Both the position numbers and the translations under genes were made by a program. From contig JAITIP010000015.1 in assembly GCA_031279415.1 (NCBI GenBank), positions 1 through 64,000 of the forward strand: a stretch of DNA of 64,000 bases, read 5' to 3'. Every line of letters begins with the position of its first letter. Position 1 is the stretch's first letter. A model generated the notes under the pieces. That model made no database searches, was not told the origin of the DNA, and saw only the letters and a program-made list of their open reading frames with translations. Below are positions 1 to 64,000 of the stretch, one piece after another. Source of the stretch: Candidatus Endomicrobium procryptotermitis. Lineage in GTDB: Bacteria > Elusimicrobiota > Endomicrobiia > Endomicrobiales > Endomicrobiaceae.

Positions 1-95
1 TCTTCTTTAAAATCCAAGTTTTTAAAAAGTTCCTTAAATTTTAATTTATTAAATTCAGGAACTATATAATCTACCTTTGGCATTTCCAGCTCCAT
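1..95 (-). CDS. Unidentified protein, N-terminal fragment cut by the window edge
   Basis: An open frame starts with ATG at 95, or more probably with the second in-frame ATG at 83, because a GGAG ribosome-binding site lies six bases before the latter. It reads off the left edge, so only about 27-31 residues are visible and they match no family I recognise. It follows purB in the same direction after a 242-bp gap that holds a strongly structured element, so it may be a separate transcription unit. Confidence 0.4.
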   Translation of the reverse strand, partial: MELEMPKVDYIVPEFNKLKFKELFKNLDFKE

Positions 96-157
96 TTTAA
101 ATGTTTTTCATATTACATATAATACAATATGAAAATTTAACAGTAACATCAACAACT

Positions 158-235
158 AAATACCCCGTCAGAAGACACAGTCTTCTGCCACACCTTTTTC
201 TAAAAATGGGGGCAGGCTTGCCTAACGGGGTATTT
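158..235. repeat. Cloverleaf-like inverted-repeat element downstream of purB
   Basis: An 11-bp perfect inverted repeat (AAATACCCCGT at 158-168, ACGGGGTATTT at 225-235) encloses three smaller hairpins: CAGAAGAC/GTCTTCTG with a 3-nt loop (169-187), CCTTTTT/AAAAATGG (about 193-208) and GGCA/TGCC (211-222). On the plus strand a T-rich run follows (236-251); on the minus strand there is none. It may be a terminator for a plus-strand transcript, a palindromic repeat, or a small structured RNA. It is not a tRNA: the stem is too long and no anticodon or T-arm signature is present. Confidence 0.6.
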
Positions 236-337
236 GCCTTTTTATTTTTATATCTTTTGTAAAAGCATAATCCTATTGCTTGACTTCGTCAGTTTAATAA
301 AAAAATAGCGAAATTTAAGAGTAAAAAGTAATGGCGA

Positions 338-1639
338 TTATAACTTATTTTTAAAAACTCTATTAAAAATATAGTCTATATTCTTATATTGGGATTTTAA
401 ATCGCAGTCACTTTTAATTTCCGCTGCGGTTAAATATTTTTTTATCTCGGCATTTTTTAAACAGGCCTGTTCCATAGAAATTTTATTTTCTCTTGCATCA
501 AAAGCCGATGCCTGTGTAATAGTGTAGGCGGCTTCTCTTGTAAGCCCTTTGTTCACTAAAGAAAGTAAAATTGCGCCGGAAAAAATTACGTCTTTTGTTT
601 TGTCTAAATTTGCCTGCATATTGCGAGGATAGACGTTAAGCCCCGCTATAAGCCCACACATTCTGACAAGCATATAATATATTGCAAGAGATGCATCGGG
701 CAGCATTATTCTTTCCGTTGAAGAATGGCTGATATCCCGCTCATGCCACAGAGCGATGTTTTCCATAGCGGTTTGCGCATATCCCCTTAAAAGTCTTGCA
801 AGTCCGCAAATGTTTTCAGAAATTATCGGGTTTCTTTTATGCGGCATTGCCGACGAACCTTTTTGTCCTTTTGTAAAAGGTTCTTCGGCTTCGGATACTT
901 CTGTTCTTTGTAAATGCCTTATTTCAACAGCTATTCTTTCAAGAGACGCACCTAAATGAGCTATTGTTGAAAAGTAGTCAGAATGTCTATCGCGCGGAAT
1001 AATCTGCGTTGAAACGGGTTCCGGTTTTAGTCTCATTTTTTGACATACGTATTTTTCTATAGACGGGCTTAAATGCGCCATAGTTCCTACAGCGCCTGAA
1101 ATTTTTCCATAGCTTACAGTTTCAAGAGTGTGCTCAAGCCTTGCGATATTTCTTTTTATTTCGCTGTAAAATCCCGCTATTTTTAAACCAAACGTCGTAG
1201 GTTCGGCATGAACGCCGTGCGTTCTCCCCATAATAGGTGTCATTTTATATTTTTTTGCTAACTTGGAAAGTTCTGCGGCAAGTTTTTTTGTTTCTTGTAT
1301 TATAAGGAGCATAGACTGCCTTAACTGCGCGCCTGTGGCAGTGTCTAAAACATCCGAAGAAGTCATACCTAGATGCAAAAATCTGCCGTCGGGACCTGTA
1401 GTTTCAACCACAGCCGACAAAAAAGCTATGACATCGTGCTTTACTACAGCCTCTATTTCATTGATTCTTTTAACGTTGATTTTAGCTTTCTTTTTTACGG
1501 TTTCAACGGCTTTTTTAGGCACAAGCCCGCGTTTAGACATAGCTTCTGCCGCAAATATTTCAACTTCTAACATCTTCTGAAATCTATTTTCTTCAGACCA
1601 AATCGCCGCCATTTCAGGCTTGCTGTAACGCGGAATCAT
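338..1639 (-). CDS. purB: Adenylosuccinate lyase
   Basis: Cytosolic enzyme that removes fumarate twice in purine synthesis, from SAICAR to give AICAR and from adenylosuccinate to give AMP. The 433-residue protein has the usual length. It shows the fumarase/aspartase-superfamily signature SSAMPHKRNP at 262-271, whose first serine region is the catalytic loop, and the GRTHG motif at 138-142 carrying an active-site histidine. It is the last recognised gene of the pur/pyr cluster, starting five bases after purN ends, which supports co-transcription. Nothing looks truncated. Family assignment is secure. Confidence 0.97.
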   Translation of the reverse strand: MIPRYSKPEMAAIWSEENRFQKMLEVEIFAAEAMSKRGLVPKKAVETVKKKAKINVKRINEIEAVVKHDVIAFLSAVVETTGPDGRFLHLGMTSSDVLDTATGAQLRQSMLLIIQETKKLAAELSKLAKKYKMTPIMGRTHGVHAEPTTFGLKIAGFYSEIKRNIARLEHTLETVSYGKISGAVGTMAHLSPSIEKYVCQKMRLKPEPVSTQIIPRDRHSDYFSTIAHLGASLERIAVEIRHLQRTEVSEAEEPFTKGQKGSSAMPHKRNPIISENICGLARLLRGYAQTAMENIALWHERDISHSSTERIMLPDASLAIYYMLVRMCGLIAGLNVYPRNMQANLDKTKDVIFSGAILLSLVNKGLTREAAYTITQASAFDARENKISMEQACLKNAEIKKYLTAAEIKSDCDLKSQYKNIDYIFNRVFKNKL

Positions 1640-1644
1640 TTTGG

Positions 1645-2247
1645 TTAAACCCCTTTATTTATATTTTCTATCACTTTCTTTATTGCGATCGGATAAATCT
1701 GATGTTCAGTTTTCAAAATTCTTGCAGACAAAAGCTGCACGGTATCATCGTCAAAAACAGGTACTTCTTTTTGCATAATCACTTTACCACAGTCATAATT
1801 TTCATCGGCAAAATGAACAGTGGCTCCTGATTTTTTTTCCTTTGCTTTTATGACAGCTTCATGTACGTGGTGTCCATACATTCCTTTCCCTCCGAATTTA
1901 GGTAAAAGTGACGGATGAATATTTAAAATTCTATTTCGATAAGCGCTTATTATATTACCTCCGACAATTCTCATATATCCGGCCAGACATATAAAATCCG
2001 CAGCATTTTCTTTAAGAGTTTTTAAAATTTCCGCGTTAAAAGAAAGTTCGTCCACATAATTTTTTCTCTCTACACATACGGATTTTATATTTTCTTTTTT
2101 TGCTCTTTCCAAAGCATAAGCGTTCGGATTATTTGAAATAACTAAAACTACCTCCGCAGTAGATTTCAGAACACCACTTTTTGTGGAATCTATTATAGCC
2201 TGCATGTTTGAACCGCCGCCGGAAACTAATATAGCGATTTTTTTCAT
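1645..2247 (-). CDS. purN: Phosphoribosylglycinamide formyltransferase, folate-dependent
   Basis: Transfers a formyl group from 10-formyltetrahydrofolate to GAR, the third step of purine synthesis. The 200-residue protein has the nucleotide-binding loop GGGSNMQAI near residues 10-18 and the catalytic set of the family: Asn109 and His111 in the NIHPSLLP motif, and the aspartate near 152 in the HFADENYD segment. It starts one base after the TIR-like gene ends and precedes purB. Full length, with no anomalies. Confidence 0.96.
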   Translation of the reverse strand: MKKIAILVSGGGSNMQAIIDSTKSGVLKSTAEVVLVISNNPNAYALERAKKENIKSVCVERKNYVDELSFNAEILKTLKENAADFICLAGYMRIVGGNIISAYRNRILNIHPSLLPKFGGKGMYGHHVHEAVIKAKEKKSGATVHFADENYDCGKVIMQKEVPVFDDDTVQLLSARILKTEHQIYPIAIKKVIENINKGV

Positions 2248-2248
2248 A

Positions 2249-3142
2249 TTATTCTTTCTTTAAAAAATTAAAATCTATATTTAGTCCGGCCGCATCCATT
2301 TCCCTTGCAAGCTTAAGTTCCATAAGCTCTTTAATGTCATCTATTTCAAGAAAGTTCAGACCACCATAATTTTCATCATAAAACTCTATATCATCTCGGG
2401 AAATTATTAAAACTTTCCTGCTGGTAAGCTTTGCCACATAAAAACCAGTGCTAAAAGTAATGCATGGCTTAGGTATTTTTTTTCCGTTATAGTCAAGGTC
2501 GCCTTTCCAATTAATGATAGCAAAAGCTGGTTCTTCTTTTATAGAAAATGCGAGCGTATCGGTAATAAAAACATCTCTTTCGGCATTAGGGTCAACTGTT
2601 AATGGTTCGTAGCCCATTTTTTTTATGAAAGTAAAAATATACTCTTTTAGTTTCCTATCCTCAATATTTATAAGAAGAACTTTTTTACCTTTTGCTAATA
2701 CTCCTTTTTTGTCCGAACTTTTTTCTTCCTTTTTCTCTTCTTTAATTGCTGAAGGCAGTGTTTGTGTTGTGGATGTCGACGATTCCGCGTTTTCCTGAGG
2801 TCTTCCATTTCTTTCATCCGACTTTTCTTTCTGGGTTCTGGAAATGCCTTCAGCATCGGCTTTTAAATTTTCAAGAATGTCTTTGGCAATCATTAATCCT
2901 TCTATCCAAGCTTTTTTGAAAGAGGCTTCAGAGGATAAAATATCAAACTGTTTTGGATAGTAATCTATTTTTTTGAAAGCTCTGAGTTGATCATGATCAG
3001 CCCCATAAGTTTTTTCAATAAATTGTTTAACTTCTCTTACCCATTTAATAAAATCGCTGGCTTTTGGCCCGCTTTCGGCCTTTAACACATCAATACGATT
3101 TATAAACTTCTCCATATCTTTGATAATTTCTTGTTTTTCCAT
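2249..3142 (-). CDS. TIR-like (predicted nucleotide-binding, PF10137-type) protein
   Basis: A 297-residue protein with three parts. Residues 1-100 are a helical domain of the kind that precedes PF10137 TIR-like domains. Residues 100-145 are a hydrophilic Ser/Glu/Lys-rich linker. Residues 150-297 resemble the TIR-like domain of bacterial nucleotide-activated defence effectors, including a late LAREMDAAGLNIDFN segment matching the family's usual ending. The glutamate normally found in the catalytic TIIEKFE-like segment is not evident, so NADase activity is doubtful. The ATG at 3142 is chosen because a strong GGGGGTGAT ribosome-binding site lies just before it; an upstream GTG would overlap that site. 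The gene sits tightly between purM and purN, an unexpected place for such a protein. The domain call is from recalled family pattern, not a search. Confidence 0.7.
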   Translation of the reverse strand: MEKQEIIKDMEKFINRIDVLKAESGPKASDFIKWVREVKQFIEKTYGADHDQLRAFKKIDYYPKQFDILSSEASFKKAWIEGLMIAKDILENLKADAEGISRTQKEKSDERNGRPQENAESSTSTTQTLPSAIKEEKKEEKSSDKKGVLAKGKKVLLINIEDRKLKEYIFTFIKKMGYEPLTVDPNAERDVFITDTLAFSIKEEPAFAIINWKGDLDYNGKKIPKPCITFSTGFYVAKLTSRKVLIISRDDIEFYDENYGGLNFLEIDDIKELMELKLAREMDAAGLNIDFNFLKKE

Positions 3143-3158
3143 ATTAATCACCCCCTTC

Positions 3159-4112
3159 TTACATTATCTCTACGCCTTTTTTATCCTTTTTGACATAACC
3201 TATAACTTCTGCGTGTTTAAAAAACTTTTTTATCCGAAGTGCTGCTTCAGGTTTTACTATAACAGCCATACCTATTCCCATATTAAGCGTTCTGTAAATA
3301 TCCTTCTGTGAAACTTTCCCTTTCTGTCGTATGATTTCAAAAATTTCAGGAACTGCCCACGAGTTTTTCTCTATTATTACTTTACGGTTTTCTGGAAGAA
3401 TTCTGCTTATTTTATCATAAAAACTTCCGCCGGTAATATGAGCTATGCCGGTTATGTTTTGTTTAAATTCGGATATTGCGGCGATTATTTCTTTGACATA
3501 TATTTTTGTGGGAGCAAGAAGCTGTTTGGAATACTTTTTTAGTTCTTTATCGGAAAATATCTTTCTTATAAGAGAATATCCATTAGAATGGGGACCGCTT
3601 GATGGAAGACCTACCACAACATCTTCTGGTTTTATTTTATCTCCGGTAATTTCTTTGCCTTTTTCAACGATTCCAACCGAAAAGCCAGCCAAATCATACT
3701 CACCATCTTTGTAAAATCCTGGCATTTCGGCAGTTTCTCCTCCAATAAGTTTTGTACCGGACTGCTCACAGCCTTTTGATATTCCTTTAATAACTTCCTC
3801 GACTTGTTTTACATTAAGTTTTCCGCATGCAAAATAGTCGAGAAAAAACAGAGGTCTTGCCCCGCAGCAAATTAAATCGTTTACGTTCATTGCCACGAGA
3901 TCTATACCTACGGTATCATGTTTATTTATAAGAAAGGCGAGTTTCAATTTTGTACCTACTCCATCAGCGGAACTTACCAGATTATATTTGCTTTCTGGAA
4001 GTGCAAACAATCCGCCAAATCCTCCTATCGACGGAAAATTCTTTCTTATTCTTTTAACAAGCTCGTTCCCCGCTTCAATATTAACACCAGCTTTCTTATA
4101 AGTAATCGACAT
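3159..4112 (-). CDS. purM: Phosphoribosylformylglycinamidine cyclo-ligase (AIR synthetase)
   Basis: Closes the imidazole ring, converting FGAM to AIR with ATP. The 317-residue protein is slightly shorter than the common 340-350 but keeps the family landmarks. These are the YKKAGVNIEAG start, the SSADGVGTKLKLA glycine-rich ATP segment near residues 47-60, the VNDLICCGARPLFFLDY block and the GGETAEMPGFY motif near 120. It lies between pyrE and the TIR-like gene, all on one strand with short gaps, so it is one of the pur genes stranded on the far side of the pyr block. Confidence 0.96.
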   Translation of the reverse strand: MSITYKKAGVNIEAGNELVKRIRKNFPSIGGFGGLFALPESKYNLVSSADGVGTKLKLAFLINKHDTVGIDLVAMNVNDLICCGARPLFFLDYFACGKLNVKQVEEVIKGISKGCEQSGTKLIGGETAEMPGFYKDGEYDLAGFSVGIVEKGKEITGDKIKPEDVVVGLPSSGPHSNGYSLIRKIFSDKELKKYSKQLLAPTKIYVKEIIAAISEFKQNITGIAHITGGSFYDKISRILPENRKVIIEKNSWAVPEIFEIIRQKGKVSQKDIYRTLNMGIGMAVIVKPEAALRIKKFFKHAEVIGYVKKDKKGVEIM

Positions 4113-4136
4113 TTGTCCTCCGAATACATGAAATTT

Positions 4137-4712
4137 TTATTTTCTGCTTCCGGGCTTTACAGGCAAACCACCTTCGCGGCACATGGGGCATTCTTCGGCT
4201 TTATAACTTTTTATGTCTAAACTTAACAATGAAAATCGAGGAACTCCGAAATCAACTTTTCCCGCACTTCTATCGACAAGAGAAACAACTGCTGCGATTT
4301 CAACTCCGTAATTTGCAAGCGCGTCTATAACTTCCTTTGTGGAAAGTCCCGTCGTAACAACATCTTCAGCGACAAGTGCCTTAGCTCCTTTATCAGCAAA
4401 AAAGCCTCTTCTGAGCATCACTTTTCCGTCAACTCTTTCGGTAAATATCGCTCTCACTCCGAGCGCTCTTCCTATCTCATGTCCTATAATGATTCCTCCC
4501 ATGGCTGGAGAAACAATGAGATCAACTTTTATTTCCTTTTCTTTAACTTTTTTTGAAAGTTCTGCGGCAAGCTTTTCCGCTTCACGAGGATATTGCAAAA
4601 TCAAAGCCGACTGAAAATATGTATCAGAATGCAATCCGCTAGAAAGTAAAAAATGACCACTGAGCAAAGCGTTATTTTTTTTAAAAAGTTCTTTTACTTC
4701 GTTTTGATCCAC
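4137..4712 (-). CDS. pyrE: Orotate phosphoribosyltransferase
   Basis: Joins orotate to PRPP to give OMP. The PRPP-binding motif ALVAEDVVTTG is at about residues 112-122. I start the gene at GTG 4712, which follows the pyrF stop by one base and gives 191 residues, the normal family length. Longer starts at 4775 or 4736 would run back into pyrF and add residues not expected before the usual beginning. An AAAGGG inside the pyrF end can serve as ribosome-binding site, implying translational coupling. The C-terminus carries a small CPMCREGG cysteine pair, which is seen in some family members. Confidence 0.95.
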   Translation of the reverse strand: MDQNEVKELFKKNNALLSGHFLLSSGLHSDTYFQSALILQYPREAEKLAAELSKKVKEKEIKVDLIVSPAMGGIIIGHEIGRALGVRAIFTERVDGKVMLRRGFFADKGAKALVAEDVVTTGLSTKEVIDALANYGVEIAAVVSLVDRSAGKVDFGVPRFSLLSLDIKSYKAEECPMCREGGLPVKPGSRK

Positions 4713-4713
4713 T

Positions 4714-5358
4714 TTACAACCCTTTAATAGATTCATAAATATTTTTTGCAGCCTGTGCGAAATTATCGGCTTCAAGAATAGGTCTCCCGACGACTATAAA
4801 ATCAGCTCCGGCTCTGACGGCAGCTTCTGGAGAAGATATACGTTTTTGATCATCATCGGCTTTTGCCACTCTTATTCCGGGAGTGACAACTTCAAATTCT
4901 TTTCCACACTCTTTTTTTATTAATTTGGCTTCCAGCGGAGAAGATATTACTCCGTCAACACCGCATTCTTTTGCAAGCTTAGCTCTTTTCATTACTTCTT
5001 CAGGAAATGTAATCTGGCTTGTCAACACTGTTACCGCCCAGATTTTAGGTCTGTTTAAAACGTTTACTGCGGCTTTAAGCATCTCTTCTCCACCTACAGT
5101 GTGAACGGTTAAACTGTAAACACCCAGTTTTCCCGCGGATTCCACAGAACGTTTTACCGTCGCAGGTATATCGTGAAATTTCAAATCAAGAAAAACTTCT
5201 TTCCCATAATTTTTTATCATTTTAATAATTTCTTGCCCAGATTGCAAAAATAATATCGGTCCGACTTTATAAATATCGATATAATACTTGGTATCTTCGA
5301 CAAGCTTTTTTGCTTTTGTGAAATCATAAACGTCCAAAGCTAGTATTGTCTTTTTCAT
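4714..5358 (-). CDS. pyrF: Orotidine 5'-phosphate decarboxylase
   Basis: Decarboxylates OMP to UMP, the last step of UMP synthesis. The barrel enzyme has the LALDV start and the catalytic DxKxxD set at Asp58, Lys60 and Asp63 (DLKFHDIPATV), plus the late GADFIVVGRPI phosphate-binding segment. The start at ATG 5358 is preferred because AAGGA lies seven bases upstream and it leaves a short gap after pyrD. A longer frame to 5400 would overlap pyrD and add a non-homologous leader. The result is 214 residues, typical for the family. Confidence 0.96.
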   Translation of the reverse strand: MKKTILALDVYDFTKAKKLVEDTKYYIDIYKVGPILFLQSGQEIIKMIKNYGKEVFLDLKFHDIPATVKRSVESAGKLGVYSLTVHTVGGEEMLKAAVNVLNRPKIWAVTVLTSQITFPEEVMKRAKLAKECGVDGVISSPLEAKLIKKECGKEFEVVTPGIRVAKADDDQKRISSPEAAVRAGADFIVVGRPILEADNFAQAAKNIYESIKGL

Positions 5359-5377
5359 ATCTATTCCTTTTTTCCCG

Positions 5378-6307
5378 TCAATTAGAAAAAGTGACATCAT
5401 ACATATTTACTTTTCTGATAATTTTTCTAACTGTTTTGATTTTCTTTTCTTTCAATATATCTTTGATGCCGTCTATCACTTTTACTATATTCTGTGGAGA
5501 TATTAAACTTGCCGAACCAACACTTACAGCAGATGCGCCGGCAAGCATAAACTCTACGGCGTCTTCGCCTGTGGTTATTCCACCACAACCGATTATTGGA
5601 ATTTTTAAATCGGGATATGTGTCATAAACACATCTTAATGCCATCGGCTTTATGCACGACCCGGACATTCCGCCTTTAACGGTTGAAAGTTTTGGTTTGA
5701 AAGTTTTAACGTCTATAGCCATTGCCGGATAAGTGTTTGCAAGAGTTACACCGTCTGCGCCAGCATTTTGAGCAGCCAAAGCAAGCTGCGCAATATCAGT
5801 GATAAGCGGCGATAATTTTGCAATCAGCGGAACTTTCGAAATTTTTGCGACACTTTTTATAATGTCGGTCATCAAAGGCAAATCGTGACAGATTATTTTC
5901 TTTTTCAAATTCGGGCACGACAAATTTAATTCTATTGCAGATATTCCTTTTTGTGCACTTAAAATTTTTACTGTTTCAATATAATCTTTTGAACAAAAAC
6001 CCGCCACGCTTACAAAAATAGGAACGCCTATTTTTGATAATTTTTCAAGCGGCTCTCCGACAAAAGATTTAGCGCCTATATTTTGCAGCCCTATTGTATT
6101 GAGCAATCCCGCTTCGACTTCGGCAATTCTGGGCTGAGGATTACCACTGCGTGACTCAAAAGTAATTGTTTTTGTAACGATACCGCCAAGTCTTTTTAAA
6201 GGAATTAAATCGGCAAGTTCATACCCATAGCCGAAAGTACCCGACGCCGAAAGTACAGGATTTTTTAATTTTATTCCCGCAAAATTTATGCTTAGATCTG
6301 GTTTCAT
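5378..6307 (-). CDS. pyrD: Dihydroorotate dehydrogenase, class 1B catalytic subunit
   Basis: Oxidises dihydroorotate to orotate with FMN. The 309-residue protein carries the class 1 motif LNLSCPN with Cys131 as the catalytic base, and the late GCGGITTGEDAVEFMLAGA phosphate-binding region. Class 1B is indicated by the electron-transfer partner pyrK in the same operon, which lets the enzyme use NAD. Its ATG overlaps the stop of the preceding 41-codon ORF in the arrangement TAATG, so translation is probably coupled. Confidence 0.96.
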   Translation of the reverse strand: MKPDLSINFAGIKLKNPVLSASGTFGYGYELADLIPLKRLGGIVTKTITFESRSGNPQPRIAEVEAGLLNTIGLQNIGAKSFVGEPLEKLSKIGVPIFVSVAGFCSKDYIETVKILSAQKGISAIELNLSCPNLKKKIICHDLPLMTDIIKSVAKISKVPLIAKLSPLITDIAQLALAAQNAGADGVTLANTYPAMAIDVKTFKPKLSTVKGGMSGSCIKPMALRCVYDTYPDLKIPIIGCGGITTGEDAVEFMLAGASAVSVGSASLISPQNIVKVIDGIKDILKEKKIKTVRKIIRKVNMYDVTFSN

Positions 6308-6432
6308 TATTTAAATCCTAAAATTTTGCATATATTAATTATTTTTCTCTCGGTTTTTACTTTGTCAAGTAAAGCTCCTTTATTTTCGTATTTTTTCATT
6401 AACTCTTCTACTTCTTCATAGGTGTGATTCAT
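6307..6432 (-). CDS. Small 41-residue protein coupled to pyrD
   Basis: An ATG at 6432 is preceded by AGGAG with seven bases of spacing, one of the best ribosome-binding sites in the cluster. The product is 41 residues, charged and predicted helical (MNHTYEEVEELMKKYENKG at the start), with one cysteine near the end. Its stop shares a base with the pyrD start (TAATG). I do not recognise the family. It could be a genuine small protein acting on the PyrD/PyrK enzyme, or an ORF whose main job is to deliver ribosomes to pyrD. The site and overlap make translation likely; function is unknown. Confidence 0.7.
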   Translation of the reverse strand: MNHTYEEVEELMKKYENKGALLDKVKTERKIINICKILGFK

Positions 6433-6456
6433 TTTCTCACTCCTGCCTCAAAATTT

Positions 6457-6679
6457 TTAGCTTGTTGTCTCCAATATTTTAATTCCAAGTATTGGCCCCG
6501 GTTCTGCTTGAATTGCATGATGTAACTCAAATTTTTTAATATGGTGGTTTGCCTTCAAATCCCCCCCCCCCCCCCCCAGAAAACGCTGCTTTGTCTGTGT
6601 TGTTGGATAAAATGTTTGCCGCTGTTGTACATGAAAACGTAAATATTGAGATTAAAAATAAAGAAAATAATTTTTTCAT
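6457..6679 (-). CDS. Putative small lipoprotein, frame controlled by a poly-G tract
   Basis: The ATG at 6679 overlaps the pyrK stop as ATGA. The first 34 codons encode a lysine start, a hydrophobic stretch and FTFSC, an imperfect lipobox with Cys17, so export as a lipoprotein is plausible. Codons then enter a run of 17 G (plus-strand C at 6561-6577). With 17 G the frame stops at 6536 (47 residues). With 16, 13 or 19 G it would continue through a 34-residue tail ending at 6457 (73 residues with 16 G). The coordinates given span the longer form. I do not recognise the mature sequence. A simple assembly miscount in the homopolymer is the main alternative to phase variation. Confidence 0.55.
6561..6577. 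repeat. 17-base C/G homopolymer tract
   Basis: Seventeen consecutive C on the plus strand (G on the coding strand) lie inside the putative lipoprotein gene between pyrK and pyrD. Tracts of this length are prone to slipped-strand mispairing and commonly switch surface-protein genes on and off. Homopolymers are also common sequencing-error sites. No other mononucleotide G/C run in the window exceeds eight. Confidence 0.9.
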
Positions 6680-7449
6680 ATTTCTATTTCTTCAATTTTA
6701 AAAACAGGTCCGTCTTTGCAAGTCATTTTATTTTGACCGTTGATTTGAACCGCGCAGCCTTGGCAGCTGCCTATGCCGCAAGCCATTTTTTCTTCAAGTG
6801 AAGCATAGCCGCATATATTCTTTTCTCTTGCCATTTTTATAACCGCTTTCATCATTGCTGCAGGTCCGCACATATACAAAGTATATCCTGTCTTCAATCT
6901 TCTTTCCAATATCTGCGTTATAAGCCCTTTGTATCCTTTTGAACCATCTTCTGTGGAAACTATAACTTTCCAGCCAAGTTTTTTGAATTTATCTAAACAC
7001 AACAAATCTTTTTTTGCACGAGCGCCATAAAATAAAGTTCCCTTGTTTTCCAATTTTGACGCGAGAAAATAAACCGAAGCTATTCCCGTTCCGCCGGCAA
7101 CTATTACAGGATAATAATCTTGAAAAAATTTTGAAGTATACTCGTGGCAAGAAACTGGATAACCGCTGCCAAGAGGACCCAGCATTGAAATTTCACCGGT
7201 TTTAATTTCAGAAAGTTTTCTTGTGCCTTCTCCAGCAATTTTATATAAAAATGAAATTATACCATCTATGGCATTGTGAATACTTATGGGACGACGCAAA
7301 AAAACACCCGGTACGGAAATCATAAAAAACAAACCGGGAGCGCATGCTTTAATTACGTCATTTCCAGCATCAACATTCAGTTCAAAATATCCGCCGCAAA
7401 CTTCTTTATTGGAAATGATTTTATAGCTTTTATCAAAACGTTTATTCAT
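6676..7449 (-). CDS. pyrK: Dihydroorotate dehydrogenase electron-transfer subunit
   Basis: FAD and [2Fe-2S] flavoprotein that passes electrons from class 1B PyrD to NAD. The protein has a ferredoxin-reductase fold start, the FLRRPISIHN flavin-binding motif, a VIVAGGTGIA nucleotide-binding glycine loop and a C-terminal CX4CX2CX11C cluster (Cys224, 229, 232, 244) that binds the iron-sulfur centre. I choose ATG 7449 (257 residues, the family norm). An in-frame ATG at 7509 would add 20 residues unlike the family. It follows pyrC and overlaps the small lipoprotein gene by ATGA. Confidence 0.94.
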   Translation of the reverse strand: MNKRFDKSYKIISNKEVCGGYFELNVDAGNDVIKACAPGLFFMISVPGVFLRRPISIHNAIDGIISFLYKIAGEGTRKLSEIKTGEISMLGPLGSGYPVSCHEYTSKFFQDYYPVIVAGGTGIASVYFLASKLENKGTLFYGARAKKDLLCLDKFKKLGWKVIVSTEDGSKGYKGLITQILERRLKTGYTLYMCGPAAMMKAVIKMAREKNICGYASLEEKMACGIGSCQGCAVQINGQNKMTCKDGPVFKIEEIEI

Positions 7450-7529
7450 AGAAAAGGCGCCATACACCGCTAGGCTGTGGGATAAAATTGTCCATTTGCC
7501 GCCACACATCTTTAAAAATGAGAATTACT

Positions 7530-8798
7530 TTATCTCTCGTAAACTATATTTCCGCCGACTATCGTCATAACTGCGCCGCCTGTAAATTTTCTTCCAATAA
7601 AAGGCGAGTTTTTGCTTTTGGAGATTATGCTTTCTTTCGTAAATTCATACGAATATTCCATATCTATAATTGTGATGTCCGCAATACTTCCTGTTTTTAA
7701 AGAACCCCTGTCTTCAAGATTAAAAATTTTCGCGGGATTTACAGTTATTTTAGCTATCGCTTCATTTAAACTTAAGATTTTTGAGGCTACAAGTTCATTT
7801 AATATAAGGCTTAACATCGTCTCAAATCCTATTATTCCAAAAGGCGTCAAATCAAACTCTCTGTTTTTTTCTTCTTGAGTATGTGGAGCATGGTCTGTTG
7901 CAATACAATCTATAGTGCCGTCGGCAAGTCCTGCTTTTATGGCTTCCACATCTCTTTTTTCCCTCAGCGGAGGATTCATTTTCGTATTTGCGTCATATAC
8001 TTTTACTACATCGTCCGTCAAGGTAAAATAATGAGGACATGTTTCTGCAGTAACGTTTATACCTTTCTTTTTTGCCTGTCTTACAAGTTCAACAGACCCC
8101 TGCGTAGAAACATGGGCTATGTGCAGATAGCCTCTGGTAAGCTCGGCAAGCATTATGTCGCGACTTACCATTACTTCCTCAGCTTGTCTTGGAATTCCCC
8201 TCAAGCCTAGTATCATCGAATTTCTTCCCTCGTTCATGACGCCGTTCCTGCTCAACTCTTTATCTTCGCTGTGAGAAATCACCGGAAGCTTAAACATTTT
8301 TGTATATTCTAAAGTGCGGCGCATTATCTGCGAGTTAGACACAGGAAGACCGTCGTCGCTTATTGCCACGATTCCTGCTTTTTTCAAAACTCCGATTTCT
8401 GAAAGCTCTTCTCCGTTTGATCCTTTAGTAGCGCAGCCTATCGGAAAAACATTTATCGCTCCTTCCTTCTGGGCTTTCAGCAAAATGAATTCAACCGTAG
8501 GAGCATTATCTATCACGGGTTTTGTGTTCGGCATACAAAAAACTGTCGTTATGCCTCCTTTTGCCGCCGCACGCGTACCTGTTTTAATGGTCTCTTTTCC
8601 TTCATGACCGGGTTCTCTCAAATGAGCATGGACGTCTATAAGGCCGGGAACAGCAATTTTGCCTCTTCCATCAACAATTCTGTTTGCTGCATCAGTAAGA
8701 TTTGAAACTATTTTGCCGTTTTCAATAAACAAATCTTCAACCGAATCTTTATTTTGGGATGGATCGACTATTCTTATATTTTTAATTTGAAGACGCAT
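7530..8798 (-). CDS. pyrC: Dihydroorotase
   Basis: Cyclises carbamoyl-aspartate to dihydroorotate in the amidohydrolase barrel. The 422-residue class I type protein shows the metal-binding [13 protein letters not shown] motif with His57 and His59, and the late ATDHAPH motif near residue 300 with the catalytic aspartate. Its first 17 bases overlap the end of pyrB, so the two are surely co-transcribed and may be coupled. Full length. Confidence 0.96.
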
Positions 8799-9726
8799 TT
8801 TTTTTCACCTTTGTTGGTTTTAAAAGATATAAAACTGCCATTCTCACGGCGATCCCATTTGTAACCTGTTCATTAATCACGGCATTTTGGCTGTCAGCCA
8901 CATCGGATGAAATTTCTATTCCTCTGTTCATGGGGCCCGGGTGCATTACCATAACCCCGGACTTGGCTTTTGCAAGCCTTTCTTTCGTAAGCTGGTAAAG
9001 TTCAACGTATTCGTGCACCGAAGGAAACAAATTTTCCTGCTGGCGTTCAAGCTGTATTCTTAAAATATTTACTACATCTGCTTCTTTTATCGCTTCATCC
9101 AAATTATAATGAACTTTAACTCCAAGTCCTTCTATCTGTGGCGGTATCAGCGTCGGAGGTCCTGCAACGGCCACTTCGGCGCCCATTTTTGTCAAGGCCC
9201 AAATATTCGATTTTGCCACTCTTGAATGCAAAATGTCGCCCACCAAAAGAATTTTTAAACCTTCTATTCTTTTTTTCTTTTCATACATCGTATATAAATC
9301 CAGCAAGCCCTGCGTCGGGTGTTCGTGAAAACCATCTCCCGCGTTAATTATCGATGCACTGAGATTACGAGCCAAAATATCAGGCGTTCCAGCCATTGAA
9401 TGCCTTATTATTATATAGTCGGCTTTCATAGCTTCCAGAGTTTTGCCAGTATCTATAAGGCTTTCGCCTTTTACGACGCTTGAAGCGCTGACAGAAATGT
9501 TTACGACATCGGCGGATAATCTCTTTGCCGCTATTTCAAATGATGTTCTTGTTCTTGTTGAAGGTTCATAAAAAAGAGTTACTACTGTTTTGCCGATTAA
9601 AGTGGGCGCTTTTTTTACCGATCTTGTGAAAAGACTTTTAAAAGGTTTTACCGAATCCAATACCGTCTGAAAATCTTTTTTGTCCAAATGTTCCAAACCA
9701 AGCAAATCTTTGCGGTTAAGAGACAT
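8782..9726 (-). CDS. pyrB: Aspartate carbamoyltransferase catalytic subunit
   Basis: Condenses carbamoyl phosphate with aspartate, the committed step of pyrimidine synthesis. The 314-residue protein has the carbamoyl-phosphate motif [13 protein letters not shown] (Ser56-Thr-Arg-Thr-Arg60) and the late [12 protein letters not shown] block. No pyrI regulatory-subunit gene is adjacent, so it probably works as the unregulated trimer, as in other bacteria where pyrB follows pyrR. It lies 17 bp after pyrR, too little room for a PyrR attenuator. Confidence 0.97.
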
Positions 9727-9743
9727 AATCAGTCCTTTTTCTA

Positions 9744-10277
9744 TTATTTTATAGTTATTACTCTATCTTCTTTGTCTGTTTCGCAGCATTCGACTTTAAT
9801 ATTTTCTTTGCTGAGACAACGAACTCCCACATAATTCGCTTCTATCGGAAGTTCTCTGTATCCTCTGTCAACTAAAACGGCAAGCTGAATGGATTTTGGC
9901 CTTCCGAAATCCATAAGCACATCAAGCGCCGCTCTTACAGTCCTTCCCGTGTACAGAACATCATCAACTAATACGATGTTTTTTTTACTTATGTCAAAAG
10001 GAATAACTGTGTCTTTTATGATAGGCATGTCAGAGCCGAAATCGTCAATATCGTCTCTGTAAAGCGTGATATCAAGCGTGCCGAAAGGAATTTTTAATTC
10101 TTCAGATAAAGAAAGTTTTGTTATTTCTGAAATAATTCTTTTTGCTATGATAACGCCTTTGTTATGAATTCCCACTATCGCCAAATCTTTTGAATTTTTA
10201 TTTTTCTCAATAACTTCTTTTGAAATTTTTTCTATGGCTTTTTGAAATGTTCCAGCATTTAATATAATTTCCGACAT
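9744..10277 (-). CDS. pyrR: PyrR: pyrimidine operon regulator / uracil phosphoribosyltransferase
   Basis: PyrR proteins bind pyr leader RNA in response to UMP and can convert uracil plus PRPP to UMP. The 177-residue protein has the PRPP-binding motif [13 protein letters not shown] at about residues 101-113. It begins one base after purE and ends 17 bases before pyrB. I see no leader with an anti-antiterminator and terminator in front of it or within the pyr genes, so here it may act mainly as an enzyme or on RNA outside the window. Confidence 0.95.
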
Positions 10278-10278
10278 T

Positions 10279-10812
10279 TTATTTTTTAATACCTTCCATA
10301 TATTTTTCTATTCCATCTTTCCGAAGCTTTAAATCCTCTCTTATAACGGCTTCGGACTGCTTTCTTTTATATTCTATAAGTTTTTCTTTCAGTCCGTCAT
10401 CAGACACGGCAATAATCTGAGACGCAAGAATCGCAGCATTTATAGCTCCTGCTTTTCCCACTGCCATGCAGGCCACGGGAACGCCTTTAGGCATCTGAGC
10501 TATGGCAAACAAAGCGTCCATGCTTGCAAGATTTTTGTTTTCCATAGGCACACCTATTACGGGAAGAACAGTTTCTGCAGCGACAACGCCTGGCAATGCA
10601 GCTGCCATACCGGCTGCCGTTATGAAAACTTTTACTCCAGAGCTTTCAGCGCCTCTAACACATTGTTTTAAATGTTCTGTGGTTCTGTGTGCTGACGCAA
10701 TATTTAGACTGTACGACAAGCCGAACTCTTTAAGTGTTTTTACCATTTCTGTTATTACCGGAATGTCCGAACTAGAACCCACAATTATTGCAACGTCAAT
10801 TCTATTTTCCAT
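10279..10812 (-). CDS. purE: N5-carboxyaminoimidazole ribonucleotide mutase / AIR carboxylase
   Basis: Moves or adds the carboxyl group that gives CAIR. The 177-residue protein has the GSSSD phosphate-binding loop at residues 12-16, the active-site SAHRT at 40-44 and a glycine/alanine-rich FITAAGMAAALPGVVA segment. No purK is adjacent, so class I (needing PurK) and class II (using CO2 directly) cannot be told apart from context. Its start overlaps the end of purD by 11 bases. Confidence 0.94.
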   Translation of the reverse strand: MENRIDVAIIVGSSSDIPVITEMVKTLKEFGLSYSLNIASAHRTTEHLKQCVRGAESSGVKVFITAAGMAAALPGVVAAETVLPVIGVPMENKNLASMDALFAIAQMPKGVPVACMAVGKAGAINAAILASQIIAVSDDGLKEKLIEYKRKQSEAVIREDLKLRKDGIEKYMEGIKK

Positions 10813-12079
10813 TTAAAGCTCTCCGAGCTATGTCTTTTCTGTAATGCATATTTTCAAAAGATATAAGTTTCACCTGCGAATAAACTTTGTCTATCGCTCT
10901 TTTTATATCACCCGCTGCTGACATAACTCCCAGAACTCTTCCTCCGCAGGTAATGGTCTTCCCATTTTCAATTTTTGTGCCAGCGTGAAAAATTATAGTA
11001 TCTTTGTCTTTAACATCTTGAAGCCCTTTTATTTCAAAGCCGCTTTCAAATTTCCGCGGGTATCCACCGGAAGCAAGAACGACACACACTGTGGTTTCTC
11101 TTTTCCATTTAATTTCTATTTTTGAAAGCTCTTTATTTAAAATAGCCATACATATATCTGACAAATCGCTGTCAAGCAAAGGCAGTATCACCTGTGTTTC
11201 TGGATCGCCAAAACGGCAGTTAAACTCCAAAACATACGGTTCACCATCGTTTATTATCACTCCTACATATAAAATTCCTTTGTATTGCAAACCTTCTTTT
11301 TTTATTCCTTTGATAACTTTTTTTATTATGCTCTCTTCAATTTTTTTATTTAATTCAGCTGCTGCCAAAGGAGCCGGAGCGTAAGCACCCATTCCACCGG
11401 TATTTGGTCCTTCGTCATCGTCGTTTATTCTTTTATGATCCTGTGAAGCAGGCATCATCGAATAAGAAATGCCATCGGTAAAAATCAAATATGAAAGTTC
11501 CTGACCGCTTATATATTCCTCAATAATAATATTCGTTCCTGCATCGCCTAAGATTTTGTCGTTCATCATCTGCTTTACGGCATTTTCTGCTTCTTTGCGT
11601 CCGTTACAGATATAAACGCCTTTACCCGCAGCAAGACCGTCGGCTTTTATAACTATCTTTTTATCTTTATCGTGCAAGGAAAGAAAATCTATAGCAGCGG
11701 CGGTATTTGTAAATTTGTTAAATCGAGCCGTAGGAATATCGTATTTATTCATAAATTCTTTGGAAAAGATTTTGCTTGACTCAAGCATTGATGCCTGTTT
11801 GGAAGGACCTACTATTTTCAATCCCCTTTCTTCAAAATAATCCACGATTCCAAGCGACAAAGGAATTTCTGGTCCTACGAATGTAAAATCAATATCGTTG
11901 TTCCGAGCAAAATTCGCAAGATTTTCAAAATCATTTACATTTATATTGACGATTTCCGCAATTTCAGAGATTCCGCCGTTTCCGCAGGCACAGTATAGTT
12001 TTTCGACTTTTTCGCTTTTTACAAATGACTGGCAGAGAGCATGCTCTCTGCCGCCAGAACCTATAACTAAAACTTTCAT
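10802..12079 (-). CDS. purD: Phosphoribosylamine-glycine ligase (GAR synthetase)
   Basis: ATP-grasp enzyme that joins glycine to phosphoribosylamine. The 425-residue protein starts with the MKVLVIGSGGREHAL signature, has the KADGLAAGKGV ATP-grasp segment near residue 145-155, GPNTGGMGAYAP near 225 and the LEFNCRFGDPETQ metal/ATP motif near 285. Length is normal. A 103-bp gap separates it from the small membrane-protein gene upstream; it is the only pur gene besides purC and purQ with room for its own promoter. Confidence 0.97.
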   Translation of the reverse strand: MKVLVIGSGGREHALCQSFVKSEKVEKLYCACGNGGISEIAEIVNINVNDFENLANFARNNDIDFTFVGPEIPLSLGIVDYFEERGLKIVGPSKQASMLESSKIFSKEFMNKYDIPTARFNKFTNTAAAIDFLSLHDKDKKIVIKADGLAAGKGVYICNGRKEAENAVKQMMNDKILGDAGTNIIIEEYISGQELSYLIFTDGISYSMMPASQDHKRINDDDEGPNTGGMGAYAPAPLAAAELNKKIEESIIKKVIKGIKKEGLQYKGILYVGVIINDGEPYVLEFNCRFGDPETQVILPLLDSDLSDICMAILNKELSKIEIKWKRETTVCVVLASGGYPRKFESGFEIKGLQDVKDKDTIIFHAGTKIENGKTITCGGRVLGVMSAAGDIKRAIDKVYSQVKLISFENMHYRKDIARRALNGK

Positions 12080-12182
12080 CTATAACTCCTGAAGATAAGA
12101 AGCTTGGATGGCTTAGAAACTTCGTAACAGTTCTGTCTTTGCCGCAGCTAGACGACTTCCAAACTTATAAACATCGTATCTT
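12080..12182. other. Intergenic spacer with a degenerate dispersed repeat
   Basis: This 103-bp gap before purD holds, at 12098-12120, a sequence resembling one at 49672-49693: both read roughly AGAA(G/A)CTT, a short variable core, then TTAGAAAC. I see no hairpin followed by a T-run and no convincing PyrR- or purine-binding leader. An AGGAG precedes the purD ATG. Confidence 0.35.
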
Positions 12183-12494
12183 CTAAAATATGTACTTATC
12201 AAAAAATTTAACTATGAGCATAAACATCAAAAAAGCCATTATCATTGTCATTATCATAGCTTTCCAATTTTGATTTATCATGGCAGAAATTTTGTTGCTG
12301 CCGCTTTTTCTATCACGTATTTCAAAAGCATACTTGTTGCGAATCTCTTTACTGAGATCCGCATACTCAGTAAAATCTTCGCAAGAATCATTTTCTGTCA
12401 TCCATTTTCTTTTGGCCATACAAAAAATTCTTCCGTTTCCGTTGTCATCCAAACTGTTATCGCCTTGAAATAAACAATTTATGCAATAACCCAT
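12183..12494 (-). CDS. Small Cys-rich protein with C-terminal membrane anchor
   Basis: The 103-residue product has a CINC pair at the start, a further cysteine near residue 28 and another near 42, a spacing that suggests a small metal-binding knuckle. One hydrophobic segment (about residues 77-97) lies near the C-terminus, followed by a short charged tail. The ATG at 12494 is preceded by AGGCGG, better than an earlier ATG at 12521 that would overlap purQ. The gene sits in the pur operon between purQ and purD. I do not recognise a family; a tail-anchored zinc-binding protein facing the cytosol is the best description. Confidence 0.65.
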   Translation of the reverse strand: MGYCINCLFQGDNSLDDNGNGRIFCMAKRKWMTENDSCEDFTEYADLSKEIRNKYAFEIRDRKSGSNKISAMINQNWKAMIMTMIMAFLMFMLIVKFFDKYIF

Positions 12495-12510
12495 GATTCC
12501 GCCTTTTATA

Positions 12511-13296
12511 TTATTTAACAAAATTTACAGCATTTTGAAATATTACTTTTCCCCAGCCGAACTCCCCATCAGAACCTTCTCTTGCGGGATGTTGTAAGGC
12601 GTAAACATATCTTTCGGGGTGAGGCATAAGCCCAAAGATATTTCCCTTTTTATTGCATATACCTGCAATCTTCTGTGCCGAACCGTTCGGGTCTAAAGGA
12701 TAGTCTGGCTCATTTCCATTTTTTGTACAATATTTAAAAACTATTTGATTGTTTTTATAAAGTGCATCTAGCAGCTTTTTATCCGAAACAACAAACTTGC
12801 CTTCTCCATGAGCTACTGGCAGATTGATAATATCAATAATATTTTTTGTCCACAGACAGATTGATTCGCCTTTATTATTTTTCTGCGGCTTTAAATAAAC
12901 CCAACGGCATTCAAATTTATCTGAATCATTATATGAAAGCGTTGAAATCTGTTCAAATATTTCGGGATAGGGAAGCAGCCCCATTTTTACTAAAACCTGA
13001 AAACCATTGCAAATGCCTATTATGGGTTTTCCGCTTAACGCGAATTTTTTAATTTTGTCACCTAGTCCACTTTTTACTTCGTTTGCAAGTATTTTTCCGG
13101 AAGCTATATCGTCTCCGTAAGAAAATCCTCCTGGAAAAGCTAAAATATCGTATTCAAAAATTTTATCTTTTTTTTCAATCAAAGTGTTTACGTGAATCCT
13201 TTCTGCTAAAGCACCGCAAAGCTCAAAGGCCGACTGTGTCTCATAATCGCAGTTCGTCCCCGCCGTTCTTAAAATTAATGCTTTAACTTTTTTCAT
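12511..13296 (-). CDS. purQ: FGAM synthase glutaminase subunit
   Basis: Releases ammonia from glutamine for PurL. The 261-residue class I amidotransferase has the nucleophile elbow GICNGFQ with Cys96 and a late MPHPERY with the catalytic histidine-glutamate pair. It works with PurS and PurL, both encoded just upstream. A 98-bp gap with no recognisable terminator separates it from purL. AAGGA nine bases before the ATG supports the start. Confidence 0.96.
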   Translation of the reverse strand: MKKVKALILRTAGTNCDYETQSAFELCGALAERIHVNTLIEKKDKIFEYDILAFPGGFSYGDDIASGKILANEVKSGLGDKIKKFALSGKPIIGICNGFQVLVKMGLLPYPEIFEQISTLSYNDSDKFECRWVYLKPQKNNKGESICLWTKNIIDIINLPVAHGEGKFVVSDKKLLDALYKNNQIVFKYCTKNGNEPDYPLDPNGSAQKIAGICNKKGNIFGLMPHPERYVYALQHPAREGSDGEFGWGKVIFQNAVNFVK

Positions 13297-13394
13297 ATTT
13301 TGTTTTCCTTGTACTATGATCTAACTTACACAAAATCACGTATCCATCCGCCAAACAAAAAATGCCGCATCTTAGCACACTACTTATCAAAGTT

Positions 13395-15797
13395 TTAATG
13401 CCAGTTTATAGTATTTCTCCAACAGTTTAATAATCTTTCGCTTCTTTCTTTTATTTTTATTTTTTCTTTTGCACTCTCAAAAATTACTTTGCCGTCTTGT
13501 CCTACAAAACCGACTTTAGAAACGGCACAGTCTTTAAATAACATCTTTATTCTTTCAATGTTTTCATTTTTTACTTCTATAATAAATCTGCCGTTGCTTT
13601 CTGAAAACATGATTTCAGTATGAGTCATTTTGCCGATTGTCAAAATTTTATCTATATCAATATATGCACCTTTTTGCCCGGCAAAAGCCATTTCGCATAT
13701 CGCCGCGGCAAGACCGCCTTCACTTGTATCGTGACAGGCTTCAATTAAGCCTTTGTTTATAGCCATATGAATTTTTTCCATTATAATTTTCGATTCTTTA
13801 GGATAGACGGACGGGATTACACCGTATCTTATTTTATTGATTTTTGAAAATACCGAACCACCTAGTTCATTTCTTGTATAGCCCAAAATAAAAATAGAGT
13901 TTGCACCCTCTTTAAAAGGCATTGTTACGGTATTTTCAACATTTTCGATAACGCCTATTGCCGAAATTAAAAGCGCGGGCGGTATAGAATATTTTTTGCC
14001 GCCGATAGAGTACTCGTTGTGCAGGCTGTCTTTTCCCGATATAAATGGAACGCCGAATGCCTTTGACATATCGTAACAGGCATTTGCAGCTCTTACAAGA
14101 CTTCCTAAAATTTCAGGCTTGTTAGGGTTTCCCCAGCAAAAATTGTCTAATACTGAAATTTTATTAATGTCTGCACCGACGGCTACGGCGTTTCTCAAAG
14201 CTTCTTCGACAGCGGAAGCTGCCATTTTATACGTATTTATTTTTCCGTACCAAGGATTTAATCCGTTGGAAAGCACAACTCCTTTTTTTGTCCCTTTGAC
14301 AACAGTATAAGGCCAAATAACAGCTGCGTCGCCGGGACCTGAAACTTCAATACTGTTTCCCTGTAAAGGTTTTATTACGGTTTGCCCCTGAACTTCGTGA
14401 TCATATTGTCTTATAATCCATTCTTTAGAACAGACGTTTAAATCCGCTAAAACCGCTTTTAAGGATTTTAAAAGTTTTGCTGAATTAAATTTTACAGGTT
14501 TTTGCTTGTTTTCCTGTTTTACTTCATATACCGCAGGTCTTATAGGTTTTGGCACGCCGTTATGCAAAAAGTCCATACTCATATCGGCTACTACTTTACC
14601 GTTATACGTGAGAGTAAGTCTTTTGTCACCGATAAATTCGCCGATAAAAGTCGCCTCTACGTTTTCTTTTTCAAAGATTTCTTTTATTTTCTTTTTGTTT
14701 TTCTGTGGCACGGCAAAAACCATTCTTTCTTGTGCCTCGGAAATCCAAATTTCCCAAGGGCTTAAGCCCTCGTATTTTAAAGGAACTCTTTCTAGTGCAA
14801 TTTTTACTCCAGTTTTTTCTCCAAGCTCGCCAACAGCGCTTGAAAGTCCGCCTGCACCGCAGTCGGTAACAGCTCTGTATAAACCCAAATCACGAGCTTT
14901 AAGCATTGTGTCTAAAACTTTCTTTTCAATTATGGGATTTCCTATTTGAACCGCGCTGACATCAGATTCTTTATCAAGCTGAACCGAAGAAAAAGTAGCA
15001 CCGTGAATGCCGTCACGGCCCGTGCGTCCGCCTACAACTAAAACCAAATCCCCAGATTTTACTTTTTTATTAATCATCGTTTTAGGAATTATGCCGGCGG
15101 TTCCGCAATAAACTAAAGGATTTGCTATATATCCGTCGTCAAAATAAACCGAGCCGTTGACGGTAGGTATGCCCATGCGATTTCCGTAATCTCTGACTCC
15201 TGAAACTACGCCCTTTGCTATTCTTTTAGGATGGTGCATTCCTTCGGGGACGCAGGAAGGTTTTGTATCTGGATTTCCAAAACAAAATACATCGGTATTT
15301 GCCACAGGCTTTGCGCCAAGCCCGGCGCCTAAAATGTCTCTGATAACTCCACCTATGCCAGTGGCTGAACCTCCATAAGGCTCTAATGCCGACGGATGAT
15401 TATGCGTTTCAACTTTAAACGCCGCTCCATTTTTATCGTCAAACTCTATAATGCCCGCATTATCTTTAAACACGGACAAACACCATTTTTTATTAAGTTC
15501 TGCGGTAGCTTTAAAAATTGTCTCTTTGAGAAAGTTATTATAAATCTTTTTGCTCTTTTTACCGCCTTGAATTTGAGTATATTCAATAATGCCCGTAAGC
15601 GTTTTATGCTTACAATGCTCACTCCATGTCTGTGCAATGGTTTCAATTTCTACATCAGTTGGATTTCTTTTTAGTTTTTTGAAATAATTTTGAATGGTTT
15701 TCATCTCTTCAAGAGAAAGAGAAAGAACATTCCTATCGCTAAGATTCATAAGCTGTTTATCAGATAGATTTAAAATTTCAATAATATCGCAGTTCAT
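13395..15797 (-). CDS. purL: FGAM synthase large subunit, short PurSQL type
   Basis: ATP-dependent amidation of FGAR to FGAM. The 800-residue protein is the small form that needs separate PurQ and PurS. Visible landmarks are the EHCKHKT motif near residue 60, the KVETHNHPSALEPYGGSATG region near 130-150 and a second AIRS-like half ending with the SEGGLAAAICEMAFAG segment. Its ATG overlaps the purS stop (ATGA), indicating coupled translation. Confidence 0.97.
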   Translation of the reverse strand: MNCDIIEILNLSDKQLMNLSDRNVLSLSLEEMKTIQNYFKKLKRNPTDVEIETIAQTWSEHCKHKTLTGIIEYTQIQGGKKSKKIYNNFLKETIFKATAELNKKWCLSVFKDNAGIIEFDDKNGAAFKVETHNHPSALEPYGGSATGIGGVIRDILGAGLGAKPVANTDVFCFGNPDTKPSCVPEGMHHPKRIAKGVVSGVRDYGNRMGIPTVNGSVYFDDGYIANPLVYCGTAGIIPKTMINKKVKSGDLVLVVGGRTGRDGIHGATFSSVQLDKESDVSAVQIGNPIIEKKVLDTMLKARDLGLYRAVTDCGAGGLSSAVGELGEKTGVKIALERVPLKYEGLSPWEIWISEAQERMVFAVPQKNKKKIKEIFEKENVEATFIGEFIGDKRLTLTYNGKVVADMSMDFLHNGVPKPIRPAVYEVKQENKQKPVKFNSAKLLKSLKAVLADLNVCSKEWIIRQYDHEVQGQTVIKPLQGNSIEVSGPGDAAVIWPYTVVKGTKKGVVLSNGLNPWYGKINTYKMAASAVEEALRNAVAVGADINKISVLDNFCWGNPNKPEILGSLVRAANACYDMSKAFGVPFISGKDSLHNEYSIGGKKYSIPPALLISAIGVIENVENTVTMPFKEGANSIFILGYTRNELGGSVFSKINKIRYGVIPSVYPKESKIIMEKIHMAINKGLIEACHDTSEGGLAAAICEMAFAGQKGAYIDIDKILTIGKMTHTEIMFSESNGRFIIEVKNENIERIKMLFKDCAVSKVGFVGQDGKVIFESAKEKIKIKERSERLLNCWRNTINWH

Positions 15798-16249
15798 TTT
15801 ATTTTATATTCCTGAATTAGCGTATTGGCAAGTAACTTCATAGCTATATTGTCCAGAACAGATTTAGAAACCTTTCCGTAAATATAATATTTATGTCCAG
15901 TTTTAACGACAATGTCTTTATTTATTCCCAAATCTTTTACAGCTTTTATAACGCTTTCAGCAACAGTATCGGTTACGCCTTTTTTAAACCATACTTCAAT
16001 AATTGCCATTTCTGCATTATGCAAAATTCCGTCTTTTACCACATTATGACTTTCTGTTATTTTATCACTTAAAAGTTCTGAAGCTATAATTCTTGCCTGC
16101 GTTGCGTCAATTTGTCCATCAATTTTATATAGTGGAGAATATTCCACTTTGTTTACGCATTTAAATCCAAGCTGTAAAATTTCGCGGCAAATATGTTCTC
16201 CGCGAACATTTTTAAAACCATCTTTTGGAAAAATTTCTATTTCATACAT
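15794..16249 (-). CDS. purS: FGAM synthase subunit PurS, tandem double-domain form
   Basis: PurS bridges PurL and PurQ and channels ammonia. Ordinary PurS is about 80 residues; this one is 151 and reads as two PurS-like halves. Residues 1-75 start YEIEIFPKDGFKNVRGEHI, and residues 78-151 start AEMAIIEVWFKKGVTDTVAE. Each half continues with a helix and ends with a leucine-rich segment (LLSDKI, LLANTL). The halves are diverged, so the duplication is old. Position between purC and purL, with ATGA overlap to purL, supports the call. A fused dimer could replace the normal PurS homodimer. Confidence 0.9.
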   Translation of the reverse strand: MYEIEIFPKDGFKNVRGEHICREILQLGFKCVNKVEYSPLYKIDGQIDATQARIIASELLSDKITESHNVVKDGILHNAEMAIIEVWFKKGVTDTVAESVIKAVKDLGINKDIVVKTGHKYYIYGKVSKSVLDNIAMKLLANTLIQEYKIK

Positions 16250-17128
16250 TTAAAATTTCCTGCCCGTAAGTTTTTCATAAGCATCCATATATTTTTCCAT
16301 AGTTTTTTCAACCACTTCGGACGGAAGTTCGGGAGGTGAGGAAGCCTTGTCCCATTTTATGCGTTCGAGATAATCTCTTACGTATTGTTTATCCAAACTA
16401 TCCTGTGATTTTCCCATCTGGTATTTGTCAACTTCCCAAAAGCGCGAAGAGTCTGGAGTAAAAATCTCATCTATCAAAATTAATTTATCGTCATAAAATC
16501 CAAATTCAAGTTTAGTGTCGGCAAGAATTATACCTTTTGATATAGAATAATCGCTTACCTTTTTATAAAGTTCAATAGAAAATTTTCTGAGATTGTCTGC
16601 CGTATCTTTGCCTACTCTTTTGACTGTTTCTTCAAAAGATATGTTTTCGTCATGTCTGCCGCCTTCTTCTTTACTTGAAGGAGTGAAAATGGGTTCCGAA
16701 AGTTTTGACGATTCCTGCAAACCGTCTTGAAGGTTTATTCCGCATACAGTCTTTGATTTTTGATATTCTTTCCAGCCTGATCCCGCAAGGTATCCCCTGA
16801 CTATACATTCAATATCTATCCTGTTTACTTTTTTGACTATCATCGCCCTGTCGCGAAGATATCCATAGTGTTTAAGTACAGCAGGAAAATTATCAAAATC
16901 ACCTGTTATTATGTGATTTGGAAGTATTCCCTGAACAAAATTAAACCAAAACATTGAAAGTTTGTGCAAAACTTTTCCTTTGTTTGGGATTAACGTAGGA
17001 ATGATGTAGTCAAAAGCAGATATTCTGTCCGAAGCGACAATTAAATAATTTTGTCCCAAATCATAAACATCTCTGACTTTTCCCTTATGGACTAATGGAA
17101 GATTTACGGGTTCTTTGCCGCTTATCAT
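16250..17128 (-). CDS. purC: SAICAR synthetase
   Basis: Joins aspartate to CAIR. The 292-residue protein has the LVHKGKVRDVYDLG start, the VASDRISAFDYIIPTLIPNKG motif near residues 31-51 and the DTKLEFGFYD ... IDEIFTPDSSRFW active-site region near 204-235. It is the first gene of the pur/pyr cluster, behind a consensus promoter and an AAAGGA ribosome-binding site, and its stop is immediately followed by the purS start. Confidence 0.97.
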   Translation of the reverse strand: MISGKEPVNLPLVHKGKVRDVYDLGQNYLIVASDRISAFDYIIPTLIPNKGKVLHKLSMFWFNFVQGILPNHIITGDFDNFPAVLKHYGYLRDRAMIVKKVNRIDIECIVRGYLAGSGWKEYQKSKTVCGINLQDGLQESSKLSEPIFTPSSKEEGGRHDENISFEETVKRVGKDTADNLRKFSIELYKKVSDYSISKGIILADTKLEFGFYDDKLILIDEIFTPDSSRFWEVDKYQMGKSQDSLDKQYVRDYLERIKWDKASSPPELPSEVVEKTMEKYMDAYEKLTGRKF

Positions 17129-17157
17129 TGATTGTTCCTTTAAATATAATTTTTAAA

Positions 17158-17186
17158 ATTATATAACTTTCAGATTGATTTTTCAA
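17158..17186 (-). promoter_or_regulatory. Sigma-70-type promoter of the pur/pyr cluster
   Basis: On the minus strand TTGAAA (17181-17186) is followed after exactly 17 bases by a perfect TATAAT (17158-17163), about 30 bp before the purC start. No other site in the 150-bp gap fits as well. No purine-riboswitch or PyrR-leader fold fits in the short leader. Confidence 0.75.
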
Positions 17187-17278
17187 CAAAAACTTCAATT
17201 TTTATATTATTCAGATATTTTACCACTGTCAAAAATTTTTAGTTAAAACTTTAAAGCTATTAAAGTGCATCCAAAAAA

Positions 17279-17944
17279 CTACTTAAATCTTCTCGGGTGT
17301 CTGACATCCTTGCCATGCACCATAAAAATAACATCTTCACATATATTTGTTGAATGGTCGCCTATTCTTTCAAGGCTGCGCGCAACTTGAATTAAATCAA
17401 TGGCTCTTTGTATGGTATCTGGATCAGAGGATTTTGTCATATATTTTTTTAAATCCGTAAAAATTCTATCTTTTAAATCGTCAACTTCATCATCTTTTTC
17501 CAAAACTGCTTTGGCAAGTTTAACATCGCTGGTATTAAAAGCTCTAATACTATCTTCAACCATCTGTTTGACGATATCTGCCATTTTTGGAATATCTATC
17601 AAAGGCTTTAAATCAGGATATTTAATTAAATCCAGTGATATTTCACTTATGTTTACAGCTTCGTCACCCATCCTTTCTAAATCACTGTTTATTCTCATGG
17701 CTGAAGTTATAAATCTTAAATCAGTACCGACAGGTTGATTTAAAGCTATAAGCTTTAAACATTTATCATCAATTACAATTTCTTGTATATTTACTTCTTT
17801 TTCAAGCCCAAAAATCCTATCTGAAAGTTTTGGATCTCTTAAAACAAGCTGGTCTATGGTAGCTTTAATCATCTGCTTGACTAATTCAGCCATATCAACA
17901 AGACGTGTCTGTAAATCGTTCATTTCCATATCAAAATGCCGCAT
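17279..17944 (-). CDS. phoU: PhoU, phosphate-signalling regulator
   Basis: PhoU is a cytosolic metal-binding helical protein that couples the Pst transporter to the PhoR kinase and restrains phosphate uptake. The 221-residue protein has two homologous three-helix halves, each with an E/DxxxD-type metal-binding turn (RMGDEAVNI near residue 90, RIGDHSTNI near 195). It is the last gene of the pst operon, nine bases after pstB2. Ordinary in length and sequence. Confidence 0.96.
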   Translation of the reverse strand: MRHFDMEMNDLQTRLVDMAELVKQMIKATIDQLVLRDPKLSDRIFGLEKEVNIQEIVIDDKCLKLIALNQPVGTDLRFITSAMRINSDLERMGDEAVNISEISLDLIKYPDLKPLIDIPKMADIVKQMVEDSIRAFNTSDVKLAKAVLEKDDEVDDLKDRIFTDLKKYMTKSSDPDTIQRAIDLIQVARSLERIGDHSTNICEDVIFMVHGKDVRHPRRFK

Positions 17945-17953
17945 AACTCCTCC

Positions 17954-18709
17954 TTATCCAAATCTCCCGCTGACATAATCATCAGTCTGCTTGTGGGAAG
18001 GATTGGTAAATATTTTTTCCGTTTTATCAAATTCTATCAGTTCGCCCAAAAGCATAAACGCTGTGTCTTCGGAAACTCTCGCCGCCTGCTGCATATTGTG
18101 AGTTACTATTACTATCGTATATTTCTCTTTAAGAACAAGCATCAGTTCTTCTATACGCTGTGTCGAGACAGGGTCTAAGGAAGAACAAGGTTCATCAAGC
18201 AAAATTATATGCGGCTTAACCGCGATAACGCGCGCTATGCACAGTCGCTGCTGCTGTTCAAGGCTTAAGTCCAAAGCGGAACGTTTTAACTTGTCTTTTA
18301 TATCGTTCCATAATAAAACGTCTTCTAAACTTTTTTGAACGGTCTCATCTATTACGCTTTTTTTTGAAGCGATGCGATTGACTTTTAACCCAAATGCGAC
18401 GTTTTCATATACGGAAATTGGAAACGGATTAGGACGCTGAAAAACCATGCCGACATTTCTTCTTAACGCGTCTATATCCGTTCCTCCATTATATATATTT
18501 TTTCCGCCTATTATTATTTTTCCTTGCGTGCGTACGCCTTCTATAGTGTCGTTAATTCTATTGATAGAACGCAAAAGCGTGGACTTGCCGCAGCCCGAAG
18601 GTCCTATCATAGCTGTAATTCTTTTTTCAGTAATTAAAATGTTAATATTTTTTAAAGCCTGAAAATCAGTATAATAGAGATTAAAATTTTTTATGTCTAT
18701 TTTTGACAA
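17954..18709 (-). CDS. pstB: Phosphate ABC transporter ATPase, second copy (PstB2)
   Basis: Powers phosphate uptake at the inner face of the inner membrane. The 251-residue protein has a canonical Walker A (GPSGCGKS, 36-43), Q-loop Gln91, Walker B with LLDEP near 170-174 and switch His204 in VTHN. Its ABC signature is degenerate: LSLEQ at 148-152 where LSGGQ is expected. The other copy, PstB1, has the opposite pattern, so the pair looks built for a heterodimer with one working ATP site. It lies next to phoU and is separated from pstB1 by an R-M module. Confidence 0.95.
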
Positions 18710-18782
18710 TTTTTTACTCCCGTATGCAAGTCACCTGAGTTTGATTGTTGCCCTCAAACAACGACATTCTTATCATTTTGCG

Positions 18783-18956
18783 TCAAAGACTTAAATATTT
18801 TTCTTTTATCTTTTTATAAAAATCCACATCAAAGTTTTGTTTTGATAATTCACATTGCATCCCAAACAGCAATTCTCTTTTTATTATATTCTTGTGACAA
18901 GGGCTTCCACAATGCGTTTCACAAATAATAAAATCCCATTCTTTTTCGTTTGTCAT
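18783..18956 (-). CDS. 57-residue Cys-containing small protein in the pstB1/pstB2 R-M module
   Basis: A short open frame begins at ATG 18956, 15 bases after the neighbouring methylase ends, and ends at 18783, 73 bases before pstB2. The product starts MTNEKEWDFIICETHCGSPC and has four cysteines, three of them within nine residues, which suggests metal binding. I do not recognise it. It lacks a helix-turn-helix and so is not an obvious R-M controller protein, and it is not long enough for a Vsr repair nuclease. Confidence 0.5.
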   Translation of the reverse strand: MTNEKEWDFIICETHCGSPCHKNIIKRELLFGMQCELSKQNFDVDFYKKIKEKYLSL

Positions 18957-18971
18957 ATCGCTTGTTCCTAA

Positions 18972-19658
18972 TCATTTATTTTTCTTCATTATAAATAAAT
19001 ATTTAAATCCTCTAAGATAAAAGTTAAATCTGCGCGCGCGATTATGCCATAAACTTGTATTTGACGTCTGATTATGTCTTGTCAGACAGACAATATCCAT
19101 TGGATCAAAATATTTTTCTAATCTCTGCCATAATATAAAACCTGTAGGAGTAAACTTTTTCTTTATCCACTGGTCGGCTATTACCCAGCCCATTACTTTA
19201 TTTGGTTTTAAAATTCTTGCTATCTCAGCAATAACTTTTTCTAATTCATCATAGAAATTTACAGATTCGCAAGAAATCTTGCCTATACATCTTTTATCGT
19301 TTGAATATGCAATATTATTAGAGTATGGAGAATCTATAAATACAAAATCCACAGAATTATCTTTTAATGGAATCTTACGAGAATCATTTTTAATCACATC
19401 ATTTCTTACAATATTCAAATCAAAACCAATAACTCTTCTTTTTAATTCTTTTGCAACGTCTATTGTCGTTCCACTGCCGCACATAGGGTCAACAACTAAA
19501 TCTCTTTCTTTTGTATATCTTTGCAATAAATTCCAAATTACAAAAGCTGGAGTTACTCCATTATATTTATTATTCCCGTGCGCTATCCTGCCGTAATTTT
19601 GTCTTGGAAAATCCCAAAGTGTTGTAGATTCTATAATTAAATCTTTTTTATCTTTCAT
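18972..19658 (-). CDS. DNA methyltransferase (amino-MTase type) of the pstB1/pstB2 module
   Basis: S-adenosylmethionine-dependent DNA base methylase of 228 residues. The cofactor motif DPMCGSGTT begins at residue 57 and the catalytic tetrapeptide appears as DSPY at 109-112, the class that methylates exocyclic amino groups of adenine or cytosine. The order (cofactor motif first) and the WDFPRQNYG start resemble a compact methylase family found with and without nucleases. It overlaps the nuclease gene by 11 bases, and a second methylase lies on the nuclease's other side. Specificity cannot be read from the sequence. Confidence 0.85.
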   Translation of the reverse strand: MKDKKDLIIESTTLWDFPRQNYGRIAHGNNKYNGVTPAFVIWNLLQRYTKERDLVVDPMCGSGTTIDVAKELKRRVIGFDLNIVRNDVIKNDSRKIPLKDNSVDFVFIDSPYSNNIAYSNDKRCIGKISCESVNFYDELEKVIAEIARILKPNKVMGWVIADQWIKKKFTPTGFILWQRLEKYFDPMDIVCLTRHNQTSNTSLWHNRARRFNFYLRGFKYLFIMKKNK

Positions 19659-20322
19659 TTATTGTCTTTTTTAAATCTTCTATAAACTTGTCAAATGTTT
19701 TCACTTTATCCGTTTCTTCAATTGGGTGTTCGCTTAAGACATAACCGCCGTCCGTATCTATTTCAACAATAGCTTTTCCTTTCTTTTTTCCATCATTATA
19801 CCTCAGAGTTTGATCTTCATCTAATGTAATAAAATATACTTTGACGTTTTTTGTTAGATTATCTTCAGATAATTTAAGTTTCCAATATCCAGTTTGAGCT
19901 ATTCTTTCTCTTAACGTTACCTTAATTGACAATACGGCGATGACTTTGCTGTTGTTAGGGTTATATATGACAATATCAACGTCTGGCAAATGTAATCCGA
20001 ATTTACCATAATCAATAGATAAATTTCTTTTTACTTTTGCAAGTTCATCTGACATTTTAGAAGCAAATTTTCTTTCCAAAGTATTGCCATTTATAGTTTT
20101 TAGACCTATGCTCTCAATCTCTGAAATAATGATATACTCTATTAACTTCTCAAGATTTTTACCTTTAAACGCTCTCCAAGATTGCTCATGGTCATCGCCA
20201 AAAAAATCTTTTAAATGTTGTTCTTTTGCTTTTGATAAAATTTTTGAAATATACCGATATGCTTTATTGCCATATTCTTTTTTTGTATCTTCATAAAGGC
20301 TAACTAAATCTTTAAATTCCAT
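19648..20322 (-). CDS. Putative type II restriction endonuclease, BsaWI/CCGG-family-like
   Basis: The 224-residue protein has a PD-(D/E)xK-type core: DVD at 114-116, a strand, then SIK at 132-134, followed by RERIAQ at 138-143. This S-x-K-x-T-L-R-E-R arrangement resembles nucleases of the CCGG-recognising group such as BsaWI, where the RER arginines read the site. It is flanked by two methylase genes with overlapping or near-touching ends, which strongly supports an R-M role. The specificity is inference from motif memory. Confidence 0.7.
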   Translation of the reverse strand: MEFKDLVSLYEDTKKEYGNKAYRYISKILSKAKEQHLKDFFGDDHEQSWRAFKGKNLEKLIEYIIISEIESIGLKTINGNTLERKFASKMSDELAKVKRNLSIDYGKFGLHLPDVDIVIYNPNNSKVIAVLSIKVTLRERIAQTGYWKLKLSEDNLTKNVKVYFITLDEDQTLRYNDGKKKGKAIVEIDTDGGYVLSEHPIEETDKVKTFDKFIEDLKKTINER

Positions 20323-20324
20323 TA

Positions 20325-21734
20325 TTATTTCTCCATAATTAAAATATATTCTGTTGGATAAATCATTTTTTTATTTACAGTATTCAAACTTGCAAATTTT
20401 CCTGTATTTTCATCTCTGATTGAAGGTAGATTTTTTGAAGGTATTTCTCGTTTAATAATATCAATTATTTTAAATCCAAGATTTAATAATTGTTCTGTAA
20501 AAACTTCAGCGTTTAAGACCTCAACTCTTTTCAAACTTGTATTTCCTATCACAATACAAGTTTTTCCGCCTTTCTTTAACATTCTTTTCATTTCAACAAA
20601 AACTTGATTCATATCGCTAAAATATTTTGAGACCTCTTTAGCCGTTTTCTTATCTTGCTGCACTAAATTTTCAACTGTCTGTTCGGCAAGAATACTATTG
20701 AGATTTATTTTGTTCTCATCACAATATGAAGTGCCTATAAAGATTTTACGAAAATCGCTTAAATCTTTCGCATATCCAAACCACAATGTGCTTAACTGAT
20801 GCAAATCTGCATATTCATAAGAAGTTACATACGGAGGAGAAGTGACAATTAAATCAACAGAGTTATTTTTCACAGGAATTTTTCTTGCATCGTTACAGCT
20901 AACCTGAGAACTTAAATTAGAAAAAGATTTTTTTTGTAATAAAGTATAAAGATTCTGATTGCCGCGCGTCATCATCTTTACTTGTTTATAAAAAGTCGGT
21001 ATGGGGTTTGACGGTATTTTTGTAAAATCTCTTGTAGGTTTATTACTTTTTTGCATCCATATAGAACAGTTTTTTAAAATATTAGAAAAAGCGCAATAAA
21101 AAAAATCCTTTATATCCTTTTCTCTAATTTCAGATATTTTAGACAATATAAACGCAAGCTCTTTTTTCTCTTCATATCTAAACCAGTAATCTATCCTATC
21201 ATGCGCTGGTAATTTTATATATATTTTTTCATTATATAAAGCAAGTTTATCTTTTAAAATGTTAAATTCTATTTCAAGTTTTTTAGGTTCAATAACGGTC
21301 ATTTTAGACTTAGCAATTAAAGTGGCAACTGGATTTATATCCACTCCTAAAGAATTTCTACCCATCACTTTTGCTTCAAGCACAGTTGTCCCGCATCCGC
21401 CAAAAGGATCAACTACAAAATCGCCTTCTTTTGTATATTGTGTTATCAATCTAGAAACAACCTGAGGAATAAATTTTGCAGGATAGCGATGATAGCCATG
21501 CGTAATATATGTGGTATCTTTTCTAGTCGCATTTGAAAAAGACCAAGAGTAATCAATTTCAACTTTAGAATAAATATCCTTTATCCTATTAATGATGTTA
21601 CTTTCTTCAATACGATTTTTATAATCATAGGAAACAATCATTTGCGACATATAATTTTCACCATTATCAGAAACAAAAAATTCATTTTTTGACTCTTTAT
21701 TTTCCTTATATTTAACCGACTTCTTTTTTTTCAT
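20325..21734 (-). CDS. DNA methyltransferase, probable cytosine-N4 type
   Basis: A 469-residue methylase. An N-terminal HGYHRYPAKFIPQ segment precedes the cofactor motif DPFGGCGTT near residue 109, and the catalytic TSPPY lies near residue 299, a long insertion apart. TSPPY is usual for cytosine-N4 methylases. The architecture matches the methylase at 27134-28360, suggesting a related pair in two different pst junctions. It begins 61 bases after pstB1 and ends two bases before the nuclease gene. Confidence 0.88.
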   Translation of the reverse strand: MKKKKSVKYKENKESKNEFFVSDNGENYMSQMIVSYDYKNRIEESNIINRIKDIYSKVEIDYSWSFSNATRKDTTYITHGYHRYPAKFIPQVVSRLITQYTKEGDFVVDPFGGCGTTVLEAKVMGRNSLGVDINPVATLIAKSKMTVIEPKKLEIEFNILKDKLALYNEKIYIKLPAHDRIDYWFRYEEKKELAFILSKISEIREKDIKDFFYCAFSNILKNCSIWMQKSNKPTRDFTKIPSNPIPTFYKQVKMMTRGNQNLYTLLQKKSFSNLSSQVSCNDARKIPVKNNSVDLIVTSPPYVTSYEYADLHQLSTLWFGYAKDLSDFRKIFIGTSYCDENKINLNSILAEQTVENLVQQDKKTAKEVSKYFSDMNQVFVEMKRMLKKGGKTCIVIGNTSLKRVEVLNAEVFTEQLLNLGFKIIDIIKREIPSKNLPSIRDENTGKFASLNTVNKKMIYPTEYILIMEK

Positions 21735-21795
21735 ATAATCCTAACCTTTAAAATTCTTTTAATCATTTTCGTTTATGCAAGACAATATATTTTCT

Positions 21796-22548
21796 CTATC
21801 CAAACCTGCCCGTTATATAGTCTTCCGTTTGTTTTTCTTTTGGAGCTACGAATAGTTCGCCTGTTTTTCCTATTTCCACAAGTTTTCCCATTAAGAAAAA
21901 TGCCGTTCTGTCGCCTACGCGTGAGGCTTGCTTTACATTGTTTGTAACAAGAATTATAGTATATTTCTCTTTAAGCTCAACCATCGACTCTTCAACTTTG
22001 GCCGTTGAAATAGGATCTAATCCCGAACATGGTTCGTCAAACAAAATTACTTCGGGATTAATGGCTAAAATACGGGCTATACAAAGCCTTTGCTGCTGCC
22101 CGCCTGACATTTTCATCGCAGAAGAATTAAGTCTGTCTTTTACCTCCACCCAAAGAGAAGCATCTTTTAAAGCTTGTTCTACTACATTGTCCATGTCGCT
22201 TTTTTTTGAAATAAGCCCAAGCCTTTTTGGAGCGTAAACTATATTTTCATAAATACTCATAGGAAGAGGTATGGGCATAGCAAAAAGCATACCAACGCGC
22301 TTTCTTAATTTTTCGGTGTTCATATGAAAAATATTTTCATCGTCAAGATAAACCGCACCTTTGCGTGAATAATTAGGGTCAAAATCGTTCATTCTGTTAA
22401 GCGTGCGCAAAAATGATGTTTTTCCTGAATTTGCAGGTCCAATAATAGTCAATATTTCGTTTCGGGCAACGTTAATATTGAGTCCTTCAAGCGCAAGTTT
22501 GCCGTTATAAAAACAACTCAAGTTTTCAACTTTTATTTTGTCGGGCAT
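21796..22548 (-). CDS. pstB: Phosphate ABC transporter ATPase, first copy (PstB1), divergent
   Basis: A 250-residue PstB paralogue. The ABC signature MSGGQQQRL (147-155) and Walker B LFDEP are intact. Walker A reads GPANSGKT (37-44) instead of GPSGCGKS, the Q-loop position is Ala90 instead of Gln (LFAMP for VFQKP), and the switch histidine is Asn203 (VTNN for VTHN). Its own ATP site should therefore be poor, while its signature could complete the intact site of PstB2. It lies between two R-M modules, 26 bp after the preceding methylase. Confidence 0.93.
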   Translation of the reverse strand: MPDKIKVENLSCFYNGKLALEGLNINVARNEILTIIGPANSGKTSFLRTLNRMNDFDPNYSRKGAVYLDDENIFHMNTEKLRKRVGMLFAMPIPLPMSIYENIVYAPKRLGLISKKSDMDNVVEQALKDASLWVEVKDRLNSSAMKMSGGQQQRLCIARILAINPEVILFDEPCSGLDPISTAKVEESMVELKEKYTIILVTNNVKQASRVGDRTAFFLMGKLVEIGKTGELFVAPKEKQTEDYITGRFG

Positions 22549-22574
22549 TTTTTTCTCGTTTGCGTTTATTAAAC

Positions 22575-23426
22575 TTATAATTTGAATTTAGCCTTTCTTT
22601 GCTCTTCAAACAGCATTTGCTGACATTGAACATCAGAATTGCTATAATTCTTTCTTAATTTTAATTTGTATTTTTCTTCTATCTTGCCGTTATTGTTTAA
22701 TCTGTCTATTATCATATCGTAATACTTTGTATGCAATTCGCTTGAAATGAAATTTCGCTTTAATTGTTTACATAAAATAATTTCTGAACCTGAACCGCCA
22801 AAAAGTATCTGCACGACATCGTTTTCTTTAGTAGCCGCCTTTATAAGCGTTTCAACAAGTTTCAGCGGAATTTGGCAAGAATGAAAAGTCTTGTCTTTTG
22901 AAACGTTTTTTACTAAATCAAAATACCACCAAGAATAAGGCATACGGCCTGACGACCCTTCTGAAATTCTTTGCAGTATTCTCTTATCCGTCGGGTTTTG
23001 GTAAGGAACAGCCACTTGCTCTTTATAGAATTTATTGCTTTTTGATTTTGTGGCATGCAGAATTGAACGATGAGCCGTAGTAAACTTTTTATTTGACATC
23101 CCTACATTACTGTTGTACACCCAAACATAATCATTAACGCTAAAAGCTTCATCGTCTAAATATTTAACGCGTAAATACGCATTTTGTTTGGGGTAATTCA
23201 TCATAAATAAATTGCCTTCGGGCTTTAAAACGCGCATACTTTCGCGTGTCAACTCAATATACCACTCAATATATTCATTCCATCTCCTAGTATAATTTTT
23301 ACCATTATAATTTATACCGACATTATAATCAGGATCGCCGTAAATCATATCAACACTGTTATCCTGCAGCCTTTTCAACGTCAAGAAAACATCTTCGTTG
23401 AAAACTTGGTTTATTATTTTATTCAT
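22575..23426 (-). CDS. DNA methyltransferase (beta-type) of the pstA/pstB1 module
   Basis: A 283-residue methylase with the catalytic motif first (GDPDYNVG near residues 31-38) and the cofactor motif near the C-terminus (FGGSGSE near 213), the beta order typical of N6-adenine and some N4-cytosine enzymes. A HSCQIP motif near 190 matches the HPxQ-P block of the family. The ATG at 23426 is preferred over an upstream TTG. It overlaps the nuclease gene by eight bases, forming a compact two-gene R-M unit. Confidence 0.87.
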   Translation of the reverse strand: MNKIINQVFNEDVFLTLKRLQDNSVDMIYGDPDYNVGINYNGKNYTRRWNEYIEWYIELTRESMRVLKPEGNLFMMNYPKQNAYLRVKYLDDEAFSVNDYVWVYNSNVGMSNKKFTTAHRSILHATKSKSNKFYKEQVAVPYQNPTDKRILQRISEGSSGRMPYSWWYFDLVKNVSKDKTFHSCQIPLKLVETLIKAATKENDVVQILFGGSGSEIILCKQLKRNFISSELHTKYYDMIIDRLNNNGKIEEKYKLKLRKNYSNSDVQCQQMLFEEQRKAKFKL

Positions 23427-24225
23427 TTTCAAACTCTTTTCTTTTTAAACGATATTCTCTCTTTTTTATCAATTTAATGCTTGTAATATCCAATGGATTA
23501 TCAAATGTATAATTATATAATCTTACTATTGAACTTCCATTATTTTTGCGCCTAACAAGATAACAAGCGGTAAGTTTTCGGATATTTAATTTGTTATTTT
23601 GCTTTAAATCATAATAATACCTGAAAGGATTATATATTTGATATATATTAAAATTTTTCAGCCATTTTGACGAAGCGTTTTTTCCTTCGCAAACGGTAAT
23701 ATACCCGTCGTATTCCAAAGTCATATCTATTTCAATTTGCAAGTTATGGAAAGACAATTTTTCTCTGTCCATAAAATAATCAAACGATATTCCCCTTTTT
23801 CTCTCGCTATTATACATTTTAGGAACAATACCGACATAATCCTGATATAAAAAATCATGTATTATACGGTGATTGTTTACTAAAGAGAAAATACCTGACT
23901 CCGAAACAGAAAAATCGTTTAATATGCTTGGTCTATACTGCCATTCTACTATTTCATTGTCGGTTATTTCTTCAAAACTATGATATATTTTGGATATGCC
24001 TTTAATAAATTTATGTTTTCCGTCTCCCAAGTGAGCTATAAAATAATTTTGTTTTACAATACTGTCGGGCAATTTTGAAATATCGTCAATCTTTGTCATA
24101 TCATATGGATTTGTGCTTGAGCCGAGTTTTTTAACGACATCTTTTACCAAATCATTGTCAAAGACAAAATTATTTCTTTTAACGCATACTTTAAATAATT
24201 TTTCTATAATTTGTTTTTTAGACAT
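23419..24225 (-). CDS. Putative type II restriction endonuclease of the pstA/pstB1 module
   Basis: A 268-residue protein next to and overlapping a methylase. A plausible PD-(D/E)xK core is EIDMTLEYDGYITVCEGKN near residues 169-187, where EIDMT and EGK supply the acidic and lysine residues. I cannot name the subfamily or site. No helix-turn-helix or helicase motifs are present. Its start is 43 bases after pstA ends. The role rests on context plus the nuclease-like motif. Confidence 0.65.
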   Translation of the reverse strand: MSKKQIIEKLFKVCVKRNNFVFDNDLVKDVVKKLGSSTNPYDMTKIDDISKLPDSIVKQNYFIAHLGDGKHKFIKGISKIYHSFEEITDNEIVEWQYRPSILNDFSVSESGIFSLVNNHRIIHDFLYQDYVGIVPKMYNSERKRGISFDYFMDREKLSFHNLQIEIDMTLEYDGYITVCEGKNASSKWLKNFNIYQIYNPFRYYYDLKQNNKLNIRKLTACYLVRRKNNGSSIVRLYNYTFDNPLDITSIKLIKKREYRLKRKEFENE

Positions 24226-24268
24226 TTTATTTTTAGTTCTCTAAAAAAAATATAAGCCGCTGTAAATT

Positions 24269-25123
24269 TTACCATTTTCTTGTTTTTCTAAAATAAATTC
24301 TTGCCACTATCGCAATTAAGCTCATACTTAAAACCATCATTAATAAAACCAAAGCCGTGCCGAAAATTATATTTTTTGGCATATTGGGTATTTGCGTTGA
24401 AATAATATACAAATGATACGGCAAAGCCATAACTTGGTCGTATATAGAATTTGGCATATGCGGAACGTAAAACGCGGCGGCGGTAAATAATATCGGAGCA
24501 GTCTCGCCTGAAATTCTTGCTATGCTTAAAATTGCGCCCGTTAAAATTCCCGGCAATGCGTTTGGTAAAACTATGTGTCTTATTGTCTGCCATCGGCTTA
24601 CGCCTAAAGACATGCTCGCTTCCCTAAAAGAGTGAGGAACACTGCTTAACGCTCCGCGCGCGGTAGTGATTATTACGGGAAGTTCCATAATTGAAAGAGT
24701 CAATGCTCCCGCGATAATTGACACGCCAAGCTTCATAAACATTACAAAAATTCCAAGCCCAAACAAGCCGTAAACCACAGAAGGAACGCCCGCAAGATTT
24801 ACTATAGCAAGTTTTATTATTCTTGTAAGCATGTTATCTTTTGCATATTCGTTTAGATATATTGCCGCGCATACCCCTATTGGAAGCGTTAAAGAAATTG
24901 CGCACAGCACAATGCAAAGCGTGCCGACAATAGCTGGAAAAATCCCACCCCCGCGCATACCGTCTTGCGGCATTGAAGTTAAAAATTCCCACGTAATTGC
25001 CGACACACCGTTTTTAATAATTATGTAAATTATTATTGTTACAGGAGTAATTACAAGAAGCGTCGCCAAAAATAAAAGCGCATAAGATATTTTCTGTGAT
25101 AATTTCGGACTTAACTTAAACAA
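24269..25123 (-). CDS. pstA: Phosphate ABC transporter permease PstA
   Basis: Inner-membrane permease subunit that pairs with PstC. The 284-residue protein has six predicted membrane segments and the cytoplasmic EAA loop REASMSLGVSRWQTIRHIVLP near residues 167-187, which contacts PstB. A conserved GISGET-like turn appears as RISGETAP near 203-210. Length is normal. R-M modules lie on both sides (57 bp and 43 bp away), so it is a single pst gene isolated between foreign genes. Confidence 0.96.
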   Translation of the reverse strand: MFKLSPKLSQKISYALLFLATLLVITPVTIIIYIIIKNGVSAITWEFLTSMPQDGMRGGGIFPAIVGTLCIVLCAISLTLPIGVCAAIYLNEYAKDNMLTRIIKLAIVNLAGVPSVVYGLFGLGIFVMFMKLGVSIIAGALTLSIMELPVIITTARGALSSVPHSFREASMSLGVSRWQTIRHIVLPNALPGILTGAILSIARISGETAPILFTAAAFYVPHMPNSIYDQVMALPYHLYIISTQIPNMPKNIIFGTALVLLMMVLSMSLIAIVARIYFRKTRKW

Positions 25124-25180
25124 TAGTTCCTCTTGATATAAATGTAAATAGACAAACTACAAATATTCCCTAAATATATG

Positions 25181-26152
25181 TTATTTTAAACGTTTTGCGC
25201 CAAGATTTATTGATGCTGTATTATAATTATCTTTTTTATAGCTGCAACGAGTCGCAGCAGCAACAGTATAATATTCGTCTTGTTCTTTGGAAATAAAATT
25301 TTTCCCCGAATTGAAAATCGTCTTAAAATCTATATCTCTTATTGTTCTTATTTTTCCAAGATATACTGAAACGAAACAGCCGTTGACTTTTGTCTGCTCG
25401 GCATTAGCAATATTAGTTTGGGAAATTTTTTCATATTTCTTGTCTTGTTCTATGCCTATGTATTTTCTGCCTAATTTTTTTGCCGCGACCGCAGTTGTTC
25501 CCGTTCCAACAAATGGGTCAAGCACTATATCATTTTCTTCAGTAGTCATCAAAATCAATCTTTCTAATAAATGGACAGGAAGTTGACAAGGATGCTCGTC
25601 TCTTCTTTTTTTATGTCTAATTCTATGTATATCGTTCCAAACATCTGAAATTAAAGGACCAAACCCATGCGCCAACGCTTTTTTACCGCCATAATCTTTC
25701 AAAAATTCTTTACAGATTCTACAACGCGGATGCGGCATACGTATATCAAAAAATTTAAAATCCTTATGAGATTTTGATTTTGTATAATATAAAATCCCGT
25801 AATGATTAGGAAGCAACGTTTTGCCAAGAGGCACGCTTGGCGAATCCCAGACAATCCAATGTTTAAAATACGCTATTTTATTTAAATGCTGCGAAAGACA
25901 AGAAAGCCAACGCGGAATATTATGAACAAAAATCGCCCCTGTAGGTTTTGTAATGCGAACCATCTCGCTTAACCAAATATTACACCAATTTAGATACTCC
26001 TGCGTTTCTTTTGCATCGTCATAACGGTTATATTTCTTTTTTAAGTTAAACGGAGGGTCGGCAAAAGTCATATCTACGCAATTATCCGGTATATGTTTTA
26101 ATATTTTCAAGCAATCGTCGTTAATAATAGTATTCAATAAGGTTTTCAACAT
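25181..26152 (-). CDS. DNA methyltransferase (beta-type) of the pstC/pstA module
   Basis: A 323-residue methylase with ADPPFNL near residues 31-37 as the catalytic motif and DPFVGTGTTAVAAKKLGRKY near 213-232 as the cofactor motif, with the HPCQLP block between them. This is the beta order of N6-adenine and N4-cytosine enzymes. A C-terminal extension of about 70 residues follows the methylase core. It overlaps the nuclease gene upstream by seven bases and is the third gene of its module. Confidence 0.88.
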   Translation of the reverse strand: MLKTLLNTIINDDCLKILKHIPDNCVDMTFADPPFNLKKKYNRYDDAKETQEYLNWCNIWLSEMVRITKPTGAIFVHNIPRWLSCLSQHLNKIAYFKHWIVWDSPSVPLGKTLLPNHYGILYYTKSKSHKDFKFFDIRMPHPRCRICKEFLKDYGGKKALAHGFGPLISDVWNDIHRIRHKKRRDEHPCQLPVHLLERLILMTTEENDIVLDPFVGTGTTAVAAKKLGRKYIGIEQDKKYEKISQTNIANAEQTKVNGCFVSVYLGKIRTIRDIDFKTIFNSGKNFISKEQDEYYTVAAATRCSYKKDNYNTASINLGAKRLK

Positions 26153-27132
26153 TTTTCACTCTTCAAAGCATCGCTTAAAAGTCTCTCAAATCTGTTTAGT
26201 TCGTCTTTATGAAAGGTAAAAACGTCTTCATATGCCGTTACCATTCTTTTTAAATCGCCTTTTCTAACATACCACCCTATGCCGTCAATAAAGCCTATAA
26301 ATTTTGCTTTTGGATAATAAGATTTTATAAGGCTGTCTATAGAAATTTCAGTTTTTGATTTATCGCCCTGCCCTGAAGACGTAGTTGCAAGGAAAGAACT
26401 TTCAATTATTATCAAAGGTTTTTTCTTATTTGGTATGATAAAATCCATAGTTCTTTTATTATCGGATGCATTTTTTATTAATTCTCTTAAATCGCCTTTT
26501 TCAAAAGATATATTTAAGCAGTTTAATATCTTTTCTATCAATATTTCAGGATTATTTTCTTTCATACCCGAATAACTTCCTTTTTCTTTATATCTTATAA
26601 TGGTGTCTATCATTTCAGGCAATTCAAATTTTAATTTTGATATGCTTAATTTCTTAAGTTCAAAAAGTGGTATAGTCTTTGCTAAAAATGAAATTGTAGA
26701 TCCCTCAAAAAATATATTTACAATTCCTTTACGAAAAAAATAATTTTCCTGAATCAATCTTGCAATTTGCGAATCAGACCATTCTTTCAAATTTGACAAG
26801 TTTTCTTCTTTAACCCACTTATCTTTATACACTAACTTATCTAATTCTTTGTCTTTGACAACTCTTATAATAGTTATTAATCTTTTAAGAGTTTCATTTG
26901 AAAAACCCGTCAAAGCAAGCAACGCCCTTAAGCCGTTTTCCTTTTCTATTAAAAGCTGTTCAAAAAATTCTTTTTTTAACCCTTGAGTTTCAATATCATT
27001 TTTTAAAACGAGCAAAATCTCTTTTAACAAATTAATATATCCTTCGTATTTTTCTTCAAACACTGGATTGACAAAATAAAACGTATTTTTACTTATTACC
27101 GTTTCAAATTTTATTTTAGACGTCGGTATCAT
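26146..27132 (-). CDS. Putative type II restriction endonuclease, DpnII-like C-terminus
   Basis: A 328-residue protein between two methylase genes. Near residues 235-320 it shows MDFIIP, then a hydrophobic strand with IIIESSF, a glycine/serine turn and a later IGFIDGIGWY segment, the pattern of DpnII/MboI-type nucleases. The first 200 residues are helical and unassigned. I start at ATG 27132, which has AAGGA upstream and directly follows the methylase stop, rather than an in-frame ATG 30 bases earlier. The nuclease role is likely; the site is unknown. Confidence 0.65.
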   Translation of the reverse strand: MIPTSKIKFETVISKNTFYFVNPVFEEKYEGYINLLKEILLVLKNDIETQGLKKEFFEQLLIEKENGLRALLALTGFSNETLKRLITIIRVVKDKELDKLVYKDKWVKEENLSNLKEWSDSQIARLIQENYFFRKGIVNIFFEGSTISFLAKTIPLFELKKLSISKLKFELPEMIDTIIRYKEKGSYSGMKENNPEILIEKILNCLNISFEKGDLRELIKNASDNKRTMDFIIPNKKKPLIIIESSFLATTSSGQGDKSKTEISIDSLIKSYYPKAKFIGFIDGIGWYVRKGDLKRMVTAYEDVFTFHKDELNRFERLLSDALKSEKC

Positions 27133-27133
27133 A

Positions 27134-28360
27134 TTAATCCTTTTTAGTAAAAAACAATACATTTTCTTCTTTCATAGAATTGTTTATTCCGCGAATTGGT
27201 TTCATCAGATTGTATGTAAAATTAAAACCTGATTTTTTTGTAATATCTATTATTTCAGTCTCTAAACGAACACCCTTTGTTTGAATATCGTTTGTGCCTA
27301 TAACTATCACAAGCGGCGATTTCTTTTTTAAAACCCTATACATTTCACAAATGGATTTTTGCATTGTATCAAAGTATATTTGTAATTTCTCTTCTGTTCC
27401 ATGTCCTTGCAGACCTATCATTTGAGAACGCAATAATTCTATGTTTGCGTCAAGGTATCTAAGTTGAGGCTCGTCATTTTTTAAATAGTCAATAGCAAAT
27501 GAATACGGTGGAGAGGTTATTATTGCGTCAACACTGTTATCTTCAAGCGGCAATTTTAAAGCGTTTCCCTGTAATATCGTACTGTTTCCTATTTTTATAT
27601 TTAATTTTTTTCTTGCCGCTTGAAAATATTTTATAGTAGCAATATATCGTTCTAAAACTCTTGGGTAAAGTTCGTCTAAAGATGCGGAAGTTCTATTTGC
27701 AAAACCAATCGCATCTAAAAATGCCAAAAGCAAAACTTCATAATAAGGCTTGTCTGCATCTTCTTTTTCATTAAAATATTTTGGGACTCTATCTTTGTTT
27801 AATTTGTTTAATATTTTCTTAGGATTTGACGATATGTTTTCTAAAATATCGACGTCTAAATTTAGAGCAAAAGTTTTAACTTTACCTATAATCCTACAAA
27901 ATGGACTTATATCAACGGAAACAGCGTCAATGCCAAGTAAGTTAGCTTCAACAGCTACGGTTGAACTCCCTGCCATTGGATCAAGAACAATATCGCCTTT
28001 TTTTACATTTAATATATTTAATAAAGCTCTTATCAACTGCGGATGAAATTTTCCACGATAAGGGAAAAGCCCATGTGTAGCATAACCCGTTGAATATTTA
28101 CCGCTGAGAAAAAAATTTTTTGTTCTAAAAGAGCTTTCCTTATGAACTTCTTCTAAATTTTGTAAATTGCACATGTTATAATGAGTTGTTTCCACACCGT
28201 CAATCAATTTAAAATAAGCGCTTTTTGCAATTAAATCATTTTTTGATAAAGTCTCATATTCCCATAAAGCCAAATCCAGCTCAAAAACTTCATCAGTTCC
28301 GTCAATAAGCTGATAATTTTTATTAAAAAGTTTTTCTAATATTGGAGTATGTTTTTTCAT
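27134..28360 (-). CDS. DNA methyltransferase, probable cytosine-N4 type, of the pstC/pstA module
   Basis: A 408-residue methylase. The RGKFHPQLIRALLN segment precedes the cofactor motif DPMAGSSTVAVEA near residue 123, and TSPPYSF near residue 287 is the catalytic motif. This layout is the same as in the 20325-21734 enzyme and points to cytosine-N4 methylation. It is the first gene of a three-gene module (methylase, nuclease, methylase) and starts 116 bp after pstC. Confidence 0.88.
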   Translation of the reverse strand: MKKHTPILEKLFNKNYQLIDGTDEVFELDLALWEYETLSKNDLIAKSAYFKLIDGVETTHYNMCNLQNLEEVHKESSFRTKNFFLSGKYSTGYATHGLFPYRGKFHPQLIRALLNILNVKKGDIVLDPMAGSSTVAVEANLLGIDAVSVDISPFCRIIGKVKTFALNLDVDILENISSNPKKILNKLNKDRVPKYFNEKEDADKPYYEVLLLAFLDAIGFANRTSASLDELYPRVLERYIATIKYFQAARKKLNIKIGNSTILQGNALKLPLEDNSVDAIITSPPYSFAIDYLKNDEPQLRYLDANIELLRSQMIGLQGHGTEEKLQIYFDTMQKSICEMYRVLKKKSPLVIVIGTNDIQTKGVRLETEIIDITKKSGFNFTYNLMKPIRGINNSMKEENVLFFTKKD

Positions 28361-28476
28361 ATTTATATAGAATATATCTTAAATAACAGCGTATAAAAAT
28401 TTCTTTTGTCTTCCTTCAATTATTTTTTATTTTTAAACAACATTTGAATAATTAATCGCCATTAAAATTAAACAAT

Positions 28477-29349
28477 TCATTTCCTTTTCTTTTTTCCTAA
28501 AATTAAATCTGCTATAAAATTTACTGAAAACGTAATTATAAATAGAGCTAAACCTATTGCAAACAAAGATTTGTAATGCATTCCACCGCGGACAGTTTCG
28601 CCCATTTCCGCGGCTATTGTGGCGGTCATTGTTCTTACCGGTTCAAAAATAGAGGAAGGTATGTGCGCGGCGTTTCCCGTTATCATCATCACAGCCATAG
28701 TTTCGCCTATCACTCTTCCTATGCCAAGCATTATGGCAGCTATTATACCTGGCATTGCCGCTTTTAAAACTATTCTTCTTATAGTCTGCCAGCGCGTCGC
28801 GCCCAAGGCAAGCGCGCCTTCTTTGTATGACCATGGGACGCTGCGTATAGCGTCTTCCGAAATTGTAACTATAGTGGGCATAGCCATAAACGCAAGCATT
28901 ATAGATCCCGAAAAAGCAGTCAAACCCGTAGGAATATCAAAAACTGTACGGACAAAAGGAACTAACACCACCATACCGACAAAACCAATTACAACGCTTG
29001 GCACTGCCGCCATAAGTTCCACGCAGGATTTCAAAACATCTCTTATTCCGGCGGGAGCGATTTCCGAAATATACAAAGCTGCGGCTACGCCTAAAGGTAC
29101 AGCAATTAAACAGGCCCCGGCCGTAACGTAAATCGAACCTACTATTAAAGCCAAAATTCCGAAATGCGCAGGCTCGGAAGATGGATACCAAAGTTTGCCG
29201 AATATAAAATTTAAAATATTGTAATCTTTTAAAAAAGAAACTCCTTCTTTAAGTAAAAATCCAAAAATCAAAACGACAAACACGATAGACAATATGCCGC
29301 ATAGGAAAATCATTTTTTCTATTATAAAATCAATTATTTTTCTTTTCAT
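28477..29349 (-). CDS. pstC: Phosphate ABC transporter permease PstC
   Basis: Inner-membrane partner of PstA. The 290-residue protein has six predicted membrane segments, a SVVIGFVGM segment near residue 117, and the EAA loop KEGALALGATRWQTIRRIVL near 174-193 for ATPase contact. GRVIGETMAV near 208-217 is the conserved turn of the family. It begins 15 bases after the HindIII-type methylase and is followed by a three-gene R-M module. Confidence 0.96.
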   Translation of the reverse strand: MKRKIIDFIIEKMIFLCGILSIVFVVLIFGFLLKEGVSFLKDYNILNFIFGKLWYPSSEPAHFGILALIVGSIYVTAGACLIAVPLGVAAALYISEIAPAGIRDVLKSCVELMAAVPSVVIGFVGMVVLVPFVRTVFDIPTGLTAFSGSIMLAFMAMPTIVTISEDAIRSVPWSYKEGALALGATRWQTIRRIVLKAAMPGIIAAIMLGIGRVIGETMAVMMITGNAAHIPSSIFEPVRTMTATIAAEMGETVRGGMHYKSLFAIGLALFIITFSVNFIADLILGKKKRK

Positions 29350-29364
29350 AATTTACCGTTAAAA

Positions 29365-30324
29365 TCAAACATTTGCGCTACATCTGGAAGTTTGAAAGAG
29401 TATATCGTCGCTCTTTTCATTTTTAAATTTTTCAATCCTGTTTATAGCCGTATTACAATAAAATTCGTCAATATCTATTCCTATATATCTTCTTTCAAGT
29501 ATCATTGCAGCTAAAAGCGCTGTCGCGCTTCCACAAAACGGATCTAATACGATATGATTTTTATTTGTCGTCAATTCTATAAGAGCCTGCATTAATTTTA
29601 ACGGTTTTTGCGTAGGATGCAAACCTATATCAGAGCTTTCAGACGCTATATTTATAATATTGTTTGGGCTGCCCGTATATTTTATAAAAGCCTTTTCATT
29701 ATAAGCTCCGACTTCATTATCAATCATATTGTCCGATATAGTCGCGCCTATTTTATACGGTTTTGTAAACCATAAAATAGGTTCATAAGTTGGACGTAAA
29801 TTTCCAACTTTCCATCCGCTCCATTTCTTTGCTAAACTTTCGTCGCCTCTTTTGTCATATATAACGCTTAAACGCTGTGCGCGATGAGCCGCTTTTTCTT
29901 TAGACCAAGCAAGCATATCTTTATAAGTAAAACCCGAATCTTCAAAAGCGCAAATACAGCGATGAGCGAGTCTTCTTCCTGCAAACACTATAGCCGACGC
30001 GCCCGGTTTTAAAACCCTATGCCACTCTTTAACCCAAGACATACACCATAAATAATATTGCGCGGGTATTTCTCTGTCGGCTTGAGACCAGCCGTTTAAG
30101 GGTTTGCCTCTTTTTTTAAAAACAGCGCCTGCTTTTTGTTGAGCCGGGCTTGCTCCTAAAAGAGCGGAGTTCGTATTATTATGCAAAACATCCCAATCGT
30201 CAACTCCTATTCCATAGGGGATATCGCTTAATATTAAATGAATACTGTCGGATTTAATATTTTTTAATACGTCTTTACAATCTCCACAAATTATATTATT
30301 GATATAAGATTCATTTGTTTTCAT
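29365..30324 (-). CDS. HindIII-type DNA methyltransferase (probable N6-adenine)
   Basis: A 319-residue methylase with SDIPYGIGVDDWD near residues 33-45 as the catalytic block and DPFCGSATA near 262 as the cofactor motif, the beta order. The segments around GASPAQ, KRGKPLNGWS and FAGRRLAHR match my recollection of M.HindIII closely, and the neighbouring nuclease remnant is also HindIII-like, so A-AGCTT methylation is inferred. Its ATG overlaps the nuclease stop as ATGA, the original coupling of the pair. With the nuclease broken it would act as a solitary methylase. Confidence 0.88.
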   Translation of the reverse strand: MKTNESYINNIICGDCKDVLKNIKSDSIHLILSDIPYGIGVDDWDVLHNNTNSALLGASPAQQKAGAVFKKRGKPLNGWSQADREIPAQYYLWCMSWVKEWHRVLKPGASAIVFAGRRLAHRCICAFEDSGFTYKDMLAWSKEKAAHRAQRLSVIYDKRGDESLAKKWSGWKVGNLRPTYEPILWFTKPYKIGATISDNMIDNEVGAYNEKAFIKYTGSPNNIINIASESSDIGLHPTQKPLKLMQALIELTTNKNHIVLDPFCGSATALLAAMILERRYIGIDIDEFYCNTAINRIEKFKNEKSDDILFQTSRCSANV

Positions 30325-31117
30325 ATATTGCCTTTCAATTCTTTTACATATTTTTCTATAGAAATAATTTTCTCTTTGATTTTAAGAGCCGTAAGCAATT
30401 CTTTAATCGCCCTTTCTTTCGAATATCTCTTTATTTTACCGACTTCATTTTCCCAATACAATATATCCGCTTTGCTGCGCTCTATAATTGTATTCTTATG
30501 TTTTATGAAATATTCTTTATTTCATCCTAAGCTATTTTAAAACTACAATTCCATATAGATGATAAATCTAAGTCAATTTTCTCTTTTATATTCTTTTCTA
30601 ATAAAAAAGATAAATGTTCCCAACTAAAAAGACATACGTTAGAATCCAAAGCCTGTCCATATATTTGACTGTTCTTTTTAGGGTATTTAAAAAACAGATA
30701 ATCTAATACGGCATATTCATTTTCGACTTTCCATTCAGACATAGACTTTACTTTAAAATCTTTCTGATTGCGGGCTGTTCTGTTTAAACGAAACACTTTT
30801 GCATCTGCAACAAAAGAATAATTATGATAAAAGCTTTTTATAATAACGTCTGCACAATTGGCTCTTTCTTTGTTAACTGCAGCCTGAAAACCTAATTCTT
30901 GGAAAGATTTTGCCAGAATAATATCTGTAATTTTTGAATATAACTTTTCTTGAGAAAAATCATGAGCTATGCTTTCTGGAATTGTTCCAATTTGTTTCAA
31001 TAAAATAATCAAATCTTTTTTATGCAGTTTAAAAATTTTATTTTGTATTAATAAAGTTGACTCTAAAAAATCTGAACGTTCATTTATTAACTTTAGTAAT
31101 TCTAAAAAGTTCATCAA
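30321..31117 (-). pseudogene. HindIII-type restriction endonuclease, broken by deletion and frameshift
   Basis: The N-terminal part (30527-31117, 196 residues) matches R.HindIII in memory, including VADAKVFRLNRTARNQKDFK with the catalytic Asp-x-Lys and LFSWEHLSFLLE. It then ends at a stop. A second frame from 30521 to 30321 continues the homology (WENEVGKIKRYSKERAIKEL, like the HindIII C-terminus). Together they give about 262 residues against 300, so roughly 40 residues are missing at the junction and the frame is shifted. The C-terminal frame still ends in an ATGA overlap with the methylase. The nuclease is very probably inactive. Confidence 0.85.
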
Positions 31118-31129
31118 TCCTCTTTTTCT

Positions 31130-31999
31130 TTATATGTTTGCTGTTCTTATCGGCACGAAGTCCGTTTCAAGCACTATTTTTTGCCCTTCATTAGACAAAG
31201 AGTAATCTATAAAATCTTTTGTCAGTCCTTGCGGGATGCCGTCAGTGTATAAATATAAAGGTCTTGATATGGGATATTTTCCACTCAACACATTTTCGGT
31301 CGTGGGATAGATATATTCGCCGCTTCCATCGACAGATACCGACACGGCTTTTACTTTATCGTTGATAAATCCCATGCCGACATAACCCAAAGCACAAGGA
31401 TTTTGGTAAATCTCATCATAAATTGCTTGCGACGACGGCATAAGAAGGGAATGAACTGAAAATTCTTCTTTTGAATTTTTATCCCCGACCCTTATAACGC
31501 GCTCTTTAAAAAACATATGCGTGCCGGAATTGCTTTCGCGGGAAAGAATTACTATTTTCTTATCATAGCCTCCGACTTCTTTCCAATTAGTAATTTCTGC
31601 CGTAAAAATGTCGCGTAGCTGCGAAATTGTAAGTTTGTCCACAGGATTCTCTTTATTGACAAGAATGGCAAGCCCGTCAAGACCGACTTTAAATTCAAGA
31701 GGATTTACATTTTTGCCTGCGGCGAGATTTTTTTCTTTTTCTTCTATTTCGCGCGAAGACATAGCTATATCGCAAGTTCTGTTAAATAAAGCTGCAAAGC
31801 CCGTTCCCGACCCCCCACCCGTAACGCCGACATTAACGCTGGGCTTATTTTCAACAAACTTCTCAGCCCAAACCTGAACAAGATTTACGATAGTGTCCGA
31901 ACCTTTTATCTGAATAGACGTTCCGCTGCCGGCATTCTGCTGCGGACGAGAACAGGAAGCAATTAAAAAACACAATAGTAATACCTTGAAAATTTTCAT
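31130..31999 (-). CDS. pstS: Phosphate-binding lipoprotein PstS
   Basis: Binds phosphate outside the inner membrane and delivers it to PstC/PstA. The 289-residue protein has a lipoprotein signal with IASC (Cys16), so it is membrane-anchored. Phosphate-binding landmarks include the IKGSDTIV start, a VTGGGSGTGFAALFN segment, SSREIEEKE and SRESNSGTHMFF. It is the first gene of the pst operon, preceded by a 178-bp gap with a palindrome, and the R-M insertions begin 12 bp after its stop. Confidence 0.96.
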   Translation of the reverse strand: MKIFKVLLLCFLIASCSRPQQNAGSGTSIQIKGSDTIVNLVQVWAEKFVENKPSVNVGVTGGGSGTGFAALFNRTCDIAMSSREIEEKEKNLAAGKNVNPLEFKVGLDGLAILVNKENPVDKLTISQLRDIFTAEITNWKEVGGYDKKIVILSRESNSGTHMFFKERVIRVGDKNSKEEFSVHSLLMPSSQAIYDEIYQNPCALGYVGMGFINDKVKAVSVSVDGSGEYIYPTTENVLSGKYPISRPLYLYTDGIPQGLTKDFIDYSLSNEGQKIVLETDFVPIRTANI

Positions 32000-32118
32000 T
32001 TTATTTTAAAATCTATCAGAAATATCGCCGTAAAACTTTCGCTTTCAGCTGTGAATTTGAGCGCTAAAAATATCTATAAATGCATATATTCTAGATTTTT
32101 AGAGGCGACCTTTGTTTT

Positions 32119-32137
32119 ATTCTTAACGATTAAGAAT
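32119..32137. promoter_or_regulatory. 19-bp palindrome upstream of pstS
   Basis: ATTCTTAA-CGA-TTAAGAAT is a perfect 8-bp inverted repeat about 120 bp before the pstS start and 40 bp after the Fic gene. It could be an operator for a dimeric regulator or a weak hairpin. No T-run follows on either strand, so a terminator is unlikely, and it does not resemble a PhoB box. Confidence 0.45.
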
Positions 32138-32177
32138 TTGGATTTTCTATTTTAACGCAACGGTCAATTTTTATTTG

Positions 32178-32999
32178 TTAACCATTGTTTTTATAGCAGA
32201 CTATAACCAATTGCCTGTTTTTAAGTTCATTATTTTCACCAAGCAATAAATTTCCAAAAAACTTCATAAGAGGCTCTATTGTTTCGTTTATATTCAATTT
32301 CACATTTTTATAATTTGCCCTTACAAGAGCATTTCTAAAATACAAAGAATACTTTTCAAAAGTTTCGTTTGTAATGTCATATCCAAACGAACGCAAATAC
32401 TTTATTGCAAAAACCGCTATCGTTCGAGTATTCCCTTCGCCAAAACAATGTATTTGCCAAATATCTGAAATAAATCTTGCGAAATGTTTGACTTTTTCTA
32501 TTTCGCTCAAACTTGCGTAAATAAAATTCTTTTCTTTTTCAATATCGTGAGAAAGAAGCTCTCTTAAAATTTCAGAATTCCCGTATTCAACGGTTTCTCC
32601 ATTAAGGATATACTCTTTTTTTGATATATTGTAATCGCGTATTTTTCCTGCAAAATTGTAAATGCCTTCAAATAAACGTCTATGTATCGCTAACAGCTCT
32701 ATCTCCGAAAGAGTAAACGCGTTTTGAGATAAAATTTCTGTAATTCTTTGAGAAACCAAATCCGCTTCTTTTTTATTTTTTTCGGCGTCATTTTTTATGG
32801 GACGGCTTTCATAATAACTTTTAAGTCTGTCTTTAACGTCTTTAAGAGAAATATCGCCTTTTATATTTTTGTTTGCCAAATCAATAAGATATTGCGTCGG
32901 CTCCAGTCCGTCAACCCGCTGCAGACCAATTGCAGTCTTCCAATTATAACTTCTTTTTTTATAATCCGGTTCCGATTGTTTTTCGTAAGTTGTATTCAT
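32178..32999 (-). CDS. Fic-domain protein (probable AMPylase)
   Basis: Fic enzymes usually transfer AMP to target proteins. The 273-residue protein has the Fic motif IHCFGEGNTRT at 183-193, the HxFxEGNTRT variant common in toxin-type Fic proteins, with the catalytic His184. Residues 28-65 (DGLEP, LANKNIKGDISLKDV) resemble a small N-terminal helical segment seen in this subgroup that may be antitoxin-like; a clear inhibitory (S/T)xxxE(G/N) helix is not obvious. It stands alone between a decayed nuclease gene and pstS. Confidence 0.88.
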   Translation of the reverse strand: MNTTYEKQSEPDYKKRSYNWKTAIGLQRVDGLEPTQYLIDLANKNIKGDISLKDVKDRLKSYYESRPIKNDAEKNKKEADLVSQRITEILSQNAFTLSEIELLAIHRRLFEGIYNFAGKIRDYNISKKEYILNGETVEYGNSEILRELLSHDIEKEKNFIYASLSEIEKVKHFARFISDIWQIHCFGEGNTRTIAVFAIKYLRSFGYDITNETFEKYSLYFRNALVRANYKNVKLNINETIEPLMKFFGNLLLGENNELKNRQLVIVCYKNNG

Positions 33000-33090
33000 T
33001 ATGATTTATTTTTGACAACAGTAAAAAATTTATATTAATTTAAGAAAATATATTTTAACTGAAAAACAATATTTTTTATATATACCCCTT

Positions 33091-33749
33091 TTATCTAAGT
33101 CCAAAAAATACATGTCCGCTTATATTTGAATATCCTGTAATAAGTTTTGCAATAGACGTTAAAGATTTATATTTTCTATTTCTGTAAACAAACAATTTAT
33201 CTCCCAAGCATTTTACGCTGTAATTTATCCCCTTATATTTCCTCGTATAATATACTCCTCTATTTTTTAGAGTGTAGGAATCTATAGCAGAAGTCTTTTT
33301 TCTTTTTAGTTTAGCGTTTTTTCTATCGGATACTTGTGAAGGGAAATAGGATTCTATTTTCTCTTCGTGAAATTCTTTTATGGCTTTCTTCAATTCCATT
33401 TCTGAAATCTTTATCTCTTTTTGATACAAAGCGTTATTGCCCTTAGGATTAACTGTTCTAATTAATAAACGTCTAATTCATTAAGAAATTTATTATTGCT
33501 TACAACATATAAAGAAAAAGAATCCCATTTGTCTGTATGTCTGTTTTTTAAATGTTGTTTAATTCTGCGAATAAGGTTATTTCCCCTGCCTATGTAATAT
33601 ATTTTATTTTTGTTATGTAAAATATATATGCCCCCAGTATCGCCGATTTTATCTATTAAAATATTTTCATATTCCAATAGAATATCAATATGAGCATTTT
33701 TTAATGAATAAGTAATAATATTTTGCATATTTTTATGATTTAAAAACAC
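33091..33749 (-). pseudogene. GIY-YIG nuclease / DUF2924 protein split by a one-base frameshift
   Basis: The upstream part (33462-33749) is a GIY-YIG domain with GGIYILH, YYIGRGNNLIRRIKQHL and a NELDVY end. The downstream part (33091-33429) ends in a DUF2924-like module (RKYKGINY, RKYKSLTSIAKLITG, FFGLR). Adding one T in GTTTATTAATTAG near 33466 would read NELDVYLIRTVNPKGNNALYQKE straight through, rejoining both. So the gene is one frameshift from intact, about 220 residues. Either a recent loss or a sequencing error would explain this. Confidence 0.75.
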
Positions 33750-33816
33750 TCTATAAATTATTTATAAGGTTTTTAAATAGACCCGCATACAATCCTGATA
33801 TAGAGCGATAACATTA

Positions 33817-35346
33817 TCACTCCCACTCTATCGTTGCCGGAGGTTTATTTGAAATGTCATATACTACTCTGTTTGCGCCTTTGACTTCGTTTATTATTCT
33901 TGACGATATTGTTCCTAAAAGCTCATAGGGCAGTTTTACCCAGTCTGCCGTCATTGCGTCTTCGCTGTTAACTGCGCGTAAAACTATAACGTGTTCGTAA
34001 GTTCTTGCATCGCCCATAACGCCTACCGTTTTAACGGGCAAAATTACGGCAAAAGACTGCCAGATTTTTTCATAAAGACCCGCTTTGCGTATTTCCTGCG
34101 TTACTATATCATCTGCTTCTTTCAAAATTCTTAATTTTTCTTCGGTAATCTCTCCAAGACAACGCACCGCAAGACCTGGACCCGGAAAAGGCTGTCTGTC
34201 TATAATTTCATTTGGGATTTTTAATTCTCTGCCTAAAATTCTCACTTCGTCTTTAAATAAAAATTTCAGCGGCTCGACGAGTTTCATTTTCATTTTCTCA
34301 GGCAGACCGCCTACGTTGTGATGACTCTTTATAGGAGCTTTTGCTCCTTTTATGGAAACGCTTTCTATGACGTCGGGGTAAATTGTCCCCTGTAAAAGAA
34401 AATCTATGCCTTTTAATTTTTTAGCTTCCTTATCAAAAATTTCAATAAAAGTATGTCCTATGATTTTTCTTTTCTGTTCCGGGTCGCTAATGCCTTTGAG
34501 TCTATTTAAAAATACTTTTTTTGCGTTGACAATTATTAAATTTTTACCGAATTTTTTTCCAAAAACTTTTTTTACTCTTTGTGTTTCTCCAAGTTTTTGC
34601 AAACCGTGGTCAACATATACGCAAAACAATCTTTTGCCTATGGCCTTATGAAGCATTACGGCCGCTACGGAAGAATCTACGCCACCAGATAGCGCACATA
34701 ACACTTTGCCGTTTCCTACTTGCTCTTTAATTCTTTTAACTTCGTCGATAATATAGGATTTCATAGTCCAATCACGGCTTTCTTTGCAGATATTGAAAAT
34801 AAAGTTTTGTAGAATTCTTTGTCCGCAGACAGAGTGTTTTACTTCGGGGTGAAACTGCACGCCATATATATTTTCTTTTTCGTTTTCTATAGCGGCATAA
34901 GGTGAATTTGAAGATTTTGCCGTAATTTTAAAGCCTTTAGGAAGTTTTGAAAGTTTGTCGCCGTGGCTCATCCACAGCGTTTCGCTGTTTTTTAATCCGC
35001 AAAAAAGAGCCGATGATGCCGAAATGTTTACCAAAGCTGTCCCGAATTCTCTTTTTTTCGAAGGACTTACTTTCCCGCCGAGACGTTCCGCAATGAGCTG
35101 CATGCCGTAACATATGCCGAGAATCGGCACGCCGAGTTCCCAGATTGCGGGGTCCGGCCAAGGAGCGTTCTCCGAATAAACGCTTTCATATCCGCCAGAT
35201 AAGATGATTCCTTTAAGATTTTTTAAATCCGTGAAAGATTTAAGAGGTTTATTTCCCGGATAAATTTCACAGTAAACTTTTTCTTCTCTTATGCGTCTTG
35301 CGATAAGCTGCGTATATTGCGAGCCAAAATCCAAAATCAAGATCAT
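33817..35346 (-). CDS. guaA: GMP synthase (glutamine-hydrolysing)
   Basis: Converts XMP to GMP. The 509-residue protein has an N-terminal class I glutaminase (ILDFGSQYTQLIARRIRE, GICYGMQ with the nucleophile cysteine near residue 80, GVQFHPEV near 163), the ATP-pyrophosphatase loop ALSGGVDSS near 220, and the conserved end KPPATIEWE. Standard length. It is single, with a gap to DUF805 upstream, and together with the pur genes indicates full guanine nucleotide synthesis. Confidence 0.97.
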   Translation of the reverse strand: MILILDFGSQYTQLIARRIREEKVYCEIYPGNKPLKSFTDLKNLKGIILSGGYESVYSENAPWPDPAIWELGVPILGICYGMQLIAERLGGKVSPSKKREFGTALVNISASSALFCGLKNSETLWMSHGDKLSKLPKGFKITAKSSNSPYAAIENEKENIYGVQFHPEVKHSVCGQRILQNFIFNICKESRDWTMKSYIIDEVKRIKEQVGNGKVLCALSGGVDSSVAAVMLHKAIGKRLFCVYVDHGLQKLGETQRVKKVFGKKFGKNLIIVNAKKVFLNRLKGISDPEQKRKIIGHTFIEIFDKEAKKLKGIDFLLQGTIYPDVIESVSIKGAKAPIKSHHNVGGLPEKMKMKLVEPLKFLFKDEVRILGRELKIPNEIIDRQPFPGPGLAVRCLGEITEEKLRILKEADDIVTQEIRKAGLYEKIWQSFAVILPVKTVGVMGDARTYEHVIVLRAVNSEDAMTADWVKLPYELLGTISSRIINEVKGANRVVYDISNKPPATIEWE

Positions 35347-35385
35347 TTTTTATCCTTTTTCATCAGCCGAATTTTGCTCAACAGA

Positions 35386-35772
35386 TTAGTCAAAACGGGT
35401 TTTGCTTTTGGAAGGGAGGCACAACATAATAATCAACACAATCGCTCCCAACAGAGGTATCAGCACAATCAACTGCCACCATCCGCTGAGGTCTATATCG
35501 TGTAGTCTCCGCGCCGTAATAGCTATTTCGGGAACTATTAGAAATAAATAAAAAATCACGATTAACGCGTATAATGCAAAAATTATATATCCAATTTCCG
35601 GCACTATCGTTGAAAAATATCCTAGCAGCATAAGCAATGAATAAAAAATAATAGGAACTAAAACACCATTAATTAGCATAAAAAACCAGAACTGCTTTCT
35701 CGTGGCACGTCCTGAAAACTTAGAATAACATTTCATAATAACATCTAAATAGTAAATTTTAAACCATTTCAT
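35386..35772 (-). CDS. DUF805 inner-membrane protein
   Basis: The 128-residue protein has three or four hydrophobic segments and the DUF805 marks SGRATRKQFWFF near residues 20-31 and ARRLHDIDLSGWW near 86-98. The family is widespread and of unknown function, in the inner membrane. A strong AAGGAGG ribosome-binding site eight bases before the ATG fixes the start. It lies between dcd and guaA without obvious functional link. Confidence 0.9.
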   Translation of the reverse strand: MKWFKIYYLDVIMKCYSKFSGRATRKQFWFFMLINGVLVPIIFYSLLMLLGYFSTIVPEIGYIIFALYALIVIFYLFLIVPEIAITARRLHDIDLSGWWQLIVLIPLLGAIVLIIMLCLPSKSKTRFD

Positions 35773-35823
35773 TTTAATTTCCTCCTTAATAATTCCGAAT
35801 TTAAATTATATAAAATTAATAAA

Positions 35824-36426
35824 TCATACTCTAGCTGAAATTATATTTTTTTGCGCTTGATACTTTCCTTTTCTATCGGCATATGACACTTCGCAAACTT
35901 CCTGCGAAGCTAGAAATAAGACCTGTGCTATGCCCTCGTTAGCATATACTTTTACCGAAAGCGACGTTGTATTGGCTATGGAAAGAGTTACAAAACCCTC
36001 CCATTCGGGCTCAAAAGGCGTAATATTTACAAATATTCCGCAGCGTGCATAAGTTGATTTTCCAAATGCAATTGTAACCACATCGCGCGGGATTCTAAAA
36101 TACTCCACACTTTTTCCCAATACTATGGAATTCGGCGCAATAACAATATAATCCTTAGTTTTAACAAATTCAAATAACTCTTGCGAAGAGAGTTTTGGAT
36201 CCAAAACAGCATCTTTTCCGATATTTTTCATTACCATAAATTCATCCGACAAACGCATATCATAACCGTAAGAAGAAGTTCCAAAAGAAATTACTTTTTT
36301 AATATTGTTGTCAATATCGCGACCTCCACATCCAAAGCGCACTTCTTTAATTTGTCCGGGCTCAAAAGGTTCTATTATTTTATGTTCAAAAGCCATTTTT
36401 TTTATCCATTTGTCATTTTTAACCAT
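35824..36426 (-). CDS. dcd: dCTP deaminase
   Basis: Deaminates dCTP to dUTP (or dUMP in bifunctional forms), feeding dTTP synthesis. The 200-residue trimeric enzyme shows DKWIKKMA at the start, [17 protein letters not shown] near residues 47-63, the catalytic region [23 protein letters not shown], where Glu in PEWEG is the catalytic acid, and the late NEGIAQVLF. It fits the deoxynucleotide theme of the neighbouring nrdJ gene. Confidence 0.95.
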
Positions 36427-36533
36427 TTGCTTACTCTCTTGTGGGATTTAATTATTGCCAAAATATTCTCCGACGAAATTAAATATTAAATAAAAACGAC
36501 GCAGAATTGAATCGATGATCTTCTAAATTATTT

Positions 36534-38840
36534 TTACCAGCATTTGCTGTATCCGCAATCCCTGCATACCACGCATCCTTCAGCAAAAGCTAGCATTTCT
36601 CCACATTCTGGGCACTGCGGACAGGAACCAGAAAAATTATTATTTGCATCTGAAGAGGCAGCCGCAGTATGAGGTATTTCGCCATAAGGCTCGCAACGAG
36701 AAACTTCCTGCGCAAAAAGTGCCGGAGAGGTTTTTTCTTTCACATAAGATTCTAAAGCTTTGGCAACTGCATCGGCACAGGAAAGAATTGCGCCGCCTTC
36801 GGCCAATGTCGGAGACGGACACCTTATGCCTTTTAATTGGTTTATTACTTCATGCTGGTCTACGCCGGAACGCAAAGCCAGCGAAATCAAACGAGCTACG
36901 GCCTCTGACTGCGAAGATGTGCATCCTCCTGATTTACCAAGTTGAGTAAAAAGTTCGCACGCACCTCTGTCGTCCTCATTGATAGTAACATACATCTTCC
37001 CGCAGCCCGTGTGCATTAAAAACGTAAAACCTGTAGTTTTTTTAGGTCTGGTTCTTGGTTTTTTCTCTTGGATTGTGTCTGCTGACGCGGAAGATTCTTT
37101 CTTGCTTGCAAGATTTAAAACCTGCAAACCGCGGCTTCCGTCCCTGTAAACTGTTACGCCTTTACAGCCCATTTTATAAGAAAGTATATAAACTTTTTTA
37201 ACGTCTTCTTTTGTAGCTGAATTTGGGAAATTGACGGTTTTAGATACGGCATTATCCGTAAATTTCTGGAAAGCGGCCTGCATTCTTATATGATCTTCCG
37301 GCATAATATCCTGTGCCGTAACAAAAATCTTCTTTATTTTTTCCGATATTTCTTTTACACCGCGGACACTTCCCTTTTCGGCGATTTTATCCATAAGCTC
37401 ACTTGAATAAAAACCATTTTCTCTGGCGATTTTTTCAAAATATGGGTTGACTTCGTACATTTCTTCATTGTCGAGACATTGCGCTCTTCTATATACTAAA
37501 GCAAAAACTGGTTCAATGCCGCCGGACGCCGAAGCTATTATGCCTATGGTTCCCGTAGGAGCTATAGTCGTAGTTGTTGCATTTCTGATTGGATTTCCTT
37601 TGCTGTAAACGCTTTGTTTAAAATTTGGGAATGCTCCTCTTTTAAGAGCAAGTTCTCGAGAAGCTTCATGGGATTTTGACTGTATAAAACTCATGACTTT
37701 CTCTGCCAGTATGAGAGAATCATGCGAACCGTAAGGAATACCCAAATACATAAGCATGTCCGCCCAGCCCATTATTCCGAGACCTATTTTCCTGTTCGAA
37801 CGTGTGATTTCGCCTATTTTTTGAATAGGATAATTGTTCATATCTATGACATTGTCAAGAAAATGAACTCCCGTTTTTATCATTTTTTCAAGCCTTTCCC
37901 ATTCAACATCTTCATTTTTAACAAAATGTCCGAGATTTATTGAACCGAGATTGCACGATTCATAAGGCAAAAGAGGCTGCTCGCCGCAAGGGTTTGTAGA
38001 TTCTATAGTTCCGGCTTCAGGCGTGGGATTGGCATCGTTTATTCTGTCTATAAAAACTATTCCGGGTTCGCCGTTTTTCCACGCGGCGTCAACGATTTTT
38101 GTAAAAACTTCCTTAGCGCTCAGCTTTCCGACAACCTCTTTTGTGCGCGGATTATAAAGATCATAATCTTCTTCATCTTCTAAAGCGTCCATAAACTCTT
38201 TTGTTATCGCCACGGAAATATTGAAGTTGTTTAGGCTATCATTCTTATCTTTGCAAATTATAAAATCCAAAATGTCCGGATGGTCGATTCTGATCATTCC
38301 CATATTTGCGCCGCGCCTTGTCCCGCCCTGTTTTATGGCTTCCGTAGCGGCATTAAAAACCTGCATAAACGATACTGGACCAGAAGAAACTCCGCTTGTC
38401 GTCTGCACCGAATCCATTTTTGGACGCAGCCTTGAAAATGAAAACCCCGTACCACCGCCAGATTTATGTATCAGCGCAGTATTTTTAAGCGTTTCAAAAA
38501 TCGAGTCCATGGAATCTTCTATAGGTAAAACGAAACATGCCGAAAGTTGCTGTAGTTGTCTTCCGGCATTCATCAATGTAGGGGAGTTAGGCAAAAAGTC
38601 TAAAGATGCCATCGCAAGATAGAACTCTTTTGTCAATTGTTCTATATCCGCGTCTTTATCATATATTTTATCGGCTTGAGATATATTTTCGGCAACCCTG
38701 TAAAATAACTCTTCAGGTTTCTCTATCGCGTTTCCTTTTTCATCTTTTCTCAAATATCTTTTCTGAAGAACTGTCAAAGCGTTTTTTTCAAGCTTCACGC
38801 CATTTTCAGAAATCAGTTCCTCTTTCATATTTTTTATCAT
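36534..38840 (-). CDS. nrdJ: Adenosylcobalamin-dependent (class II) ribonucleoside-diphosphate reductase
   Basis: Makes deoxynucleotides with a B12 radical, without oxygen dependence. About 768 residues. Landmarks are ACFVLPIEDSMDSIF, the SGGGTGFSFSRLRP loop, NPCGEQPLLPYESCNLGSIN with the active-site Asn-Cys-Glu set, PTGTIGI, and a C-terminal CPQCPECGEML ... CRDCGYSKCW zinc/redox tail. ATG 38840 is preferred; a GTG further upstream would be read through the G-rich ribosome-binding region, which contains eight consecutive G. It follows nrdR in one operon. No cobalamin riboswitch is present in the short gap. Confidence 0.96.
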   Translation of the reverse strand: MIKNMKEELISENGVKLEKNALTVLQKRYLRKDEKGNAIEKPEELFYRVAENISQADKIYDKDADIEQLTKEFYLAMASLDFLPNSPTLMNAGRQLQQLSACFVLPIEDSMDSIFETLKNTALIHKSGGGTGFSFSRLRPKMDSVQTTSGVSSGPVSFMQVFNAATEAIKQGGTRRGANMGMIRIDHPDILDFIICKDKNDSLNNFNISVAITKEFMDALEDEEDYDLYNPRTKEVVGKLSAKEVFTKIVDAAWKNGEPGIVFIDRINDANPTPEAGTIESTNPCGEQPLLPYESCNLGSINLGHFVKNEDVEWERLEKMIKTGVHFLDNVIDMNNYPIQKIGEITRSNRKIGLGIMGWADMLMYLGIPYGSHDSLILAEKVMSFIQSKSHEASRELALKRGAFPNFKQSVYSKGNPIRNATTTTIAPTGTIGIIASASGGIEPVFALVYRRAQCLDNEEMYEVNPYFEKIARENGFYSSELMDKIAEKGSVRGVKEISEKIKKIFVTAQDIMPEDHIRMQAAFQKFTDNAVSKTVNFPNSATKEDVKKVYILSYKMGCKGVTVYRDGSRGLQVLNLASKKESSASADTIQEKKPRTRPKKTTGFTFLMHTGCGKMYVTINEDDRGACELFTQLGKSGGCTSSQSEAVARLISLALRSGVDQHEVINQLKGIRCPSPTLAEGGAILSCADAVAKALESYVKEKTSPALFAQEVSRCEPYGEIPHTAAASSDANNNFSGSCPQCPECGEMLAFAEGCVVCRDCGYSKCW

Positions 38841-38894
38841 CTTTACCCGCCCCCCCCTCACAACTTTTTTATTTCATATTTTTATTAACATGAG

Positions 38895-39374
38895 TCACTT
38901 TGACTTTTTTTGTCTTTTTGAATATTTCTTTTTAAGTTTTTTAAGCTCTTCCATAAAAGTGTCTATATCTCCGAATTGCCTATAAACTGAAGCAAAACGT
39001 ATATATGCCACCAAATCTAAATTCCATAGCTTATCCAAAATTTTCTGTCCGATTATATTTGAAGGGATTTCCATAACATATTCGGCTGAAAGTTCATTTT
39101 CTATTTCATTTACTATTTTATCTATAGTCTCTACAGCGACAGGTCGTTTTCTGCAGGCCCTGTCTATGCCTGCCCACACTTTTTTTCTGTCAAAAGGCTC
39201 TCTGGAATGGTTTGATTTTACAACCATCAGAGAAGCTTCTTCTGGACGCTCAAATGTGGTATAACGTTTTTTACACTCCAGACACTCCCTGCGCCTTCTC
39301 ACTGCAGACGTATGTTCAATAGGGCGTGAATCGAGAACCTGATCACTAAAACTTCCGCAAAACGGACATTTCAT
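38895..39374 (-). CDS. nrdR: NrdR, repressor of ribonucleotide reductase genes
   Basis: ATP/dATP-sensing repressor. The 159-residue protein has the zinc ribbon CPFC ... CLEC (Cys3, 6, 31, 34) with SRPIEHTSAVRRRREC between, then an ATP-cone domain (SLMVVKSNHSREPFDRKKV). It is transcribed directly before nrdJ, so it probably autoregulates the operon through sites overlapping the promoter just upstream. Confidence 0.97.
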   Translation of the reverse strand: MKCPFCGSFSDQVLDSRPIEHTSAVRRRRECLECKKRYTTFERPEEASLMVVKSNHSREPFDRKKVWAGIDRACRKRPVAVETIDKIVNEIENELSAEYVMEIPSNIIGQKILDKLWNLDLVAYIRFASVYRQFGDIDTFMEELKKLKKKYSKRQKKSK

Positions 39375-39890
39375 TTTATCACTCTTATTTTTTTAAAATA
39401 AAGGACATTTTTGAACTACTGGTTGTGGTGAGAACTATCCTACAACATACTGGTAGGTTTGTCAATAACTTCTTATGAGCAAAAACATGTGTTATCGGGG
39501 GGGAGGTGAGGAGATAGGGATACTATAAAAGTACGGACGCCGCGCAGTTAATGAACCTCCGTGCAGCAAGATTACGCAGTAGCAGTTGTCATTGCAGCCT
39601 TTGAGTCGTAACCCATTTTTAAACTTGGATTCCCGCTAAAGACTTGCAGCAATGACGACTAAGTTATTCCCCTGCAACTTGCTGTGGGGGTATAGGCTAA
39701 TAATAAAAAACTTTATATATGTTATAAGCAGGCTGGGCTGTATATATTTTTCATATTTTGAATTTTACTATTTTTTATATAAATACTCAAACAGTTCTGG
39801 AGCCGGAAACAGTTTTTACTTCTCATAATCTTCCGATGCTTTTTGATTTTGTTATATTTATTTTTTAACGAACAATTTTGCCTTTTTCCG
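39375..39890. other. 516-bp gene-free region with inverted repeats
   Basis: Apart from the nrdR promoter, this gap contains a 14-bp imperfect inverted repeat (12 of 14 matching) GTTGTCATTGCAGC at 39585-39598 and GCAGCAATGACGAC at 39646-39659, of the GTCATTGC type common in short palindromic or MITE-like repeats. It also holds a C-rich/G-rich hairpin near 39670-39700 and a G7 run near 39497. I see no open frame with a ribosome-binding site and no tRNA. Confidence 0.5.
39437..39465 (-). promoter_or_regulatory. Promoter of nrdR-nrdJ with overlapping inverted repeat
   Basis: A perfect TTGACA (39460-39465, minus strand) is followed after 17 bases by TAGGAT (39437-39442), about 60 bp before nrdR. 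The inverted repeat CCTAC-9 bp-GTAGG lies between and into the -10, placed as an operator would be. It does not match the NrdR box closely by eye, so the regulator is open. Confidence 0.65.
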
Positions 39891-41813
39891 TTATTTGTTT
39901 GCCGAGAGTAAAGACGATAAGGCTGATTTCTTCAGTTCAGCTTCTTTATTTAAAACGAGTTTTTTAATGTCATTGATTTTTTTGTTGATTTCTTTTAATT
40001 TTGAATCAAGTTCATTTTGTATGTCTTTACCATATTTATCAACTTCCGACTCCAAAACGTGCTTCTGTGAATCCACGTATTGTGTAACTTCCTGTTTTAT
40101 TTTTACTTTTACATCTCCGACTGCGGCATTTAATATATTGTTGAATCTCTGAGCGAGTTTTTTATCTATATTGGAAGTAAAATTGACTTTGCTTCCTCCT
40201 TCTTTCAATATCGACAGCTGCATCTGCGCATCCATTGAATTTATACCATGCCAAATCATATTTACATATTTTATTAAATCGGCATTTACACCTTTAAAAT
40301 TCTTAACGGAAGGATCATACCTCATTCCATCAATATAAATTCCAGCTTTCATAATGAAATCCGTTTCTGACAAAATAAATTCTGCGGCGACTTTGCTTTT
40401 TGTATCTTTAAATGAAGGCATATAATCGCTTTCCATAATACCAAGTCTTTGCGCAGGCATACCTTCCATTGAAAACAAAATTATGTCTTGTGCAGTATCC
40501 GAAATTCTGTCAAAGCTTCCCGTAACTATAATGGTTTGCTGCATATTATCGCCTTTTACTTCAAAAACGGTCTTTCTACCTATAAGTTTTTGATTCCAAG
40601 CTATATCTTTGATATATCCGCTGAAAGTTATCGGAATTCCTTCTTTTCCTTCCCCTGCGGACGTTCCAGAAAGTTTAACATTGGCGATAAAAAGAGTCGG
40701 AAGTTTATTTTTAACAGGATACAAAATATCAGAACCCTTTAATCTTTCTTTAATTTCTAGTTTATTGTTGTTCTCTAAATCGCTTTTTCCAGCATCTAAC
40801 GGTGCTTTATTTTCAGGAATATATTTTCTTATAAGATTCATATAATACAGCACTTTATCTGCCCGCTCCACCCAAATGCCACCGAAAAGTATTCTTGTTA
40901 CATTTTTAAAATCCAAAGAAGGCACGGACAATTTTGAAGCTATATTGTCAACATCTTGATTTATAAGAGAAGTTATATTTTTAAATGCATTTTGCCGTTC
41001 TTTAGTATCTTTAAGCAATTCGACTTTAACAGCTTTTAAATCATTGTAAGTTTTCTCAAGATTTTTTCTTTCATCGTTTAGCTTTACGAGATTGTCTTTT
41101 AACTTCTGTATGTCCGCAGTGGTCTTAATATTTGTTTTCGAAACGGAATCAATGAGTATGGTAATTCTGCCCGTCTGCGCTTTTATGTCAAATTCATTTG
41201 CAATTTTATTATAAAAATCGTATTTTCCCATTAAATCAACATAAGAATCTTGAACCGTTTTAATGGACAGTATTCCAGCCATGTCCACTATGCTCTGCGG
41301 CGAAAAACTTTTAATCTGGTTTTGTATTTCACCTAATTTCCGAACGCTCGGAAAATCGTCGTATTCCTGCACTGCTTTTGTTTTCAGTTCTTTCATGGCT
41401 TTCAACATAAAAGATTCTTCTTTGGGTTCGGATTTTTTATGTTTTTTTTGAGGAAGTTTGCAGGACTCAGCTCTTGACGTGTCCCATTTTATTCCTTCAA
41501 CTGTCATATCGTCTATAATTATTTTTTTTGAAAGCAGAGGAATAAAACGTATGCTGAACTTTATATTGTCTATATCGAGAAGATTTTTAAACTCATTGTC
41601 TTTGTCTCCGATTTTTATAGAACGTATGTTTACCGATAAACCTTTAAGTTTCGTTTCAATGCTTTCTATCTCAACCTTTGCGCCAAAAATCAGTTCACCG
41701 GAAGAAATAAAAACTTTTTTAAGTCGAGTGTCAAGATAAAACATAAGAAATACACATATACTTGCTATTATTATTGCCGTAGGGATAATAAATTTCCATC
41801 TAAAAATTCTCAT
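39891..41813 (-). CDS. TIGR03545-like large membrane-anchored envelope protein
   Basis: About 640 residues. One membrane segment near the start (about residues 8-30) is followed by a long periplasmic part. That part opens with an AsmA-like beta region (SGELIFGAKVEIESIETKL), then a coiled coil near 240-310, more beta-rich sequence, and a Lys/Glu-rich coiled tail. It matches the TIGR03545 family from memory, which regularly accompanies TIGR03546, the next gene here. ATG 41813 is chosen because it follows the neighbour's stop; the longer frame to 41885 overlaps it by 58 bases. The AsmA-like look suggests a role in lipid or envelope assembly; this is inference. Confidence 0.8.
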   Translation of the reverse strand: MRIFRWKFIIPTAIIIASICVFLMFYLDTRLKKVFISSGELIFGAKVEIESIETKLKGLSVNIRSIKIGDKDNEFKNLLDIDNIKFSIRFIPLLSKKIIIDDMTVEGIKWDTSRAESCKLPQKKHKKSEPKEESFMLKAMKELKTKAVQEYDDFPSVRKLGEIQNQIKSFSPQSIVDMAGILSIKTVQDSYVDLMGKYDFYNKIANEFDIKAQTGRITILIDSVSKTNIKTTADIQKLKDNLVKLNDERKNLEKTYNDLKAVKVELLKDTKERQNAFKNITSLINQDVDNIASKLSVPSLDFKNVTRILFGGIWVERADKVLYYMNLIRKYIPENKAPLDAGKSDLENNNKLEIKERLKGSDILYPVKNKLPTLFIANVKLSGTSAGEGKEGIPITFSGYIKDIAWNQKLIGRKTVFEVKGDNMQQTIIVTGSFDRISDTAQDIILFSMEGMPAQRLGIMESDYMPSFKDTKSKVAAEFILSETDFIMKAGIYIDGMRYDPSVKNFKGVNADLIKYVNMIWHGINSMDAQMQLSILKEGGSKVNFTSNIDKKLAQRFNNILNAAVGDVKVKIKQEVTQYVDSQKHVLESEVDKYGKDIQNELDSKLKEINKKINDIKKLVLNKEAELKKSALSSLLSANK

Positions 41814-41827
41814 TTTATAATCTCGAA

Positions 41828-42325
41828 TTACTTTAAAATTTTGTAAGAAACTGAACCCGCCGTGAGAAGTTTGATTATTCTCCATTTTGCTATTCTATCG
41901 CGCAAATATACCTGATAATAAGAAAGAAATTTGTTTGAAAGTAAATATACAGGAATGAAAAGTATAAACGAAAGTGCAATATTTCCCATAACGACAGTGT
42001 TGTTGAATTCTGTGAAAGGAATTATGGGCATATTATATATGTGTACCCAAAAAGATATTAGAAAATCGGTGCTTAAAATATAGTACCCTATTTTATCGGA
42101 GAGAGGGTCGGTAAGAAGTCCTATCAAAGCAAAAACCGCAGCACTTGCAAAAGCCGCTCCTATGTTTATCCGCAAAATCATTATCAAAGAAAAAATCAGA
42201 CACTTCATAAGTAGAGAGGGAACAAGACCAAAAAAAACTCCCAAAACCGCACCAAACGCTATTTGTTTTGGGGAAACATCACTTTGCAAAACTTTTAAAA
42301 TGTTCCTTATCAAAGTGAAAAACAA
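41828..42325 (-). CDS. TIGR03546-like inner-membrane protein
   Basis: The 165-residue protein has a DUF2062-like character: SDVSPKQIAFGAVLGVFFGLVP near the start, then about four hydrophobic segments and a basic C-terminus. The family is regularly paired with TIGR03545, as here, with a 14-bp gap. It is probably an inner-membrane partner of that large protein. Function unknown. Confidence 0.8.
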   Translation of the reverse strand: MFFTLIRNILKVLQSDVSPKQIAFGAVLGVFFGLVPSLLMKCLIFSLIMILRINIGAAFASAAVFALIGLLTDPLSDKIGYYILSTDFLISFWVHIYNMPIIPFTEFNNTVVMGNIALSFILFIPVYLLSNKFLSYYQVYLRDRIAKWRIIKLLTAGSVSYKILK

Positions 42326-42350
42326 AATCCCCTCCCTGTTTATGCTTTAT

Positions 42351-42989
42351 CTATAAAACAAACTTTATTATATCTCCAGGAGTTTCGGCTGTATAATCAG
42401 GCTGATATTCTTTTATTTGCCCGCTATCATAACCGTACAAAACCGCAAGAGAATCTATGCCGGCGGCTTTTGCCGCTTTAATATCATTTGCGCTGTCTCC
42501 TATCATTATCGTTTTTTGCAAATCGGCTCCGTTTTTCTTAATCAAATCTAAAATCGGTTTCGGGTCAGGCTTTTTAACACCGACAGTATCTCCTCCCCAC
42601 ACTTGCGTAAAATATTTTGACAGCCCGAGCCTCTTTATTATCTCGTAAGAAAAGACTTCCATTTTATTTGAAAGAATGGCTTTCTTTTTGTCTTGCAGAA
42701 CGTTAAGCATTTCTTCTATACCTTTATAAATAACAGTAGTGTCCGTAAGGCAGTCAAAATAATGTAATTTAAATTTTTCTAAAGCGGCGGAAAGAATCTC
42801 GCCATTTGAGTCTGGAACGGCTTTGTCAACTAAAGCTTTAACACCGCTGCCGAGAAATGAACGGACTTTTTCTATGGACAACGGTTTAAAACCGAAATCT
42901 TTTCTTACCGCATTAATGGCGGAGGTAATATCTCTCTGCGAATCGACTATCGTTCCGTCCAAATCAAAAATCAAAAAATCATATCCCAT
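42351..42989 (-). CDS. HAD-superfamily phosphatase, phosphoglycolate phosphatase-like
   Basis: The 212-residue protein has the HAD motif I FDLDGTIVDS with Asp9 and Asp11, a helical cap, motif II ILSNK near residue 100, a KKPDPKPI lysine region near 139-146 and motif IV GDSANDI near 160. It most resembles Gph/PgmB-type phosphatases. Beside glycogen phosphorylase a beta-phosphoglucomutase role is possible, but the substrate cannot be decided from sequence. Confidence 0.85.
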   Translation of the reverse strand: MGYDFLIFDLDGTIVDSQRDITSAINAVRKDFGFKPLSIEKVRSFLGSGVKALVDKAVPDSNGEILSAALEKFKLHYFDCLTDTTVIYKGIEEMLNVLQDKKKAILSNKMEVFSYEIIKRLGLSKYFTQVWGGDTVGVKKPDPKPILDLIKKNGADLQKTIMIGDSANDIKAAKAAGIDSLAVLYGYDSGQIKEYQPDYTAETPGDIIKFVL

Positions 42990-43004
42990 AGCTTTTCCCG
43001 CAGA

Positions 43005-45617
43005 TTACCTCCCAAGCCATTTAATAAGTTTTGGTATATGCTGAACTTCACCGCAATACTGCGGCACTATTCTTATAGTATATCCGCAATGGCCGACTTT
43101 GTCGGTTTTAACTTTTCCTTCATATATATAGTTATCGTCTTCTTTTGAAACAAACCTCATTTCATCTACCGACGCTTTGCTTATTATGTGCATTGAATCA
43201 AGATAGCCGCTGTAAATTTGTACGCTGACATCATCCGTAGCAACGGTGCCCAAATGAATTTTTGCCTGAACCGTCATATCATCGGTTATTTTTATTTCAT
43301 CTTTTGTATTGTCATGCGAGGAAATGATTTTTATTGTGTCCCAATTGTTTGTCAAATTTTTAAGCCAAACGGCTTTTTTCTTTGCAAGCGCATAATTATC
43401 CTTTTTAAGTTTTTCATGTTCCATAGCAGAAGGAATATAAAATCTTTTTGTATATTCTTCAATCATCCTATTCGTGTTAAAAACGGGGCCCAAAGTCTGC
43501 ATCGAAGTTTTCATTTTTTTTATCCAGCCTCTCGGCAAATCATCTTGACCTCTGTTAAAATATAATGGAACAATTTCCTTTTCAAGCGTTTCATAAATTG
43601 CCGTGCTTTCAACTTCATTTTGATATTCGCTGTCGGGATACCTGTCTATTGAACCTATTATCCAGCCGTTGTCTCCATTATAACCTTCGCACCACCAGCC
43701 ATCGAGAACACTGAAATTTATCACGCCGTTAACCGCGGCTTTCATTCCGCTTGTTCCTGATGCTTCTTCTGGTCTTAAAGGATTATTGAGCCAGATATCT
43801 GCACCCTGCACAAGATAATGCGCCACGTTAATGTCATAATCTTCCAAAAATACAACTTTATGTCTTAACTCGGGCGTTTTCGACAAAGCGACTATCCGCT
43901 TGATAAGTTCTTTTCCGCTATTGTCCTGCGGATGAGCTTTTCCCGCAATTATTATCTGAACGGGATGCTCTTTATTTGTGAGAATTTTTGTTATTCTTTC
44001 AATATCTCTGAAAATAAGTGTTCCACGTTTATAAGAGGCAAAACGACGCGAAAAACCTATAGTAAGCGCTTCCGGATCAAGAACTTCATCGGAATGATTT
44101 ATGTCTTTCTGCGACGCACCTCTTCTCATAAGCTGTTCTTTTAATCTTGACCTGGCAAACGAAACGAGCCTTTCTCTTCTTCTTTCGTGGCTTCTCCAAA
44201 GCTCGGCATCGGGAATCTGAGATACTCTCTGCCAAATCGTGTGGTCAGCAGGTTCATCTTTCCATGAAGATCCCAGATATCTGTCAAACAGTCCGGCAAA
44301 CTCATAAGAAATCCACGTGTTCGTATGAATGCCGTTCGTAATATTACTTATAGGTACTTCTCTTTTCGGCAGTTCTGGCCATATCGCAGACCACATATCC
44401 CTTGACACCGTGGCGTGAAGCCTGCTTACGCCGTTTGCCTTATTTGACATTTTAAGAGCGAGTATCGTCATAGAGAAATTTGACGGCTCCGAAGATTTTA
44501 TTTCTTTTGCAGGGAACGATCCCAAAGCCAGGAATTGTTCTTTTGTAAGCCCGAGTTTTTTGCACAAAGGTTCAAAATATTTTAAAACAAGTTCAGCTGA
44601 AAACATCTCGTTTCCCGCGGGAACCGGAGTATGCGTAGTGAAAGCACACGAACTTTTTACTATCTGGAACGCTTCGTCATAAGAAAGCCCCTTGTCTTCA
44701 ATAAGCTCTCTCATCTTTTCAAAAAGCAAAAATGCGGAATGTCCTTCGTTTATATGGATCACACTGGGGTCTATTCCCAAAGCTTTCAGAAGCCTTATTC
44801 CGCCCATTCCCAAAACTATTTCCTGCCTTATTCTCATATCCCTATCGCCTCCGTAAAGCTGTCCGGTGATATCCCTTACTTCTCTCGGGTTAGCGCTGAA
44901 GTCTGTGTCAAGAAGATAAAGAGGCACTCTACCTACCTGAAGTTTCCAGACTCTGGCATAAACTTTCTGCTTAGGCATGTCTATTTCTATCGTTAATGTA
45001 TTTCCATCTCCATCTTTGATAAGCTCCAACGGCATTCGGAAAAAATGATTTTCATTGTACTCTTCCTGCTGCCATCCGTCAAAACTCAAAAATTGTTTAA
45101 AATAGCCGTATCTATAAAGAAGGCCGACGCTGACAAGAGGAAGTCCCATATCACTGGCGGATTTTAAATGATCTCCAGACAAAATTCCTAGTCCTCCGGA
45201 GTAAATCGGAATGCTTTCATGAATTGCAAACTCCGTAGAAAAATAAGCGAGCTGCAGATCTTTGTAATCCGAACATGAATCGTGAAACCACGTGTTCATC
45301 GTCATATATTTGTCAAGCTCATTTTTAACTCTTTCCATATGAGAAATGAAACTGTCATCTTCGGCAAGAATTTCAAGCCTTCCCTGAGCTATCATTCCGA
45401 GTATCGCTTTCGGGCTGTGATAAGTTTCTTCCCACATATCTCTATCGAGCCTTCTGAAAAGCTCAACTGCATCGCTGTTCCAGCACCACCACATATTATT
45501 TGCGATTGTCAACAACGGAGACAATGTTTTTGGAAGATTTGGCGTTACTACAAAAGATTTTGCATTTAACGCGACAAAAGTTTCCTGATTTTCATTAAAC
45601 AAATCCTGATCTTTCAT
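43005..45617 (-). CDS. glgP: Alpha-glucan (glycogen/maltodextrin) phosphorylase
   Basis: Releases glucose-1-phosphate from glycogen using PLP. The 870-residue protein is of the bacterial short type with an N-terminal DUF3417-like extension (LPKTLSPLLTIANNMWWCWN). Landmarks are STEFAIHESIPIYSGGLGILSGDHLKSASD (residues about 126-155), THTPVPAGNE and the PLP/phosphate region LNNPLRPEEASGTSGMKAA near residue 610. Glycogen synthase lies in the same strand cluster 6 kb upstream, so the cell stores and uses glycogen. Confidence 0.96.
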   Translation of the reverse strand: MKDQDLFNENQETFVALNAKSFVVTPNLPKTLSPLLTIANNMWWCWNSDAVELFRRLDRDMWEETYHSPKAILGMIAQGRLEILAEDDSFISHMERVKNELDKYMTMNTWFHDSCSDYKDLQLAYFSTEFAIHESIPIYSGGLGILSGDHLKSASDMGLPLVSVGLLYRYGYFKQFLSFDGWQQEEYNENHFFRMPLELIKDGDGNTLTIEIDMPKQKVYARVWKLQVGRVPLYLLDTDFSANPREVRDITGQLYGGDRDMRIRQEIVLGMGGIRLLKALGIDPSVIHINEGHSAFLLFEKMRELIEDKGLSYDEAFQIVKSSCAFTTHTPVPAGNEMFSAELVLKYFEPLCKKLGLTKEQFLALGSFPAKEIKSSEPSNFSMTILALKMSNKANGVSRLHATVSRDMWSAIWPELPKREVPISNITNGIHTNTWISYEFAGLFDRYLGSSWKDEPADHTIWQRVSQIPDAELWRSHERRRERLVSFARSRLKEQLMRRGASQKDINHSDEVLDPEALTIGFSRRFASYKRGTLIFRDIERITKILTNKEHPVQIIIAGKAHPQDNSGKELIKRIVALSKTPELRHKVVFLEDYDINVAHYLVQGADIWLNNPLRPEEASGTSGMKAAVNGVINFSVLDGWWCEGYNGDNGWIIGSIDRYPDSEYQNEVESTAIYETLEKEIVPLYFNRGQDDLPRGWIKKMKTSMQTLGPVFNTNRMIEEYTKRFYIPSAMEHEKLKKDNYALAKKKAVWLKNLTNNWDTIKIISSHDNTKDEIKITDDMTVQAKIHLGTVATDDVSVQIYSGYLDSMHIISKASVDEMRFVSKEDDNYIYEGKVKTDKVGHCGYTIRIVPQYCGEVQHIPKLIKWLGR

Positions 45618-45679
45618 GGCAGCTCCTTAGATTTTATGAATTATTAATAAATGTATAGTATCAACTTTGTCTCAAAAAA

Positions 45680-46678
45680 TCAATTTATTTTCTTATTAGA
45701 AATATTATAATTTACATATTCTATAAACTCTTCAAACTCAGCAGGTTTAGTAACTTTATTAAACATATTTCTTATTTTTGCAGCATTAGGCAAATCTTTA
45801 ACATAATAATGTAAAACTTTTCTAAGAAGAACATATCCGCGTTCCTCTTCATAATAATCTTCAGCAAGAGCCGCATGTTTTTTTAGCCATAAAATTCTTT
45901 CTTGCCATGAAGGTTTTGCAAGCATAATTCCATCATTAAAATAACTTTCAAGCCCCTTAAATATCGAATAATTTCCTATGGCTCCTCTTCCTATCATAAG
46001 ACCGCGGCAATTTGGAATGTTGATAAACTTTTCGGCAGATGATTCATCATATATTCCGCCGTTTGCTATAATTGGAATTTTTGATTGTGAACAGGCTTGG
46101 GTAAAAACTTCCATATCAGGTTCTCCATCGTGACCGTGCTTTGCGGGTCGTGCATGAATGACTGCCAAACTTATTCCGTTTTCATAAGCGATTTTCAATA
46201 TTTCTATAGCTGCATTTTCTCCGGGAATAAGTCCCGTTCTTATTTTTATCGTCACCGGTATGTCAACGCTATTTATTACATCTGCAAGTATTGCGGCCGT
46301 TAAACGTCCGTCAGTAAGAAGTTTTGCTCCTGCGCCAGCTTTTGTGATTTTGCGCACTGGGCACCCCAAATTTATGTCTATAATATCAGCTCCGGCATCT
46401 CTTACAATTTTTGCCGCTTCGCTCATACAATAGCGATCCCCGCCAAAAATCTGTACGGCAACAGGCCTTTCATTTTTGTGAATTTTATATAATTTTTTTG
46501 TTTTTTCATTTCCGTACGTCAAAGCTTTTGCAGAAACCATTTCGGTACAAACGAGTCCTGCACCGCCTTCTTTTGAAAGAAGCCTCATGGGTAAATCACT
46601 TATTCCAGCCATAGGAGCAAGAAATAGATTGTTCTTTAATTCGATTTTGCCTATTTTCAATTTCTGTATTTTTTGCAT
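45680..46678 (-). CDS. dusB: tRNA-dihydrouridine synthase
   Basis: Reduces uridines in the tRNA D-loop using FMN and NADPH. The 332-residue protein has the LAPMAGISDLPMRLL start, VQIFGGD, the catalytic DINLGCPVRKITKAGAGA with Cys106, and ANGGIYDE and GLMIGRGAIGN FMN-phosphate segments. DusB is the closest subfamily by eye. It ends an operon-like run with tsaD, five bases apart. Confidence 0.94.
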   Translation of the reverse strand: MQKIQKLKIGKIELKNNLFLAPMAGISDLPMRLLSKEGGAGLVCTEMVSAKALTYGNEKTKKLYKIHKNERPVAVQIFGGDRYCMSEAAKIVRDAGADIIDINLGCPVRKITKAGAGAKLLTDGRLTAAILADVINSVDIPVTIKIRTGLIPGENAAIEILKIAYENGISLAVIHARPAKHGHDGEPDMEVFTQACSQSKIPIIANGGIYDESSAEKFINIPNCRGLMIGRGAIGNYSIFKGLESYFNDGIMLAKPSWQERILWLKKHAALAEDYYEEERGYVLLRKVLHYYVKDLPNAAKIRNMFNKVTKPAEFEEFIEYVNYNISNKKIN

Positions 46679-46683
46679 GAGAT

Positions 46684-47706
46684 TTACCAGTTTTCAAGAC
46701 GAAGAGAAGCAGATGGTTTAAGCTGTAGTCCCGTAAAATTCAGACCACATTTTTTTTGTTTGAGATAAGCGGCGCAACCTATCATCGCTGCATTGTCAGT
46801 GCAATACAGCATTGACGGAACATAAACTTTAATTTTATTTTTTCTGCCTTGGGCAAGAAACATTTTTCTTATTAGCGAATTAGCGCAAACGCCGCCTCCC
46901 ATAGAAATACTTTTTAAATTGAACTTTTTTGCGGCTTCAAAAGCTTTATAACATAAAGTTTCAGCGATTGCGGCACTGAAAGACGCGCAAATATCATTTA
47001 AATGGTTTTCATTTTTTACAGGATTTACTTTCAAATAATTAAGAAGCGCCGTTTTTATTCCGGAAAAAGAAAAATCCCAGCTGCCTTTCATATATGGTCT
47101 TGTAAAATTTACAGCTTTGTCATTTCCGTTTTGCGACCTTTTGTCTATGACAGGTCCTCCCGGATAAGAAAGTCCGAGCATTTTTGCAGCTTTATCAAAA
47201 GCTTCTCCGGCGGCATCGTCTCTTGTACCTCCGAGAAATTTATATTTTCCTAAATCTTCGACAATTATTAGCTCCGTATGTCCGCCGGAAATTATCACAC
47301 TTAAAAAAGGAAGACTGACCGATTTATGCTCAATAAACGAAGAATAAAGATGTCCTTCAAGATGATTTACGGCAATCAGAGGTTTATTATATACGGATGC
47401 CAGAGATTTTGCCGCTATTGCTCCGACAAGCAGAGATCCTGCAAGGCCGGGACCAGCAGTAAAAGCTATGGCATTTATTTTATTGTCGAAATCTTTAAAA
47501 GAAAATCCAGCTTTGTCCAGAGCCTGAAAAATAACAGGATTGATATTTGTTATATGCGCACGACTTGCCAGTTCTGGAACCACTCCGAAATATTTTGCAT
47601 GTATATCTACCTGCGAAGATATCACCACAGACTTAACTTTTGTCCCGTTTGAAACTACTGAAGCGGAAGTTTCATCACATGAACTTTCTATAGCTAAAAT
47701 ATTCAC
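46684..47706 (-). CDS. tsaD: tRNA N6-threonylcarbamoyladenosine synthase subunit TsaD
   Basis: Transfers threonylcarbamoyl to A37 of ANN-decoding tRNAs, with TsaB and TsaE. The 340-residue ASKHA-fold protein starts ILAIESSCDETSASVV and has the iron-binding His115 and His119 in NHLEGHLYS, plus ISGGHTELI and GGGVCANSLIR. TsaB and TsaE are not in the window. Its start overlaps the end of the preceding gene by four bases. Confidence 0.97.
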   Translation of the reverse strand: MNILAIESSCDETSASVVSNGTKVKSVVISSQVDIHAKYFGVVPELASRAHITNINPVIFQALDKAGFSFKDFDNKINAIAFTAGPGLAGSLLVGAIAAKSLASVYNKPLIAVNHLEGHLYSSFIEHKSVSLPFLSVIISGGHTELIIVEDLGKYKFLGGTRDDAAGEAFDKAAKMLGLSYPGGPVIDKRSQNGNDKAVNFTRPYMKGSWDFSFSGIKTALLNYLKVNPVKNENHLNDICASFSAAIAETLCYKAFEAAKKFNLKSISMGGGVCANSLIRKMFLAQGRKNKIKVYVPSMLYCTDNAAMIGCAAYLKQKKCGLNFTGLQLKPSASLRLENW

Positions 47707-48275
47707 TTTTTATCCTTTGGCTGGTTTTTTGTTTTTGACTGAGTGGAAGAAGATGACTTGGCTTTTGACAATGAAGTTTTTGAAGTGGAAGACGGCTTTT
47801 TCTCTTTTACACCAACGGAAACTCGTTTTGAAGATGAAGAAGAAATTGTTTTTTTAGGACTTATGAAAGTTATATTTGAATAGTTTATATTTGACGAATA
47901 ATATTTATAGGTAACGCTGCCGTCAACATTGTTGGTTTTGCTCAAACCCAACTTCATCGAACGTGCAATCGTCCTTAAAGAATTTTCAAAATTTTCTGGA
48001 CGTTTGTCACCTTGAAGCTTTATTTTCTTATAAAACTCATTCCATAATTTTGTAGTCGTTTCCCTTTCGCGCACATACTGTGAAATAATATCGGTCTGCT
48101 TTACTCCGTTTGCGGCCAACGCGTCCACTATCTTATGTTCAAGCTGAATGTCAACAGATACTTTCTCTTTAGGTGCAGTATTCACGGCAAACCAAAGCCC
48201 TATTCCGCAAAGAAACAATGCCAAGATATAAATTTTAATTAAAAAGTTTTCCTTATTTTGCCCTTTATCTGCCAA
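47703..48275 (-). CDS. Membrane-anchored protein with Ser/Lys-rich tail, unassigned
   Basis: The 190-residue protein has one membrane segment at about residues 13-30, a soluble helical part (32-140), and a low-complexity tail rich in serine, lysine and threonine (145-190). I do not recognise a family. It is coupled to tsaD by a four-base overlap and follows the processing protease by two bases, so it belongs to that operon. It is probably anchored in the inner membrane with the rest in the periplasm. Confidence 0.7.
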   Translation of the reverse strand: MADKGQNKENFLIKIYILALFLCGIGLWFAVNTAPKEKVSVDIQLEHKIVDALAANGVKQTDIISQYVRERETTTKLWNEFYKKIKLQGDKRPENFENSLRTIARSMKLGLSKTNNVDGSVTYKYYSSNINYSNITFISPKKTISSSSSKRVSVGVKEKKPSSTSKTSLSKAKSSSSTQSKTKNQPKDKK

Positions 48276-48277
48276 TT

Positions 48278-49645
48278 TCAGTACCCGCCGTTTATAATTT
48301 CGTCTTCTATTTCTTCGTTTATTTCTTCAGATTCTTTGGTTTCTTTAGCTTCTTTAATTTCTTTTTCTCTTGCTTCCTTTATTTCTTTTGTCTCTTTAGC
48401 CGCAAATTTCGGATTATCTATAAAATCGCGTACTTTATTTTCTCTGATTATTTCAAGAGCTTTATTTAACACTATATCTTCAATTTCAGATTTTGAATTT
48501 TTGTCTTTTGAAAAAATCATTTCAGACTGAGCGTACAATTTAACTTCATCTTCTGGAGACACTTCTATTTCTATATCCGGAGTTATTCCATTTTTAGCGT
48601 TTTTTTCATCCGAATGGATTATCGGCCTACCAGAAGGAAGATAATATTTAGCTACGGTAAGCCTCAAAGCGCTTCCATCTGAAAGCGGGATTACGGATTG
48701 CACGCTTCCTTTTCCAAAAGTGTTAGCGCCTATTATCAGCGCTCTTTTTAGATCCTGCAATGCTCCTGAAACTATTTCAGACGCGGAAGCCGACCCTCTG
48801 TTTACAAGTATTACAAGAGGCACTTGTGTAAATTCACCTTCTCCTTTTGAAGAATACTCTTTTTTCAGTTCTTCGACTCTTCCTTTAGTAGTTAAAACCA
48901 CAGTCTGCTCTTTTATAAAAATGCTGCATATGTCGATAGCTGAATCAAGCAGTCCTCCAGGATTATTTCTTAAATCGAGTATCAAAGCATTCATTCCCTT
49001 CTTTGAATAATCTGATAAAGTTTTCTGTATGTCGACTGCACTTTGAGCATTAAATTCCGACAATCTTATGTAAGCCGTTTTATCTTCAAGCATTGTAAAT
49101 TTAACGGTTTCAATTTTGATTTTTTCTCTGGTAAGTTCAAATTCTATTTCCTTTTTTATGCTGTCTCTTGCCATGGTAACCTTGACTTTTGTTCCGGATT
49201 TTCCCCTCATAAGATTTACCGCTTCATCGCTCGACATATTAATCGCCGACTTATCGTCAATTTTTATTATTCTGTCTTCGGGAAGAATTCCGGCTTTATA
49301 CGCGGGAGTTCCGGGTAAAGGCGAAACAACAGTTATGAAACCGTTTTTTACCATTATTCTTAATCCTATCCCACTGTAAGATCCTTCGGTCTCGTTTTTC
49401 ATCTCTTTATAATCTTTTTCTTCCATATATTGAGAAAAAGGGTCGAGAGTTCTCACTACTCCTTTGATTGCACCTGTGGCAAGATCTTTAGGATTAGTTT
49501 CCGAAACATAACTTGCATTAATTATTTCCATTACGTCAATCATAATTTTTAACTTATCATAAGTCTCATTTTCCGCAGCAAAGACACCCGCACATAAAAA
49601 TAAAGCAGTCCAAGTAACTGCAAATGTTTTTCTGATAATATTCAT
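48278..49645 (-). CDS. Carboxy-terminal processing protease (S41 family)
   Basis: Periplasmic serine-lysine protease of the CtpA/Prc type. The 455-residue protein has a signal peptide (residues 1-23), a PDZ domain near 85-165 (YSGIGLRI, PAYKAGILPEDRI) and the catalytic region with GSASASEIVSGALQD (Ser) and GKGSVQSVIPL (Lys) near 300-340. The last 40 residues are a Glu/Lys-rich repeat-like tail. It follows the EnvC-like and FtsX genes, a common grouping for cell-wall remodelling. Confidence 0.95.
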   Translation of the reverse strand: MNIIRKTFAVTWTALFLCAGVFAAENETYDKLKIMIDVMEIINASYVSETNPKDLATGAIKGVVRTLDPFSQYMEEKDYKEMKNETEGSYSGIGLRIMVKNGFITVVSPLPGTPAYKAGILPEDRIIKIDDKSAINMSSDEAVNLMRGKSGTKVKVTMARDSIKKEIEFELTREKIKIETVKFTMLEDKTAYIRLSEFNAQSAVDIQKTLSDYSKKGMNALILDLRNNPGGLLDSAIDICSIFIKEQTVVLTTKGRVEELKKEYSSKGEGEFTQVPLVILVNRGSASASEIVSGALQDLKRALIIGANTFGKGSVQSVIPLSDGSALRLTVAKYYLPSGRPIIHSDEKNAKNGITPDIEIEVSPEDEVKLYAQSEMIFSKDKNSKSEIEDIVLNKALEIIRENKVRDFIDNPKFAAKETKEIKEAREKEIKEAKETKESEEINEEIEDEIINGGY

Positions 49646-50029
49646 TTTTTTCTCCGATATTTAATAACCTCAGAAACTTAGAGGATTAGAAACTGAGAAA
49701 CGGCAATAACTGCCTTCTCAAATCCCTGTTAAGATTCCATGACTTCAGGAACAATGTCTCCTTTTTCCTAGAATGACAAAAAAGATATTTCCTGACTTCT
49801 TTACATACAAGTCTTCAACCCGTATAAACTTGCAGGCACTTTAAAATATCTCTTGCTTGCTATCAACTCATACAAAGCTGCCGGTCCGTATATGCATATT
49901 AGAAATCTTACTTTGTTTTTCCATCTCCTTCTTCTTTGCCAAACTTCCAACTCTATAACCTCTAGGCGAAACTGTAGCTAAGCTTCCAATCTTCAGCCTT
50001 TTACTCAGCTTCACAACTTTTGTAGTATA
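49646..50029. other. 384-bp gene-free region between envC-like and protease genes
   Basis: Near 49695-49719 there is a hairpin (GAGAA..GGCA, 5-nt loop, TGCC.TTCTC) in the protease leader, without a T-run on the minus strand. At 49672-49693 lies a degenerate repeat similar to 12098-12120. Short A-rich and GGAAG-type motifs recur on the minus strand near 49925-50000. No open frame with a ribosome-binding site was found. Confidence 0.5.
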
Positions 50030-51202
50030 CTATTTTTTGATTAGCCATAAAAGTGGATTGTCCGGCGTATTATTTTGTCTTATCTCAAAATATAATGTAT
50101 TTTCCACACCTTTACCGAGTTTTGCCAAAACCGTGCCTTTAGAAACTTTTTGATCTTCTTTGACAAATATCCTGTCAAGCTGGCCATATACCGTAAAATA
50201 AGAATCTTTATGATGATCTATTATAACAACTTTCCCATAAGAGCGAAACATCCCAGTGAAAACGACCGTACCTGAATCAATGCTTTTTACATCTGCAAAA
50301 TCTGCCGCTTCTATTTTAATTCCGTTGCTTATTACGTAAGTGTCAAGTTCCATATGTTTATTTTTTCCGAACTTAACCGTGGTTTTACCTTCGACAGGCC
50401 ATGGAAGCAATTTTTTTCTCCGTATGGAAGGCAAAAGTTTTGACGGTTTGCTTGTGGCAGCTGCGGCTGCGGCTGCAGCTGCCGCTTGATTCTTTTTCTG
50501 TATTTCAGCCAGTTTATTTATAAGCGCTTGGAGTTCTTTGGCGCTTTCATTAAGCATCCTTATTTCTTCTTCAGCAGCAGCGCGTTTGCTTTTTGTAGAT
50601 TTTAAAAGTTCATTCTTTTCTTTTATGAGATTTATTCTTTCTTTAGCAATAGCACTTTCTTCCGCTCTTAGCGAGGTAAGTTTCTTTTTAGCATTCTTCC
50701 ATTTTTTTATTTCGGATGAAGAACTGTCCAGCAGCTGGGCTTCTTTGTCAAAATTATTTTTTTTATACTTTAAGGCAGCTTGCCTGATTTTGTATTCAAC
50801 AGGATTGTCTTCATAAGATACGGTAAAAGTCATTTTATTGTAAAAATCGATTTCGTCAAGCATTACGACATTCAGATTTGTCTGATTTTCATACGCTTTG
50901 TCGTATTCGGATGAAGCTGAAGTGAGATTTTTTTCCGCAGTTTTAATATCACGCGAAAGCTGCATAAGCTTTTTTTCCGCTTTATCTATAGTTTTATTAA
51001 GAGTATTCAATTCTCGACGGAAAACTTTTTCCTGAAGCATAAGTCTGTCTTTTTCAAGCTGCTTTTTTTTTATCGTATTTTTTACATCCGAAAGCTGCTT
51101 GGACGGCTGTTTTATATCTTTATTCTGCTGTTCCTGCGCAAAAACAAGATGGCACAACAAAATTAATGCCAAGAATGATATTGTAATTTTTTTTATGTTC
51201 AT
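50030..51202 (-). CDS. EnvC-like LytM-domain murein hydrolase activator
   Basis: About 390 residues: signal peptide (1-23), long coiled coil (about 30-235), a run of ten alanines, then a LytM/M23-like domain (265-390). The first metal-binding histidine position reads NGIKIEA instead of HxGxD, so it is probably a non-enzymatic activator of amidases, as EnvC is. ATG 51202 is preferred over a TTG inside ftsX. It follows the FtsX-like gene by one base, supporting a complex of the FtsX-EnvC kind. Confidence 0.88.
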   Translation of the reverse strand: MNIKKITISFLALILLCHLVFAQEQQNKDIKQPSKQLSDVKNTIKKKQLEKDRLMLQEKVFRRELNTLNKTIDKAEKKLMQLSRDIKTAEKNLTSASSEYDKAYENQTNLNVVMLDEIDFYNKMTFTVSYEDNPVEYKIRQAALKYKKNNFDKEAQLLDSSSSEIKKWKNAKKKLTSLRAEESAIAKERINLIKEKNELLKSTKSKRAAAEEEIRMLNESAKELQALINKLAEIQKKNQAAAAAAAAAATSKPSKLLPSIRRKKLLPWPVEGKTTVKFGKNKHMELDTYVISNGIKIEAADFADVKSIDSGTVVFTGMFRSYGKVVIIDHHKDSYFTVYGQLDRIFVKEDQKVSKGTVLAKLGKGVENTLYFEIRQNNTPDNPLLWLIKK

Positions 51203-51203
51203 T

Positions 51204-51935
51204 TTAGCCTTCAAATATAATTCCGAAAGCCGCCGTGAAAGGTATTATGTAAAATGCCGCGATTTCATCGATAATCAAAGGATACTGTGCGAACAAACAG
51301 CCGCTCCACATACCTATAAAACCAACTGAAGATGATAAAAGATAAGCCATGCAATTAGTTATAAGTTTTCTCGAATTTTCTTCGCTTTGTAAAATAAAAA
51401 GTATGCTTTGCGCTGTCAACAAAACGCTTATAATCACGGCAAAAATAATAAATATGCCGTGATAAAATGCCAGAAGTTTCTCGTTTCTTACGTACTTCTG
51501 AAAATTTTCGGGATTAAAAACGATTTCACTTACATTTTCCAGTTCGGCAATGGCATTTCTTGCTTCTATAAGAAAATCATCGGTAGGAAGCGCAGCGGGA
51601 GACGCTTTTATGTACGATTGAAAAATTTCGCTATCTCTCGGAACAGAAATATCTTTTAAGAAAGGATTTTTTTCAACAGCTTTTTCATAAACTTCTTGAG
51701 AGCCGGCATATTCATCTATAGTTACAAAACCAAGCGACTTTATCGCTTCGCAAACTTTTGCATCATCTTCGGCATTTTTATCTATAAAAATCGTAATGAC
51801 CAATCCTGGAAGCAGACTCTGCGAATATTTTTTAATTTCATAATAATGATTTGCGGCTAAAACGCAGAAGGCAGAAGTTATAACAATTGTGGCAAATTTC
51901 AAAATCTTTGATGCCACATTAATTGAAGAACTCAT
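51204..51935 (-). CDS. ftsX: FtsX-like division membrane protein
   Basis: The 243-residue protein has one membrane segment (about 10-30), an external domain (31-155) and three further segments (157-180, 195-215, 220-240), the FtsX layout. The external part has SIFQSYIKASPAAL-like and IVFNPENFQKY segments. It is shorter than usual FtsX (about 300). The EnvC-like gene directly downstream supports the call. No ftsE is adjacent; the upstream gene is glgA. Confidence 0.8.
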   Translation of the reverse strand: MSSSINVASKILKFATIVITSAFCVLAANHYYEIKKYSQSLLPGLVITIFIDKNAEDDAKVCEAIKSLGFVTIDEYAGSQEVYEKAVEKNPFLKDISVPRDSEIFQSYIKASPAALPTDDFLIEARNAIAELENVSEIVFNPENFQKYVRNEKLLAFYHGIFIIFAVIISVLLTAQSILFILQSEENSRKLITNCMAYLLSSSVGFIGMWSGCLFAQYPLIIDEIAAFYIIPFTAAFGIIFEG

Positions 51936-51963
51936 ATATTTTGCTCCGAAATTTTAAATGGGT

Positions 51964-53469
51964 TCACGCCTTAAACAGCAATTCATGTCTTTTTTTATTT
52001 CTCGTCTCTTCATACATTAAATGGTACTGCCCAACACTCTTGTCCCATGAAAAATCACAATTCATGGCATTTTGCACTAAAATGTCCCAATTTGATTTAT
52101 CTCTAAAAATATTTTCCGACTTTAAAATTGTCTGAATAAAATTCTCACCATAAGTTATATTAAACATAAACCCGTTACCCTTTTTCGTAAAATGATTATA
52201 ATAAACTATCGTATCTGAAAGTCCCCCAGTACGATTAACTATAGGAATTGTTCCATAAGCCAAAGATATCATCTGGCTCAGCCCGCACGGTTCAAAACGT
52301 GAAGGCATCATATATGCATCGCATCCGCTATAAATCTTATGTGCAAGTGGCTCATCATAATCAAAAAAAGCCGCAACCGTCTTAGGCATTTTTGCGACGG
52401 CATCTTGAAGATGCCATTTTATCGTTTGATTCCCTGAACCGAGAATAACAAACTGCATTTGTTTATTGCGCAGGCTGTATAAAGCATCTATTATGATATC
52501 AAAACCTTTCTGGTCGTCCAGCCTTGAAACGCAGCCGAACAAATAAGCCTCTTCGTCAACATCAAAACCACATATTTTTTGAAGTTCAATTTTACACATT
52601 TTTTTGCCTACGAGGTCATCTTTTGAATAGTTTGCAGTAATATACTTATCTGTTTTTGTGTTCCAATAATCATAATCTATACCATTTAGTATGCCGTAAA
52701 TCCTATCGGGACGCGAATTCAACACAATCTCCATTCCTCTGCCGTTAAACTCTTTAATCTCCGAAGCGTAAGTAGGGCTTACCGTAGATACTGCGTCTGC
52801 CATTGCTATGCCGCATTTCATAAAATTTACATTATTATAAAACTCAAGTTTATCAGTAGTAAAATCTTCCCATGAAAATCCACCGGCCACAACTGTATCT
52901 GCACCAAAATTGCCTTGATACGCTATATTGTGAATAGTATAAACGCTTGAAGTATTCCAGAAAAAACCATCGTTTCTTAAATTTGTTTTTAGATATGCGG
53001 GTATAAGACCAGTCTGCCAATCGTGACAATGTATTATATCCGGACGGAATATCAAAGCTTTTGCCGCTTCGAGCGCCGCACGGCAGAAAAAAATATATCT
53101 CTCTCTGTTATCGCCATAATCTATCCCATTATCGCCGTATATGCCAGGCCGGTTAAAATAGCGCATATTTTCTATGAAATATACGTCAATTCCATCTTCG
53201 GTCATGCCGCGTTTAATTCTGAACTTTTCCATTTCTTTTCCGACATTGACTCTCAGCATATAAGGAAGAGGTTGGAAATTATATTTTTTACCGTCTATAC
53301 TGCGGTATTTTGGAATTATTATTCTTACGTCGTGTCCGAGCTTTTTCAAATATTTCGCAAGAGCGCTTATGACATCCGCCAAACCGCCTACCTTCACGAA
53401 AGGGACACATTCCGAGGCAATCATTAAAATATTCATTTTATTTTTTTTAAATATTTTAAATACATTCAT
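51964..53469 (-). CDS. glgA: Glycogen synthase, ADP-glucose type
   Basis: Extends glycogen from ADP-glucose. The GT5 protein of about 500 residues has the ADP-glucose loop VKVGGLADVISALAKYL near the start, the DVRIIIPKY segment, HCHDWQTGLIP near 150-160 and the C-terminal PSRFEPCGLSQMISLAYGTI with the catalytic glutamate. ATG 53469 has GAGAGAAAG upstream; a later in-frame ATG at 53436 has no ribosome-binding site but would give the more usual start. Confidence 0.94.
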   Translation of the reverse strand: MNVFKIFKKNKMNILMIASECVPFVKVGGLADVISALAKYLKKLGHDVRIIIPKYRSIDGKKYNFQPLPYMLRVNVGKEMEKFRIKRGMTEDGIDVYFIENMRYFNRPGIYGDNGIDYGDNRERYIFFCRAALEAAKALIFRPDIIHCHDWQTGLIPAYLKTNLRNDGFFWNTSSVYTIHNIAYQGNFGADTVVAGGFSWEDFTTDKLEFYNNVNFMKCGIAMADAVSTVSPTYASEIKEFNGRGMEIVLNSRPDRIYGILNGIDYDYWNTKTDKYITANYSKDDLVGKKMCKIELQKICGFDVDEEAYLFGCVSRLDDQKGFDIIIDALYSLRNKQMQFVILGSGNQTIKWHLQDAVAKMPKTVAAFFDYDEPLAHKIYSGCDAYMMPSRFEPCGLSQMISLAYGTIPIVNRTGGLSDTIVYYNHFTKKGNGFMFNITYGENFIQTILKSENIFRDKSNWDILVQNAMNCDFSWDKSVGQYHLMYEETRNKKRHELLFKA

Positions 53470-53480
53470 TCTACTTTCTC

Positions 53481-53745
53481 TCAAACATTTTTTGCAATTT
53501 CTTCTGGAAGAACAGGATTTACATAAAACACTGTGCCATATTTGAATCTGACTATTTTTAGTAAGTTTTGGAAAATTTCTATATCCTTCCGGTCTTTTGA
53601 ATTAGACTATCTGTTATGGTGGCTGTCTGAAGCTAAAATTTCTGGTCTTGACATGTTCTCGTTGCCTGTGCAAAAAGGACATTTTGAAACGTCTTTTGGA
53701 TACTCTTCATGCTTGGAGTGTGTTACTTTCTTAAAACTTCTTTAA
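53481..53745 (-). pseudogene. Remnant of a galT-like (HIT superfamily) gene
   Basis: On the minus strand the frame around 53607-53740 encodes KHEEYPKDVSKCPFCTGNEN followed by MSRPEIL, the zinc-binding N-terminal signature of galactose-1-phosphate uridylyltransferase (CPFCPGNE...PPEI). It ends at a stop at 53607. Another frame then runs to 53481 (ending PVLPEEIAKNV) directly before glgA. No start or full-length frame exists, so the gene has lost most of its length. An adjacent sugar-metabolism gene is consistent with the glg neighbours. Confidence 0.65.
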
Positions 53746-53801
53746 TGATGATATATTATAACCCATCATCATATTATGGGATCTTTTCTAAATTCGGTCC
53801 T

Positions 53802-55973
53802 TTAATTTTCCAAAACTTTTATCCTATCCAAAGCCTTTTTGCTTTCAATTTTTTGCGGGTTATATTCTAAGGACTTTTCCAAATATTCTTTTGCTCTAAC
53901 TCTCTGTCCAGAAGAGTATGCTTTTATTCCCAGTTCATAGTATTGCTGCGACAAAGATGCCGTAAGTTTCTCATACTCTTTTGCAGCAGGAACATAGTCT
54001 TTATTATATTCCAAAGATTTTTTAATTTTTTCCATCGCTTCCTCATTTTTGTTTATTTTAATAAATGTCAAAGCTTCTTTAAAATACTTTTCTGAAATCA
54101 CACTTTTCAGCTTAGCCGTATACTCTCTTATCTGCTGGTTTAAATCATAGTAATTATTTTTTAAAGCTTGCTCTTTTAAAGCTACGAAAGCTTTTAGAGA
54201 ATCTTCATATTTTTCCTGATTAAACAAATCAATGGCCTGACTGAAATATATTTCCATTTCTTTTTGGACTTTCTGATTTGAAGACAATAGAGAATCGTCT
54301 TTGTCGACAAGTCTGTTTTTTACCTGCCCTTTCGCCTTTGAAGCTTTTGAGGTCATTTCAGTTACAGACAGATTTAAAGCTTTTCTTGAAAGCTCATAAT
54401 ATTCTTTTGCATCCGTACGTTTCGGATCCGATGTATAAACTGCATTAAAATATCTTGCGGACATTTCATAATCTGCCATATTGTAATATTCCATTGCCTG
54501 TGTAAATATTCTGTCAGCTTGCAAATCTGTAATTTTTGATACTTGAGTTTGGATAATTTCAAGATATTTTTTTGCACCTGCATTTTCCGGGTCTATTTCT
54601 AAAATTCGGTTAAACTTTTCTTTAGCAAATATAAACTGTCCGCTGTTATAAAAATCCATACCCTCCAACCATAAAGCAATTATTTCTTTTTCGTATTTTT
54701 TTCTGTTTACCTGAAGATCAACGGATTTTAACCTTGCATTAACCTGTGCCAATCCGCTTTCGGCCAAAGAATTTTCCGGATCGACGCCTAAAACTCTGTA
54801 ATAATAATTTCTCGCTTTTACTAAGTTATTACGATAAAGAGCAATATCAGCGCTTCTAAGCAGCCTGTCAATTTGTATTTCGAGATTCCTGTCATACAAA
54901 TCTAAGTCATATGCAAGCTGTTTAAGCAAATCTTTCGAAGGTTGATGATCGGGATATATGGCAAGTATTTCTTCAAGCTGCTGTCTTGCAGAAATATAAT
55001 CTTTTCTGTTATATGCTTCTTTTGCCATATTAAAATTATATCCCAGATAATACTCATAAGCTTTATTTTCATTGGAAACTCTGCCGAACATAAAACCGAA
55101 ATTAACCGTATGTCTGGGAGCATAATTCTCATACATTGCCGTAAAAGAATATCCTAAACTGAACGAATCAAAATTTAAAAATAGCCCTGCGGTAGGACCC
55201 CAGTTTACATAATCGCCGTAATCTCTCCAGCCAATTTTAATCGTAGTCGGATAAACCGGCATTATTTCAAAACCGAAAGAATATCCAACACCTTCGGAAA
55301 AAAATTTTATTATATCTGCTGTAAAAGCAGGTTTCGAATCGAAAGGAAGATTATATCTCAAAGCAAAAGTAAAGTTTTCTGGCATTTCAAAAGTTTCGTC
55401 TCCGATATCAAAATCGCCGCCTATATTTTTAAACGCGGCAAAAGCCCAAAGTCCCAAAAGAATTTTGTCAAGATTGTAATGACCGCCGAAATCCGCGGCT
55501 AAAGACATTTTCAATTCACCGCCAACTTCAAGTTGATATGCTCTAATTGTCGCACCCAATCCCCCTTTATCCATATATAACGGCATATGCGTTGACAGCG
55601 GATATACGTAATTTAAATAAAAACCGAACATATTACGATCTATCCTACCTAAATTATCATATGCAAAAGCGGCGGTAATATTCCCATATTTAGAAGGGAA
55701 CATAAACGCTCCTGCTCCTCCATATACGCCATCAAAAGCCGCAATAGCGGAAAAGTCAACTCTGCTTGAAAGAATACTGAAATTTGAAGAAGGAGAATTC
55801 ATAAATGACAAAGGATTCTGAGACATCACCGCAATGCTATCGCCCATTGCTCCCGACGCAGGGTCATAGTTTAGAAGAAAAATCTGAGATGGAGAAAAGT
55901 CATTTAACGCAAACGATGGCGAAGAAGCGAATAGAAAAGAACAGCTCAACAGGACAGAAACGTATTTTCTCAT
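53802..55973 (-). CDS. PorV/PorQ-type outer-membrane barrel fused to TPR repeats
   Basis: About 723 residues. A signal peptide (1-23) is followed by a PorV/PorQ-like barrel (25-300, with SGAMGDSIAVMSQNPLSF and repeated Gly/Tyr/Phe strands). A long tetratricopeptide region (310-720) follows with units such as YNRKDYISARQQLEEILAIY and YSSGQRVRAKEYLEKSLEYN. ATG 55973 overlaps the receiver gene's stop as ATGA; a longer frame would overlap that gene by 31 bases. It is probably an outer-membrane protein with a periplasmic interaction arm. It is the last gene of the envelope/signalling operon. Confidence 0.85.
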   Translation of the reverse strand: MRKYVSVLLSCSFLFASSPSFALNDFSPSQIFLLNYDPASGAMGDSIAVMSQNPLSFMNSPSSNFSILSSRVDFSAIAAFDGVYGGAGAFMFPSKYGNITAAFAYDNLGRIDRNMFGFYLNYVYPLSTHMPLYMDKGGLGATIRAYQLEVGGELKMSLAADFGGHYNLDKILLGLWAFAAFKNIGGDFDIGDETFEMPENFTFALRYNLPFDSKPAFTADIIKFFSEGVGYSFGFEIMPVYPTTIKIGWRDYGDYVNWGPTAGLFLNFDSFSLGYSFTAMYENYAPRHTVNFGFMFGRVSNENKAYEYYLGYNFNMAKEAYNRKDYISARQQLEEILAIYPDHQPSKDLLKQLAYDLDLYDRNLEIQIDRLLRSADIALYRNNLVKARNYYYRVLGVDPENSLAESGLAQVNARLKSVDLQVNRKKYEKEIIALWLEGMDFYNSGQFIFAKEKFNRILEIDPENAGAKKYLEIIQTQVSKITDLQADRIFTQAMEYYNMADYEMSARYFNAVYTSDPKRTDAKEYYELSRKALNLSVTEMTSKASKAKGQVKNRLVDKDDSLLSSNQKVQKEMEIYFSQAIDLFNQEKYEDSLKAFVALKEQALKNNYYDLNQQIREYTAKLKSVISEKYFKEALTFIKINKNEEAMEKIKKSLEYNKDYVPAAKEYEKLTASLSQQYYELGIKAYSSGQRVRAKEYLEKSLEYNPQKIESKKALDRIKVLEN

Positions 55974-56338
55974 TTTAACAACCTGTTTAGGTTTGCGCAA
56001 AGATCATCGATATCTATAGGTTTAAAAATAACATCGTCAGCCCCAGCCGCAAAACCCTTGTCAACCTGAACTGCCATATCTCCTGTTATGAGAATTACTG
56101 GAAGTTCAGAAAAATTCCTGCTGTTTTTAATGATTTGTAATACTTCAAAACCATTTTTATCAGGTAAATTTACGTCAAGCAAAACAATATCAGGATTTTT
56201 AAGAGCCAGAGCTTCCATACCGGATTCAGAAGTAAAAGCTTTTATTACTTCAAAACCTTTAGCGTTTAATACAGCTGCTTCAGAATCAACAAATGACACG
56301 TCATCATCAATAATAAGGATTTTACTTTTTTTGTTCAC
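55970..56338 (-). CDS. Single-domain response regulator receiver
   Basis: The 122-residue CheY-like protein has the acidic pocket IIDDD (residues 9-13), phosphoacceptor Asp55 in LLDVNLPDKNG, the ILITGD switch threonine near 85 and FKPID lysine near 107. No output domain or neighbouring histidine kinase is present. It lies between the PP2C phosphatase and the barrel-TPR gene with two- to four-base spacing, so it belongs to their regulatory circuit. Confidence 0.93.
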   Translation of the reverse strand: MNKKSKILIIDDDVSFVDSEAAVLNAKGFEVIKAFTSESGMEALALKNPDIVLLDVNLPDKNGFEVLQIIKNSRNFSELPVILITGDMAVQVDKGFAAGADDVIFKPIDIDDLCANLNRLLK

Positions 56339-56340
56339 GA

Positions 56341-57765
56341 TTATTCCCCCGCTTTTTCCGGCAGCATTATCACCGTTTTATACCCTAAAGACCCTGAGAG
56401 CTCTAAAGATATATCTATTGAAGCCGTTAAATAATAATTATCCGTCAAAATCTTATACTCGGGATATATTAGAGTTATTTTATAATCCCCCTTTGGAAGT
56501 TTTATTTCCAGAGGGACAAGTGACGATAAACCTACAAATTTATTCGGTTTTGTTTTTTCTTCGATTAAAACCTGCACATTTGCCAAAGGAACAGTGTAGG
56601 AATCTTTATCCTGTACTATTTCCTTTAAAATTTCCAGCCTTGAAATTTTATCCGAGGTTGAAAGAATTTGTATTATTCTTTCATCATTGGGCGTACGTAT
56701 ATCCAAATTAATGCCCGAAATGTTGCCCGTAAGCTCATGGAATTCTTTTTCACGCTTTTTGTTACATTTCGAGTATAAAAATATGATACTTATAACAAGC
56801 GCCACCGATATACAGGCTATAAACAGTGGATTTGTAAAAATATTGACTTCTTTTGCAGCCTTAGGAACCTCTATTCCAAAATCTTTTCCATATTTTGAAA
56901 AAATTTTATCCTCTGCGGCTGACTGCAAGGGGTCATCCTCGCCAATGGTTATTATGCTTTGCACATAATATTCTGGCACGGAAAAACCCATACCATCATC
57001 TTCGGCTTTCAAAACAATGACTGTGGTATTATCTCTTCCACCGGAATTATTTGCCGCCATTATGAGTTCATTTGCTATGGCGTTAGGGTTGCCTCTGTGT
57101 ATGTCAACTATACCTTTTATAACAGAATCGTCTATTTCACCGTTAAGTCCGTCACTGCACATTATATAATGATCTCCCGGTTTGACAATAACCGACCTGT
57201 AATCTACTTTTACCGTAGCTCCCGTTCCCAAAGCTCTGGTAATCATGCTTTGCAACTCGGCAGTTTTAACTTCATCTTCGCGCATTTTTCCTTCATCAAT
57301 AAGCTCGTTGACTTTAGAATGATCTTTTGTAAGAAGCTCAATAATTCCACCTCTTATTCTGTAAATTCTGCTGTCTCCTGTATGATAAATATGGAGAAGA
57401 CTCTCTTTACTATCAAACCTTGCGGCAACCACTGTAGTACCCATGCCCACAAGTTTAGGATATTTTAAAGTGAGATTATTAAGCATTCTGTTGGCAAGCA
57501 TTATTGAAGCGGCAGGACGCAAAAGTCTTTCATCTATGTTTTCAAATCTTTTTCCAGTAATCGAACGTATGTCAGACTGGTCAAGACTTTCAAAAGTTTT
57601 CAAAATTACTTCAACGGCGCACCTGCTTGCAAAATCACCAGCTGCGCCTCCTCCCATGCCGTCGCATACGACAAAGAAATTTTTATCGGAACCGACTCCG
57701 AATGCGTCTTGATTTTCTTTTCTTACTATGCCCGTATCCGTTTTTCCGTAATAGACCATTTTCAT
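56341..57765 (-). CDS. PP2C-family serine/threonine phosphatase with membrane segment
   Basis: The 474-residue protein has all main PP2C metal and fold motifs: ENQDAF, VVCDGMGGGAAGDFASR, GMGTTVVAAR, HTGDSRIYRIRGG, CSDGLNGEIDD and GGRDNTTVIVL (residues 1-245). A membrane segment lies near 310-332, followed by a beta-rich PEGA-like domain to the end. The catalytic part should face the cytosol. It overlaps the FHA gene by four bases, linking phosphoprotein binding and dephosphorylation; no kinase is in the window. Confidence 0.92.
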   Translation of the reverse strand: MKMVYYGKTDTGIVRKENQDAFGVGSDKNFFVVCDGMGGGAAGDFASRCAVEVILKTFESLDQSDIRSITGKRFENIDERLLRPAASIMLANRMLNNLTLKYPKLVGMGTTVVAARFDSKESLLHIYHTGDSRIYRIRGGIIELLTKDHSKVNELIDEGKMREDEVKTAELQSMITRALGTGATVKVDYRSVIVKPGDHYIMCSDGLNGEIDDSVIKGIVDIHRGNPNAIANELIMAANNSGGRDNTTVIVLKAEDDGMGFSVPEYYVQSIITIGEDDPLQSAAEDKIFSKYGKDFGIEVPKAAKEVNIFTNPLFIACISVALVISIIFLYSKCNKKREKEFHELTGNISGINLDIRTPNDERIIQILSTSDKISRLEILKEIVQDKDSYTVPLANVQVLIEEKTKPNKFVGLSSLVPLEIKLPKGDYKITLIYPEYKILTDNYYLTASIDISLELSGSLGYKTVIMLPEKAGE

Positions 57766-59978
57766 AGAAACTGAACCTTAACCCTTTTGGCATTTCTTGC
57801 TAAAATAAATCTTATCTTAAAAAATAAGAACGCCGTTAAAATTATTAATCCCGTAAAAAATTCTTTTCTGTACTGCGACTTAAATTTACCTAACCCCGAA
57901 AATCCTATATGATCTGCACTGCCTAAAAACATAGGCCAGACAATTACATTTTTAATAATCTTTGCATTTGTGCTTATCACCTGTATAGAATCGGTAGAAT
58001 TCGAAAAAAGAATGTCAAGTTTACCCATATTGAATATATCTCCTAGCAGAGGCGAGGAAGTTATAGGACTGTTGCTAGCCCTTATTTCCGCCATTAGTTC
58101 AAACTCTTTACGTCTTGTATTGCTTTTTATAACCATAATTCTTCCATCTTCAGTGGCTATTACAAAATCGTTTAACCCGTCTTTATCGAAATCATAGACA
58201 GCAGGAGAAGATATAATTCTTTTTGCTTCTGGAAGCGGCATTTTCCACAATAGTTCTCCGGCCGGATATCCTGTTTTGCCTTTTAATCCCTGTATGCTTC
58301 CGTTTGCAGAAATTATCAATACGTCTCCCATCCCGTTACCTGTAAGATCGGTAATAACTGGAGAAGAATTATGTTTAAGCCCCGCCGGAGGAGTAGGCTC
58401 TACAAAATATGTCCAAATAACTTCAAATTTCGAAACATCAATTGCCGAAACATACTGAGGTACATTAGATTGAACGACGACCTCCGGGATTGAGTCTCCG
58501 TTAATGTCTCCTACGGCCGGAGTACCTGCTATAAGATGTGCTTTTCCGGATTTTTCAACTAGATCAACGGTTTTTTTGGTTCTAGATTTACCATCGATAA
58601 AATAAACTTTTCCAGCATAACTTGCCACAACTACCATCGGAGTAAAATCTTTCGATCGATACAATACCGGACTGGCGTATATAGGTCCTTCAATAAACTC
58701 TGTATATCTGTCATAATCCGTTTCATATCCCGCATTATAAAGGAAATGAACTGCTCCATCTTCGGAACACACAACAATGTCTTTTTTGCCATTTCCAGTC
58801 AAATCCGCTATAATAGGGGTCATCTCGGAAATCACTCCACCGAGTATTTCCCTTCTTATAATGTTCCCGGTCTGCCCGTCATAAATAAACAACATAGAAG
58901 AATCAGACAAAGCAATAATGTCAAGAATAGAGTCGTCATTAACGTCGGCAAGCATGGGAGAAGTTTGTCCCGAATTAAATATTTCAATCTGTCTCCACAG
59001 AGAATCGCCCGTTTTAGCGTCCCATCCGTATAAAAATCCCGCTGCAGTAAGCATAACAATGTCGTTTTTGCCATTACCGTTAATATCGCCTATAGCCGGA
59101 GTAGATGTAATGTCATAGTCTTCAAGGGTTCTCAAAGGCGTGTCTTTTCTAAAACTTGTGTTTAGTTCAAGAGTCAGTTTATTCGGTTTATTTTTAAGCA
59201 GAGAAAGCCCCGTCCATCCAAACCATATTAAACCTATTGAAATTATAAGAGACACCACCGTAACACCTAGAGAAAGAGATTTTTGAATTTTCAATAAAAA
59301 TATTTTTTGTTTTGAAGGAATTGAATAATCTTCATCAAAAGAATTGACAAATCTAAATATTGATCTTCCTATGGATATTTCATCTCCAATATCGATATTC
59401 ATGCTATTGAGCTGTCCAACTTTATTGCCGTTTATGGCAACGCCTCCAGTACTGCCGACATCCGTAATCGTATATTGCCCATTATTATAAGATATTTTAG
59501 CATGTCCTTTCGATACCGTCATATCTCCGGCAAGAACTATATCGTTTTCAATTCCTCTCGGAGAAAAGTGTTCCCTTCCTATAAAAGTATCTTCAGTTTT
59601 AACGATAAATTTTTTACCTATAAACTTTCCGTAAATGCCCAATAAAAAGCATGTAGGCCTGTTGACCTCGTGAGAGTTCGGAGTAATATCTGCAAGTATC
59701 ACTATGCTATAGGGACCTATGCCTATTTCATCCCCTATCTGAAGTTCTTTTTCAGAAACAGTCTTTCCGTTTACTTTCGTTCCGATAATCGTGTTTTGAT
59801 CTTTTACGACATAATTGCTGCCATCTTCAGTAATTATGCTGCAATGATGTTCTGAAATATTTTTATCTTTAATAAGAATATCATTACCTTTTTTACTTCC
59901 GACAAAAATCCTTTTTTTTCTTCTTAATATGTATTCCCCTAATATCTCTTCTTTTCTTTTTAAAAACAGCCTTGGCAT
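57762..59978 (-). CDS. Double-FHA membrane protein with FG-GAP/VCBS-type repeat propeller
   Basis: The 738-residue protein has two FHA domains (about 24-95 and 115-212, with GREHFS and SKGHAKISYNNG) that bind phosphothreonine peptides. A membrane segment follows near 233-258. The external region (265-690) has at least six aspartate-rich repeats such as DINGNGKNDIV, DVNDDSILDII and DFDKDGLNDFV, typical of calcium-binding beta-propellers. A second membrane segment lies near 713-735. The arrangement suggests a link between an external sensor or adhesin domain and internal phosphosignals. Confidence 0.9.
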   Translation of the reverse strand: MPRLFLKRKEEILGEYILRRKKRIFVGSKKGNDILIKDKNISEHHCSIITEDGSNYVVKDQNTIIGTKVNGKTVSEKELQIGDEIGIGPYSIVILADITPNSHEVNRPTCFLLGIYGKFIGKKFIVKTEDTFIGREHFSPRGIENDIVLAGDMTVSKGHAKISYNNGQYTITDVGSTGGVAINGNKVGQLNSMNIDIGDEISIGRSIFRFVNSFDEDYSIPSKQKIFLLKIQKSLSLGVTVVSLIISIGLIWFGWTGLSLLKNKPNKLTLELNTSFRKDTPLRTLEDYDITSTPAIGDINGNGKNDIVMLTAAGFLYGWDAKTGDSLWRQIEIFNSGQTSPMLADVNDDSILDIIALSDSSMLFIYDGQTGNIIRREILGGVISEMTPIIADLTGNGKKDIVVCSEDGAVHFLYNAGYETDYDRYTEFIEGPIYASPVLYRSKDFTPMVVVASYAGKVYFIDGKSRTKKTVDLVEKSGKAHLIAGTPAVGDINGDSIPEVVVQSNVPQYVSAIDVSKFEVIWTYFVEPTPPAGLKHNSSPVITDLTGNGMGDVLIISANGSIQGLKGKTGYPAGELLWKMPLPEAKRIISSPAVYDFDKDGLNDFVIATEDGRIMVIKSNTRRKEFELMAEIRASNSPITSSPLLGDIFNMGKLDILFSNSTDSIQVISTNAKIIKNVIVWPMFLGSADHIGFSGLGKFKSQYRKEFFTGLIILTAFLFFKIRFILARNAKRVKVQFL

Positions 59979-60001
59979 TTATTTTTCTCCTTGCGCTTCT
60001 C

Positions 60002-61165
60002 TTATCTTGCTACGAAAAGAGCAGCAATCATCGTTATTCCCAAACTTATCGTTGCAATTGTTGTACCGCCGCTGCCTCCCGATGACCCTGAAGATCCCGA
60101 AGGTTTGGAAGACGTGGAAGACGATATATCATTCAGCCTTTTTTCTATTCTTTTTATATCATTCTGAGTCTGATTTTTATTTTTATTAATTTCACTTTTG
60201 ACTTCCGATGACGTAGGAACTCCTGCAACAGTTTTCTTTATATCGCTGAGTTGTTTGTTAATATAGTTCATATCAAAATTGACGGAAGATTTTTCGTAAG
60301 ATGACGCAAAAACTAATGTTCTGTCGTTAAGCTCATCGATTTTCTTGGATAATTTAACATAACTTTGCCGTATTTGATTAAGGTTGTTCCTTAAATCATT
60401 GATATCTTCCTGTGATGCGGACATCGAGCCAGACTCGGCCAAATCCAGTCTCTTTGAAAGCCTGCCAAGCTTTGTATTTATCTCTTTAAACTCTTTGTTT
60501 ACCGCAACTCCATCCCGCGATGCAGACAGCGAACTAGATTCGGCCAAATCCAGCCTCTTTGAAAGCCCGTCAAGCTTTATATTTATTTCTTTAAATTCTT
60601 TGCTTGCCATATAAGAAATTCCATCTTGCGAAGAAGACTTCGAACCTCCTGCGGTGACCTGCTGCTGAAGAGATTTAAACACTTTTGAATTATTAAGACT
60701 ATTGTCAAGAAGCATTGGCATATTCGGAGTTAAATCAGATATCAACGCTACCATATCAACGCTGCCGCTCGATGATTTTGACGCTGGAGACGATGCGGAC
60801 CTACTTTTTTCAAGAGTCATTATTTTTGCTCTTAATGCGTCAAATTCCTGACGTGTAATCTGCGAAATACTTTCTGTAGAAACAGAAGAAACAGCCTCCT
60901 CTGCAGTGATTGAAGATTTTACTCTTTTATCATATTCATAAATCGCCGAAAGGAGCGCGCCTCTCGTTATCGGTTCATCTTCGACAAAAACAGTTTCTCC
61001 GTATTTATCGATAAATTTCGGCATTTTTCTACTGAGCTCATTGATAATTTCACGCAGTACAGGATCATTTACATCCCTTTTTACAGCCGCAAAAGAAAAT
61101 GAACACATATTACATATAATGACGGACGCTGCAAGCCAAGAAATAATTTTTTTTGTTTTCTTCAT
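60002..61165 (-). CDS. Secreted coiled-coil protein with SLH-like start
   Basis: The 387-residue protein has a signal peptide (1-27), an SLH-like segment (33-80, with VEDEPITRGALLSAIYEY), and a long coiled coil. Within it a 35-residue unit repeats (EFKEINIKLDGLSKRLDLAE, then EFKEINTKLGRLSKRLDLAE). A Ser/Gly-rich linker and a C-terminal hydrophobic segment end the protein. It may bind peptidoglycan or the wall and span the periplasm as a tether. Family unknown beyond this. Confidence 0.75.
   Translation of the reverse strand: MKKTKKIISWLAASVIICNMCSFSFAAVKRDVNDPVLREIINELSRKMPKFIDKYGETVFVEDEPITRGALLSAIYEYDKRVKSSITAEEAVSSVSTESISQITRQEFDALRAKIMTLEKSRSASSPASKSSSGSVDMVALISDLTPNMPMLLDNSLNNSKVFKSLQQQVTAGGSKSSSQDGISYMASKEFKEINIKLDGLSKRLDLAESSSLSASRDGVAVNKEFKEINTKLGRLSKRLDLAESGSMSASQEDINDLRNNLNQIRQSYVKLSKKIDELNDRTLVFASSYEKSSVNFDMNYINKQLSDIKKTVAGVPTSSEVKSEINKNKNQTQNDIKRIEKRLNDISSSTSSKPSGSSGSSGGSGGTTIATISLGITMIAALFVAR
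60414..60612. repeat. Tandem 105-bp repeat, about two copies
   Basis: Two copies of a 105-bp unit (GATGC-G/A-GACA at 60414 and again at 60519) encode the 35-residue repeat in the coiled-coil protein. They are clearly similar but not identical, so an older duplication within the gene. Confidence 0.7.
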
Positions 61166-61175
61166 TTTATACCTC

Positions 61176-62210
61176 TTAAAAATAAAAATTTAAAGAAATT
61201 TTACTTTGCTGATCCAGGCTGTTGCCCATTCCCATGGCATAATCAATCTGCAAATATCTGCCGAATACGGTAATGTCAATTCCGAAGCCTACCGCATATG
61301 TTATATTTTTATTTATTTCTTCTTTGATACCATAACGGTTTTCCAAAGCAACTCCTTCAATACCACCTCTTAAATATAAGCCGCTTAAACCAAAATCACC
61401 GGTGTTGTAAATATTCATACATGCGAATTCAAGACCTATATTGCTTAACAAAGGTTCCTTTTGTCTTTGAATAATATCAACGCTTCCCAAAATCGACAAT
61501 TTTTCTGTAAGACTGAAAGTATTTGAAACTCCGAATTTTGCGGTCAAAGCGGCATTATCCGTCCCACCGTCCCATTTCATCACAGCGCCTTTTCCTATGA
61601 ATAAACCAAAATTAAAAGTTTCAAAAACATTATACAGCACTCCGGCATCTATATCATATCCAGATGCTGACCCGCCAGCAATTCCTTCCATTTTCTCCAT
61701 AATATACTTAAACGATAAACCTACATACAAATTCGTATTGCTTTCCCAAACCGGCATTCCCCATGAAAAATAAACCGCATTTTGCGGGGCAGAAAAAGAA
61801 CCGTATTCATTTCCCTCTTCATCGGACTTTGTAACATTATCCATAGACGAATTAATAAGCCCAACAGCAAAGACCGAACTGCGCAAAGTATCGGTAAATT
61901 TACTTATGGGCAGCGAAACCGCAATAAAATTATGTGCAGCAATCGCATCTTTTTGCCCCGGCCATTCGTCCGGCGCTCCTGCAGAACCCATAATGGTTAC
62001 ACTGTAATCCTGAACTTGTCCCAAGCCGGCGGGGTTCCAATATATTGCGCTCGTATCATTACTTATTGAAGTAAAAGCTCCTCCCATACCCAAAGCTCTT
62101 GCCCCGACACCTTTTTTTAAAACGGCAGCTCCACCGACTGCGGCATAGGCGTTAACACTAAGTGCAACAATAAGACAAAAAGGAATTAACCATTTTGTTG
62201 TCTTTTTCAT
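61176..62210 (-). CDS. PorV/PorQ-family outer-membrane barrel protein
   Basis: The 344-residue protein has a signal peptide (1-23) and the PorV/UPF0164 start GVGARALGMGGAFTSISNDT with SAIYWNPAGLGQVQD near residues 55-69, followed by alternating strands and an aromatic C-terminal end (SLNFYF), the usual insertion signal for outer-membrane barrels. In Bacteroidetes, PorV works with type IX secretion; the same role here is only a hypothesis, although the neighbour has a FlgD-like C-terminus. Confidence 0.88.
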   Translation of the reverse strand: MKKTTKWLIPFCLIVALSVNAYAAVGGAAVLKKGVGARALGMGGAFTSISNDTSAIYWNPAGLGQVQDYSVTIMGSAGAPDEWPGQKDAIAAHNFIAVSLPISKFTDTLRSSVFAVGLINSSMDNVTKSDEEGNEYGSFSAPQNAVYFSWGMPVWESNTNLYVGLSFKYIMEKMEGIAGGSASGYDIDAGVLYNVFETFNFGLFIGKGAVMKWDGGTDNAALTAKFGVSNTFSLTEKLSILGSVDIIQRQKEPLLSNIGLEFACMNIYNTGDFGLSGLYLRGGIEGVALENRYGIKEEINKNITYAVGFGIDITVFGRYLQIDYAMGMGNSLDQQSKISLNFYF

Positions 62211-62214
62211 ATTA

Positions 62215-63399
62215 TTATTTCCTTAATATCGCAAATGATTTGTAACGCCTGTTTTCTTTACCGTCGCTTTTCATTATTATCTCGCATATATATACTCCGT
62301 TTGCGAGACTGTCTCCCGCATAACTCTTTGCGTTCCATGTAACTTTGCTTTCGCCTGCAGGAGAAAAAACCGAATTTAAAACCTGACTTACGAGTTTGCC
62401 TGCCCTATCATATATATTAATCGTTACAGATGCTTGCTGCGCAATAACAAATCTTATATTCATAGCTCCCTTTTTCGGATTATATGGAGAAGGATAAGGC
62501 AATAAATCGGCAACAGGATTGCTGTTTACTGTAAAAGTTAAAGTTGCGGAGGTAGTTATACCCGTGTTGTCAACAAGTTCGATCCACAGTGTATGCTCTC
62601 CCTGCGCTAAAATATCTCCGGTATAGTTATAATCCAAAATTTCATTTGTAATAAATTTTCCCTCTCCCGTTTCTACGTTTCTTACGGTAACGGTCGAAGC
62701 GCCGACACACATTCTTATAGTTACACTAGACTCGTTAAAACCGAAAGGTGAATATATTCTTGCTTGTATCTGCGGTCTGTTTGAAGATATTTTTGTCGGC
62801 TGCAAAATTTCGATTGAACTGCTTGTAGAGATGCCGATGCGCACTATATGCGTTGTTGTGTTCCCATATTCGTTTGCGCCGTTTTGGGCATACCATTGCA
62901 GATAATTGACGCCCGGCTTAAATCCGGATATAACTACAGTCGACACAGTTACAGTCGATGTAGACGCTGTCTGTCCTTCTTGATATTGATAAAGATACGT
63001 AAAGGGACCAATTTCATCCGTCGGAGGCGTTTCGGAAATCTTATAACCAACGCGTTTTATCGATTTGGCGCCGGTATGCACTGTTACACCTATATTTACA
63101 TTGTTTGCTACAGAAATAGTATCACTTGAAGCTGGAACAAAATCATAAAACACAATATCGGGATTTGATACTTTTATTGACGCAAGAAGCCCTGAATTCA
63201 ATCTGTAATCGAAACTTTTTTGATTTACGGAAATTCCTTCGTTGACTGACAAGGAATTTTTATATTTTTTACCGTCGGACAAGTCATTAACAGAACTTCC
63301 ATTTGTCATACTGAGCTGATTATTATAGTCAGCCGCAAACAAAAATGACTGGATGGAAAAACACAATAACAAAAATATAATATACTTGATTTTTTTCAT
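62215..63399 (-). CDS. Exported protein with FlgD-like C-terminal Ig domain
   Basis: The 394-residue protein has a signal peptide (1-22), a middle beta-sandwich region with repeated Thr/Ser/Val-rich segments, and a C-terminal domain (about 300-394) with LPYPSPYNPKKGAMNIRF, VTINIYDRAGKLV, WNAKSYAGDSLANGVYICEI and RRYKSFAILRK. This matches the FlgD-Ig fold shared with type-IX-like sorting domains. Its ATG overlaps the stop of the preceding surface-protein gene by four bases. Confidence 0.8.
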   Translation of the reverse strand: MKKIKYIIFLLLCFSIQSFLFAADYNNQLSMTNGSSVNDLSDGKKYKNSLSVNEGISVNQKSFDYRLNSGLLASIKVSNPDIVFYDFVPASSDTISVANNVNIGVTVHTGAKSIKRVGYKISETPPTDEIGPFTYLYQYQEGQTASTSTVTVSTVVISGFKPGVNYLQWYAQNGANEYGNTTTHIVRIGISTSSSIEILQPTKISSNRPQIQARIYSPFGFNESSVTIRMCVGASTVTVRNVETGEGKFITNEILDYNYTGDILAQGEHTLWIELVDNTGITTSATLTFTVNSNPVADLLPYPSPYNPKKGAMNIRFVIAQQASVTINIYDRAGKLVSQVLNSVFSPAGESKVTWNAKSYAGDSLANGVYICEIIMKSDGKENRRYKSFAILRK

Positions 63400-64000
63400 T
63401 GTAAGTTTACCAGCGCCGATATTTTTCCTCTTGCTGACACAAAATTTTCTAAAGCTTTTCCTATAATCGTACCAGATTTCGGATCAGCCGCTTTCATGGC
63501 ATATCCGGGAGTAGAAGAAGCGACAAGTAAATCACCGCGTTTTATATTTCCACCTTCATTATTAACTTTTATCGGCACCCTGCCAACCAAGGCAAGTTTA
63601 TAACCTTTTTCACCTGAATTTAGCACTACTCCGGGCTCTGTAGAAATTACTCCGGCTACTTTCGTATCATTTGCAGTTCTAGATCTTTCAACATAACCAT
63701 CTCTGGTTTCGGAAATAATAACCACATCACCAGATTCAAGTATTTCATTTGAAGGATATATTTCTGCAAGGTCGGCACTAGAAATAGCCGTATTGGTTGC
63801 ATAGATAGTACCGTAAACTACTAAATTAGCGGTTGCAGTGCTGTTGCCTATCGCCAGCACTGCCCCAGTATTCCTTGTTTCTGTAGAAATAATAACTCCA
63901 CCTATATCAAATTTATTATCTGAGGCGCTTATGGCATATACCGCTGTCCCAGCAGTCAATGCATATGCCGCACTTGCAACTAACACATTTTTATTAAAAT
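63396..64000 (-). CDS. Surface or tail-fibre-like repeat protein, N-terminus outside the window
   Basis: The frame is open to the right edge, so only the last 200 residues are seen. An Ala/Thr/Val-rich repetitive start (ALTAGTAVYAISAS) leads into a C-terminal module with SADLAEIYPSNEILESGDVV, VAGVISTEPGVVLN, ALVGRVPIKV and RGDLLVASSTPGYAMKA. This module is found at the ends of many bacterial surface and fibre proteins. It opens the envelope operon read into the window. Confidence 0.8.
   Translation of the reverse strand, partial: FNKNVLVASAAYALTAGTAVYAISASDNKFDIGGVIISTETRNTGAVLAIGNSTATANLVVYGTIYATNTAISSADLAEIYPSNEILESGDVVIISETRDGYVERSRTANDTKVAGVISTEPGVVLNSGEKGYKLALVGRVPIKVNNEGGNIKRGDLLVASSTPGYAMKAADPKSGTIIGKALENFVSARGKISALVNLQ

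Follow-up and report, generated by a model that had tools for sequence, protein, structure and literature searches.

A 17-G tract between pyrK and pyrD of Candidatus Endomicrobium procryptotermitis, located in the probable remnant of a polymorphic toxin–immunity cassette

Described systems and the pyrK–pyrD spacer

Long homopolymer tracts slip in replication. A parallel to the locus described here is NgoAV hsdS, in which the specificity protein is either truncated or fused depending on a single G (PMC9577141). Two further parallels come from polymorphic toxins: the SitA lipoproteins of myxobacteria, which PMC8546572 describes as modular lipoprotein toxins, and the Tox-LHH nucleases, which a survey table pairs with Imm-SUKH immunity proteins (PMC3482391). 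A family-wide genome study of 2024 (PMC11257099) does not mention phase variation, and no report of phase variation in the Endomicrobiaceae lineage was found in the literature searched.

The window analysed in the present study is the 64-kb contig C15 (64,000 nucleotides) of a 2.0-Mb assembly in 46 contigs. Within it, pyrK and pyrD are separated by a spacer of about 371 bp (window positions 6308–6676), both outer edges of which are flush with the two genes (Table 1), and no second copy of this spacer occurs elsewhere in the genome. An earlier note had described a G17 tract in a putative lipoprotein gene at this position and suggested a phase-variable switch. The spacer is probably a decayed polymorphic toxin–immunity pair of the Peptidase_M48 plus Pre-toxin-TG (M48 + PT-TG) type, with slippage most likely lacking a product-level function; the tract, its reading frames, the similarities by their statistics and the insertion hotspot are direct results, from which we infer the common origin of the spacer pieces, slippage itself, its lack of function at this locus and any coupling.

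Table 1. Coordinates of features at the pyrK–pyrD junction (window positions) and of poly-G tracts near contig ends (contig:positions)
Feature	Position	Strand	Basis
pyrD, dihydroorotate dehydrogenase, downstream	5378..6307	-	Pfam DHO_dh 1.7e-69
ORF2, 41 aa, probable N-terminal remnant of a SUKH-family immunity protein	6307..6432	-	SUKH_5 matches, codon usage
AGGAG, Shine-Dalgarno-like, 7 nt before the ORF2 ATG	6440..6444	-	sequence
Tail opened by 16 G, 33 codons + stop, possible LHH (HNH/Endo VII) nuclease toxin tip fragment	6457..6558	-	PF14411 E=0.029
ORF1 as assembled (17 G)	6536..6679	-	47 aa, ATGA overlap with pyrK
G17 homopolymer, slippage-prone	6561..6577	-	chance expectation ~1e-5 per genome
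ORF1 head, 34 codons, probable N-terminal remnant of an M48 + PT-TG polymorphic-toxin lipoprotein	6578..6679	-	profile 32.6 bits
pyrK, dihydroorotate dehydrogenase B electron-transfer subunit, upstream	6676..7509	-	Pfam DHODB_Fe-S_bind 8.6e-14, NAD_binding_1
Poly-G near contig ends, surface-glycan loci	C2:103-117, C2:7286-7302, C7:29889-29904, C24:22667-22799

The G17 tract and other poly-G tracts in the genome and family

Counting on the plus strand confirmed exactly 17 C, which is G17 on the minus (coding) strand, in an ORF between pyrK and pyrD as first described. In a first-order base model with the composition of the genome, runs of at least 17 would be expected about 1e-5 times in 2 Mb, and runs of at least 14 about 0.001 times; the length is far above this, and chance is excluded as the cause of the tract. 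The only other G or C run of at least eight within the window is a C8 at 38850–38857. Judging from the general behaviour of homopolymers, slippage of the G17 tract during replication is very likely.

The ATG of ORF1 (as assembled, MKKLFSLFLISIFTFSCTTAANILSNNTDKAAFSGGGGGGFEGKPPY) and the TGA stop of pyrK share the sequence ATGA, the coordinates of the two genes agreeing on this point with the earlier description, and 34 codons precede the tract. Changes in tract length alter the reading frame: 15 or 18 G give a product of 40 or 41 aa, 17 G one of 47 aa, and 16 or 19 G one of 73 or 74 aa with 34 residues beyond the glycines. The stop after 47 codons and the 34-residue tail opened by one base fewer were thus reproduced when the frames were recomputed. 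No length gives a complete functional protein, the longest product being 73–74 aa, and product-level switching is therefore unlikely.

The genome has six discrete tracts of 14–17 G, together with a contig (C24) whose end runs out into poly-G; a real tract there is probably followed by sequencing artefact. Two of the tracts, on contigs C28 (G17, at C28:14528) and C37 (G14, at C37:65703), split specificity genes that follow Type IIG restriction-methyltransferase genes (gene pairs at L099:2849-6075 and L100:2755-5702, respectively). They sit between the two recognition halves of the specificity gene, so that the assembled length specifies a half-size protein (~180–204 aa) and other lengths a fused one (~340–380 aa). 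Others lie at surface-glycan loci with genes for sugar epimerases, a glycosyltransferase and a membrane protein. With tracts in both specificity and glycan genes, G-tract contingency loci are credible in this genome on the sequence evidence. Four of the seven poly-G places are near the end of a contig (P ~3e-8 for a distance of up to ~120 bp), and the assembler evidently struggles at poly-G, which is what variable tract length or failing reads would produce.

Across the family, G runs of at least 11 occur in 36 of 77 genomes, with none in genera g10–g14, and genes interrupted by such runs include those for an MBOAT acyltransferase, an FkbM methyltransferase and a lipoprotein-like ORF. In one genome (G013, L078) a lipoprotein-like ORF contains a C13 tract after about 40 residues, with 238 open codons beyond it, and another (G052, L095) has an 11-base tract where a possible outer-membrane protein begins. 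In Endomicrobiaceae, then, it is ordinary for a gene to carry a slippage-prone tract.

Toxin and immunity similarities within the spacer

With the 73-aa form of ORF1 as query, only weak matches were obtained, and those in four relatives (G047, G048, G049 and G054) represent the N-terminus of one family. The proteins of this family in relatives have about 540–630 aa, and its intact members are lipoproteins of 581–632 aa carrying Peptidase_M48 and Pre-toxin-TG domains by Pfam (PF01435 and PF14449), with C-terminal tips that differ among relatives, one of them a ribonuclease domain. Against a profile of the four N-termini ORF1 scores 32.6 bits, above all of 67 lipoprotein-like decoys (best 18.4), and when the 18 residues after the Cys were shuffled only one of 2000 sequences reached this score. 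Signal peptides do resemble one another, which counts against reading the head as a toxin remnant, though these shuffles held the signal peptide fixed. The homology ends at the G17 tract; both domains are absent from the spacer by Pfam, and no M48 + PT-TG gene was matched anywhere in the window's own genome. Among relatives the gene is truncated in G047 and interrupted in G074, and in G048, G054 and G049 (L183, L184 and L185, respectively) M48 + PT-TG lipoprotein toxins are found with immunity-type genes downstream. In the "lipoprotein-like signal" of the earlier note, the FSC box fits the permissive PS00013 lipoprotein pattern but not the strict [LVI][ASTVI][GAS]C lipobox. The idea of an intact lipoprotein that alternates between ON and OFF is not supported by a head that is probably the N-terminus of a far longer toxin and that loses its homology at the tract.

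In the 16-G frame, the tail gives a match to the Pfam LHH family (PF14411) that is below the curated cut-off and covers 19 of 76 positions, and none of nine shuffles that kept the LHH letters matched anything. Its identity as a nuclease tip is suggestive only, though such a fragment does not support an intact lipoprotein gene; a complete C-terminal toxin domain was not found, only this LHH-like fragment. In a six-frame scan of 77 family genomes no LHH protein exceeded the cut-off, and the tail itself was not listed. That 33 codons stay open is no evidence of a gene, since the same occurs with a probability of about 0.17 when frames are wrong or the sequence is shuffled. Beyond the signal region, the 73-aa protein has no homologues in the PDB, genome_contigs, 77 family genomes or 341 phylum genomes, and the tail alone as query found none in plasmids. 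Two candidates were considered and set aside: a 341-aa Omnitrophota protein (L172, genome_contigs), in which the similarity is limited to the signal, and the tail as a continuation of the M48 toxin N-terminal region, for which 108 of 1000 shuffled tails score equally.

ORF2 ends in a TAA that overlaps the pyrD start (TAATG), and its codon usage is coding-like. Its alignment covers the N-terminal ~40 residues of SUKH proteins in two relatives: G048, where the genes form a tandem pair (L162), and G054, where an M48 + PT-TG toxin lies two genes upstream; by Pfam the proteins of both relatives are SUKH_5 (2.4e-22 and 3.4e-24). The similarity amounts to 15 bits, a score reached by none of 5000 full shuffles and by three of 5000 with HTYEE held. 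ORF2 alone gives no SUKH match in Pfam, no ORF2 was found in phages, and PADLOC assigns no defence family to ORF1 or ORF2. The small ORF, which the earlier note placed downstream of the putative lipoprotein gene, is more plausibly the cut-off N-terminus of a SUKH immunity protein.

Comparison of the pyrK–pyrD junctions of relatives, located with pyrD as bait, revealed a hotspot at which defence-type genes, among them restriction-modification pairs and Fic genes, have inserted. Endomicrobiaceae spacers at this site range from 4 bp to 3.2 kb (L103–L152), often with a first gene that adjoins the pyrK stop and a last gene that ends at the pyrD start. The cargo includes a DNA methylase with a MutH-type nuclease, a methylase with a DUF6996/DUF6997 protein, and Fic proteins. 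In G044 (L109/L149), a C11 at spacer positions 1729–1739 breaks the frame of a DUF6996/DUF6997-type insert gene, a nuclease-type gene with uninterrupted homologues in G043 and G017; the methylase gene at that junction is split as well. ORF1 is absent from the junction in all three same-genus relatives with an assembled junction, which have instead a Fic protein (G049), 172 bp (G050) or 4 bp (G052), and this also speaks against an intact lipoprotein gene. The hotspot may be partly known already, as PMC11257099 cites a 2016 study that deals with the restriction systems of these symbionts as mobile elements.

The leader, the nuclease tip and the immunity protein are three modest signals, and together they give the order expected of a toxin cassette. 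Most likely, a toxin–immunity cassette was acquired at the pyrK–pyrD hotspot, and deletions then removed the core of the toxin together with most of its tip, as well as the remainder of the immunity gene. What would be left over is a signal peptide with the first ~34 residues, the G17 tract, an LHH-like scrap and the first 41 SUKH residues, in so tight a packing that overlaps with pyrK and pyrD persist at the start and stop codons. Slippage of the tract almost certainly continues, yet every frame makes a mere stub of 40–74 aa, and the one plausible effect would be on the distance that ribosomes travel before ORF2, slightly tuning ORF2 and pyrD.

Competing explanations and comparison with known systems

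Several considerations weigh against this decay scenario. Each of the similarities is modest alone (a head of ~34 aa, a tail below the cut-off, 15 bits for ORF2); ORF2, whose codon usage is normal and whose ribosome site is good, may still be expressed; and it is surprising that a dead gene should have kept a long tract, unless it decayed recently. ORF1 might instead be a working contingency locus, a small lipoprotein varying the cell surface by alternating between 73-aa and 40-/47-aa forms. A long tract in an ORF with a signal peptide favours this, as do the well-placed tracts in specificity and glycan genes and the C13 tract in the lipoprotein-like ORF of another family member. This is unlikely, given a 73-aa protein without a homologue beyond its signal in the 77 family genomes, 341 phylum genomes or genome_contigs, a head belonging to a protein of about 540–630 aa, a tail with codon usage indistinguishable from chance open frames (p 0.17; stop-free null), and the unmatched strict lipobox. 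Of the proposed phase-variable switch, there remains a real tract, above chance and in an ORF, in a genome with other credible tracts; the full-length product is missing, and a functional ON/OFF switch at this locus is unlikely. Assembly could also mislead, either by joining unrelated places at G17 or by an error in tract length, and four poly-G places near contig ends and a contig that ends in poly-G junk are reminders of this. The spacer pieces form one coherent toxin–nuclease–immunity order with both edges flush, and the missing toxin core was not found elsewhere in the assembly, all of which makes an artefact highly improbable.

The tract could alternatively serve as a tuning knob for the operon, with the ORF1 stop position altering translation of ORF2 and pyrD or exposing the mRNA to Rho. 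The ATGA and TAATG overlaps and the AGGAG before ORF2 suit such a role, and translational coupling of tract length to ORF2 and pyrD may be possible on anatomical grounds because the untranslated gap before ORF2 shifts from 24 nt with 16 G to 103 with 17 G and 122 with 15 or 18 G. The effect would be small, given that ORF2 has its own strong ribosome site and coupling may be weak; neither a terminator-like site nor an unusual RNA fold was found at the spacer, and relatives tolerate from 4 bp to about 3.2 kb at this junction. A tuning role is accordingly quite improbable. A related thought, that a toxin-derived leader has been kept as a stochastic regulator in which slippage toggles translation into ORF2 and pyrD, is a slimmer prospect still; if true, pyrimidine synthesis would vary from cell to cell in this gut symbiont.

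If the spacer is a decayed toxin–immunity cassette, the odd tract is explained without a new type of switch, the ORF being a cassette stub in a biosynthetic operon. The locus itself is of low novelty, and greater interest attaches to the hotspot and to the tracts seen across the family. Poly-G contingency tracts are indicated in Endomicrobiaceae (Elusimicrobiota), including those in the two specificity genes.

Among described systems, NgoAV has the same layout as the C28 and C37 specificity genes, and its poly-G resembles the pyrK–pyrD G17 in being long, in coding sequence and frame-setting; at the latter, however, no length gives a full-length product. The SitA toxins are modular and carried as lipoproteins, like the intact relatives of ORF1, whereas only a stub that lacks a complete toxin domain is present at this locus. 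As in Tox-LHH/Imm-SUKH pairs, an LHH motif (in the tail) is followed by a SUKH N-terminus, but the later H, H and W of the profile are missing in the tail's frame, and the immunity protein, compared with its SUKH relatives, is cut after ~41 residues. There is also a resemblance to the M48 + PT-TG toxins of G048, G054 and G049: the locus lacks their metalloprotease, their pre-toxin region and a complete toxin tip, but ORF1 shares the N-terminal signal and first ~34 residues, including the S-x3-DKAA-x-S spacing after the Cys, with one residue fewer before it, and the toxin of G054 has a SUKH-type immunity gene nearby, as the ORF1 remnant probably does in ORF2.
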